In this document: one piece after another, positions 1 through 39,796 of the stretch
Position numbering within the stretch: the stretch's first letter is position 1
How the letters are laid out: each line of letters begins with the position of its first letter
Source: Anaeroplasma bactoclasticum
GTDB lineage: Bacteria > Bacillota_I > Bacilli_A > Acholeplasmatales > Anaeroplasmataceae
DNA: 39,796 bases
Direction of reading: 5' to 3'
NCBI GenBank assembly: GCA_023663825.1
Contig: JAMPGQ010000013.1
Span: 1 to 39,796, forward strand
Position numbers and translations under genes: made by a program
The notes under the pieces: generated by a model
Told to the model about the DNA's origin: nothing
Databases searched by the model: none
What the model saw: the letters and a program-made list of their open reading frames with translations, nothing else

Positions 1-2
1 TT

Positions 3-1247
3 TTTTGGGATATCATAAATAATCCTAAGAAGGTGAGTTCAAATCTTTTAAGTGATAAGAATGTTAAAGTAGAACAAGTCGATTCTTCTTATATTCTTGT
101 TATTGAAATACCTGAGGCTACTAGATATGAAAAGCCTATTTATATCAATGATAATCCTTTACTAGCTTACAGAAGAAATTTTGAAGGGGATTATAAGGTT
201 ACTCGGTTAGAATTATCGAATATGCTTAGAGATGCAGATATCAATTCTCCTGATAGTTATATTGTAGAAAATAAGGATATGAGCTGTTTTTGTGAAAAAT
301 CTATTGCAACCTATCGTAATTATTTTGAATCATACAAAGAAAAAGAACACCCTTTCAATGATGATACTGACGAAGAATTTTTAATCCATATTGGTGTAGC
401 TGAAAAAGGAATAGATGGGAAGGTTCATCCTACAAAAGCAGGACTTCTTATGTTTAATTATCACCATGAAATTGTCAATGTTTTTCCTAATTATTTTTTA
501 GATTACCAAGACAAAAGAAACCTTGTTGGTGATATGACTTGGAGAAATAGGGTTTGGTCTTCTAATGGAAATTGGAGTGGGAATCTTTTCGATTTTTATT
601 ATCGTGTTATTTATAATCTTCATGAAGACTTACCTGTTCCATTTCAGTTAGATGGAATTCAAAGATTAGATACTACTCCTATGCATAGAGCGGTATCAGA
701 AGCTCTATGTAATACTTTGGCAAACGCGGATTTTAATAATACAAGTGGATTAGTTATTAAGCAATATGAAGATAGATTATATTTTACAAATCCTGGTGCT
801 TTAGCTATGCCCTTAGATAAAGCTATAACTGGAGGTAGGAGTGATGCTAGAAATAAGGTTATTCTTTCTATGTTTAACCATATAAGAATTGGAGAGCGTT
901 CTGGTTCGGGTATTCCTAGAATTTTCGGAGCTACTTTAGAAGCAGGATATCCTAAGCCAATACTTTCAGATAGGTTTAATCCTGATATCACAGAATTAAC
1001 TGTATTTATTAAGAAAGAAAAGATTAGTCCTACTACTTCTACTAAATTAGTTGATTCAAATCTAACTGAACAAGAACAAATCATCGTAGATTACATCAAG
1101 CAATATGGTTTTATTAGAAGAATTGTTGTTGAGGATATACTGGAAGTGAAAACAAGTAGATCTGCTGAATTATTAAAAAATTTAGTAGATAAAAATATTT
1201 TACTAACTCAAGGAAAAACAAAAACTTTAAAGTACAAGCTAAAATAA
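3..1247 (+). CDS. AlbA_2-type / RecG-like ATP-binding protein, 5' truncated by window edge
   Basis: This is the C-terminal part of a protein of the AlbA_2 (divergent AAA-4, Schlafen-like) family, often annotated as a putative transcriptional regulator or RecG-like ATP-binding protein. The reading frame stays open to the window edge and the residues before the first possible GTG (33) read FWDIINNPKK, which is typical conserved family sequence, so the GTG is not the real start and the gene begins outside the window. The region around residues 215-315 (HRAVSEALCNTLANADF, then GRSDARNKVI and RIGERSGSGIP) matches the GHKL-like ATP-binding HATPase_c_4 part of these proteins. A winged-helix-like tail (EQEQIIVDYIKQYGFI) follows. 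It is transcribed toward the origin. DNA binding and ATPase activity are family inferences; the physiological role is unknown. Confidence 0.8.
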   Translation, partial: FWDIINNPKKVSSNLLSDKNVKVEQVDSSYILVIEIPEATRYEKPIYINDNPLLAYRRNFEGDYKVTRLELSNMLRDADINSPDSYIVENKDMSCFCEKSIATYRNYFESYKEKEHPFNDDTDEEFLIHIGVAEKGIDGKVHPTKAGLLMFNYHHEIVNVFPNYFLDYQDKRNLVGDMTWRNRVWSSNGNWSGNLFDFYYRVIYNLHEDLPVPFQLDGIQRLDTTPMHRAVSEALCNTLANADFNNTSGLVIKQYEDRLYFTNPGALAMPLDKAITGGRSDARNKVILSMFNHIRIGERSGSGIPRIFGATLEAGYPKPILSDRFNPDITELTVFIKKEKISPTTSTKLVDSNLTEQEQIIVDYIKQYGFIRRIVVEDILEVKTSRSAELLKNLVDKNILLTQGKTKTLKYKLK

Positions 1248-1264
1248 TTTTATTGGCTTACTTA

Positions 1265-1305
1265 TTTCTTCCACTTTCTTCCGGTTTCTTCCACTTTTCT
1301 TGCAC
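1265..1305. repeat. Four-copy 10-bp tandem repeat (TTTCTTCC-NN)
   Basis: Units start at 1265, 1275, 1285 and 1295: TTTCTTCCAC, TTTCTTCCGG, TTTCTTCCAC and a degraded TTTTCTTGCAC. The tract is a pyrimidine-only run on the plus strand interrupted by AC/GG. It sits between the convergent ends of the AlbA_2 gene and the Gx transporter gene. No reading frame through it looks coding. Function unknown; slippage-prone spacer is the simplest explanation. Confidence 0.7.
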
Positions 1306-1362
1306 TCAGGGTTTGATATTGATATATAGCATTAAAAGCACATTGTATCAATTATAATCATT

Positions 1363-1878
1363 TTATTTTGCAGATTTTTCTATAAATCTTGCTGTAATAC
1401 TCTTTTTTAAATAAAGTCTTGTTATAATACCACTTATAATGCCTGTTCCGATTGATAAAAGACCAATTAAAGGTAAATAATATAAAACCGCTTGAGTCCC
1501 TAGTAAAATAATTGCTGCAATAACTTGTCCTGTGGCATGACTCACTGCCCCTAAAACTGACACTCCAATAGGAGAAAACACCTTAATTCTAGAGAATAAA
1601 TACATAACCAAAAAGGATAGCATTCCTCCACTTAAAGACATAATAAAAGTGGGAGATAAAAAATTACCTCTTAGTAATCCTACAAGCAAAATTCTTAAAA
1701 TGTTTACAGCAAGTGCTTCATAAGGTTTAAATTCATAAAGCATAATTAAAATAATGATATTGGCTAGTCCTAGTTTTACTCCTGGAATACCAAAGGGAAT
1801 AAAAGATTCTAATATATTTAGTACAATAGCCATAGCCAGCAGCATAGAAATTATGCAAAGTCGTTTTGTCTTACTCAT
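1363..1878 (-). CDS. Gx transporter family protein (Hpre_diP_synt_I family)
   Basis: Very hydrophobic protein of about 171 residues with five or six membrane segments. It resembles the family named heptaprenyl diphosphate synthase component I (PF07456), now usually called Gx transporter and related in shape to ECF S-components. Diagnostic stretches are GIPGVKLGLANI near residue 30 and SHATGQVIAA near residue 115. The longer frame reaching 1980 is rejected as start: the ATG at 1876-1878 overlaps the TGA of the upstream gene (ATGA), and the extra residues would be charged and lie inside the neighbour. It is the last gene of the apbE - NusG_II - Gx set. In other Firmicutes this family neighbours quinone, Rnf or extracellular flavin genes, so a role in flavin or isoprenoid precursor movement is plausible but unproven. 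Confidence 0.8.
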   Translation of the reverse strand: MSKTKRLCIISMLLAMAIVLNILESFIPFGIPGVKLGLANIIILIMLYEFKPYEALAVNILRILLVGLLRGNFLSPTFIMSLSGGMLSFLVMYLFSRIKVFSPIGVSVLGAVSHATGQVIAAIILLGTQAVLYYLPLIGLLSIGTGIISGIITRLYLKKSITARFIEKSAK

Positions 1879-2228
1879 ATGCCAACATCGACCTCGCTTC
1901 CTTCTAACTGGATAAACACCCTTTGAGGTAAACAGGTTATGGTCTGTCCTGCAGAATGAATCTTTCCTTGATGCATACAAACTTTATCTTTACAGCTTGA
2001 TGCTTTGACATATACCGTTTCATTTTCAATTACAATGACAACATCATTGACAACAAGCTCTTGATTCTTTTTAAGATCAACAACCTCCACTAATTCCTTA
2101 TCATAGTAGATATAAACGGATAAATTCCCTTTTTTCTGCAAAGTAAAATATAAAATCAAACCTATAATCGCTATTAAAATTAAGCTTGTAATTAAAATAA
2201 TATCGTTTCTAATTTTTTTCATAAGCAT
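1875..2228 (-). CDS. NusG domain II-containing membrane-anchored protein
   Basis: 117 residues: an N-terminal membrane segment (about 9-30) then a small extracytoplasmic beta domain. The Cys/His pattern SSC(79)KDKVC(84)MH(86)QG and a later TC(99)LPQRV are typical of the NusG_II family (PF07009), which is named only by similarity to an insert in NusG and is not a transcription factor. The gene overlaps the end of apbE by 20 nt and its TGA overlaps the ATG of the Gx gene, so the three are translationally coupled. The first ATG (2228) has AGG five nt upstream; the in-frame ATG at 2222 is an alternative. The conserved pairing with ApbE and Gx proteins suggests a redox or flavin-related envelope role; exact function unknown. 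Confidence 0.82.
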   Translation of the reverse strand: MLMKKIRNDIILITSLILIAIIGLILYFTLQKKGNLSVYIYYDKELVEVVDLKKNQELVVNDVVIVIENETVYVKASSCKDKVCMHQGKIHSAGQTITCLPQRVFIQLEGSEVDVGI

Positions 2229-3180
2229 CCATACCTATACTTTTATACATAGTTTTATTATCCTTAGAAACAATAAAATCAAGATTCTTTTCTTCTAAAA
2301 AAGCTTTAAGTTCCTCTAACTTCATAGCAAATCCAGCCGTAGTATATACATCTAAGATTTTAGAATCTTCACCAAGAATACTTAGTGTGTCATATAGCAT
2401 TGCAGGATAACCCGTCATAGGATTGAGTAAATGAGAGTACAATTTTCCTTCAATTTCGACATGCTGTTCTTTTATAGAGGATGTGGATATAGCTTTCTCT
2501 TGGATAGTTAAGGTTTCAAAATATCCTGTGGCTGTAGCCTTTTGCAAACCTACAGTAAATTCTTTTCCATTTTTATTTCCTAAAACAATATTGGAAGATC
2601 CTGCATTCAATAAATAAGAATGACAATCAATAGAATCCAAATATTTTTTTGCTTTGCTTGTGGCATACCCTTTAGCAACACCACCCAAATCTAAATTGCC
2701 TTCGCCAATAAGCTTTGCATGTAATCCTTCAAACTCTAGCCTAGTTTCATTCATAATTGAAAGTTCATCTTGAATCATTCTATCCTCAACTAGTTTTCCT
2801 TCCTCTAAAGCATCTTTCCATAAATGAGACAGTCTACCTATAAAAGGATTAAAGTATCCTTTAGTATCCTTAAACATATCTATACTAAATTCTAGCATTT
2901 CTTTTAATTCTTTCGTGACGTCGGCTTCTCTTTTCAAATTCAAATCATAAACATTGGTTTCTTTTTTTCCTTCTTGAAAATCATCTGAAACATTTTCATA
3001 GGTTAAATATATATTTTCAATCTCCTTTGCAATGTCCTTACTTTCTTTCACGTTATAAAATGTTAAGGATATAACAGTGTCCATTGCATAAAAAGTATAA
3101 GTATCTTTAGTTCCTTGTTGCGTACAGCTCGTGGTTAAAACAAAAAATAAAATTAATATAATTTTATATACTTTTTTCAT
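2209..3180 (-). CDS. apbE: FAD:protein FMN transferase lipoprotein
   Basis: ApbE covalently attaches FMN from FAD to threonine residues of exported proteins. The 323-residue length fits the family. The N-terminus is a lipoprotein signal (hydrophobic residues 6-17, lipobox TTSC, Cys19), so it acts on the outer face of the membrane. Family motifs: AMDTVISL (32-39), DLGGVAKGYA (164-173), HLLNPMTGYP (250-259) and the metal-binding D277-x3-T281. One deviation is LNAGSSN (191-197), where LNAGGN is usual. It is the first gene of a three-gene operon with a TATAAT -10 at 3203-3208 and an AAGGAAG ribosome site. No FMN-binding-domain substrate protein is encoded in this window, so its target lies elsewhere. 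Confidence 0.95.
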   Translation of the reverse strand: MKKVYKIILILFFVLTTSCTQQGTKDTYTFYAMDTVISLTFYNVKESKDIAKEIENIYLTYENVSDDFQEGKKETNVYDLNLKREADVTKELKEMLEFSIDMFKDTKGYFNPFIGRLSHLWKDALEEGKLVEDRMIQDELSIMNETRLEFEGLHAKLIGEGNLDLGGVAKGYATSKAKKYLDSIDCHSYLLNAGSSNIVLGNKNGKEFTVGLQKATATGYFETLTIQEKAISTSSIKEQHVEIEGKLYSHLLNPMTGYPAMLYDTLSILGEDSKILDVYTTAGFAMKLEELKAFLEEKNLDFIVSKDNKTMYKSIGMDAYEKN

Positions 3181-3202
3181 TTAAACCACTTCCTTTTATT
3201 AA

Positions 3203-3208
3203 ATTATA
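3203..3208 (-). promoter_or_regulatory. -10 element of the apbE operon
   Basis: TATAAT on the minus strand (TTGTATAATTT), 23 nt before the apbE ATG. The -35 region is weak; the best candidate, ATGAAA, lies 17 to 18 nt upstream and inside the inverted repeat at 3231-3252. Confidence 0.55.
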
Positions 3209-3230
3209 CAATAGAAGTCTCTTTTTTTCA

Positions 3231-3252
3231 TTATGAAAATAAGTTTTCATAA
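3231..3252. promoter_or_regulatory. Perfect 9-bp inverted repeat between apbE and pectate lyase
   Basis: TTATGAAAA and TTTTCATAA separated by TAAG form a perfect 9-bp inverted repeat. It lies in the divergent intergenic region, covering the -35 zone of the apbE promoter and about 35 bp upstream of the lyase -10. It looks like a dimeric repressor or activator site. It is vaguely reminiscent of Rex-type dyads but does not match that consensus, so the regulator is not named. Confidence 0.45.
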
Positions 3253-3280
3253 AAGAAACTCTTTTCTTCACAATAAGATT

Positions 3281-3308
3281 TATGATAAAATAGTATAAAG
3301 CGCTTACA
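3281..3308 (+). promoter_or_regulatory. Pectate lyase promoter with overlapping cre (CcpA) site
   Basis: An extended -10 TATGATAAAAT (TG-n-TAAAAT, -10 at 3286-3291) is followed at 3295-3308 by ATAAAGCGCTTACA. The last eleven bases match the symmetrical catabolite responsive element TGTAAGCGCTTACA exactly; the first three differ. The site sits at or just after the expected transcription start, the classical position for CcpA repression. This suggests that lyase expression is shut off by preferred sugars. The -35 is poor (TTTCTT). Confidence 0.65.
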
Positions 3309-3324
3309 AAGGAAGGATGATTTT

Positions 3325-6300
3325 ATGAAAAAAATTTTTGCAGCGATAGCGTTTATTTTTTGTTTAATTTTAGTTTCTTGTAAAACTGGAACTACAAATT
3401 ATACAATCACTTATCATGATGAGGACAATATTACAGAAATACAATATAGTTCCAACGAGGTTATCCCCAATAAAGATATTTTAGGGAGTACAAAGGAAGG
3501 GTATGAATTAGAGGGTTGGTATTTTGATGCCCCTTATTCTTCTGTTGTTTCCTTTCCTTATACAGTAACTAAAGATGAAGATTTCTTTGCTAGGTGGATA
3601 AAAATCCACACTATAACATTAATGAGTGGGTCATCTACTATAAAATCTGAAAAAGTCAAAGATGGACAAACCTTCACTAATCCTGGAAATCCACAGCTGA
3701 CAGGAGTTGGAACTTTTAAAGGATGGTCTTCTGACAAAGATGAATATGTAGAATTCGACTTTAATACTAAAATTGAAAAGGATGTAATTCTATATGCTTT
3801 CTTTGATGATCCAACACCTTCAACAATTACTGTTTCTTTTATGGATAAAGACACCCTTGTTGAAGCAAAGGAAATTGAAAAAAACACAGCAGTTTCAAAA
3901 ATCACCGCCCCTGTTAAGAACGATTATATTTTCAAAGGCTGGTCTTCTAATAAGGACGAATATGTAGAATTTGACTTTGAAACAAAGTTAGTAGAAGATA
4001 CTAAACTTTATGCCTTCTATACAAAAAATACAGTAACTCCTGAAAAAATTACTGTTACCTTCAAAAATGAAGATACTGTACTTGAAACAAAATCAATAAA
4101 TAAGAATGATTCAGTTGAATCGATTACTGCTCCTTCTATAACAGGATACACCTTTAAGGGTTGGTCTACAAAAGAAAACGAGTATGTAGAGTTTGATTTC
4201 AAAAGTAAAATAGAAAGTGATTTAATCTTATATGCTATTTATGAAATCAACACCTTCACAGTGACTTATAAATGTAACGACACAACATACACTACCCAAA
4301 TTGTTGATTATAATTCGTCAACATCTACCCCCCCTACTCCTGCAATTACTGGCTATAAGTTTATTGAATGGTGTACAGATGAAAATTGTAAAACAGCTTA
4401 TGATTTTACTACTAAAATTACAACTAATATTACTTTATATGCAAAGCTTGATCCTGTAACAACACATAAGCTTACCTTAGTTATTGATGGAAAACAAACT
4501 CAAATTCAAATTAATAACAACTTTACAATCGATTCGGTTGATATTCCTATAAATTCAGGATATGAGGTTAAAACTTGGTATATTGATGAAAAATATACAA
4601 TCCCTTTTGATACAACAATAAAAATCACTAAAGATACTACTCTTTATGGAAACGCCTCTATTAAAACATTTACTGTAACATTTATAAACGAATCAACACC
4701 TTATGATATCAAAACAACAGATTATAATACTACAATAACTCTTCCATCTAATCCTTCCAAAACGGGATATACATTTAAAGGATGGTCTACAAAACAAAAA
4801 GAATATGTAGAATTTAATAAAAATCTACCAGTAACTGAAGACATCACTCTATATGCACACTATACAATTAACACCTATACAGTTACTTTCAAAGATGGAG
4901 AAACAACACTAAGTACAGATACTGTTGATTATAATACAACTGTTACACTTCCAGCGTTGTCTAATAAAACTGGTTATACTACTAAAGGATGGTCTACTGA
5001 TGCTACTTCTTTTATAGAGTTTAATGCAAATACAAAAATCACAACAAACACTACACTATATGCTTATTATGAAATTCAAACATATACTGTTACATTTATG
5101 AATGGTACTACTGCAGTTTCAACAAAAACGGTTAACTATAATTCTAATGTAGCACTTCCAACGACTATCCCTTCCAAAACTGGGCATACATTTAAGGGTT
5201 GGTCTACAAACGCTACTTCTTTTGTAGAATTTAGTGTAAACACAAAAATCACAACAAATACTACACTATATGCTTATTATGAAATTCAAACATTTACTGT
5301 AACATTTATGAACGGAACCACTAAATTAAGCGAAGTAACTGCAGATTATGATACAACCGTTACTACCATTCCTTCAAATCCTTCCAAAACAGGTTGGGTG
5401 TTTAAAGGTTGGTCTACAAACGAAGATACTTTGGTACCATTTAATTCAAATACAAAAATTACTTCAAATGCTACAATCTATGCATATTTCATTGAAGAAT
5501 TTACTGTTACATTTAATGTGGAAGGAACTAAAACAACCGTTAAAGTTGAAAGTGGAAACAAAGTACCTGAACCCGAAGATCCAGTAAAATCTGGATGTGG
5601 TTTTACAGGCTGGTATTTAGACAACACTAAATTCGACTTCAATATAGCTATAACAGAAAGTATTGAACTAGTTGCAGGATTTGTAAATGAGCAAGATGCT
5701 CCAATTGAAATTACAAAGTATAGTGGATATGGCGAAGGTCTATTCTTTGAAGCTACTCCTGTTGTAGGGGCAAATCTTTCCGATTATTCTGTACAATATA
5801 AATTGGTTTCCGATTCTTCTTGGAAAGCGGTAAACAAAGCGTTAATTCGGGAAGAAAATAACAAAATAAGATGTGATGTTGTAGGACTTCCTGCAGGATC
5901 TTATCAAGTCAAACTAGATGTAAACGGAAAATCAAAAACAATAACTTGTGAAGTTACAGCTCAAGACCGTTCAGGCTATGCACATTTCAATTATACTTCC
6001 GGAATTGGTGCTTATAATGATAATGGAACGCTTAAATCAGATGCAATAGTTGTTTATGTTACGAATGAAAACAAAAATACTGTTTCAATTGATGGTTATA
6101 GTTATGTCGGTTTAGTAAATATTATTCAAAATCAATCCAAAATAAAGAAACCTTTAGATATTCGTATTATAGGAAAGATTACAACAAATCAATATGCACC
6201 TAAATCAGATGCTCCAAGATTACCAGATGGTTCTAATAATACTTCTACTTTCTTTACAAATGCATTAGAAACAACTTATGGAGAAAATTTAATTGGTTTA

Positions 6301-8037
6301 ACTGTTCAATATATGGATAAACTAAAAGGTAAGTCTTATAAATTCTCAACAACAGCAACAGGACTACAATCAAATGGCACAGGTTCTTCTACTAAAAAAA
6401 CAACAACATACAACCGTGATCAATACCCTGCACTTACAGGAAAAACTGTATTAGACGATGATTCTTACTTTAATATGCTAGACATTGAATCAGCATCCAA
6501 TATAACCTTGGAAGGAATTGGTACAAATGCAGAATTCTTCCAATTCGGATTAACATGGAAAAAATGCACTTCTATAGAGATTAAAAATATCACATTCACA
6601 GATTATCCAGAGGATGCTTGTAGCTTTGAAGCTGGCAGTAACTCTGATGTAAATAATTATGGTCATTATTGGGTTCATAATAATACATTCAATCGTGGTA
6701 AAAACAATTGGGATGTATCTGGCGAAAGGGATAAGTATGCTGGTGATGGTGGAATTGATTTAAAATTCATCAATAGTGTTACAGTGGCTTATAACAAATT
6801 TGATAATTGTAAAAAGACTGGTCTAGTTGGGGGAGATAATAAGAACTATACAAAGAACATTACTTTCCATCACAACTATTATTACAAAGTAGAATCTAGA
6901 CTTCCTCTAGGTAGACAGGCAAATATGCATATCTATAATAATTACTATGAGGAATGCGGTACCTGTCAGGATATTCGTGCAAACGCCTTTGTATTCAGCG
7001 AAGCAAATTATTTCTACAAGTGTACAAACGCTCAAAAGGTTACAACAGATTCTACTTATGCTGCTACAATCATCAAATCCTTTAATGATTATTATGACGG
7101 AGGAAACAAATACAATTCCACTCAAGCTACCAAAGTTAATTCAAGAACTCAATCTTTATCTGGAAATTGTAAACCTGATGGATCCGCAGATTATACAAAC
7201 TTTGATACGAACTCTACATTATTCTATTATACTGGCAGCGCTTCAAAAGTATCTGTACTTCATACAAATACCGAAGTCCCTGATTTCTGTAAAACAAATT
7301 CTGGCGTTCTAAAAAGCAATATAACTTCTAGTGGAACCCCAGAACCTACACCATCTGGAGAATATTCAATTACATATGTAAGTGCATATGGAACAACACC
7401 TACCAAAGTAACTGGAACTTCTGCTTTACCTAATCCACTACCTGTATTACAAGAAAATGGTTGGACATTTAAAGGTTGGTATACAAAGAATACTTATGAA
7501 GAAAGTAGTAAAGCTGTTGCTGGAGCAACGTTAACACAAAATATTACTCTTTATGCAAAATGGGAAGAGGCTCAAGGAGAAAATCCAACCACGAACAAAA
7601 TAACTATAACATTTGATTCCTTGACAACCGGAACTGTTACTTCTGTCACTACTTCTACAGGTGCAACCCTACAAAAAGGTGGCTCCTCTAAAGACATAAA
7701 AGTTGCAGAGGGCAACAAGACAGTTAATGGAACTCAATTAAGTAAATATGTTAATGTTGCTGGTGGCGGTAATTATACAGACTTAAGTATCGCCTTTACA
7801 ACTACACAAACGGCTAATATAACAATTTATTATGCTAATCCAGGATCCTCCGGAACTAATCGTTATATTGCATTATATACTGCAACTGGACTGGTTGATC
7901 AGAATGCAACTGGAGCTGCTCCTGGCGGAAACATTGTAAGTTATACTTATCAAAATATGTCTGCTGGAAGCTATGCTGCAGCCTCTAAAGGTTCTGGATT
8001 GAATATCTATATGATTGTTATTGAATATGTAGATTGA
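3325..8037 (+). CDS. Lipoprotein PL1-type pectate lyase with N-terminal InlB B-repeats
   Basis: Large surface enzyme (1570 residues) predicted to cleave polygalacturonate by beta-elimination. It begins with a lipoprotein signal (lipobox LVSC, Cys19). Residues about 25-790 hold roughly eleven Listeria-Bacteroides (InlB B / Flg_new) repeats of about 70 residues, each with GYTFKGWSTN-like and TLYAYYE-like segments. A linker domain (about 795-870) leads to a right-handed beta-helix catalytic part (about 875-1315). There, DGGIDLK (1141-1147), K1164-TGL, HHNYYYKVES-R1192-LPLG-R1197 and HIYNNYY resemble family PL1 PelC; Lys to Arg spacing (28) and Arg to Arg spacing (5) agree with PelC as I remember it. 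One more B-repeat follows (about 1345-1405), then a C-terminal beta domain (1415-1570), possibly carbohydrate-binding. Start ATG has an AAGGA site 7 nt upstream. Monocistronic, head-on to replication. Confidence 0.9.
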   Translation: MKKIFAAIAFIFCLILVSCKTGTTNYTITYHDEDNITEIQYSSNEVIPNKDILGSTKEGYELEGWYFDAPYSSVVSFPYTVTKDEDFFARWIKIHTITLMSGSSTIKSEKVKDGQTFTNPGNPQLTGVGTFKGWSSDKDEYVEFDFNTKIEKDVILYAFFDDPTPSTITVSFMDKDTLVEAKEIEKNTAVSKITAPVKNDYIFKGWSSNKDEYVEFDFETKLVEDTKLYAFYTKNTVTPEKITVTFKNEDTVLETKSINKNDSVESITAPSITGYTFKGWSTKENEYVEFDFKSKIESDLILYAIYEINTFTVTYKCNDTTYTTQIVDYNSSTSTPPTPAITGYKFIEWCTDENCKTAYDFTTKITTNITLYAKLDPVTTHKLTLVIDGKQTQIQINNNFTIDSVDIPINSGYEVKTWYIDEKYTIPFDTTIKITKDTTLYGNASIKTFTVTFINESTPYDIKTTDYNTTITLPSNPSKTGYTFKGWSTKQKEYVEFNKNLPVTEDITLYAHYTINTYTVTFKDGETTLSTDTVDYNTTVTLPALSNKTGYTTKGWSTDATSFIEFNANTKITTNTTLYAYYEIQTYTVTFMNGTTAVSTKTVNYNSNVALPTTIPSKTGHTFKGWSTNATSFVEFSVNTKITTNTTLYAYYEIQTFTVTFMNGTTKLSEVTADYDTTVTTIPSNPSKTGWVFKGWSTNEDTLVPFNSNTKITSNATIYAYFIEEFTVTFNVEGTKTTVKVESGNKVPEPEDPVKSGCGFTGWYLDNTKFDFNIAITESIELVAGFVNEQDAPIEITKYSGYGEGLFFEATPVVGANLSDYSVQYKLVSDSSWKAVNKALIREENNKIRCDVVGLPAGSYQVKLDVNGKSKTITCEVTAQDRSGYAHFNYTSGIGAYNDNGTLKSDAIVVYVTNENKNTVSIDGYSYVGLVNIIQNQSKIKKPLDIRIIGKITTNQYAPKSDAPRLPDGSNNTSTFFTNALETTYGENLIGLTVQYMDKLKGKSYKFSTTATGLQSNGTGSSTKKTTTYNRDQYPALTGKTVLDDDSYFNMLDIESASNITLEGIGTNAEFFQFGLTWKKCTSIEIKNITFTDYPEDACSFEAGSNSDVNNYGHYWVHNNTFNRGKNNWDVSGERDKYAGDGGIDLKFINSVTVAYNKFDNCKKTGLVGGDNKNYTKNITFHHNYYYKVESRLPLGRQANMHIYNNYYEECGTCQDIRANAFVFSEANYFYKCTNAQKVTTDSTYAATIIKSFNDYYDGGNKYNSTQATKVNSRTQSLSGNCKPDGSADYTNFDTNSTLFYYTGSASKVSVLHTNTEVPDFCKTNSGVLKSNITSSGTPEPTPSGEYSITYVSAYGTTPTKVTGTSALPNPLPVLQENGWTFKGWYTKNTYEESSKAVAGATLTQNITLYAKWEEAQGENPTTNKITITFDSLTTGTVTSVTTSTGATLQKGGSSKDIKVAEGNKTVNGTQLSKYVNVAGGGNYTDLSIAFTTTQTANITIYYANPGSSGTNRYIALYTATGLVDQNATGAAPGGNIVSYTYQNMSAGSYAAASKGSGLNIYMIVIEYVD
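5032..5310 (+). repeat. Near-identical 210-bp spaced direct repeat inside the lyase gene
   Basis: Bases 5032-5100 and 5242-5310 are 69 nt long and differ at only three positions; the spacing is exactly 210 bp, one 70-residue B-repeat. The other B-repeats are far more divergent at DNA level, so this pair looks like a recent unit duplication or gene conversion event. Confidence 0.8.
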
Positions 8038-8086
8038 TATTAATCAAATGGCACAATATAACTACAAGAAATTATTTTCACATGAG

Positions 8087-8124
8087 AAAAAGGCTGCAAT
8101 TCAAAATTGGATTACAGCCTTTTT
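8087..8124. terminator. Bidirectional terminator between lyase and DUF4143 gene
   Basis: AAAAAGGCTG (8087-8096) pairs with CAGCCTTTTT (8115-8124), a 10-bp stem with a T-run on both strands. It lies 49 bp after the lyase stop and 21 bp after the stop of the convergent DUF4143 gene, so it can serve both. Confidence 0.85.
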
Positions 8125-8145
8125 AGTTAGCTTTCTTATAAATTA

Positions 8146-9432
8146 TTAATCTTTTAAGCACCCAATAGGTATTACAAAAACGCCATCTTCTCTTTTATAT
8201 CCATGTTGTGTTCCTGTAATAACAATTTTAAGATCTGGTAGCCTTTGAAAACAATTCTTCTCTCTGTTGTGTTCTTGTATAAGTCTTTCTATTTTACAAA
8301 GATGCTTGGCCCCTTCTTCAATATCACTACCTCCTAATTTAAATTCAATCAATGCATATCTATCATCTTCTAAAAACAAAACAGCATCACATTCTAATCC
8401 AAATTTATCATGATAATAAGATAGTTCCCCCTTCATTTTGCTTGAATAAATTCTTAAGTCTCGAATACATAATGTTTCGAAAATAAAGCCAAAAGTTTTT
8501 AAATCAACTCTTAATTTGCTTGGCGATACTCCAAGTGCTGCTACTGCAATAGAAGGGTCTACAAACTCTCTTTTTCTCCCACTTCGAATAGCACTTGCAG
8601 AGCGTATAGGTGGGCACCATCCATACAAATCTTCAACAATGAATAGTCTTTCTAAAACATCAATATAGTCATCCAATGTAGGTTCTGTTATTTTATTTGT
8701 CGAAGAAACGTCAGAGATAATATTTGTTTTTTTAGCTAAAGTCGAAATATTTCGTGCATAAGACTTTAATATCGCTTTCATAGTAGATTTATTTCGCTTT
8801 GTCTTATCCACCTTAAACATATCCACTTCAAAGATTTGTTCGAAATAATCTTTTGCTATAAGTAATTGCGCTTCTCTATCATCCATCATAACACTTTCAG
8901 GCCAACCGCCTCGACAAGCTGCGAATATGATATCATCTACAGACATATTAGAAGTACATCCAGCTTCAAGATTCTCGTTTCCATCAAATAATTCTGCAAG
9001 CGAAATAGTACCATTACTTTCTTTAGTTTCAAAAAGGCTCATAGGATACATTTTTAATCTAGTTATTCTTCCTGTACCTGTATGTGATGTTTTTACTTTT
9101 TTAGAAGTTGAACCTGTCATTATAAAATGCCCTTTACCTTGATTATCATCACAGTAACTTCGAACAGCATCCCATAAAGTGGGGGCGTCCTGCCACTCAT
9201 CTATTAGCCTTGGCTGGGCACCATCTAAAAGAACATCTGGGGTGATTTCTGCAGTTTTTATAATCGCTTCTTTATTTGGAATTTTTTGAAGCTTTAAACA
9301 GCTTTTAGCTTTCTGTTCAGCAGTTGTAGTCTTTCCACACCACTTAGGTCCTACTATGTGGACAGCACCAAAAGCTCTAAGCTTTAAATCAAGTATTGAA
9401 TCTGCGATTCTAGGAAAATATTTTTTATTCAT
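8146..9432 (-). CDS. AAA ATPase with DUF4143 C-terminal domain
   Basis: About 428 residues of the AAA_14 + DUF4143 family, common single-gene ATPases of unknown biological role in gut bacteria. The Walker A motif is GPKWCGKTT (28-36) and the Walker B/motor segment reads RLIDEWQDAPTLWD near residue 76, followed by a TGSTS sensor-1-like stretch. The C-terminal half carries the DUF4143 nuclease-like fold (FGLECDAVLFLEDDRYALIEFKLG). A GTG at 9441 is possible, but the ATG at 9430-9432 has an AGGTGA ribosome site 5 nt upstream, so it is preferred. The gene is monocistronic with its own promoter (9450-9478). Some relatives are suspected in defence or mobile-element contexts; nothing nearby supports that here. 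Confidence 0.88.
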   Translation of the reverse strand: MNKKYFPRIADSILDLKLRAFGAVHIVGPKWCGKTTTAEQKAKSCLKLQKIPNKEAIIKTAEITPDVLLDGAQPRLIDEWQDAPTLWDAVRSYCDDNQGKGHFIMTGSTSKKVKTSHTGTGRITRLKMYPMSLFETKESNGTISLAELFDGNENLEAGCTSNMSVDDIIFAACRGGWPESVMMDDREAQLLIAKDYFEQIFEVDMFKVDKTKRNKSTMKAILKSYARNISTLAKKTNIISDVSSTNKITEPTLDDYIDVLERLFIVEDLYGWCPPIRSASAIRSGRKREFVDPSIAVAALGVSPSKLRVDLKTFGFIFETLCIRDLRIYSSKMKGELSYYHDKFGLECDAVLFLEDDRYALIEFKLGGSDIEEGAKHLCKIERLIQEHNREKNCFQRLPDLKIVITGTQHGYKREDGVFVIPIGCLKD

Positions 9433-9449
9433 GGCTATCACCTAATACA

Positions 9450-9478
9450 ATTGTACTCCGAATCGAACACAAAATCAA
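9450..9478 (-). promoter_or_regulatory. Promoter of the DUF4143 ATPase
   Basis: Minus strand TTGATT (9473-9478), a 17-nt spacer, and TACAAT (9450-9455). The -10 ends about 17 nt upstream of the ATG, giving a very short leader. Confidence 0.7.
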
Positions 9479-9530
9479 TATACATTTTTGTTTTTTTCTC
9501 TTTTTTATTTTGGTTTTTTTCTCTAAATTA

Positions 9531-9563
9531 AAAGGGCTGTGTCCAATTTGGTACACACCCTTT
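9531..9563 (-). terminator. Terminator downstream of cls
   Basis: On the minus strand AAAGGG-TGTGT (9553-9563) pairs with ACACA-(G)-CCCTTT (9531-9542), with one bulged G and a 10-nt loop, followed by TTTTAATTT. It lies 12 bp after the cls stop codon and would end the RR-HK-cls transcript. Confidence 0.65.
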
Positions 9564-9575
9564 TTGTGATTAATA

Positions 9576-11108
9576 TTAAAATAGTGGTGCAAACAAATAT
9601 AGAATATAGGATATAACCTTTTGCCACCAAGGTCTCTTCTTCCATTCCTCATATGTAATTTGATGACTCTCTTCACATGCCTTTAAGAAGTCATCTTGCA
9701 TATGATGGATTTCATCATCCAGCAAAATTACAGCACCACATTCATAGTGTAAAAACATACTTCGATAATCCATATTTACAGTACCAATAAACGCATATTT
9801 ATTATCTACAATAATGTTTTTAGCATGATTGAACCCCTTTGTAAATTCATATATCTTTCCACCTGCATTTAATATATCTCTATAATGTGATCTAGCTAAA
9901 TAAAATGCAGTTTTTTTATCAGGAATTCCTGGCATAAGAATTCTTACATCTACACCACTTTTAGCAGCTAGCACGATGCTTTCCAAAATTCCATTATCAA
10001 TAACTAAATACGGAGTGGAAATATAAAGAGTTTTGTCTGCACTAGTAATAAGTGAACGAAATACATCATAACTATAGTTGATTTGATTAGAGGGTCCATC
10101 TCCAAAAGGAATAACAAAACTAGAGTTTCTAGATATTTCAGATTCTACATAATAATTTTCTAATTTCAATATGGTCTTTGTAGACATGTACCACATTTCA
10201 ATAAACATCGCAGTAAAACTAGCTACTGCTTCACCTTCATATTTGCCACAATTATCACGCCAAAATCCAAAACGTTCTTTTTCGTGGATATATTCGTCTG
10301 CATAATTATCTCCGCCACAATAAGCTATCCTACCATCAATGATTGTAATTTTTCGGTGATCTCGATAATTGAAGGCTGGGTTTATATTTAAACCTAATGG
10401 ATTATAATTTGTAATTTGACAATTTGGTATCTTCGTAATTTGTTTAATTGTTTTATTTTTTAAAGTGGCTTTAGACCCCAAATCATCATAGATGATTTTT
10501 ATTTCTATTCCCTCTTCCCCCTTTTGCTTAAGAATAGGTAATAATTGGGAAAGTAGATATCCATCTCCCATAATAAAGGTTTCGATAAAAATGAAACGTT
10601 TTGCTTGTTTTAGTTCAAGTAAAAGATCATCAAATTTTAATCTCCCATCATTTAAAAATGTATAGTTTGTATCCTTATAAACTGGATAATTTAATACCTT
10701 TGCATATCGAACTGCCTTTGAATCTAATACCCCAAGTTCATTTATAACATCACTTTTTGTGTTATATTTTTCTAATTCAGCATTGATTTTTCTTTGTTTG
10801 TATCTAGGCAGTCTTCTACTTGATGAGTTTAAGGCATAAAACAAACTAAAGGGCAAGGGAAGAATCAAAATCAAAATAGACCACGTCAGCTTATAGCTTG
10901 TTAATATTGGTTTATGAATGATATGCAATACTAAAACAAATCCAATTGCCTCAATAACCAAATAAAGAACTATATTTAATTGATTTGAAAAGTTAATTTG
11001 AAACATTAACGCAAACAAGGTAATTTGTAATGCAAATACAACCAGCGTTAATATAACAGTAAATATTTTCTTCCAAATAGGAAGACTTCTTCTTTCATTT
11101 TGGGTCAA
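9576..11108 (-). CDS. cls: Cardiolipin synthase (phospholipase D family)
   Basis: Condenses two phosphatidylglycerol molecules into cardiolipin at the membrane. Two HKD motifs are present (numbering from this start): H251-RK-ITII-D258 and H428-AK-NIIV-D435, each with the downstream GG/GT and N or D residues usual in the family. Three membrane segments precede them (about 12-95), with a short PLDc_N-type linker; length about 510 residues is normal. The TTG at 11106-11108 is preferred over the TTG at 11123 because GGAGG lies 8 nt upstream of it, overlapping the end of the histidine kinase gene. It is the third gene of a tightly packed RR-HK-cls operon, which suggests that membrane cardiolipin content is under direct control of this two-component system. 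Confidence 0.93.
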   Translation of the reverse strand: MTQNERRSLPIWKKIFTVILTLVVFALQITLFALMFQINFSNQLNIVLYLVIEAIGFVLVLHIIHKPILTSYKLTWSILILILPLPFSLFYALNSSSRRLPRYKQRKINAELEKYNTKSDVINELGVLDSKAVRYAKVLNYPVYKDTNYTFLNDGRLKFDDLLLELKQAKRFIFIETFIMGDGYLLSQLLPILKQKGEEGIEIKIIYDDLGSKATLKNKTIKQITKIPNCQITNYNPLGLNINPAFNYRDHRKITIIDGRIAYCGGDNYADEYIHEKERFGFWRDNCGKYEGEAVASFTAMFIEMWYMSTKTILKLENYYVESEISRNSSFVIPFGDGPSNQINYSYDVFRSLITSADKTLYISTPYLVIDNGILESIVLAAKSGVDVRILMPGIPDKKTAFYLARSHYRDILNAGGKIYEFTKGFNHAKNIIVDNKYAFIGTVNMDYRSMFLHYECGAVILLDDEIHHMQDDFLKACEESHQITYEEWKKRPWWQKVISYILYLFAPLF

Positions 11109-11123
11109 TTCTGCCACCTCCAA

Positions 11124-12404
11124 TTATTTCGTGATAATAAAGGAAACCCCTATTGGTTCGTTTTTTACAATAAGATGCATTCCAAAGAAATCTACTGTCT
11201 TTTGAACAATAGACATTCCTAAACCAAATTCCCCTTTACTTCCTTTTTCATAAGGCTTAAAGGAATGCTTAATAAACTGCTCATCTATAGGTTCTCCATC
11301 ATTATATATTCTTAGCCTATCTTTTTTCAAAACTACTTTTATTTTGGTTTTTGCATATCTCCTAGCATTATCTATTATATTATCTACAATTGTAAAATAA
11401 TTTTCTCGATACCCTTTAAAAAAGATATCCTCTGTCAGATCCAATTCTATATTGAGTTCTGTTTGGAATTTATATCCCATAACAACCTCTTCTACAACCT
11501 CTTTCATATCAACATCCTCAAATTCACGATTCTTTTCTAGATACTCTAAGGAGTTATATTGCAATAAACGGTTCACTTTATTTTTTAATATTTCAGCCTG
11601 TGCTATAATAATTTTACTACTATTTTCATCTGCCATTCCATCTTGCTGAGCCTCTGCGTAAGACTTTATTACCGCTATTGGTGTCTTAAAATCATGACTC
11701 ATATTTTGTAGCATCTCTTGTTTTTGACGTTCGCTTTCCTCAATTTCAATTCGCATTGTTTCTATTGCACGAGAAAGTTCACCAACCTCATCTAAGCCAT
11801 CATCCTGATATGATATATTATATCCGTTTTTAGGCAGTTCTAAAATATGCCCTTGAAGTTGATGAAGTCTTTTGGTAAATTGATTACTCCAAATAACAAC
11901 ACAAATTGTAGCCAAACATATAATAATGATAAATGCCATTATCAATTGAAATGAAATTCGTCTAGAAAAATTATTTACATATAATGAATTCGTCATAATC
12001 AAATTTATTCCTTGTCCATCTGCAGATATATTAGCTACATAATAAATTGTTTTTCCTTCTAAATTTATAATTCTTCTTTTCAAAGATGGTTTATTTTGCT
12101 TCGCAAAGCCATCTAATACATTTTGTAATTCCTTTTCGCTCATATACTCAGAAATATCATTGGAATAAACAATTGCGTTCTTTCTAATTTGCACAAAACC
12201 AATTTGCATATCCTTTATAACCTCATCTGGTCTTGCTTCATGAGAATCGAGAAGAGAAGAATATGTAATTAATCTTGTATAGGTTTCTTGTTCTGCTACA
12301 TATTTCAATCGACTCGCTGTGACTATTGTAAAAAGAGCTACAGATATAATTAATACAAATGAAAATAAGATTGCAATCTGTCCTGTAATAGATAGTTTTT
12401 TCAT
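11124..12404 (-). CDS. Sensor histidine kinase of the cls operon
   Basis: 426 residues. Two membrane segments (about 9-29 and 152-172) bracket an extracytoplasmic sensor of about 120 residues. A HAMP-like linker (175-225) leads to the HisKA box NMSHDFKTP with phospho-acceptor H237. The HATPase domain has the N-box VDNIIDNARRY (N347), YNDG (D370) and GEFGLGMS (392-399). The G1 box is short (NDGEP rather than DNG.G), as in several EnvZ/VanS-like kinases. Its ATG overlaps the TGA of the response regulator (ATGA at 12401-12404), and cls starts just after its stop. Ligand unknown; coupling to cls hints at membrane or cell-wall stress sensing. Confidence 0.93.
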   Translation of the reverse strand: MKKLSITGQIAILFSFVLIISVALFTIVTASRLKYVAEQETYTRLITYSSLLDSHEARPDEVIKDMQIGFVQIRKNAIVYSNDISEYMSEKELQNVLDGFAKQNKPSLKRRIINLEGKTIYYVANISADGQGINLIMTNSLYVNNFSRRISFQLIMAFIIIICLATICVVIWSNQFTKRLHQLQGHILELPKNGYNISYQDDGLDEVGELSRAIETMRIEIEESERQKQEMLQNMSHDFKTPIAVIKSYAEAQQDGMADENSSKIIIAQAEILKNKVNRLLQYNSLEYLEKNREFEDVDMKEVVEEVVMGYKFQTELNIELDLTEDIFFKGYRENYFTIVDNIIDNARRYAKTKIKVVLKKDRLRIYNDGEPIDEQFIKHSFKPYEKGSKGEFGLGMSIVQKTVDFFGMHLIVKNEPIGVSFIITK

Positions 12405-13078
12405 AATATCATCCTATATCCAAATCCATAAATGGTTTCTATCTGAAGCTCTGGTAATTTTTGACGTAATCTTCTTAAAAGATCATCTACAACTCGATCA
12501 CTACCAAAATAGTCTTCTCCCCAAACTCCATTTAATATTTGATCACGTGAAAAAGCTTTACCAGGATTATTTAATAAATAAACTAATAAATCATATTCTT
12601 TTGAAGTTAAGGAAATCGCCTCACCTTCACAAGAAACACATCTACGATCTTTATCCACAACATACTTTCCTACAACAACTTCATTTTTATGAATGTGTGC
12701 AGTATTATATTCGTATGATCTTACTAATAAATTCTTCACTCTAAGAACAAGCTCTCTTATGGAATAAGGTTTTGCTAAGTAATCGTCACTACCTAATTCT
12801 AATCCCATAATTTTATCAATATCCTGATCACGAGCAGATGTAAATACAACAGGCATAGTTGGTGTATGCTCTTTTATTTTTTTAATCAAATCATAGCCGC
12901 TTACAATTCCAGGAAGCATAATATCTAATATCCAAAGATCGACCGGTTCTTCGTTTATACTCTTTAATGCATCTTCTCCGTTGTTATACCATTTGACATT
13001 ATATCCTTCTGCACATAAATACTTTACAACTAAAGAGGCTAAATTTTTTTCATCTTCAACAATTGCCACTGTATACAT
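12401..13078 (-). CDS. OmpR/PhoB-family response regulator of the cls operon
   Basis: 225 residues. The receiver domain has acidic pocket E8/D9, phospho-acceptor D52 in ILDIMLPG, T80-S81 and K103 in LAKPYS. The C-terminal winged helix (about 130-225) contains SLTSKEYDLLVYLLNNPGK and the recognition segment DRVVDDLLRRLRQKL. It is the first gene of the RR-HK-cls operon. A TATAAT -10 lies at 13099-13104 and a GAAGGTG ribosome site just upstream of the ATG. Immediately upstream is an unusual cluster of inverted repeats (13122-13253). Confidence 0.95.
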   Translation of the reverse strand: MYTVAIVEDEKNLASLVVKYLCAEGYNVKWYNNGEDALKSINEEPVDLWILDIMLPGIVSGYDLIKKIKEHTPTMPVVFTSARDQDIDKIMGLELGSDDYLAKPYSIRELVLRVKNLLVRSYEYNTAHIHKNEVVVGKYVVDKDRRCVSCEGEAISLTSKEYDLLVYLLNNPGKAFSRDQILNGVWGEDYFGSDRVVDDLLRRLRQKLPELQIETIYGFGYRMIL

Positions 13079-13098
13079 TTTTACACCTTCTTTTTCTT

Positions 13099-13104
13099 AT
13101 TATA
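13099..13104 (-). promoter_or_regulatory. -10 element of the RR-HK-cls operon
   Basis: TATAAT on the minus strand, 20 nt upstream of the response regulator ATG. The hexamer 17 nt further up is TTTATC, a poor -35, which fits a promoter that needs an activator such as the phosphorylated regulator itself. Confidence 0.5.
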
Positions 13105-13121
13105 CAACATTTTTATGGAAT

Positions 13122-13159
13122 GATAAAGGGCAACCAAACAATGTAGGTTGCCCTTTATC
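13122..13159. terminator. Strong 14-bp hairpin, terminator or leader structure
   Basis: GATAAAGGGCAACC (13122-13135) and GGTTGCCCTTTATC (13146-13159) form a perfect 14-bp stem with a 10-nt loop. It lies 140 bp past the last gene of the upstream minus-strand operon and 18 bp before the -10 of the next. There is no strong T-run on either side, so it may be a transcription terminator with poor tail or an RNA/DNA regulatory structure. Confidence 0.6.
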
Positions 13160-13192
13160 TGGGAGAGTTATAGTTTGCTTATGAAAAAAGTT

Positions 13193-13253
13193 TCTATCTA
13201 TGTAGGGATATTTAGATAGATACTGTCTTTTAAGACAACTATAGTATACTATA
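13193..13253. promoter_or_regulatory. Cluster of three inverted repeats upstream of RR1
   Basis: Three dyads lie side by side: TCTATCTA-N12-TAGATAGA (13193-13220), GTCTT-TT-AAGAC (13225-13236) and the perfect 14-bp palindrome TATAGTATACTATA (13240-13253). Together with the hairpin at 13122-13159 they fill most of the 216-bp gap between two two-component operons. No gene is seen here. Operators or a structured 3' untranslated region are both possible. Confidence 0.4.
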
Positions 13254-13299
13254 CAAAAATAGTAATATTATCGTAGAATTATGGGAAATTATGGAAATT

Positions 13300-13683
13300 T
13301 TATTTTTGCTCATTTAAAAGCTCTTCAGATAATTTTAATATTTCTTCTCTATATTTTGTCTTTAATCGTTTAGAGATAATAGAATGAACAAGATACGCAG
13401 GCAAAACAATTGCTGCACCTAAAATCATAATTAAAATACCAATAAGAATTAAATCCCATTCTAAGATACAGGTTAATCCTGTTCCAAAGACTAATATACC
13501 AACAACGCCCATAGTATAGGCAATTACATTGGGTATATGATTGACTTTAGAATCTAAAGACTTAAGTCTTTTTAATTTTTCATTCTTTGGATTTTCTAAA
13601 AGATACTTTTGTTGTATATTATTTATTTCTTTTCTTTCTTCTTGTGTAGGAGCTTGATATTCATATGCAAATTTTTCAGCCAT
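13300..13683 (-). CDS. Small two-TM membrane protein, paralog of the gene at 16413
   Basis: 127 residues. A charged, probably helical N-terminus with KLKRLKSLDSKVNH is followed by two membrane segments (about 55-75 and 80-103) and a basic, helical tail ending KLSEELLNEQK. The same plan and many of the same residues occur in the protein encoded at 16413-16760 (LDELKRLDQKVNR, then ELSNELLNN), so the two are paralogs. Members of this family are sometimes labelled dihydropteridine reductase in databases, to my recollection, but nothing in the sequence supports an enzyme. The ATG at 13681-13683 has GGAGG 9 nt upstream and overlaps the kinase gene by 8 nt; the longer frame to 13734 is rejected. Function unknown, coupled to the kinase. 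Confidence 0.82.
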   Translation of the reverse strand: MAEKFAYEYQAPTQEERKEINNIQQKYLLENPKNEKLKRLKSLDSKVNHIPNVIAYTMGVVGILVFGTGLTCILEWDLILIGILIMILGAAIVLPAYLVHSIISKRLKTKYREEILKLSEELLNEQK

Positions 13684-14710
13684 TGCTTCTTCCCTCCAAA
13701 ACCACACTAAACTTAGTTTTCTTTCCAACTTCACTTTTAACAGAAATTGTTCCGCCTAATACATCTATTACTTTTTTAACAAGAGCTAGTCCTAGTCCAT
13801 TGCCTTCTTTAGAATGAGATGTATCAGCTTGATAAAATTTATCGAAAATATGTTTCCCTTCTTCAGGGCTCATTCCACATCCATTGTCTTCGATTGTAAA
13901 GTAAACCTTATCGTTTTGTTGTTTTAAAATAATTTTTATTCTTCCCTTGGAATCACTAAACTTAATTGCGTTAGATATAAGATTACTCCAAATAATATCT
14001 AAATAACTCTTTTCATTTTTAATAATTACATTCTCTTCTAAATCACAAACAAGTTCTATTTTCTTTTCTTCTAACAAATGATCAAATGAAATGATTTGAT
14101 CAGTAAGGGCCTCGGTCAAATTAAATTCTTTAAATTCTGGAATAATTGTTCCATTTTCTAGTTTGTTTAATTTTAATATGTTTGTTACTAAATTAGATAG
14201 TTTTTTGCAAGAAGATTGTAGTGTATCTAAATATTTCATTTTAGCTTCTTCGTCCAATTTTGGATTATTTAAGGCCTGAGCATAGGTTTGAATAACAGAA
14301 AGTGGGGTTTTTATTTCGTGTGACACATTAGAAATAAAATCCGTTTTTAACACTTCATTTTTAGATAATTCTTGGGCTAATACATTCAAATCCATTTTAA
14401 TGCTGTCATATGGATTAAAACGATTTCGATGCTTTATTGTTAAATCAATATTAAAATCTCCTGTAGACATTTTTTTTGTGGCTTCTAATATTTCTTTTAC
14501 TGGTGCTTCTTCTGTTAGCTTTCTTCTAATGAAATCTATCATTGCACAAATCAAGGAAGAACAAATAATAAAAATTAAGATGACAATTGCTACAACAGCC
14601 TCATCCTTATCTGAAATTAAAGAATAAACTACAACTGCTAAGCTTGCATTAAAAGCAATTGTAATAAATAAAATGAGAAACCCTGTAAATGTATCTAATT
14701 TACTTCTCAT
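13676..14710 (-). CDS. Short-loop (intramembrane-sensing type) histidine kinase
   Basis: 344 residues. Two membrane helices (about 9-31 and 38-60) are separated by only about seven residues (SDKDEAV), so there is no real extracytoplasmic sensor; this is the layout of BceS/LiaS-like intramembrane-sensing kinases. A HAMP-like linker follows, then the HisKA box SNVSHEIKTPLS with H131, N-box WSNLISNAIKF (N247), DNGCGMS (D275) and GNGLGLAL. ATG overlaps the regulator's TGA (ATGA at 14707-14710) and its end overlaps the start of the small two-TM gene. Kinases of this type usually take their signal from a partner membrane protein; the 318-residue protein upstream and the two-TM paralogs are the obvious candidates here. 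Confidence 0.93.
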   Translation of the reverse strand: MRSKLDTFTGFLILFITIAFNASLAVVVYSLISDKDEAVVAIVILIFIICSSLICAMIDFIRRKLTEEAPVKEILEATKKMSTGDFNIDLTIKHRNRFNPYDSIKMDLNVLAQELSKNEVLKTDFISNVSHEIKTPLSVIQTYAQALNNPKLDEEAKMKYLDTLQSSCKKLSNLVTNILKLNKLENGTIIPEFKEFNLTEALTDQIISFDHLLEEKKIELVCDLEENVIIKNEKSYLDIIWSNLISNAIKFSDSKGRIKIILKQQNDKVYFTIEDNGCGMSPEEGKHIFDKFYQADTSHSKEGNGLGLALVKKVIDVLGGTISVKSEVGKKTKFSVVLEGRSNG

Positions 14711-15378
14711 TTCAATACCACCTTATATCCTAGTCCATGAATCGTTTGGATTTCAAAACCATCGCAAGCTTTTGTTTTATCTCTAAGCTTAGATAAATAG
14801 ACATCTACTGTTCTAGAGGTTGCTGAAGAATCATAATCCCAAAATTGTTCCATTAATGCAGAACGGGTAAAGATTTTTTTAGGATTAGAAAGCAAATGAA
14901 ATAAAATATCAAACTCTCTAACAGATAAGGATATATCTTCTTGATTCACTTTAGCAGTATGCTCCTCTCGATTCATTGTAAAATTTTTAATCGTAATTTC
15001 ATTAGAAATCGAAATATCTAATCTTCTAGATATGGCTTTTAATTTAAAGCCAAGCTCATCTAAATCAAAGGGCTTTGTTATATAATCATCAATTCCTACT
15101 TTATATCCAATTTGCTTAGATGGTTTATCATCTCTTGCAGACATAAACAAAATTGGCACTTTATTATCTTTTTCTCTTATAGTTCGTGCAAGTTCAAATC
15201 CATCACATAAAGGCATCATAATATCACTTAATATGATATCTATCTTTTCTTCATAAAACACATTTAAAGCATCTAAGCCATTTTGTACAGAAGATACATC
15301 ATATCCTAAAGATTTTAAATACGTTGTGATTACTATATTTAAATCCTTATCATCTTCTGCCAATAATATTTTGGTCAT
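14707..15378 (-). CDS. OmpR-family response regulator
   Basis: 223 residues. Receiver domain: D9/D10 in LLAEDD, phospho-acceptor D52 in ILSDIMMP, S80, K102 in ITKPFD. The winged helix (about 128-223) has SLSVREFDILFHLLSNPKK and the recognition region SRTVDVYLSKLRDK. GGAGG lies 9 nt before the ATG, inside the last codons region of the 318-residue membrane protein gene, which ends 4 nt upstream. So the order is membrane protein, regulator, kinase, small two-TM protein, all tightly spaced. Confidence 0.95.
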   Translation of the reverse strand: MTKILLAEDDKDLNIVITTYLKSLGYDVSSVQNGLDALNVFYEEKIDIILSDIMMPLCDGFELARTIREKDNKVPILFMSARDDKPSKQIGYKVGIDDYITKPFDLDELGFKLKAISRRLDISISNEITIKNFTMNREEHTAKVNQEDISLSVREFDILFHLLSNPKKIFTRSALMEQFWDYDSSATSRTVDVYLSKLRDKTKACDGFEIQTIHGLGYKVVLK

Positions 15379-15382
15379 CTAT

Positions 15383-16339
15383 TTATGCCTCCTCCTGTTC
15401 TTCTAGCTTTATACAACTATGTGAAGTCATTAGCTTATCCAATTTCTTTATTAATCCTGCGTTCTTAAAGTGAAAAATTATAGCCCCTATTGCATAAGGA
15501 AAGATTAATATTTCAGATAATATAATAACTAATATCAAGACAAAAACATTCCATTTAAATATGGGATTTTTTTCTTGTAGTACTAATCCATCTACTATTT
15601 TATTCTCTATTTTCCCAATGTAATAGTAGTTTCCGTAAAATTTAGAATTAGTAAGTTTAAATTTAAATCGGTCTTCTGTCAAATCGGAAGTTTCTGTCAT
15701 TTTATAGACGTTATGCTTTCTATCTATGATACTTACCATAGGTGCAATAAACACATAAATACCTAAAATGATAATAAGAACTCCAATTCCAATACCAAAC
15801 CAGCAATCAATAACCTGAGTATTTGTGCTATTCGCAAAGGACATAATTGCCATTTCGGTTAAAGACATTGCAGTTAAGGCAGAGCATAAGCTAATCATTT
15901 TTATATTCCTATAGTAGTGTCCTTTACCATAAGCATTTAAACATCCTTTAATTGCAACACCTAGTTCTATAAAAGAAACAAAAGCAATTATCGTTCCTTC
16001 GCTCATAGTATAGACTTTCATTTCAAATATAGAAAACAACAATAAAATCATATAAATTGTATAGCTTACTCCTGCAAGTAATAAAAATGTACCAACAAAA
16101 TTATTTCTATAACGGAAAGATTTACGATGTGTTTTTGTAATTCCTAAATAACATTCAAATCTAGATAGCATCATAAAAACGTTAATTGCGGCCGTAACAA
16201 AAAATACTGTATTGATTAAAAAGCCTAAAATGACTTTACCTAAAGCTAAAATTAAGTTGAAAAGTATAGAGAATCTAGCATGAAATATTGTTCGATTTTC
16301 AAAACTTAGATTTCTGTATTTCTTGACAAAACCTAACAT
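15383..16339 (-). CDS. Polytopic membrane protein of unknown function, first gene of TCS operon
   Basis: 318 residues with about seven hydrophobic segments (about 22-60, two or three helices from 85 to 135, 150-168, 182-207, and 265-295) and a hydrophilic stretch (208-262) that is probably cytoplasmic or extracytoplasmic sensor-like. I do not recognise a named family. There are no ATP-binding or catalytic motifs. It begins an operon that continues without gaps into the response regulator, kinase and small two-TM protein. By analogy with short-loop kinases, it could be the actual sensor or transporter that informs the kinase. The ATG has GGAG 8 nt upstream. Confidence 0.8.
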   Translation of the reverse strand: MLGFVKKYRNLSFENRTIFHARFSILFNLILALGKVILGFLINTVFFVTAAINVFMMLSRFECYLGITKTHRKSFRYRNNFVGTFLLLAGVSYTIYMILLLFSIFEMKVYTMSEGTIIAFVSFIELGVAIKGCLNAYGKGHYYRNIKMISLCSALTAMSLTEMAIMSFANSTNTQVIDCWFGIGIGVLIIILGIYVFIAPMVSIIDRKHNVYKMTETSDLTEDRFKFKLTNSKFYGNYYYIGKIENKIVDGLVLQEKNPIFKWNVFVLILVIILSEILIFPYAIGAIIFHFKNAGLIKKLDKLMTSHSCIKLEEQEEA

Positions 16340-16362
16340 AAAACCTACTCCAATCTGAATTC

Positions 16363-16368
16363 ATTATA
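16363..16368 (-). promoter_or_regulatory. -10 element of the second TCS operon
   Basis: TATAAT (AGTATAATG) on the minus strand, 24 nt before the ATG of the 318-residue gene. The -35 is not convincing. It directly follows the terminator of the preceding two-TM gene. Confidence 0.5.
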
Positions 16369-16374
16369 CTATAA

Positions 16375-16406
16375 TCAAAACAAAATATCCATCTTTAAAT
16401 GATGGA
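16375..16406 (-). terminator. Weak terminator after the 115-residue two-TM gene
   Basis: On the minus strand TCCATC and GATGGA (16388-16406) make a 6-bp stem with a 7-nt loop, extendable by a T-A and a G-T pair, followed by ATTTTGTTTT. It is close behind the stop codon at 16413. Confidence 0.5.
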
Positions 16407-16412
16407 CATTTC

Positions 16413-16760
16413 TTAATTATTAAGTAATTCGTTACTTAATTCTACAATTCTTTTGCTATATTTAGATTTTCTTGCTTTTAATATTTTTTGATAAAGTGGA
16501 TAATTGATGCATGCCATTATAATTCCAACAACACCGATAACTATACCTAAATAAAATAAATTTTTTAGTATTACTTTCATAGCTATACACATTCCTACAC
16601 CTAAAATTAAACTACCTAAAATTCCAAAAGTATAGGCAAAAATTAAAGCAGGTCGATTGACCTTTTGATCTAACCTTTTCAACTCATCAAGCTTTGTTGA
16701 CTCCTTTGCCTGATATTGTCTTGCAACCTTTTCTACATAATTTTTTTCACCATTATTCAT
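16413..16760 (-). CDS. Small two-TM membrane protein, paralog of the gene at 13300
   Basis: 115 residues. An N-terminal charged region with LDELKRLDQKVNRP precedes two membrane helices (about 38-60 and 68-90) and a basic amphipathic tail ending RIVELSNELLNN. It shares this whole plan with the 127-residue protein on the far side of the two-component operon, so one arose by duplication or they form a pair. It has its own AAGGAGG ribosome site and a TATACT -10-like element about 30 nt upstream. The database label dihydropteridine reductase for this family looks unfounded because there is no nucleotide-binding motif. Function unknown; a membrane partner of the kinase is a reasonable guess. Confidence 0.82.
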   Translation of the reverse strand: MNNGEKNYVEKVARQYQAKESTKLDELKRLDQKVNRPALIFAYTFGILGSLILGVGMCIAMKVILKNLFYLGIVIGVVGIIMACINYPLYQKILKARKSKYSKRIVELSNELLNN

Positions 16761-16878
16761 TTCTTTTCCTCCTTAAGTTTACACCTATAGTATAAGCATT
16801 AATTTTAAAAGATTTTTTTAAGAAATGTTAAAGTTTTGTAAAAGCGTAATATTTTAGATATTTTTATTTTACTAGTAT

Positions 16879-16906
16879 AAAAAAAGAGGCTATTTTCTCT
16901 AGCCTC
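16879..16906 (-). terminator. rpoE terminator
   Basis: On the minus strand GAGGCTA, 7-nt loop, TAGCCTC, then TTTTTTT (stem 16886-16906, T-run 16879-16885). A classical intrinsic terminator starting 8 bp after the rpoE stop codon. Confidence 0.92.
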
Positions 16907-16914
16907 ATCATATC

Positions 16915-17463
16915 TTATTCTTCGTACATATCCTCGTAATCGTCCATTAGATCATTATACTTATCTTCGTTAAAGTCGTCTTCAGAATAACGTTCAGTAA
17001 GTTCACCATCGATGATTGCATCTTCATCCTCGTCATATTCATCCTCATACTCGGATTCCTCATCTTCATCATACTCATCTTCTCTTTCGTATTCATCTTC
17101 GTCTTCATCTTCTTCGTACTCATCTTCATCCTCATCGAGAGATTCTTCATCGAGGTCTTCATCCTCATCAAGAGGTTCGTCATCAAGCTCAGCACCCTTA
17201 ACATTGAAGGCAGAGCCATCCTTATCATATTCATCTAAGGATTGACGACATTTTAAGTCCCACTCTTCATTTCCCATATATACAAATTTCGAACTTGTAG
17301 TAATGTCTATATATAATTGAGTAGCAAGCTTTCCATCAGCATCATCTAAACCTTTAATTTCAAGAACTTCCCTTATAAGGGCACGAATATTTTGTTGTAC
17401 TTTTTTTTGTTCCATTAAATAGATTGCTACTTCTAATAAAGACATTTGCGAAACATTTTCCAT
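16915..17463 (-). CDS. rpoE: DNA-directed RNA polymerase delta subunit
   Basis: Accessory RNA polymerase subunit found only in Bacilli and relatives; it speeds polymerase recycling and affects promoter selectivity. Residues about 5-75 form the HARE-HTH domain (SLLEVAIYLMEQKKVQQ, then SSKFVYMGNEEWDL). From about residue 92 to the end the protein is almost entirely Asp/Glu with Tyr, the disordered acidic tail that competes with nucleic acid. The tail DNA (about 17010-17185) is a degenerate GAT/GAA microsatellite and creates long false reading frames on the other strand. It has a clear promoter (17496-17524), a GGAGG site and its own terminator, so it is monocistronic. Confidence 0.95.
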   Translation of the reverse strand: MENVSQMSLLEVAIYLMEQKKVQQNIRALIREVLEIKGLDDADGKLATQLYIDITTSSKFVYMGNEEWDLKCRQSLDEYDKDGSAFNVKGAELDDEPLDEDEDLDEESLDEDEDEYEEDEDEDEYEREDEYDEDEESEYEDEYDEDEDAIIDGELTERYSEDDFNEDKYNDLMDDYEDMYEE

Positions 17464-17495
17464 TTATAATTCCTCCAATATTTGAAACACTAGAT

Positions 17496-17524
17496 ATTTT
17501 ACTAAAGTTTTAAGAAATTATCAA
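17496..17524 (-). promoter_or_regulatory. rpoE promoter
   Basis: Minus strand TTGATA (17519-17524), 17-nt spacer, TAAAAT (17496-17501), about 32 nt upstream of the rpoE ATG. Confidence 0.75.
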
Positions 17525-17571
17525 GTGTTATCGTACAAATCTAATGATAATTTTCGTTAATTTATGCTTTT

Positions 17572-17940
17572 TTATGCTTGAAATAAAACAACTTGAAAAG
17601 TGAATGTGTTTATTATCTCTTTATCCTTTAGCATATCATAACTCACTTTAAGCTTGTTTTTTTCTATAGCTAAACTCTTTGTATAAATTTCAAAATCAAA
17701 TTCAAGACCATCTTTGTTTCTATAAGTTCCTCGTGTATACTCGTCTAAACAGAAATGTAAAATCATCTCTATAAATCCAAATCGTTCTAAAATTAAAGAA
17801 TTTTCTAAAATTGTAATTTTTATTTTAGTATCTATTGAGGACTTGTCCTCAAATAGTATTTCATTGCCTTTTTGCATAGCTTTAGATTGAAAGCTTGTCT
17901 TATTCATTTCGTTATCAAAACTTAAAAAAGATACGACCAT
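17572..17940 (-). CDS. DUF1934 (YwiB-like) beta-barrel protein
   Basis: 122 residues, nearly all beta strands. The pattern of a strand with IKITILENSLILERFG, then EYTRGTYRNKDGLEFDFEIYTKSLAIEKNKLKVSYDML, and a final strand is that of the DUF1934/YwiB family, a lipocalin-like cytoplasmic barrel of unknown function. The ATG has an AGGAG site 6 nt upstream and begins 8 nt after the stop of the BofA-like gene, so it is the last gene of the dnaX-recR operon. In other Bacilli ywiB is often near rpoE or argS, which agrees with its position next to rpoE. Sequence similarity is moderate, so the family call is likely but not certain. Confidence 0.68.
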   Translation of the reverse strand: MVVSFLSFDNEMNKTSFQSKAMQKGNEILFEDKSSIDTKIKITILENSLILERFGFIEMILHFCLDEYTRGTYRNKDGLEFDFEIYTKSLAIEKNKLKVSYDMLKDKEIINTFTFQVVLFQA

Positions 17941-17948
17941 ATAGACTC

Positions 17949-18131
17949 CTAAATCACTAATAAAATTAATAACACAATAAAACCAGGCAACCTAAAAAAA
18001 CCAATTAATAAGATAGATAGTAAGTTAAGGGGTAAAGATAAATTAAGAAACTGACCAATTAAATTAAATACTAAAACTGAAACTACACCGATAACAACAG
18101 ACTTAAGAATATATTTGATTGCCTTCAGCAT
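17949..18131 (-). CDS. BofA-family small membrane protein
   Basis: 60 residues with two membrane helices. The core LPLNLLSILLIGFFRLPGFIVLLILL matches the conserved region of the SigmaK_BofA family, and the position (dnaX, ebfC, recR, then this) is the same as bofA in Bacillus. In sporulating bacteria BofA holds back the SpoIVFB protease that activates sigma-K. No other sporulation gene is in the window, so its role here is open. The ATG at 18129-18131 has GGTGAT 6 nt upstream and is preferred to an in-frame TTG at 18146. Confidence 0.75.
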   Translation of the reverse strand: MLKAIKYILKSVVIGVVSVLVFNLIGQFLNLSLPLNLLSILLIGFFRLPGFIVLLILLVI

Positions 18132-18165
18132 AAAATCACCAATCAATTATATGCTGATGATTTTT

Positions 18166-18768
18166 TTAATATTCTCTTCTACCTTCCATTGCCTTTAGTA
18201 AGGTCATTTCATCTGCATAAGACATTTCGCCACCCACAGGTAAGCCATGGGCAATTCTTGTTACCTTAACTGGATAATTCTGTAAAAGTTCCTTAATATA
18301 TCTTGCTGTAATTTCACCTTCTAATGTGGCATTAGTTGCAAGAATAATTTCTTCTAATTGTTCTGTTTGAACGAGTTTGACTAAACTATCAATATTTAAA
18401 TCCTGTGTGCCAACGCCCTTAGAAATACTAATTGCTCCATTAAGTACGTGGTAAATCCCTTGATATTCATTTACATTTTCAATAGTATATAAATCTTTAA
18501 TAGTTTCGACTACTAAAATTTGTTTATGATTTCTTGTTTGATTCTTACAAATCGTACATAAATCCTCTTCACATATATTTCCACAAAATTTACAAATATG
18601 AATGTTTTCTTTAACATCTATCAAATGCTTTGAAAATTGATGTGTTGCTTCCTCATTCATTTTAGTATACACATATAAGGCAAATCGTTCAGCAGTTTTT
18701 TTTCCAACAGAGGGTAATCTTGTAAAATCCTCGATTAAATCCTCTAATGGCTTAGGATATTTCAACAT
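18166..18768 (-). CDS. recR: Recombination mediator RecR
   Basis: RecR forms a ring clamp and, with RecO and RecF, loads RecA at single-strand gaps. The 200-residue protein has an N-terminal helix-hairpin-helix (FTRLPSVGKKTAERFALYV), a zinc finger with C59, C62, C71 and C74 (an extra Cys at 66), and a Toprim domain (LVVETIKDLYTIENVNEY). The C-terminal signature RIAHGLPVGGEMSYADEMTL is complete. Its ATG overlaps the stop of ebfC (TAATG). Confidence 0.97.
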   Translation of the reverse strand: MLKYPKPLEDLIEDFTRLPSVGKKTAERFALYVYTKMNEEATHQFSKHLIDVKENIHICKFCGNICEEDLCTICKNQTRNHKQILVVETIKDLYTIENVNEYQGIYHVLNGAISISKGVGTQDLNIDSLVKLVQTEQLEEIILATNATLEGEITARYIKELLQNYPVKVTRIAHGLPVGGEMSYADEMTLLKAMEGRREY

Positions 18769-19070
18769 TAGAACAAGCCACCAAATCCGCCACCGAATCC
18801 ACCTAAAGCCTTTTGAGATTCTGCTTCAATCTTTTTGCTTGCATCATTTAAAGCTGCAACGATTGTATCTTCAATCATTTCAATATCTTCTTTAGATTCT
18901 AATGCATCTGGATCAATTTTCACAGATACAACCTCATGTGTTCCTTTAACCTCTACACTAACCATTCCACCACCAGCAGTGCCTGTAAATACAGTAGACT
19001 CTAGCTTAGCTTGAGCCTCTTCCATTTGTTTTTGCATTTTTCTTAAACGCATCATTGCTTGTTGATTCAT
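18768..19070 (-). CDS. ebfC: YbaB/EbfC nucleoid-associated protein
   Basis: 100 residues: an N-terminal helix rich in Gln, Lys and Glu (MRLRKMQKQMEEAQAKLE) and the family segment GGGMVSVEVKGTHEVVSVKIDP. The glycine-rich tail GGFGGGFGGLF is normal for this family. It binds DNA as a dimer with little sequence specificity. It sits 3 nt after dnaX and overlaps recR by one base, the classic dnaX-ebfC-recR arrangement. Confidence 0.95.
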   Translation of the reverse strand: MNQQAMMRLRKMQKQMEEAQAKLESTVFTGTAGGGMVSVEVKGTHEVVSVKIDPDALESKEDIEMIEDTIVAALNDASKKIEAESQKALGGFGGGFGGLF

Positions 19071-19073
19071 ACT

Positions 19074-20855
19074 TTAATCCTCCAAAATTTCTATTTTTTC
19101 TTTTTCGATAAGTTCACATAAAGCTTCATATTGCTCATCTTTTACTTCTATTTGATCTGGTTCTTTTCTTTTAAGAACACCTATTTTTATTTTTTCTAAA
19201 TGTACAATTGGATTTTCCTGACTATATTTAGAGGCATAATCTGCTTTAATTCTATTCCAAATAACTTTTGGCAAACAAATATAGTCAGATAATCCTGCAT
19301 TAAACACATCGAAAATCTCCATAATCTTTTGATAATTTTCATATCGCATCAATCTGTTACAAAATCCCAAATCATTTAAAACAACAATAAGCTTGTTCTC
19401 ATTTACCGCAACGATTTCTCCCGCAACCAGAATTTGAGCGATGAATACACTAGAATACTCTGCTCCAATTTGTTTCCAAATTGCCTGCAATCTTTGTTTT
19501 CTAGATTTTGAAGCAGAATTTAATATTTCCTCAATTTCTTCTATCTGTACTTCGTTTTCGTTTGCGATTGGTTGAGGCTTTAGGACTTCAACCTTTGGCT
19601 TTTCAACAGGCAGAACAGAAATAGTTTCAGCTTGAATTTGCTCAATCTCTTCTCTAGTAGGAATAGTTACTTCAATCGGTTGGGGCTTTGGGGCTTCTGC
19701 CTTTGTCATAGAAAGCATATGTATTGTATGTTCTAACTGTTCTATACGTTCTAATAAATTAGCCTCTTCGTTAAGTTTGATATCACTCATTTTTAAAATG
19801 GCAAGTTCTAAATAAGCACGTTTTTGATTAGAAAAACGCATCGTATTATTTGTTTCATTCAAATGATTTAGCCAATCATAAATCACTGTTTTTGAAATCT
19901 TTTTTGTAAAGTCAATAAATTCCTGGTTGTGGAATTCTAGTCTATCATCTAAGATTGCATTACTCTTAAACAGCAATACATCTCTTAAAAAGATGATCAT
20001 ATCATTAATGACTCTAGGAACCTCTTTTCCTTCTTTTAAAATATGATCCACAAGCTTTAAGGCCGCTGTTCCATTACCTTCTAAGCAAGCTTCTAATATC
20101 TTTAGTAATTCCTTATAGCTTACATTTCCGCTGACTGCAAGAACATCTTCTAAAGTAATTTCATCATGAATACTAAAGGATATGGTTTGATCAAATAAGG
20201 ATAATGCATCACGCATACCACCTTCTGCAGAGGAAGCTATTTGATTAAATGCTTCTTCTGTCATACGGATGTTTTCTGCTTTTGCAACAATTTTTAATCT
20301 TCTTAAAATATCTTCTATTGCTAGAGATTGAAAATCAAATCTCTGACAACGAGATAAAATTGTACTAGGTAATTTATAAGGCTCTGTTGTTGCTAAAATA
20401 AAGATAACGTGTTTTGGTGGTTCCTCTAATGTTTTTAATAATGCATTAAATGCAGCATTAGAAAGCATATGAACCTCATCAATAATATATACCTTATATT
20501 TTCCTATTGCAGGCATATACTTAACACTATCTCTTAAAGCTCTAATGTCATCAGCCCCATTGTTAGAGGCAGCATCTATTTCAACAACATCAGCAACAGT
20601 ACCCTTTTGGATTCCTTGACAGATTTCACATTCATCACAAGGTTCAATAGAAGGACCATGTACGCAGTTTAATGCCTTGGCCATTATCTTAGCTAGTGTG
20701 GTTTTACCAGTACCTCTAGGTCCACAAAATAAATAAGCATGAGCCACTTTATTTAATTTTATTGCGTTTTGTAAGGTTTTGATAATGTGCTGTTGACCAA
20801 CCACATCACAAAATTTTTGTGGTCGATAGGCACGATATAAAGCTACATAAGCCAT
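19074..20855 (-). CDS. dnaX: DNA polymerase III subunits gamma/tau
   Basis: Clamp-loader ATPase of the replisome. 593 residues. Walker A GPRGTGKTT (45-53), zinc site C64, C73, C76, C79, Walker B IIDEVHM (D126, E127), and the SRC sensor (168-170). The C-terminal part (from about 385) holds a Pro/Lys/Glu-rich linker (PKPQPIEVTIPTREE) and a tau-like domain for polymerase and helicase contacts. AAAGGAGG precedes the ATG. A gamma form by frameshifting was not evident by eye. The gene follows the peptidase-like gene by 13 nt and leads into ebfC and recR. Confidence 0.96.
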   Translation of the reverse strand: MAYVALYRAYRPQKFCDVVGQQHIIKTLQNAIKLNKVAHAYLFCGPRGTGKTTLAKIMAKALNCVHGPSIEPCDECEICQGIQKGTVADVVEIDAASNNGADDIRALRDSVKYMPAIGKYKVYIIDEVHMLSNAAFNALLKTLEEPPKHVIFILATTEPYKLPSTILSRCQRFDFQSLAIEDILRRLKIVAKAENIRMTEEAFNQIASSAEGGMRDALSLFDQTISFSIHDEITLEDVLAVSGNVSYKELLKILEACLEGNGTAALKLVDHILKEGKEVPRVINDMIIFLRDVLLFKSNAILDDRLEFHNQEFIDFTKKISKTVIYDWLNHLNETNNTMRFSNQKRAYLELAILKMSDIKLNEEANLLERIEQLEHTIHMLSMTKAEAPKPQPIEVTIPTREEIEQIQAETISVLPVEKPKVEVLKPQPIANENEVQIEEIEEILNSASKSRKQRLQAIWKQIGAEYSSVFIAQILVAGEIVAVNENKLIVVLNDLGFCNRLMRYENYQKIMEIFDVFNAGLSDYICLPKVIWNRIKADYASKYSQENPIVHLEKIKIGVLKRKEPDQIEVKDEQYEALCELIEKEKIEILED

Positions 20856-20868
20856 ACCAAGTCCTCCT

Positions 20869-21630
20869 TTATTTTGAATCTAAATAATAAACATATTCCA
20901 CTCCATCATTATCAAAATAACGATAGTATGTCATATAGGTTTCTCCACTAATCAGTAAATCATATATTGAGGTTGTAAAGCCATCCTTATTCAAATTAAC
21001 CCCAACAGAATTAAAAGCTTTGGCTACTAAATCACTACAATAGGATTTATTATCTGTATCAAACAAAAATGAATAATTATAAGGATCTCCTGCAAGAGAA
21101 AGACCTCTAGTTAATACTTTTACCCTTTCTTCTAAAGACAATGAAACTCTTAAACCAATTACAGGATGCTGATAATCAGCAAAATATGTTTTTGAATAGG
21201 TGTCTGCTAAATTTAAATCATCATTAAGACCTGAAGATTCTACTGTATTCATAGACGTTGTTTTATCTAATAAATCTTCATAGTCCCCCAAAACTAAGGC
21301 AGCATGTCCTCCTGCAAAAAAGGAAACAAATTCATGAATAAAAGGGATAGTCAACTCCGATTGTAAGGTAATTAAAATATCTCCTGTGTTTCCCGGATAG
21401 TAATCCTTTCCAACTTTCTCTATAGTCGGTCTTTCCTCATTTGAAGGAACTACATACACCTTAAGCATATCTGATGAAGCTTCTTCATCAAATATAGCTT
21501 TACTTTTGAAATTTTCAATTAATATATTAGAATAGATTGTTTTTGTTATTGCCGAAGTTAGTCCTCCTACAACTACAAATAATACAGCAGTTTCTATTCC
21601 AATAAGTATCATCTTAATTATATTTTTCAT
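20869..21630 (-). CDS. Permuted NlpC/YiiX-like papain-fold hydrolase, membrane-anchored
   Basis: 253 residues with an N-terminal signal-anchor (about 9-31). The segment GDILIT (83-88) followed by GGH(109)AALVLG, E131 and YC(198)SDLVAKAF is the His-before-Cys order of circularly permuted NlpC/P60 enzymes of the YiiX/YaeF type; Cys198 would be the nucleophile and His109 the base. Such proteins cleave peptide or lipid amide/ester bonds in the envelope. The neighbours are the C_GCAxxG protein gene upstream (51 nt) and dnaX downstream (13 nt), so it is probably co-transcribed with dnaX. The AGG ribosome site is unusually close (3 nt after AGG-TGT) to the ATG. Substrate unknown. Confidence 0.78.
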   Translation of the reverse strand: MKNIIKMILIGIETAVLFVVVGGLTSAITKTIYSNILIENFKSKAIFDEEASSDMLKVYVVPSNEERPTIEKVGKDYYPGNTGDILITLQSELTIPFIHEFVSFFAGGHAALVLGDYEDLLDKTTSMNTVESSGLNDDLNLADTYSKTYFADYQHPVIGLRVSLSLEERVKVLTRGLSLAGDPYNYSFLFDTDNKSYCSDLVAKAFNSVGVNLNKDGFTTSIYDLLISGETYMTYYRYFDNDGVEYVYYLDSK

Positions 21631-21681
21631 ACACCTATTTTACCATATTCTATAGGAAAATGGTATACCTTTCATTCAAGA

Positions 21682-22131
21682 TTATTCATATTCCTTTGGT
21701 CCTGTATAAGGTTTGAATTCACCTTCAAATAAAACCTCTTCTATTATTTTTGCACAATCCATTACACAACCTCTACAACTTCTTATTCGGTCGGTTATTC
21801 CGTCAGTTCCTCTTAATATCTTACAAATAGATGTTGTATTCATTTCTTCAAAACGGTCAATCATCTTATGTCCTATATCAAAGGTTGCAAGCTTTGACGC
21901 TGGCTTTTCCATATTCGCATCACTATTTTTTAAGCCTGCAGCTAGTATCATTGCACAAACAGAACCACAGGTTCTATATTCTTTGGATATCCCTAATCCA
22001 AATCCTTCTGATACTCTAAATGCAGTAACCTCATCGATTCCTAATAAATCTGCATAGGTACAGATTACTGCTTGACAACAGTTATATCCATTCTTGTGTC
22101 TTTTTGCTGCTTCAATAACTCTACTTTCCAT
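21682..22131 (-). CDS. C_GCAxxG_C_C family protein
   Basis: 149 residues. The Cys layout is that of the C_GCAxxG_C_C family (redox-active or metal-binding, many homologs are selenoproteins): NCCQAV (C18, C19), TCGSVCAMIL (C55, C59) and the tail with CRGCVMDCAK. Here all family positions are ordinary Cys codons; no UGA is read through. An AAGGAGG ribosome site precedes the ATG, 14 nt after the upstream hydrolase gene. The role is unknown beyond a likely link to redox or metal handling in anaerobes. Confidence 0.88.
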   Translation of the reverse strand: MESRVIEAAKRHKNGYNCCQAVICTYADLLGIDEVTAFRVSEGFGLGISKEYRTCGSVCAMILAAGLKNSDANMEKPASKLATFDIGHKMIDRFEEMNTTSICKILRGTDGITDRIRSCRGCVMDCAKIIEEVLFEGEFKPYTGPKEYE

Positions 22132-22145
22132 TATTATTCCCTCCT

Positions 22146-23246
22146 TTATTTTTGATGTAAAAATAGTTTAAAATTTTGTTTCCACATAATTCTATATTTT
22201 TTTAACATCTTTCTAAAAAACGTTCTTTGTTTTGAGGTTAAATTCTTATACCGTTTTATTATTCCGCTTATAGATCGGATAGGATGTCTAACCCAGTCTA
22301 ATACTGTCGAATAAGAATGCTCCATACTCACCTGAAATAGGATTTCAAGAAATCTTTTTCTTACCTCTATAGATGATGTCTCTATAAAATCGTGTGTTGT
22401 CTTTTCAAAGGTTTTGGAAAAGATATTTGCTTTATCTACAAGCTTAAACTTACCTTCTTTTGTTACTATCCAATTATAAGGGTCATGCTGAAATATACTT
22501 AATCCCTTCGTTTTAACAAAAATTAAGTCCTCACTATGATTTAATAAAATACCAACCATAGCCTCTCGGCAGGTATATTTTTCAATACGATTCATTAGAT
22601 TTTTCATTTGCTCGGTATGGGGAATATCCGTTTGAAAGCCAGGTCCATCATAATCATAGATAAATGTAATTCTATCTTGTATTTCATTTCCTACACTATA
22701 AGCTGCATATACAGCTAAATTACCACCCTTAGAATGACCACCCAAATATATGGGTAATTCTCTTTTACCAGATACTTTTTCTAAATAACGAACAGCTTCC
22801 CTTTGAGATGGAATAACATCTAAGTAGGACATAGTTAAATTTTCCTTCCAACCTAAAAGTGTTATATCTGTTCCTCTATAAGCAACAAACATAAAATTCT
22901 TAAATAGGAAAGTCATTGCACAAAACTGTTCCACCTCTTCTACACTGAATTGATTAGAAAAATAATTCACATATAAACCTTCAAATCTAGAAGCTTTCTT
23001 TAACAAATGAATTAGCTTATAATTATTTTTTCTATCTAATGTATTCCTGCAAGCAATTTTTAAATGATCTTCATCTAAACCTTCAAGTAAAGAAACATCC
23101 TCCATTGTATCATCAATAGTAGGAAGCAAAGAATCTAAATTCATATAAGAAATTTGAGAAAGGATTAATCCATCCACTTCATTAAAAGGAAATTCTTCAA
23201 ATGAACGATTACCAAATTTTTTAACATAATATAAGATGTTGTTCAA
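22146..23246 (-). CDS. DUF2974 (Mbeg1-like) alpha/beta hydrolase
   Basis: 366 residues. A lipase-like core is visible: oxyanion segment FVAYRGTD (120-127) and nucleophile elbow GGHSKGG (169-175, Ser172), then YDYDGPGF and a late HDPYNW segment that may supply the His. This is the DUF2974/Mbeg1-like pattern, a class-3-lipase-like family of unknown substrate. It has no signal peptide, so it is probably cytoplasmic. The start is a TTG with a GAGGTGA site 7 nt upstream; no better start is nearby. It lies 16 nt after the helicase gene and 14 nt before the C_GCAxxG gene, in one operon. Confidence 0.85.
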   Translation of the reverse strand: MNNILYYVKKFGNRSFEEFPFNEVDGLILSQISYMNLDSLLPTIDDTMEDVSLLEGLDEDHLKIACRNTLDRKNNYKLIHLLKKASRFEGLYVNYFSNQFSVEEVEQFCAMTFLFKNFMFVAYRGTDITLLGWKENLTMSYLDVIPSQREAVRYLEKVSGKRELPIYLGGHSKGGNLAVYAAYSVGNEIQDRITFIYDYDGPGFQTDIPHTEQMKNLMNRIEKYTCREAMVGILLNHSEDLIFVKTKGLSIFQHDPYNWIVTKEGKFKLVDKANIFSKTFEKTTHDFIETSSIEVRKRFLEILFQVSMEHSYSTVLDWVRHPIRSISGIIKRYKNLTSKQRTFFRKMLKKYRIMWKQNFKLFLHQK

Positions 23247-23262
23247 GTAAAAATCACCTCTT

Positions 23263-25578
23263 TTAATTTTCTTTAAAGAAACTTTCCAATTCCTTTTTTA
23301 AATGATAAGAATCTGTAATTACCTTTTTATTCAACCAATGCTTAGGCATAAGTGCTTGATATTTCATATAGGTAAATCGTTCATCTAACAAAATGACTAC
23401 TCCATGGTCTTCTTCACTACGAATAACACGACCTACAGCTTGAACTACTTTAGTAAAGCCTGGGTAAGTATAGGCATATTCAAAACCATTTTGATATTTT
23501 TCTTCAAAGTAATCCTTTAAGATGTTGTTTTCATCACAATACATTGGAAGTCCTACCCCTACAATAATAACACCATTTAGCCAATCTCCAATCAAATCAA
23601 TTCCTTCAGCATAGACTCCTCCTAATACAAAGAATCCAACCTTACAGGATCCTGTCTTCTTAAACTGATCAATGATTGAGTTTCGTTCTGCTTCTGTATC
23701 TGTAGCTTTTTGAACAATAACGTCAAAATCGACATTACCTAATGCATCTACAACCATATGTAAATATTGATATGATGGGAAAAACACAATGTAATTTCCA
23801 GATTTTACTTTTGTTAAAATTTCTATCGCTTCTAAAATATAATCAATAGAATATGCACGTTCCTTATATTTAGTTGACACTTTATTATTGATAATAATAT
23901 CTAAGTTTGCCGGATTAAATGGAGAAGGTAATTCCAAAAACTTGCCTTGTCCTTGTGTCAATAAATCCGCATGATACTGAAATGGAGTTAAGGTTGCAGA
24001 AAAGAATACAATTCCTTTTATTGATTCTTCAATTGTTTCTAACAAGAAATTAGAAGCATCTAAGCACATCATAGATATTGTACAGATATCCTTGTCAAGT
24101 TTGGCTATTAATCTGTGAGTGGGTCCATAATATGTAGATATGTTTGAAAAATCTAAGAGTTTAAAATAAATCTCAAGCGCCTCATCTTTATTATTGATTT
24201 TCTTGTTTTCTAAAAATAAAGAATCACACTTACTCATTAATGACTTTATTATAGCAACCAAATCTGAATCTAACGTGGTATTTACATATATCGTTTCTTC
24301 TACTAAATATTCTCTATAAGAATTAATATGCTCTATAAGTTTATTACAATCAGAACGTACAGAAGGCTTATATCCTGTTAAAACCTTTCTCAAGATTCTT
24401 ATATCTTCTTCGCTTATTGAAGCAGAATACATATCTTTACTTCTGGAAATGAGATTATGTGCCTCATCCACTAAAACCTTAGGATGATAATTATCGCTTT
24501 CAAAATAACGAATCAATCTTACTCTTGGATCAAAAACGTAATTATAATCCGCTAACACAATATCACAATAATAGGATAAGTCTAAACTAAATTCAAATGC
24601 ACAAATTTTAAATTTATTGGCCACCACAGAAATGATATCCTCATCATAAGTATTCCAATTTTTAAAAATGTATTCTATTGCTAATCTTATCCTGTCAAAA
24701 TATCCAACCGCAAATGGACATTCATCTGGCTTGCAGGTTTTGAACTTAGCATTACAGATTTTATTTTTCGCAGTTAAATTAATCGTTTTTATTTTTAACC
24801 CTTTTTTCTCTAATATCTTAATTGCAGCAAGTGGCGCATTCTTTCCACTTCCTTTAGCTGTACAATAGAATAATTTATCTTTTCCTTCCATTGCCTTTAA
24901 AGTGGAAAACATGGTTGCCATAGTCTTGCCAATGCCTGTTGGAGCGATTGCATATAAAATATCTTTTTGCTTCATCGTTTGGTAACATGCTTTCATCATG
25001 TCTCTTTGACCAGGACGCATTTTATCAAATGGAAATTTAATGGTTTTAATTGTTTCTTCTTTATTCTTTAGAGCTTCCTCATTGAGTTCTACCCATTCCA
25101 TATATTGTTCTAAAATATCAAAAAAGAAATCCTCTAATTCTTCTAAAGATAGAATGTAATCAAATTCTTTTACCTTATAATCCACAACAGAAATATAAGT
25201 TAATCTAGTATGAATAGAGGGCATTTCTCTTTCTAATGCATATAAATAAGAATAAATTTTTAGTTGGGCCAAATGTTCTTCTTTTGGTTCTAACTCATCA
25301 AAATCTATTTTAGTAGATTTTATTTCTTCAATAATGATTTCGTCATCTATATCTAACACCCCATCAATGAAACCATGAAGAATTAAATTTCTATTGTGAT
25401 ATGTAATATCCTTCTTGATATATACTTCACTTTGACTTTTTTCGTTATATTTTGTCTGAAGATACTTATGTAGTTTTGTACCTTCTTCTAAATCACGTGA
25501 TGAAAAATATTCGCTTGTCAAATTGCCTGACTGACAAATAAAATGAGCTAATTCTTTAATTGCTATTTTTATTTCCAT
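23263..25578 (-). CDS. PD-(D/E)XK nuclease fused to XPD/DinG-like Fe-S helicase
   Basis: 771 residues. The N-terminal 120 residues look like a RecB/Cas4-type nuclease: H37, D72 (GFIDGVLD), E85-I-K87 and Q105 (HLAQLKIYSYLYA). The rest is a superfamily 2 XPD/DinG-type helicase: Walker A APTGIGKT (212-219), four likely iron-sulfur ligands C275, C282, C287 and C326, DEAHN (371-375) and the motif VI region AVGRVIRSEEDHG. A 5'-3' repair or replication-fork helicase with a built-in nuclease is inferred. The ATG at 25576-25578 has AGGTGG 8 nt upstream; the in-frame GTG at 25590 overlaps that site and is rejected. First gene of the operon leading to the DUF2974 hydrolase. Confidence 0.9.
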   Translation of the reverse strand: MEIKIAIKELAHFICQSGNLTSEYFSSRDLEEGTKLHKYLQTKYNEKSQSEVYIKKDITYHNRNLILHGFIDGVLDIDDEIIIEEIKSTKIDFDELEPKEEHLAQLKIYSYLYALEREMPSIHTRLTYISVVDYKVKEFDYILSLEELEDFFFDILEQYMEWVELNEEALKNKEETIKTIKFPFDKMRPGQRDMMKACYQTMKQKDILYAIAPTGIGKTMATMFSTLKAMEGKDKLFYCTAKGSGKNAPLAAIKILEKKGLKIKTINLTAKNKICNAKFKTCKPDECPFAVGYFDRIRLAIEYIFKNWNTYDEDIISVVANKFKICAFEFSLDLSYYCDIVLADYNYVFDPRVRLIRYFESDNYHPKVLVDEAHNLISRSKDMYSASISEEDIRILRKVLTGYKPSVRSDCNKLIEHINSYREYLVEETIYVNTTLDSDLVAIIKSLMSKCDSLFLENKKINNKDEALEIYFKLLDFSNISTYYGPTHRLIAKLDKDICTISMMCLDASNFLLETIEESIKGIVFFSATLTPFQYHADLLTQGQGKFLELPSPFNPANLDIIINNKVSTKYKERAYSIDYILEAIEILTKVKSGNYIVFFPSYQYLHMVVDALGNVDFDVIVQKATDTEAERNSIIDQFKKTGSCKVGFFVLGGVYAEGIDLIGDWLNGVIIVGVGLPMYCDENNILKDYFEEKYQNGFEYAYTYPGFTKVVQAVGRVIRSEEDHGVVILLDERFTYMKYQALMPKHWLNKKVITDSYHLKKELESFFKEN

Positions 25579-25593
25579 TTTTTTCACCACCTA

Positions 25594-25610
25594 TATGGTA
25601 TTATACCATA
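25594..25610. promoter_or_regulatory. Promoter -10 embedded in a 17-bp palindrome, helicase operon
   Basis: TATGGTAT-T-ATACCATA is a perfect 8-bp inverted repeat. On the minus strand its centre is an extended -10, TGG-TATAAT (TATAAT at 25600-25605), and the ribosome site starts just after it. A repressor binding here would block the promoter. The -35 is poor. Confidence 0.55.
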
Positions 25611-25685
25611 AAATCATAGAATACCCACAAAAGAAAACAAAAGTTTCCTTTTTCATATAGAAATAAAATAGACAAATTATTAAAA

Positions 25686-25715
25686 TTGTGTTATTTTTAT
25701 AACAAGAACTATACT
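25686..25715 (+). promoter_or_regulatory. Promoter of the propeller lipoprotein
   Basis: TTGTGT (25686-25691), 18-nt spacer, TATACT (25710-25715), 37 nt upstream of the chosen start. A GTTAT-N4-ATAAC dyad falls within the spacer. Confidence 0.5.
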
Positions 25716-25752
25716 TTTTGTTTTTTAAAATTATGGGAACCAGGTGATGTTT

Positions 25753-28038
25753 GTGAAAAAAATTATTTTTCTCTTATGCTTTATGTTTCTTCTTTTAACT
25801 AGCTGTAAAGATAACAGCATAGACTCAATTTACAAAGAATTTATTAACTCAGATTATTTTAAAGAAAAACTAACTGTAACTGTTGATAACAAAACAGAAA
25901 AAATTGGTACGTTAGAAATAGGGGACAATTCCTTTCTATTACAAATAGCCAATTCTGCTCAATTCCTTTATTTTAAAGCAAAGAATACTACATTAAATTT
26001 TTATATGAATCAAAAGTTTACTATGATAGATATACCATTTACAGATTCTTCTACTTCTGATTTGCCTATTCTTATTAAAGAAAAGAAAAAAACAGAATTT
26101 GGCTTTACTATTACCTATGAATTTAAAAAAACAGAAGGTATAGAAGAATTTCTAGATGATACAACTTTTGATATTGATTTTTATTTAACCAAAAAAAGAA
26201 TCACACAGATAAAATTTGTTTTGCCAGAGGTTATAGAAAAGCTGATTGGATATCAAGTTACTATTCTTCTACAAAACATTGAATATGGAGCGATGAAAGA
26301 ATTTGCTCCTAATGTATCTTCTTATGAATTTTTAGACAATAATACTTTTATAAATCATTGCCTTGCAACTTTTTTTCCAGGGACTTTTCCATCAACAACA
26401 GAGTATGAATTAGATATCTTTGGTGGAAACATAATTACTACAAAAGTAAATGAAGAACCTATAGTAACAGGATATTTAAAACCTGATATCAACGTTCATA
26501 AAATTTATAAATTAACTTTGACAATTGAAGATGATATAGATTACTCCATTCCTGGAGAATACAACACGTATGCTTCTGTTGTTTTTGAGGGTTTTAAATA
26601 TACAACGAGTGTATGCATAAGAGTTGTAGAACCAAATTATGAGCTAAGTTTATGGGAGACTCTTACTGTTCCTATAAATGGACCTTTAGATTTTCCATGC
26701 AATCTTTATGATTCCAATTTAGGTTTCATTCCATTAGAAGCTTCAAATCTTACCTATTCAGACAATTTTGATATAACAAAAGAAGGTGTGTATACTGTTA
26801 TAGTTTCAACAGAATATGAAGGGAAAACCTATAGTAAAGAGTGTGTGATTGAAGTAAAGGATCCAAAATATGAAATAAAACTTATAAATGAATATGATCT
26901 TATTTTCAAACAAAATTCAAATATTAATTTAGACGATATAGATGTCATTTTAAAGGCAAGTAACCCTTATTTTAGAGACTATTATTTAAAAGCAAATATC
27001 GTTGGCTATGTTGATGTTAGTTGTATTGGTGAATATCCTGTAACTCTTTCAGTAACTGTGAATGATCAAACATATACAAAAGATTTTACTGTTCAAATTA
27101 TCAATTCTCAAATAGATTTGCAAGATACAATAGAAATAGAATCAGATATTGTAGATGTTTTTAGGATAGATGATTATCTTTTATTAGCAACCTCTACTTC
27201 TTTATACAAATATGATATTCATACAAATCAGGTTGTAGGAAAAATAGATTTGTTGTGTCAATTCAATCATTACTATTATAAAGATTCCTATTTGTATGTT
27301 ACAGCCAATTACCCATATACAAGCGAATATTTAGAAAATGATGAATATTCGGGTACTGTAAATAAAATTTCTTTTGATGATTTTTCTCTTGTAAGCCAAG
27401 TTGAGGTCAACTTTTTTCCTTATAGTATTTTTGTTGATAAAAGAAATCAAGCCATTATTACTATGGGACTAAATCAACATGTTGATTTAATATCATTAGA
27501 TTTTGAAACAAAAGTATGGGAAAAAATTGATTCTATATATATGAAAAGCGAAATATATTATAGCCATCAAGAAGATGCATTTATTTTAATTTCTACACAA
27601 ACAACTGAGGATCCTAGATATTACGTTTGGAATAAGGCAAAAGAATCTTTTGTTTTTAAATCTTATATTTATTCAAATGAAGGAAATTGTTCTTTTGAAA
27701 AAGGACAATATATAAATGATGCTTGTGTTATTTTCTTCAAATCAGATTCTATTTGGGACTATACATTTCATGATTCTGTTGAAAATAAAAATTTAACATT
27801 AAATGCTTATACTCAAGCAGAACATGACTATATTGAAGGAAACATTTTATATAGATCTTATTTACCTTATGGAACTGGAACAATATATCTTGTAAAATAC
27901 AATTTAGAATCAAACTTATTTACCTACAAACAAATAAATTCCAATACCACCGAAGGTAAGTTTGAGTTTTATGAAAATATGATTTATCTTTTAAATAATA
28001 CTACAGGTAAAATAGAGGTTTATAAATATACGGATTAA
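25753..28038 (+). CDS. Large surface lipoprotein with Ig-like and propeller-like domains
   Basis: About 761 residues, no catalytic motif recognised. Lipoprotein signal MKKIIFLLCFMFLLLTSC with lipobox LTSC. A globular N-terminal part (about 20-205) is followed by three bacterial Ig-like modules (about 210-455), each ending in GEYNTYASV-, GVYTVIVST- or GEYPVTLSV-type strands. The last 300 residues are repeated short beta segments (IDDYLLLATSTSLYKYDIHTNQVVGKID) that resemble a YVTN-like beta-propeller. Three in-frame starts exist: GTG 25744, ATG 25747 and GTG 25753; the last has AGGTGAT at the best distance and gives a standard signal peptide. Monocistronic and head-on to replication. A binding or adhesion role is a guess. 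Confidence 0.75.
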   Translation: MKKIIFLLCFMFLLLTSCKDNSIDSIYKEFINSDYFKEKLTVTVDNKTEKIGTLEIGDNSFLLQIANSAQFLYFKAKNTTLNFYMNQKFTMIDIPFTDSSTSDLPILIKEKKKTEFGFTITYEFKKTEGIEEFLDDTTFDIDFYLTKKRITQIKFVLPEVIEKLIGYQVTILLQNIEYGAMKEFAPNVSSYEFLDNNTFINHCLATFFPGTFPSTTEYELDIFGGNIITTKVNEEPIVTGYLKPDINVHKIYKLTLTIEDDIDYSIPGEYNTYASVVFEGFKYTTSVCIRVVEPNYELSLWETLTVPINGPLDFPCNLYDSNLGFIPLEASNLTYSDNFDITKEGVYTVIVSTEYEGKTYSKECVIEVKDPKYEIKLINEYDLIFKQNSNINLDDIDVILKASNPYFRDYYLKANIVGYVDVSCIGEYPVTLSVTVNDQTYTKDFTVQIINSQIDLQDTIEIESDIVDVFRIDDYLLLATSTSLYKYDIHTNQVVGKIDLLCQFNHYYYKDSYLYVTANYPYTSEYLENDEYSGTVNKISFDDFSLVSQVEVNFFPYSIFVDKRNQAIITMGLNQHVDLISLDFETKVWEKIDSIYMKSEIYYSHQEDAFILISTQTTEDPRYYVWNKAKESFVFKSYIYSNEGNCSFEKGQYINDACVIFFKSDSIWDYTFHDSVENKNLTLNAYTQAEHDYIEGNILYRSYLPYGTGTIYLVKYNLESNLFTYKQINSNTTEGKFEFYENMIYLLNNTTGKIEVYKYTD

Positions 28039-28042
28039 ATTT

Positions 28043-28077
28043 AAAGGGAATGACCTAATAAAAATCATTCCCTTTTT
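28043..28077. terminator. Bidirectional terminator overlapping the antiporter stop codon
   Basis: AAAGGGAATGA (28043-28053) and TCATTCCCTTT (28065-28075) form a perfect 11-bp stem with T-runs on both strands. The TGA of the convergent antiporter gene is part of the stem. Confidence 0.92.
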
Positions 28078-29459
28078 CTATTTCGTTTATTATTTAATCT
28101 TATACCTACAAGAGGTTCTTCATACGGAAGATTTGTTCCTTCAGATTGCAGATTCAAGTTTAGACTTTGTTGATATTCTCTATTGGATTCTGCAACCAAT
28201 TGTTCCAAATTAGCTCTAGTTTCTTCGTCAATAACCTCTGCTTCACTTCTTTTCTTTTTATCCCATTCAATAGAATGTGATAGGAATAAAGAAGCTTTTG
28301 CACAAGATGGTCCAACAAATTCATAAAGAACTGAGGAAGCAAGAATAATTGTAGATAATAAATTTCCTAAATCTGTTGGCAGTAATCTTTGTCCTAATAC
28401 AGATAACCCAATAGCAACTCCTGCCTGTGGAATTAAAGCTAGTCCTAAATTATATTTAACATCCTTATTTTGTTTTGTAGCTAAGCATCCTAAGAAGGAT
28501 CCTAAGTACTTACCAACAATACGAATAAAGAAATAACTTACTCCTATAATACCAACACTCAATAGTGTTTTTAAGTTTAATTTCATTCCTGAAAGAACAA
28601 AGAATAATAACATAATTGGGGGTGTAAAGTTATCAATTTGATGAAACAAGTAAGTATCATCTGTTATATTTACATAAACTGTACTAAATATCATACAAGC
28701 AAGTAATGGAGATACATTTAATATTGAACAAACAGCACATAAAGATAAAAGAGCCATAATTACTAATATTAGTCTATTTTCTTTACTTCTTTTTGGATTT
28801 AAAATTAAACGTAATAATATTGCAAGTGCAACACCTATAACAATAGATAATAAGTTAAATCCAATAGGCTTTATAATATCCATCGCTTGGAAGCTTCCAT
28901 CTGATGCAGTGGCAATCGCAGTTGCAACACTAAATGCTAGTAAACATACAATATCATCTAATGCGACCACTTGTAATAATACATCGACAAATTCACCTTT
29001 AGCATTATACTGTTTAATTGTCATCATTGTTGAAGCTGGGGCTGTTGCAGAAGCGATGGCTCCTAGTATCAAAGAAAATTGCCATGACATCTTAAAGAAG
29101 AAATGCATGGATAATGTTACCAGTATTGTTGCCATTAAAGCTTCAAAAATCGTAATAATGATAACCTTGGACCCTGCTTTTTTCAAAACCTCTTTTTTAA
29201 AAAATTTACCAACTCCAAATGCTATAAAGCTCAAAGCTATATCACTAACAAAATCCATATGACCAACCATTTCTTCGGATACTAACTTTAAACAATATGG
29301 TCCTATAAGAATTCCACCTATTATATATCCACTAACATTTGGTAACTTAAACAATTTTGTAATTCTTGTCATTAAAAATCCAGTCAATAACATAATACTT
29401 AAGGAAATTAAAACCTTAGATGTATTCGTTAAGTCTTGATAAAATTGAAAATCTACCAT
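28065..29459 (-). CDS. CPA2-family cation:proton antiporter
   Basis: 464 residues with about 12-13 membrane helices and a polar C-terminal tail (about 400-464). The family segments are GYIIGGILIGPYCL (43-56), FIAFGVGKFF, ATAPASTMMTI and the two-helix region LQVVALDDIVCLLAFS with the ion-binding Asp pair, typical of monovalent cation:proton antiporter-2 (KefB/NapA type). There is no RCK/TrkA domain. It exchanges Na+ or K+ for H+ across the membrane; which ion cannot be told from sequence. Promoter at 29503-29531. It is divergent from a LysR regulator that may control it. Confidence 0.92.
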   Translation of the reverse strand: MVDFQFYQDLTNTSKVLISLSIMLLTGFLMTRITKLFKLPNVSGYIIGGILIGPYCLKLVSEEMVGHMDFVSDIALSFIAFGVGKFFKKEVLKKAGSKVIIITIFEALMATILVTLSMHFFFKMSWQFSLILGAIASATAPASTMMTIKQYNAKGEFVDVLLQVVALDDIVCLLAFSVATAIATASDGSFQAMDIIKPIGFNLLSIVIGVALAILLRLILNPKRSKENRLILVIMALLSLCAVCSILNVSPLLACMIFSTVYVNITDDTYLFHQIDNFTPPIMLLFFVLSGMKLNLKTLLSVGIIGVSYFFIRIVGKYLGSFLGCLATKQNKDVKYNLGLALIPQAGVAIGLSVLGQRLLPTDLGNLLSTIILASSVLYEFVGPSCAKASLFLSHSIEWDKKKRSEAEVIDEETRANLEQLVAESNREYQQSLNLNLQSEGTNLPYEEPLVGIRLNNKRNRKRE

Positions 29460-29502
29460 AAATAAAACCTCTATTCACAACAAAATACTATTCTTGTTCT
29501 TG

Positions 29503-29531
29503 ATTTTATTCTTAAATTGAGTTAAAATCAA
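29503..29531 (-). promoter_or_regulatory. Antiporter promoter overlapping a LysR-type dyad
   Basis: Minus strand TTGATT (29526-29531), 17-nt spacer, TAAAAT (29503-29508). The dyad TTGA-N7-TCAA (29517-29531), of the 15-bp size typical of LysR boxes, overlaps the -35. The divergent LysR gene has a TATAAT at 29552-29557. Confidence 0.55.
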
Positions 29532-29580
29532 CTTATAATAAATTGTATAGTTATAATTTTTACTTATATCAGGAGGTTCT

Positions 29581-30480
29581 ATGATTACACAAAGATTACA
29601 AACTTTACTTAAAGTAGTAAAAACTAAAAATTATAGTAAGGCTGCAGAGGAACTGAATTTAACTCAGCCAGCTGTAAGTTTGCATATAAAACAGTTAGAA
29701 CAAGAACTCGATGTTAAACTCTTTAGACGCACAAATCATAGTGTGGAATTAACAAAAGAAGGAGAAATTGTCGTAAAATATGCTATAAGATTAAATAATA
29801 TTTATGCAAGTCTTCAACAATCTCTTTTAGATAATCAACTTAATATAAAACGATTAACTATAGGCTTAACTCCCTCTGCTGAAAGTAGTATTATGAGTAG
29901 AGTTTTAGCAAAATTTTCCTTGGAAAAAGAAAATTTACATATAACAATTATTTCTGATACTATAAAAAATCTTTATAATAAATTGAAAAATTTTGAGATT
30001 GATGTGGCTTTTGTTGATGGTAAAATTATAGATGATCACTTAAATTATATTCTTCTAGATACTGATTCCTTAGTTCTTGCGGTTTCTAATCACAATCCAT
30101 TATCGAAGAAAAAAATTATATCTATAAATGAATTAAAAAAAGAAAAGCTTATTCTTAGGTCTGAAGAATCTGGTACTACTGAATTATTTGAAACTCAATT
30201 ACAAAAAATAGGAGAATCAATACATAATTTTGAGGTAATGATGCAAATTGATAATATTGCCATGATAAAGGATTTAGTTCGCAATAATTATGGGGTTTCT
30301 ATTTTAGCAAAAAGCACTTGCTTAAGAGATATTGAAAGAAATCATTTTAAAAGTGTATCAATAGAAAATTTAAGTATGGTTAGAGAACTAAATGTTGTAT
30401 ATCATAAGGATTTTTCTCATGTAGATATTTTAAGTGAAATTGTAAATATGTATCAAACCGAAAGAAATCAATATACATAA
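29581..30480 (+). CDS. LysR-family transcriptional regulator
   Basis: 299 residues. The winged helix-turn-helix occupies residues 1-60 (AAEELNLTQPAVSLHIKQLEQEL, then KLFRRTNHSVELTKEGE). The effector-binding domain runs from about 88 to 295 in the two-lobed periplasmic-binding-protein fold of this family, closest in style to CysB/CbbR-like members. Strong ribosome site AGGAGGT. It is divergently arranged with the antiporter gene, so autoregulation and control of the antiporter through the dyad at 29517-29531 is the default expectation. Effector unknown. Confidence 0.95.
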   Translation: MITQRLQTLLKVVKTKNYSKAAEELNLTQPAVSLHIKQLEQELDVKLFRRTNHSVELTKEGEIVVKYAIRLNNIYASLQQSLLDNQLNIKRLTIGLTPSAESSIMSRVLAKFSLEKENLHITIISDTIKNLYNKLKNFEIDVAFVDGKIIDDHLNYILLDTDSLVLAVSNHNPLSKKKIISINELKKEKLILRSEESGTTELFETQLQKIGESIHNFEVMMQIDNIAMIKDLVRNNYGVSILAKSTCLRDIERNHFKSVSIENLSMVRELNVVYHKDFSHVDILSEIVNMYQTERNQYT

Positions 30481-30514
30481 TTTATTCTATCTTCTTGATA
30501 AGACCAAACAAATA

Positions 30515-30549
30515 AGCCCTCTATCTTCACAAGCAAAGCATAGAGGGCT
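30515..30549. terminator. Terminator of the lysR gene, possibly shared with gyrA
   Basis: AGCCCTCTAT (30515-30524) and ATAGAGGGCT (30540-30549) form a perfect 10-bp stem with a 15-nt loop; AT-rich tails follow on both sides. No other hairpin is evident in the 196-bp gap between lysR and the end of gyrA. Confidence 0.7.
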
Positions 30550-30676
30550 ATATTTATATTATTAAAAACAAAATAATTGAAATATATTATTTTATCAAAA
30601 TAGGACTATTCATCAAATCAACATCTATAACTGATATAAATTTATATGTTTCATCATTTTTTTAAATAACCTGTTT

Positions 30677-33223
30677 TTATTCCTCAGAAGTTACTTCTGG
30701 TTGATCAGCAACATCTATTTCAGTGGATGGTTGATTTTCAAGATTTTGTTCATCCTCATCCATTTGTCTATCAACAATAGCTGTATTGGCAATAGATTGA
30801 TCATCCTTAAGTTTAATTAGGATAACACCCTGTGTGTTTCTTCCTGCTAAAGAAATCTTATCTATATGCATACGAATTATTACACCCTTATCTGTTGTAA
30901 TAATTAAATCTAGGTTTGGATTAACACTACGTAAAGCAACAAGCTTACCATTTTTTGCTGTAACATTAAAGGCTTTTACTCCCATTCCACCACGGCCTTG
31001 AATACGATATTCTTCAGCAGCTGAACGTTTACCATACCCTTTTTCCGTTACAATAAGAACTTCGTTCTTTTCTTCTGTAATTACTGCCATTCCTACTAAA
31101 TAATCCTTTTTAGCTAGGGCTATTCCTTTTACACCAGCAGCACTTCTACCAATAGGACGAATCTCGGACTCTTTAAAGTGAATTGCTTTTCCTGAAGAAG
31201 AACCCAAAATAATATCTCTATTACCATCAGTTAATGATACTTGTAATAATTCATCATTTTCTTGAAGATTTATAGCAATAATACCATTTGTTCTAATATT
31301 TTTAAATTGTGATAATTTAGTTCTTTTTACAATTCCTTTCTTTGTTGCAAAAAATAAATAAGCATTATCATCCTCTAAATTTGGTACAGTTGTAATAGCT
31401 GCAAGTTTTTCATCCTCTTGGAATGTTATAATATTAACAAGAGGTAATCCTTTTGCAGTACGAGAGGCTTCTGGAATAAAATAGCCTTTCATAGAATATA
31501 CTCTACCTTTATTTGTAAAGAATAACAAATAATTGTGTGTGCAGGTTGGAATAATAAATTCTACATCGTCATTTTCATGTGTTTTAATGCCACTCATTCC
31601 AACGCCACCACGGCTTTGGGCTTTATAAACATCTTGTTTCATACGTTTTGCGTAACCGTTTGTAGTTATAGTAATAACAACATCCTCACGTGGAATTAAA
31701 TCTTCATTTTCAATACTGATGTCTTGACTTAAGCAAATTTCAGATTTACGAGGATCATTATATTTATTCTTAATTTCTAACAATTCTGATTCAATGATGG
31801 ATTTTTTTCTATTTTCATCAGATAAAATTAATAAATATTCATCACATGCTCTTTTTAATTCTGCATGCTCTGCTAAAATTTTTTCTCTATTTAAACCAGA
31901 TAATCTTCTAAGCTGCATGTCAAGAATTGCTTGGGCTTGAATTTCGTCTAATTTAAAATGATCCATTAATTTTTCTTTTTCAGTTCCATCTGTAGTGGTT
32001 CTGATTATTTTTATTACTTTTTCAATGTTATTTTGAGCAATAATATATCCATCTAAAATGTGAATACGAGCTAAAGCTTTATCTAAATCAAATTTCGTTC
32101 TTCTTGTAATAATTTCCATTTGATGGTTTAAATAAACCTCTAAAGCTTCTTTTAAGGTGATTGCCTTTGGTTGATTATCTACTAAACAAATCATATTCAT
32201 ACCATAGCCTGTTTGAAGCTGTGTATATTTATATAAATTGTTTAACATAACCTCTGCATTTACATCTTTACGAAGTTCAATCACAATACGAATACCACTT
32301 CGTCCAGATTCATCACGTAAATCTGTTATCCCTTCAACCACTTTATTTTTTGCAACTTCGGCAATACGTTCAATTAATTTTGTTTTATTGACCATATATG
32401 GAATTTCTGTAACAATAATTTCATTCTTCCCATTTTTTAAATGAACGATTTCTGCCTTAGAACGAATGACAATAGAACCATTTCCTGTTGTATAAGCATT
32501 TCTTAAGCCTGTCCGACCAAGTATTTGTCCACCAGTTGGAAAATCAGGACCTTGAATATATTGCATCAATTCCTCACTCGTAATTTCAGGATTATGAATA
32601 ACTTCAATAACACCATCAATTACTTCTCCTAAATTGTGGGGTGGAATATTAGTAGCCATACCTACTGCAATACCAGTTGCACCATTTACAAGTAAATTTG
32701 GAAAGCGAGATGGTAATACTAAAGGTTCTACTTCAGTTGCATCATAATTGTCTCCAAAATTAACTGTATTTCTATCAATGTCTCTAAGCATTTCCATAGC
32801 AATCTTACTCATACGTGCTTCAGTATAACGCATTGCTGCAGCACCATCACCATCAATGTTACCAAAATTACCATGACCATCAACTAATGTATAACGATAA
32901 CTAAATGGCTGAGCCATACGAACCATTGCTTCGTAAATAGAAGAGTCACCATGAGGGTGATACTTACCCATTACATCTCCGACAATACGAGCTGATTTCT
33001 TATGGGCCACATTAGAGAAAATTTTAAGTTCGTTCATTCCGTATAAGATACGTCTTTGAACGGGCTTTAATCCATCTCTAGCATCTGGTAATGCTCTAGC
33101 AATGATAACAGACATTGCATAGTTTAAAAATGAGGTTTTTACCTTGTTATTTATATCTAATTGTTCAATTCTATCAAATTCTTGTTTTTCTAATTCAACA
33201 AAATTTTCTTTATCCTTATCCAT
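30677..33223 (-). CDS. gyrA: DNA gyrase subunit A
   Basis: Breakage-reunion subunit of gyrase. About 848 residues. Catalytic Tyr133 is in [10 protein letters not shown]. The quinolone-resistance region reads [17 protein letters not shown] with S94 and E98, the susceptible-type residues in Gram-positives; the Ser to Tyr spacing (39) equals that of E. coli. The C-terminal six-blade domain includes QSRGGVGM (the usual GyrA-box position) and QGRGGMGV. It ends in an acidic tail. The ATG at 33221-33223 is preferred since GAGG is 9 nt upstream; an in-frame ATG at 33238 has only a too-close AGGA. It follows gyrB. Confidence 0.96.
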
Positions 33224-33242
33224 ACTTCTAAACCTCATTTTC

Positions 33243-36189
<2,947 letters not shown>

Positions 36190-36193
<4 letters not shown>

Positions 36194-36396
36194 TTTATTT
36201 GATACTCTTTTCCGTCTACAAGAATGATATCTTTTGGATAAAGCTTGCGTCCTCTTCTGGTTTCCAATTCTTGATTCACATATACCTTGTGGCTTGCTAA
36301 ATAATACTTAGCTTCTCCACCACTAGATATAATATTTTTAATTTTCAAAAATTGTTGTAAGGTTATATAATCACTTTCCAATTTTAAATCTTCCAT
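36190..36396 (-). CDS. yaaA: S4-domain RNA-binding protein YaaA
   Basis: 68 residues, a single S4 RNA-binding fold (ITLQQFLKIKNIISSGGEAKYYLASHKVYVNQELETRRGRKLYPKDII). In Bacilli this small gene always lies between dnaN and recF and is thought to act in ribosome assembly. The ATG at 36394-36396 is chosen over a GTG at 36408 because GGGTG is 7 nt upstream of it. It is the first gene of the yaaA-recF-gyrB-gyrA operon and overlaps recF by four bases. Confidence 0.93.
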
Positions 36397-36418
36397 TTTA
36401 ACACCCACAATCTATATG

Positions 36419-36447
36419 ATTATATCATATAGGCATATTTTTTTCAA
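36419..36447 (-). promoter_or_regulatory. Promoter of yaaA-recF-gyrB-gyrA
   Basis: Minus strand TTGAAA (36442-36447), 17-nt spacer, TATAAT (36419-36424) with an extended -10 TGA before it. The -10 lies in the centre of a 9-bp inverted repeat: CTATATGAT (36412-36420), three bases, ATCATATAG (36424-36432). Leader about 15 nt. Confidence 0.8.
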
Positions 36448-36496
36448 GAAAAAGTAGTATAAAAACATTTTTATTTTTGGGTAGAATACCTATATT

Positions 36497-36524
36497 GATA
36501 AAAATAAAACGCCTAATTTAGGCG
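36497..36524 (-). terminator. Second terminator after dnaN
   Basis: CGCCTAA and TTAGGCG (36510-36524), a 6- to 7-bp stem with a tiny loop, followed on the minus strand by TTTTATTTTTAT (36497-36509). With the terminator at 36610-36629 it insulates dnaN from yaaA. Confidence 0.7.
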
Positions 36525-36598
36525 ATTTGGGGCTTGATTTAGAATTTGGATAAAATTTTAAGAATAAAAAACATTTTTTTTATGTTTTAATTTTTTAA

Positions 36599-36629
36599 AA
36601 AAAGAAAAAGGGTAACTTTTTTATTACCC
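36599..36629 (-). terminator. dnaN terminator
   Basis: On the minus strand GGGTAA (36624-36629), 8-nt loop, TTACCC (36610-36615), then TTTTTCTTTTTTT. It begins 8 bp after the dnaN stop codon. Confidence 0.85.
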
Positions 36630-36636
36630 AATTTTT

Positions 36637-37776
36637 TTAATCCATACGTACTGGTAAAATGAGCTGAGTTAAATTAGGATCCTTTTCGCCAGTAATTACA
36701 AACGGACGAATTCCTTCATTACAATTTAAATAAATTTCATTAGAATCGAAGCTTCGTAAAGCTTCAACTAAATATCTTGAAGAAAAACCAAGTGTCAAAG
36801 GACTATTCATCTTTGTTTCAAGTGGAATTAATTCTTCTTGAGCATCTCCTACAGATGCATTAGTAGTAGAAAGAAGAACAGTTCTATCTTCAGTTACAGT
36901 TAATTTGATTATACTATAAGATAATTCATTTGTACTTATTTTTTCTCTTGGAGATAATAAAGATACACGTTCTACTGCCTCTAAGAGTTCATCCTTATCA
37001 AATTTTAAAATGATAGGAAAACTTGAAGGGATAATGCGAGAGGTATCTGGATAATTTCCATCTAATAACCTAGTTTGAAATAAAACATTTTTAAATTTTA
37101 CTAATAATTTATTTACAGAAAAATATAGAGTTATATTTTCGTTGTAATTATCCATAGCCTTTGAAAGTTCATCTAAGGATTTATTTGGAATAGTGATATT
37201 GAATGGTCTATAAGTAGGAACATCTAAAAGAACTTGAGATAATCTAAAGGAATCTGTTGCTGTTACATTCAGTTTATCCTCATTTAAAGTTAGATGAACT
37301 CCTGTTAAAATTGGTTTCTTTTCACTTTGAGCAGTGGCAAAGCTAGTTTGACGAATTAAAGCTTTTACACGCTCTGCTGGTAACTCTAAAGGATTTTCTA
37401 AAGTTACAAAATCAATATTAGGATAATCAAGAGGATCCATAATATGTAATTTATATTCTCCACGATCTGCTTTTATCACAAGAATTTTATCATCTACTAA
37501 ATAAAAATTTACACGTTTAGAATTAATTTTTCGAATAATATCAATAAAAAATCTTCCTGGAACTACTGTTTTACCTGGGTTTTCTACTTGTAAAGAAGTA
37601 TCAGAAATAAAGGTTTCAACAGAAATATCTGTATTAGAAGATGTCATATATAAATCAGAAGAAGTTACTTCGATTTTTATACCAGTTAATATTGGCATTG
37701 GACTTTTTGCAGGTAAACCTCTAGAGATAACATTTAAATTTTCTAATAAGACTTCACGATCAATTGTAAAATTCAT
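36637..37776 (-). CDS. dnaN: DNA polymerase III beta subunit (sliding clamp)
   Basis: 379 residues, the usual length, with three repeated clamp domains. Family segments: the N-terminal FTIDREVLLENLNVISRGLP, then PILTGIKIEV, TDSFRLSQ and the C-terminal TQLILPVRMD which ends the protein in the conserved LP.R pattern. It encircles DNA and tethers the polymerase. The ATG has an AAGGAG site 8 nt upstream. It follows dnaA after a 156-bp gap that holds DnaA boxes and its own -10, and it is cut off from yaaA by two terminators. Confidence 0.98.
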   Translation of the reverse strand: MNFTIDREVLLENLNVISRGLPAKSPMPILTGIKIEVTSSDLYMTSSNTDISVETFISDTSLQVENPGKTVVPGRFFIDIIRKINSKRVNFYLVDDKILVIKADRGEYKLHIMDPLDYPNIDFVTLENPLELPAERVKALIRQTSFATAQSEKKPILTGVHLTLNEDKLNVTATDSFRLSQVLLDVPTYRPFNITIPNKSLDELSKAMDNYNENITLYFSVNKLLVKFKNVLFQTRLLDGNYPDTSRIIPSSFPIILKFDKDELLEAVERVSLLSPREKISTNELSYSIIKLTVTEDRTVLLSTTNASVGDAQEELIPLETKMNSPLTLGFSSRYLVEALRSFDSNEIYLNCNEGIRPFVITGEKDPNLTQLILPVRMD

Positions 37777-37821
37777 GGTTCAAACTCCTTGTTGTATATA
37801 AAAATTATATTTATTAACTCT

Positions 37822-37929
37822 TAATAATTATTATTAGGAGTGTAGATATGTGGATAAGTGCCAAATATCTTGAAATATCAATCAAATTATATCATATTTT
37901 TTTGTGGAAATCTATTCATTTTATCCACA
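37822..37929. other. oriC part 2 (dnaA-dnaN gap): DnaA boxes, dnaN promoter, possible DnaA-trio
   Basis: Perfect DnaA boxes: TTATCCACA at 37921-37929 and its complement TGTGGATAA at 37849-37857; a weaker one, ATTTCCACA type, near 37904-37912. Between them the AT-rich stretch holds a minus-strand extended -10 TGA-TATAAT (37886-37891) that can drive dnaN. To the left of the 37849 box, TAATAATTATTATTAG (37822-37837) is a run of TA-x triplets that could be a DnaA-trio and unwinding site. Such an arrangement would be like the incC side of the Bacillus origin. Confidence 0.75.
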
Positions 37930-37932
37930 AAT

Positions 37933-39243
37933 TTATATTTTCTTTAAAATCATATCAACAGCCATTTTTAATTGAGGATTAGTCTTGAGTTCTTCTTCAA
38001 TTTTTGTACAACCATTCATAACAGTTGTATGATCTCTTCCGTTAAAAATTGAGCCTATTTTTGAATAGGTAAAATCATAACGATTTTTTAAAATATACAT
38101 AGCTATATGTCTTGGTAAAACATATTTTGCATTTCTAGCTTTTCCTAATAAATCTGCAGTACTAATACTATAAGTATTAGAAATTACACTTAAAGCAGCT
38201 TCATAATTATTTTTTCCATGAGCTTTTTGAGATTTTATAAGAACCTCAAGAGCGTCCTTAGCTGTTTCCAAAGAAAGTTCTTTATTATAAGCTTCACTAT
38301 ATAATAATAATCTATTTAAAGCCCCTTCAAGTTCTCTAACATTATCTATAAAATTTTCGGCAATAAATGTAAGAATTTTATCATCAAGTTGCTTATTTGA
38401 ATTTTCCAAAACTTTTCGTTTTAGAATACTTATTCTTTGAGCTAAATCAGGCTGTTGTATCTCTACACTTAAGCCCATTTGAAATCGAGAAGTTAAACGA
38501 TCCATAATTCCTGTTAGATTTTTTGCTTGACAATCAGAGGTGATAACAATTTGTTTTTGTCTTCCAATTAAATCATTAAATAATTTAAAGAATTCTTGTT
38601 GAGATTTATTTCCTTGAGCAAGCATTTGAATATCATCTACTAATAAAACATCTAAATTTTCATACTTATCATAAAAGGATGCCATATTTTGAACTTGTAT
38701 AGATCTAGTATAATCTGTAATAAAATCAGATGCTTGGATATATAAGACTTTATTATCTATATTATTTTCTATAATTTGATTTCCAATTGCGTTCATTAAA
38801 TGTGTTTTGCCTAATCCAACTCCTCCAAAAATATAAAGAGGATTTATAACTTCACCAGGTTGATTAGCAACCTTTAAGCTAGTTAAATAACTAAAACGAT
38901 TAGATTCTCCAACTACAAATGATTCAAAGGTATAATTATCTTTTAGATTATTTTTATTAAAGTTCAGTTCTTTTATTTTTTTAGGCTGAACTTCTCCTTC
39001 ACAAACAAATTTAAATTTTACACGCTCAGATGTAATAGAAGAAAGAATTTCTCCGATTTTACGTGCATAAATATTATTTATTTTTGTTTTTATATAATTT
39101 GATGGTGTAAGAACATAAATAATTTTATTTTCTTCTTTAATGACTTTTTTTACCTCTGAAAAAATTTCTTCAAAGGTTTCTTCAGCAAAATATGAAGATA
39201 AGATGTCCCTAGTTTGATTCCACAAATCTTGATAATTATCCAT
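37933..39243 (-). CDS. dnaA: Chromosomal replication initiator DnaA
   Basis: 436 residues. Domain I at the N-terminus (DNYQDLWNQTRDILSSYFAEETFEEIF), a short linker, AAA+ domain III with Walker A GGVGLGKTHL and Walker B LLVDDIQML, and domain IV helix-turn-helix ending in the DnaA signature GRDHTTVMNGCTKI. The ATG at 39241-39243 has AGGTGATC 2-3 nt upstream and begins with the conserved domain I; a frame extended to 39396 runs through DnaA boxes and is rejected. The gene is autoregulated most likely, because boxes lie just upstream of its promoter. Confidence 0.98.
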   Translation of the reverse strand: MDNYQDLWNQTRDILSSYFAEETFEEIFSEVKKVIKEENKIIYVLTPSNYIKTKINNIYARKIGEILSSITSERVKFKFVCEGEVQPKKIKELNFNKNNLKDNYTFESFVVGESNRFSYLTSLKVANQPGEVINPLYIFGGVGLGKTHLMNAIGNQIIENNIDNKVLYIQASDFITDYTRSIQVQNMASFYDKYENLDVLLVDDIQMLAQGNKSQQEFFKLFNDLIGRQKQIVITSDCQAKNLTGIMDRLTSRFQMGLSVEIQQPDLAQRISILKRKVLENSNKQLDDKILTFIAENFIDNVRELEGALNRLLLYSEAYNKELSLETAKDALEVLIKSQKAHGKNNYEAALSVISNTYSISTADLLGKARNAKYVLPRHIAMYILKNRYDFTYSKIGSIFNGRDHTTVMNGCTKIEEELKTNPQLKMAVDMILKKI

Positions 39244-39265
39244 AAGATCACCTACATTCTTAAAT

Positions 39266-39293
39266 ATAATAACATAATTTTTCTTAAAAACAA
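39266..39293 (-). promoter_or_regulatory. dnaA promoter
   Basis: Minus strand TTGTTT (39288-39293), 16-nt spacer, TATTAT (39266-39271). A DnaA box (39301-39309) abuts the -35, which suits autorepression. Confidence 0.6.
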
Positions 39294-39300
39294 TATTTAT

Positions 39301-39453
39301 TTTTCCACAAAAAATGTGGATAACTTTATTAAATATTTGTCTATTTTTTTCCAAAAATGTGGATAAAATAAATAAAAAAGGTTTATTTTTAGGCATTTTT
39401 TTACTTTTTCAACAAATTAACCTGTGCATAATAAAGTTTATAAGTTATCCACA
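39301..39453. other. oriC part 1: DnaA box cluster upstream of dnaA
   Basis: Boxes read as TTTTCCACA (39301-39309), TGTGGATAA (39315-39323 and 39358-39366), TGTGCATAA with one mismatch (39423-39431) and TTATCCACA (39445-39453). They lie in the only gap longer than 300 bases in this window (39244-39600), which otherwise holds the dnaA and rpmH promoters and a very AT-rich stretch (39454-39532). With the boxes after dnaA, this makes a bipartite origin as in Bacillus. Confidence 0.85.
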
Positions 39454-39532
39454 TTTATAATAAAATTTTTCAATGAATTTATTAAAAAAATGTAAGGATA
39501 AAAAATAAACTAAAAAAAATTAGTAAAAATAT

Positions 39533-39561
39533 TTGACAAGAATATTGTTTTTTGCTAGAAT
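39533..39561 (+). promoter_or_regulatory. rpmH promoter
   Basis: TTGACA (39533-39538), 17-nt spacer, TAGAAT (39556-39561) preceded by TGC, an extended -10. The strongest-looking promoter of the window, about 39 nt upstream of the rpmH ATG and directed away from the origin. Confidence 0.85.
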
Positions 39562-39600
39562 ATTATAGCGTGGTTTCGTAAGAAAGGTAGGTATGAAAAA

Positions 39601-39735
39601 ATGAAAAGAACTTATCAACCTAATAGACGTAAAAGAAAAGTTACTCATGGTTTCCGTGCTAGAATGGCTACTAAAAATGGTCGTAAAGTTTTAGCTCGTA
39701 GACGTAAAAAAGGTAGAAAACAATTAACTGTATAA
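39601..39735 (+). CDS. rpmH: 50S ribosomal protein L34
   Basis: 44-residue very basic protein of the large ribosomal subunit, beginning [20 protein letters not shown] and ending in the TAA at 39733-39735. The typical L34 pattern is complete ([20 protein letters not shown]). It is divergent from dnaA, the conserved arrangement at bacterial origins; rnpA is expected next, outside the window. A tiny upstream frame ATG-AAA-AAA-TGA (39593-39604) overlaps the start. A TTGACA at 39750-39755 may begin another promoter. Confidence 0.97.
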
Positions 39736-39796
39736 ATTTATAATAAATATTGACAAAACTAGTACAACCAGAACAATATCATCATTATTTAAGGTT

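Follow-up and report, generated by a model that had tools for sequence, protein, structure and literature searches.

Among described systems, LiaFSR/LiaIH pairs a kinase that lacks a sensor with an accessory protein in the membrane, and its outputs include a small membrane protein; LiaS and LiaR are a HisKA_3 kinase and a LuxR-type regulator, respectively. The regulator of BceRS-BceAB is of the OmpR type. Kinases without an outer domain commonly rely on accessory membrane proteins, and the intramembrane-sensing kinase of BceRS-BceAB needs a membrane partner for sensing (PMC8534201). SaeS of Staphylococcus aureus is a 351-residue kinase whose two membrane helices are joined by a linker of about nine residues. 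The SaePQRS operon contains two auxiliary genes that are activated by its own regulator, the binding sequence of which has a central TTAA; their products assemble into a complex with SaeS and induce phosphatase activity in it (PMC5083920). Systems of the CprABCK-R/LanFEG type combine a two-component system with ABC transporters that have six-helix permeases, and are induced by lantibiotics (PMC5786555).

Here we analyse a 39,796-nucleotide stretch of Anaeroplasma bactoclasticum DNA (the window). An earlier note on it had picked out a two-component island and proposed that one or more of the membrane proteins encoded there sense the signal. All five genes of this cassette are present as that note had located them, on the minus strand and in the order 2TM_A, P318, RR1, HK1 and 2TM_B (Table 1).

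Table 1 Features of the cassette, listed in the direction of transcription.
Feature	Position	Strand	Description
Operator	16826..16842	-	TWWACAAAACTTTAACA / TTTACAAAACTTTAACA; 11-bp direct repeat TTTACA-N5-TTAACA, exact match; putative RR1 binding site upstream of 2TM_A
-10 box	16789..16794	-	TATACT; 31 bp after the operator
2TM_A	16413..16760	-	115-aa two-helix membrane protein; ATG preceded by AAGGAGG; probable output of the system
Terminator-like hairpin	16382..16412	-	between 2TM_A and P318; putative function
Promoter-like site	16363..16391	-	TGGATA-17-TATAAT before P318; possible second promoter, weak
P318	15383..16339	-	318 aa; predicted six-helix CDF-fold membrane core at about residues 9-207, metal ligands absent (AlphaFold2 model, fold searches, hhalign, ligand columns)
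RR1	14707..15378	-	223-aa OmpR/PhoB-type response regulator; Response_reg and Trans_reg_C
HK1	13676..14710	-	344-aa intramembrane-sensing HisKA histidine kinase; SHEIKTP motif; H131-E-x-x-T
2TM_B	13300..13683	-	127-aa two-helix membrane protein; N-terminal FxYxYxAPTxxER motif; putative kinase partner

The kinase and its membrane neighbours

Apart from an overlapping match to a GHKL-type ATPase, no sensor or kinase domain other than HisKA and HATPase_c scores above cut-off in HK1. Its membrane helices, as read from the sequence, span residues ~10-31 and ~38-60. Because the loop joining them comprises only ~6-10 residues, HK1 lacks an extracytoplasmic sensor, in line with the earlier description, and belongs with the intramembrane-sensing kinases, which have two N-terminal helices and an outer loop well under 25 residues. 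Both regulatory proteins score below the NCBIfam equivalog cut-offs of the phosphate system (HK1 against PnpS, 198 versus 400 bits; RR1 against PhoB, TIGR02154, 154 versus 296 bits).

The RR1, HK1 and 2TM_B genes are tightly coupled, as had been proposed, since RR1 overlaps HK1 by 4 bp and HK1 overlaps 2TM_B by 8 bp; the length of 2TM_B is counted from its ATG, the mechanical open reading frame being longer. The existence of a paralog of 2TM_B on the 5' side was also confirmed, but not its placement outside the operon: 2TM_A is better placed within the unit, at its head. Terminator-like hairpins are enriched in the region (7 seen versus 1.1 expected), and one of them follows 2TM_A. Promoter-like sites show no clear excess over shuffled sequences, and the second promoter before P318 is therefore a weak call.

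Judged by sequence, 2TM_A and 2TM_B are true paralogs, as the note had recognized (33% identity, E = 1e-13; profile-profile E = 5e-32). An hhalign comparison of P318 with the 2TM proteins found no homology (probability 2.8). Searches of Pfam and NCBIfam gave no family above cut-off for any of the three membrane proteins, so the 318-residue polytopic protein was rightly called unrecognised. One 2TM_A relative bears the NCBI name 'dihydropteridine reductase', which we consider a misnomer: the protein has 115 residues, two membrane helices and no match to a reductase domain. 2TM_A occurs in three Lachnospiraceae plasmid records of a plasmid search and in none of the phages searched.

Conservation of the cassette

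Sequence comparison established that RR1-HK1-(P318)-2TM_B recurs across Bacilli and Clostridia. The order RR1-HK1-P318c-2TM_B is found in ~16 clostridial loci, and related orders occur in Bacilli. Of 31 distinct cases, 28 have 2TM_B in the operon of the kinase. The 55 genomes of the family contain 11 HK1-type kinases, each of them beside such a 2TM protein; a scan of named genomes with 2TM_B gave only 9 loci. 2TM_B is thus nearly inseparable from the kinase. At L210, 2TM_B adjoins an ABC pair and there is no kinase.

The other two membrane proteins are more loosely attached. P318 is absent from several HK1-2TM_B cassettes (L073, L076, L080, L083 and L085). It is present without the kinase at the same chromosomal place in sister genomes (L052, L055-L057), and elsewhere it is found with TetR regulators. 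P318 is therefore not an obligatory part of the cassette. As for 2TM_A, 45 of 73 genes accompany a TetR regulator and no kinase, 17 of these 45 together with a P318-like gene; the operator described below is missing from 47 TetR-linked 2TM_A genes. The earlier note had named conserved linkage to sensor-less kinases as support for its proposal, and this linkage extends over two bacterial classes. It had also named frequent occurrence of the membrane proteins without the kinase as evidence against it. That is what we find for P318 and 2TM_A; 2TM_B instead tracks the kinase.

A single open reading frame, on one short contig, fuses P318 to 2TM_B and may reflect an assembly indel. The fusion protein was modelled from P318 relatives only, joint P318 and 2TM_B family alignments being misaligned, and the pLDDT of its 2TM part (~44-73) is too low to read an interface. 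The papers searched contained nothing on the module or on the operator sequence.

An operator with two promoter geometries

The operator upstream of 2TM_A is the sole match in the window at up to 2 mismatches, and the sole match in the whole genome at up to 1 mismatch. It is conserved at cassettes of the two classes, and of the 22 genomes that carry HK1, 15 have exact copies, compared with 0 of the 24 that do not (p = 3e-7). The consensus was derived from the same cassettes in which the operator was later found; independent support comes from its absence in HK1-less genomes, from an unlinked site before ABC genes and from fixed spacings to the -10 box. Over 11 aligned 2TM_A promoters, 31 bp is the best spacing between operator and -10 box, and at RR1 operons the spacing is 9 bp; in each case 0 of 5000 shuffles were as good. 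The 31-bp arrangement marks output promoters, which precede 2TM_A, ABC pairs of the BcrAB/LanFEG type, a coiled-coil protein and epimerases. The 9-bp arrangement precedes RR1-HK1-P318-2TM_B operons in Clostridia. An operator-like site is also retained at L217, where a P318-2TM_B pair has no adjoining kinase.

We infer binding of RR1 to the operator and activation of transcription by it. Since the operator and an output-type promoter precede 2TM_A, this protein is most likely a target of the regulator rather than a sensor, and a sensory role for 2TM_A was dropped. The idea that both bracketing paralogs are sensors was not supported, given this promoter and the kinase-free, TetR-linked occurrence of 2TM_A.

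Regulon members in relatives

Within the window, no ABC gene lies in or beside the cassette. The absence of a Bce-type ABC transporter, which the earlier note had emphasized, thus stands for the cassette and the window; the regulon of relatives does include ABC transporters, but of the BcrAB/LanFEG kind, not of the Bce kind. Pairs of an ABC_tran ATPase and an ABC2_membrane_4-like permease of about six helices adjoin the cassette at L094, L095, L162, L205, L213 and L220. In genome G047, a tandem ABC operon is preceded, at 61 bp, by an unlinked exact operator; in G044 and G049, which have no HK1, the orthologs of this operon have a divergent TetR gene next to them and are without the operator. 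Cardiolipin synthase-like genes accompany the L220 and L260 cassettes, and in several relatives a small membrane protein is an output, followed by a soluble coiled-coil-like protein. ABC exporters and enzymes acting on lipids or sugars make up the partners in the regulon, and no metal genes are among them. In relatives, the module appears to switch on envelope defences, probably directed against membrane-damaging antibiotics. For the organism studied here this antimicrobial reading is borrowed, because its genome encodes nothing closely homologous to the cassette-associated ABC proteins (best 42% identity).

P318 resembles zinc transporters without their metal site

The relation of P318 to the CDF/ZnT family emerges from structure and profile comparison. 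CDF/ZnT proteins are the top structural matches of two P318 models (VIA Z 13.8 and 18.2; rmsd 3.1 over 189), the highest-scoring unrelated chains reaching Z 7.5 and 9.3, and P318 aligns to ~20 CDF sequences in hhalign with E = 3.9e-6. A short relative of P318 matches PF01545 end to end, slightly below the cut-off (E = 7e-5). P318 itself has no PF01545 match, the best relative reaching 23.1 bits versus a gathering score of 26.6. A P318 profile search of PDB sequences gave nothing meaningful (best, EmrB at E = 0.11), and that of the clostridial form gave no match. The structural matches, to which any comparison with the cytoplasmic C-terminal metal-binding domain of the CDF family is confined, cover residues 6-207 only; the region beyond 207, where the AlphaFold2 model places a small beta region and then one or two more helices, is unaligned to CDF chains.

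At the zinc-ligand columns of TM2 and TM5, P318 carries T49, M56, I149 and S153, an assignment that depends on the hhalign alignment. No Asp or His occupies the four columns among 27 P318 relatives, and TM5 contains one Asp in 3 of 19 clostridial relatives. P318 is thus predicted to have the six-helix transmembrane fold of the CDF family without its metal ligands. A normal CDF protein is also carried by 19 of 21 relatives searched, the genome of the window included.

Proposed mechanism and alternatives

On balance, we think it probable that the cassette is an autoregulated envelope-stress two-component module, in which 2TM_B is a dedicated partner of the kinase and P318 a CDF fold devoid of the metal ligands. 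HK1, having nearly nothing outside, would relay a disturbance in or at the membrane, and 2TM_B, cotranslated with it, would set its kinase or phosphatase state. Phosphorylated RR1 would bind the 11-bp repeat TWWACAAAACTTTAACA and switch on two kinds of promoter: output promoters, with the site ending 31 bp before the -10 box, and autoregulatory promoters, with the site 9 bp before it. In the genome of the window, the whole set may form one unit behind a single output-type promoter, and activation would raise 2TM_A and then, by read-through, P318 and the regulators. P318 may act in the membrane with the 2TM proteins, as a membrane-protecting effector or as a second accessory of the kinase. The most likely stimulus is a membrane-active antimicrobial or envelope damage.

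A closer involvement of P318 is conceivable but rather unlikely in our view: 2TM_B and P318 could form a sensor complex with HK1, a CDF-like pocket of P318 binding a ligand such as a lipid, antimicrobial or cation, which 2TM_B would couple to the kinase helices. The missing outer domain of HK1 would fit such a complex, as would the position of P318c and 2TM_B directly 3' of HK1 in most clostridial cassettes, under the autoregulatory promoter, the fusion protein and the operator-linked pair at L217. Cassettes that lack P318 and genomes that keep it without the kinase or next to TetR genes argue against it. A sharper version is somewhat less probable still: P318 would be a zinc-transporter fold turned sensor subunit, perceiving membrane-active antimicrobials with 2TM_B on behalf of the kinase complex, its fold being coupled to TetR regulators elsewhere. 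A reading of P318 as an active exporter of metal or another cation, and of the module as metal resistance, draws on the CDF transmembrane fold and the distant similarity to Cation_efflux. We dropped it on the ligand columns and consider it very improbable; the kinds of genes in the regulon and the additional, normal CDF protein also speak against it.

Conversely, the two helices of HK1 could suffice for sensing, an idea put forward for some kinases of the intramembrane-sensing type, with all three membrane proteins being membrane-protecting outputs. The TetR-linked, kinase-free 2TM_A and P318-like genes, the output promoter of 2TM_A and the 2TM_B gene beside an ABC pair at L210 are consistent with this reading, which we likewise consider rather unlikely. 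Against it, the 2TM_B subfamily, unlike 2TM_A, follows HK1 almost one to one, and its gene overlaps that of HK1. We retain the module in which 2TM_B, and perhaps P318 too, would serve as partner of a sensor-less kinase.

Comparison with known systems

If its membrane partners do inform the kinase, the module bears on how sensor-less kinases learn of envelope damage. Should P318 prove to be a sensor subunit, it would represent a further route, in addition to ABC transporters of the Bce type and accessory proteins of the Lia or Sae type. The regulon, with its regulator, sensor-less kinase, operator, two promoter geometries and targets, is apparently undescribed in gut Bacilli and Clostridia, and may be of practical relevance for the resistance of gut commensals to host and bacterial antimicrobial peptides. 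The analysis provides context for membrane families without names, among them one that databases mislabel as a reductase, and points to a zinc-transporter fold that travels with regulators minus its metal site.

Compared by gene order and kinase anatomy, SaePQRS resembles the cassette in its short-linker kinase, two auxiliary genes, control by its own regulator and the TTAA of the binding site. In contrast, going by their descriptions, SaeP is a lipoprotein whereas SaeQ has four helices, and neither is known to be related to 2TM or P318 proteins; the Sae regulon consists of virulence factors, whereas that of the cassette in relatives has ABC exporters. The ABC genes of the L094, L205, L213 and L220 cassettes, and those behind the operator in G047, recall the CprABCK-R/LanFEG type; however, the relatives have two ATPase-permease pairs instead of one ATPase with two permeases, 2TM and P318 are added, and the window holds no ABC gene. 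Bce systems use as partner an ABC permease bearing a large outer domain, of which the window has none. The putative accessory protein next to the kinase and the outputs of several relatives, a small membrane protein and then a soluble coiled-coil-like protein, are reminiscent of LiaFSR/LiaIH, but the cassette combines HisKA with an OmpR-type regulator (Trans_reg_C), and a Pfam search found no LiaF-type match among its membrane proteins. With CDF/ZnT/YiiP (SLC30) proteins, P318 has in common the six-helix transmembrane fold and distant sequence similarity; it differs in the loss of the metal ligands and in the part past residue 207, to which the CDF alignment does not extend. We regard the cassette as a variant, new among sensor-less-kinase envelope-stress modules, and not as a local curiosity.

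Gene content of the locus

The cassette genes 2TM_A, P318, RR1, HK1 and 2TM_B lie on the minus strand of a 2.06-Mb draft genome in 98 contigs. One flank carries genes named by eye as rpoE(delta)-, bofA-, recR-, ybaB- and dnaX-like, together with a DUF1934 gene identified by domain match. The RR2-HK2-cardiolipin synthase operon forms the other flank; its position is kept genus-wide, even without RR1-HK1 (L052, L054-L057). The response regulator RR1 contains Response_reg and Trans_reg_C domains and the kinase HK1 contains HisKA and HATPase_c. Only ~6-10 residues separate the two membrane helices of HK1, which is therefore an intramembrane-sensing kinase. No Pfam or NCBIfam family scored above cut-off for the polytopic P318 or for the two-helix proteins 2TM_A and 2TM_B; comparison of the latter two bore out the paralogy proposed in the earlier note. 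In the window, the gap between 2TM_A and P318 holds a terminator-like hairpin together with a promoter-like site. With these elements in place, 2TM_A could be more abundant than the products of the remaining cassette genes, as expected of an output.

Coordinates of features in the window and at inspected loci (L numbers)
Feature	Location	Description
Putative RR1 operator	window 16826-16842	17 bp
RR2-HK2-cardiolipin synthase operon	window 9576-13078	comes after the cassette
ApbE-, NusG-II- and Gx-transporter-like trio	window 1363-3180	names by eye
Similar trio	L217:6994-8899	directly after a P318-2TM_B pair; resemblance possibly coincidental
Lipoprotein-like ORF	window 3325-8037	1570 aa; many 'FxGWSxxxxxYxxF'-kind repeats; probably a surface protein
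2TM_A relative, Roseburia plasmid (NZ_CP135163.1)	L170:4998-5351	117 aa, two-helix; then TetR and MFS genes
GrpB fusion	L152:2104-3306	GrpB domain (PF04229, E = 4e-38) fused to P318-like membrane domain
Four-helix proteins	L154:6532-6927, L158:5733-6128, L160:6387-6782, L317:2884-3339	~131-151 aa; adjoin P318-like genes; resemble a 2TM unit duplicated in tandem
Highly charged protein	L073:333-572, L204:6334-6585, L094:10478-10723, L058:9356-9667	~80-100 aa (FKKAFxDMKESAKAQHEVDKAxFEA...)
NAD-dependent epimerase genes	L080:8359-9363, L076:3026-4045	3-beta-HSD-like

The kinase is linked to 2TM proteins

Searching the family for HK1 (threshold E < 1e-70) returned 11 kinases, all at E < 1e-140. Every one adjoins a 2TM protein, the least typical being that of L082, so the proposed kinase-2TM linkage is conserved. 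The 2TM proteins are present in 29 and P318 in 21 of the 55 family genomes. All five genes stand in this order in G047, G043 and G004 as well (at a different chromosomal place in G004), and G003, G018 and G025 carry a four-gene version, 2TM_A-RR1-HK1-2TM_B, without P318. Cassettes in Clostridia (341 genomes) are usually arranged as RR1-HK1-P318c-2TM_B; the ~300-residue P318c is related to P318 across the six-helix core (hhalign 99.5%, E = 1e-22) and has its extension at the N terminus rather than, as in P318, the C terminus. 2TM_B stands in a same-strand run with HK1 for 27 of 31 distinct genes, and for one more (L215) after correction of an ORF-calling artefact; the three exceptions are L210 (with an ABC pair), L217 (a P318-2TM_B pair) and L261 (a four-helix variant with TetR). 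Cassette-bearing named relatives are uncultured Mollicutes, Anaeroplasmataceae, Bacillales, Erysipelotrichaceae, Acholeplasmatales and Clostridia, all metagenome-derived.

A corresponding tie between P318 and the kinase was not borne out: P318 is kept without HK1 in G044, G045 and G048, where the HK1 search gave zero matches. In these sister genomes and in G051, P318 still follows the rpoE-like gene (with further genes intervening in G048) and no RR1, HK1 or 2TM_B adjoins; the HK1 of G051 lies at a separate locus without P318. Outside the family, P318 used as bait had an adjacent 2TM gene at 9/13 inspected loci, most with TetR or without a kinase. A TetR-type gene (TetR_C_8 in the sole 2TM_A-linked case tested) is linked to 45 of 73 distinct 2TM_A genes, and 17 of those 45 are additionally linked to a P318-like gene of ~205-230 residues; loci were collected largely via 2TM baits, so these fractions refer to 2TM genes, not genomes. 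NCBI labels the Roseburia plasmid 2TM_A relative a dihydropteridine reductase, an identity ruled out by the small size of this two-helix protein.

P318 resembles CDF transporters

In its AlphaFold2 model (27 sequences; pLDDT 81.6, pTM 0.72), P318 consists of six membrane helices followed by a small beta region and additional helices. Foldseek placed ZnT zinc transporters at ranks 1-14 (best E = 5e-3), and VIA-align matched 32 ZnT/YiiP entries at Z 13.8 to 8.0, with the first unrelated chain at 7.5. As Z below ~13 for helical bundles may reflect arrangement alone, the second model carries weight: the clostridial protein reached Z 18.2 (rmsd 3.1, 189 residues), its top unrelated chain 9.3. Profile comparison of the P318 family with ~20 CDF proteins of relatives (hhalign) gave E = 3.9e-6, collinear across six helices, and a short relative matched PF01545 over residues 2-191 of 198 (E = 7e-5, under cut-off). 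The aligned metal-ligand positions hold T49, M56, I149 and S153 in P318, and neither D nor H occupies them in any of 27 relatives. P318 is thus predicted to be a CDF scaffold without the defining metal site.

A putative operator marks output and autoregulated promoters

Upstream of cassettes we found a recurrent sequence, TWWACAAAACTTTAACA, a direct repeat with an 11-bp period. OmpR/PhoB-type regulators bind 11-bp direct repeats of this kind. The operator is the sole match in the window at ≤2 mismatches (0.36 expected) and the sole match in its whole genome at ≤1. With a consensus derived from the cassettes themselves, exact operators occur in 15/22 genomes with HK1 versus 0/24 without (46 genomes; Fisher p = 3e-7), nearly all copies at the cassette. 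G018 has one at a contig edge, G004 one upstream of a coiled-coil gene that comes after 2TM_B, and G047 an unlinked one 61 bp upstream of a tandem ABC operon. The operator is absent from all 47 TetR-linked 2TM_A genes, where the best matches carry 4-7 mismatches, near the background level. In G044 and G049, which have no HK1, operons orthologous to the ABC operon of G047 adjoin a divergent TetR gene and lack the operator: an apparent regulator exchange (L373 in G047 versus L375 and L376), in which the same target would fall under an RR1-type or a TetR regulator.

Before 2TM_A, 11 promoters share a 31-bp spacing from operator to -10 box (mean 5.36/6 matches), the best of all spacings. Before RR1, 15 promoters favour 9 bp (mean 4.73); ~12 fit individually, and an extended TGn often precedes the -10 box. 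For either set, 0/5000 shuffles did as well, although several of the promoters are closely related and not independent (L076, L082, L204, L205 and L260 are distant). The spacings differ by 22 bp, equal to two repeat periods, which would place the protein on the same DNA face. Also in the 31-bp class are the coiled-coil gene (L058), epimerases (L076, L080, L085) and ABC genes (L373). This geometry suggests that 2TM_A belongs to the outputs and that RR1-HK1-P318c-2TM_B regulates its own expression; a sensor role for 2TM_A, raised in the earlier note, does not fit its output-class promoter. RR1 presumably acts by activation, not repression. Three observations support the putative operator independently: it is missing from genomes that lack HK1, one copy stands at an unlinked ABC operon, and the spacings are fixed.

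Associated outputs and comparison with known systems

We infer the cassette stimulus from gene company in relatives. Pairs of ABC_tran and ABC2_membrane_4-like genes, often two in tandem, lie beside the cassette at L094, L095, L162, L205, L213 and L220; ABC exporters of this kind are known from lantibiotic immunity and resistance (PMC5786555). PLD-type (cardiolipin synthase-like) genes accompany L220 and L260. In several relatives an epimerase gene comes first in the cassette operon, with the operator upstream. The best ABC ATPase homolog in the window's genome reaches only 42%, and the cassette there is therefore a minimal form. The highly charged protein, for which no Pfam family was found, is downstream of 2TM_A (L073, L082, L094, L204, L205, L209, L213, L220) or preceded by the operator; its arrangement with 2TM_A resembles the LiaI-LiaH layout.

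Given its linkage to HK1, 2TM_B is the best candidate for an accessory protein setting the state of the kinase. P318 is a possible second accessory, because one ORF on a short contig, the only such case, fuses P318 to 2TM_B and the L217 pair retains an operator-like site with no kinase adjacent. Intramembrane-sensing kinases can rely on accessory proteins in the membrane, transporters among them (reviewed in PMC8534201). SaeP and SaeQ, two auxiliaries from an autoinduced operon, set the phosphatase state of their kinase, whose loop is nine residues long (PMC5083920), and provide a precedent for operon-encoded auxiliary proteins acting on a short-loop kinase.
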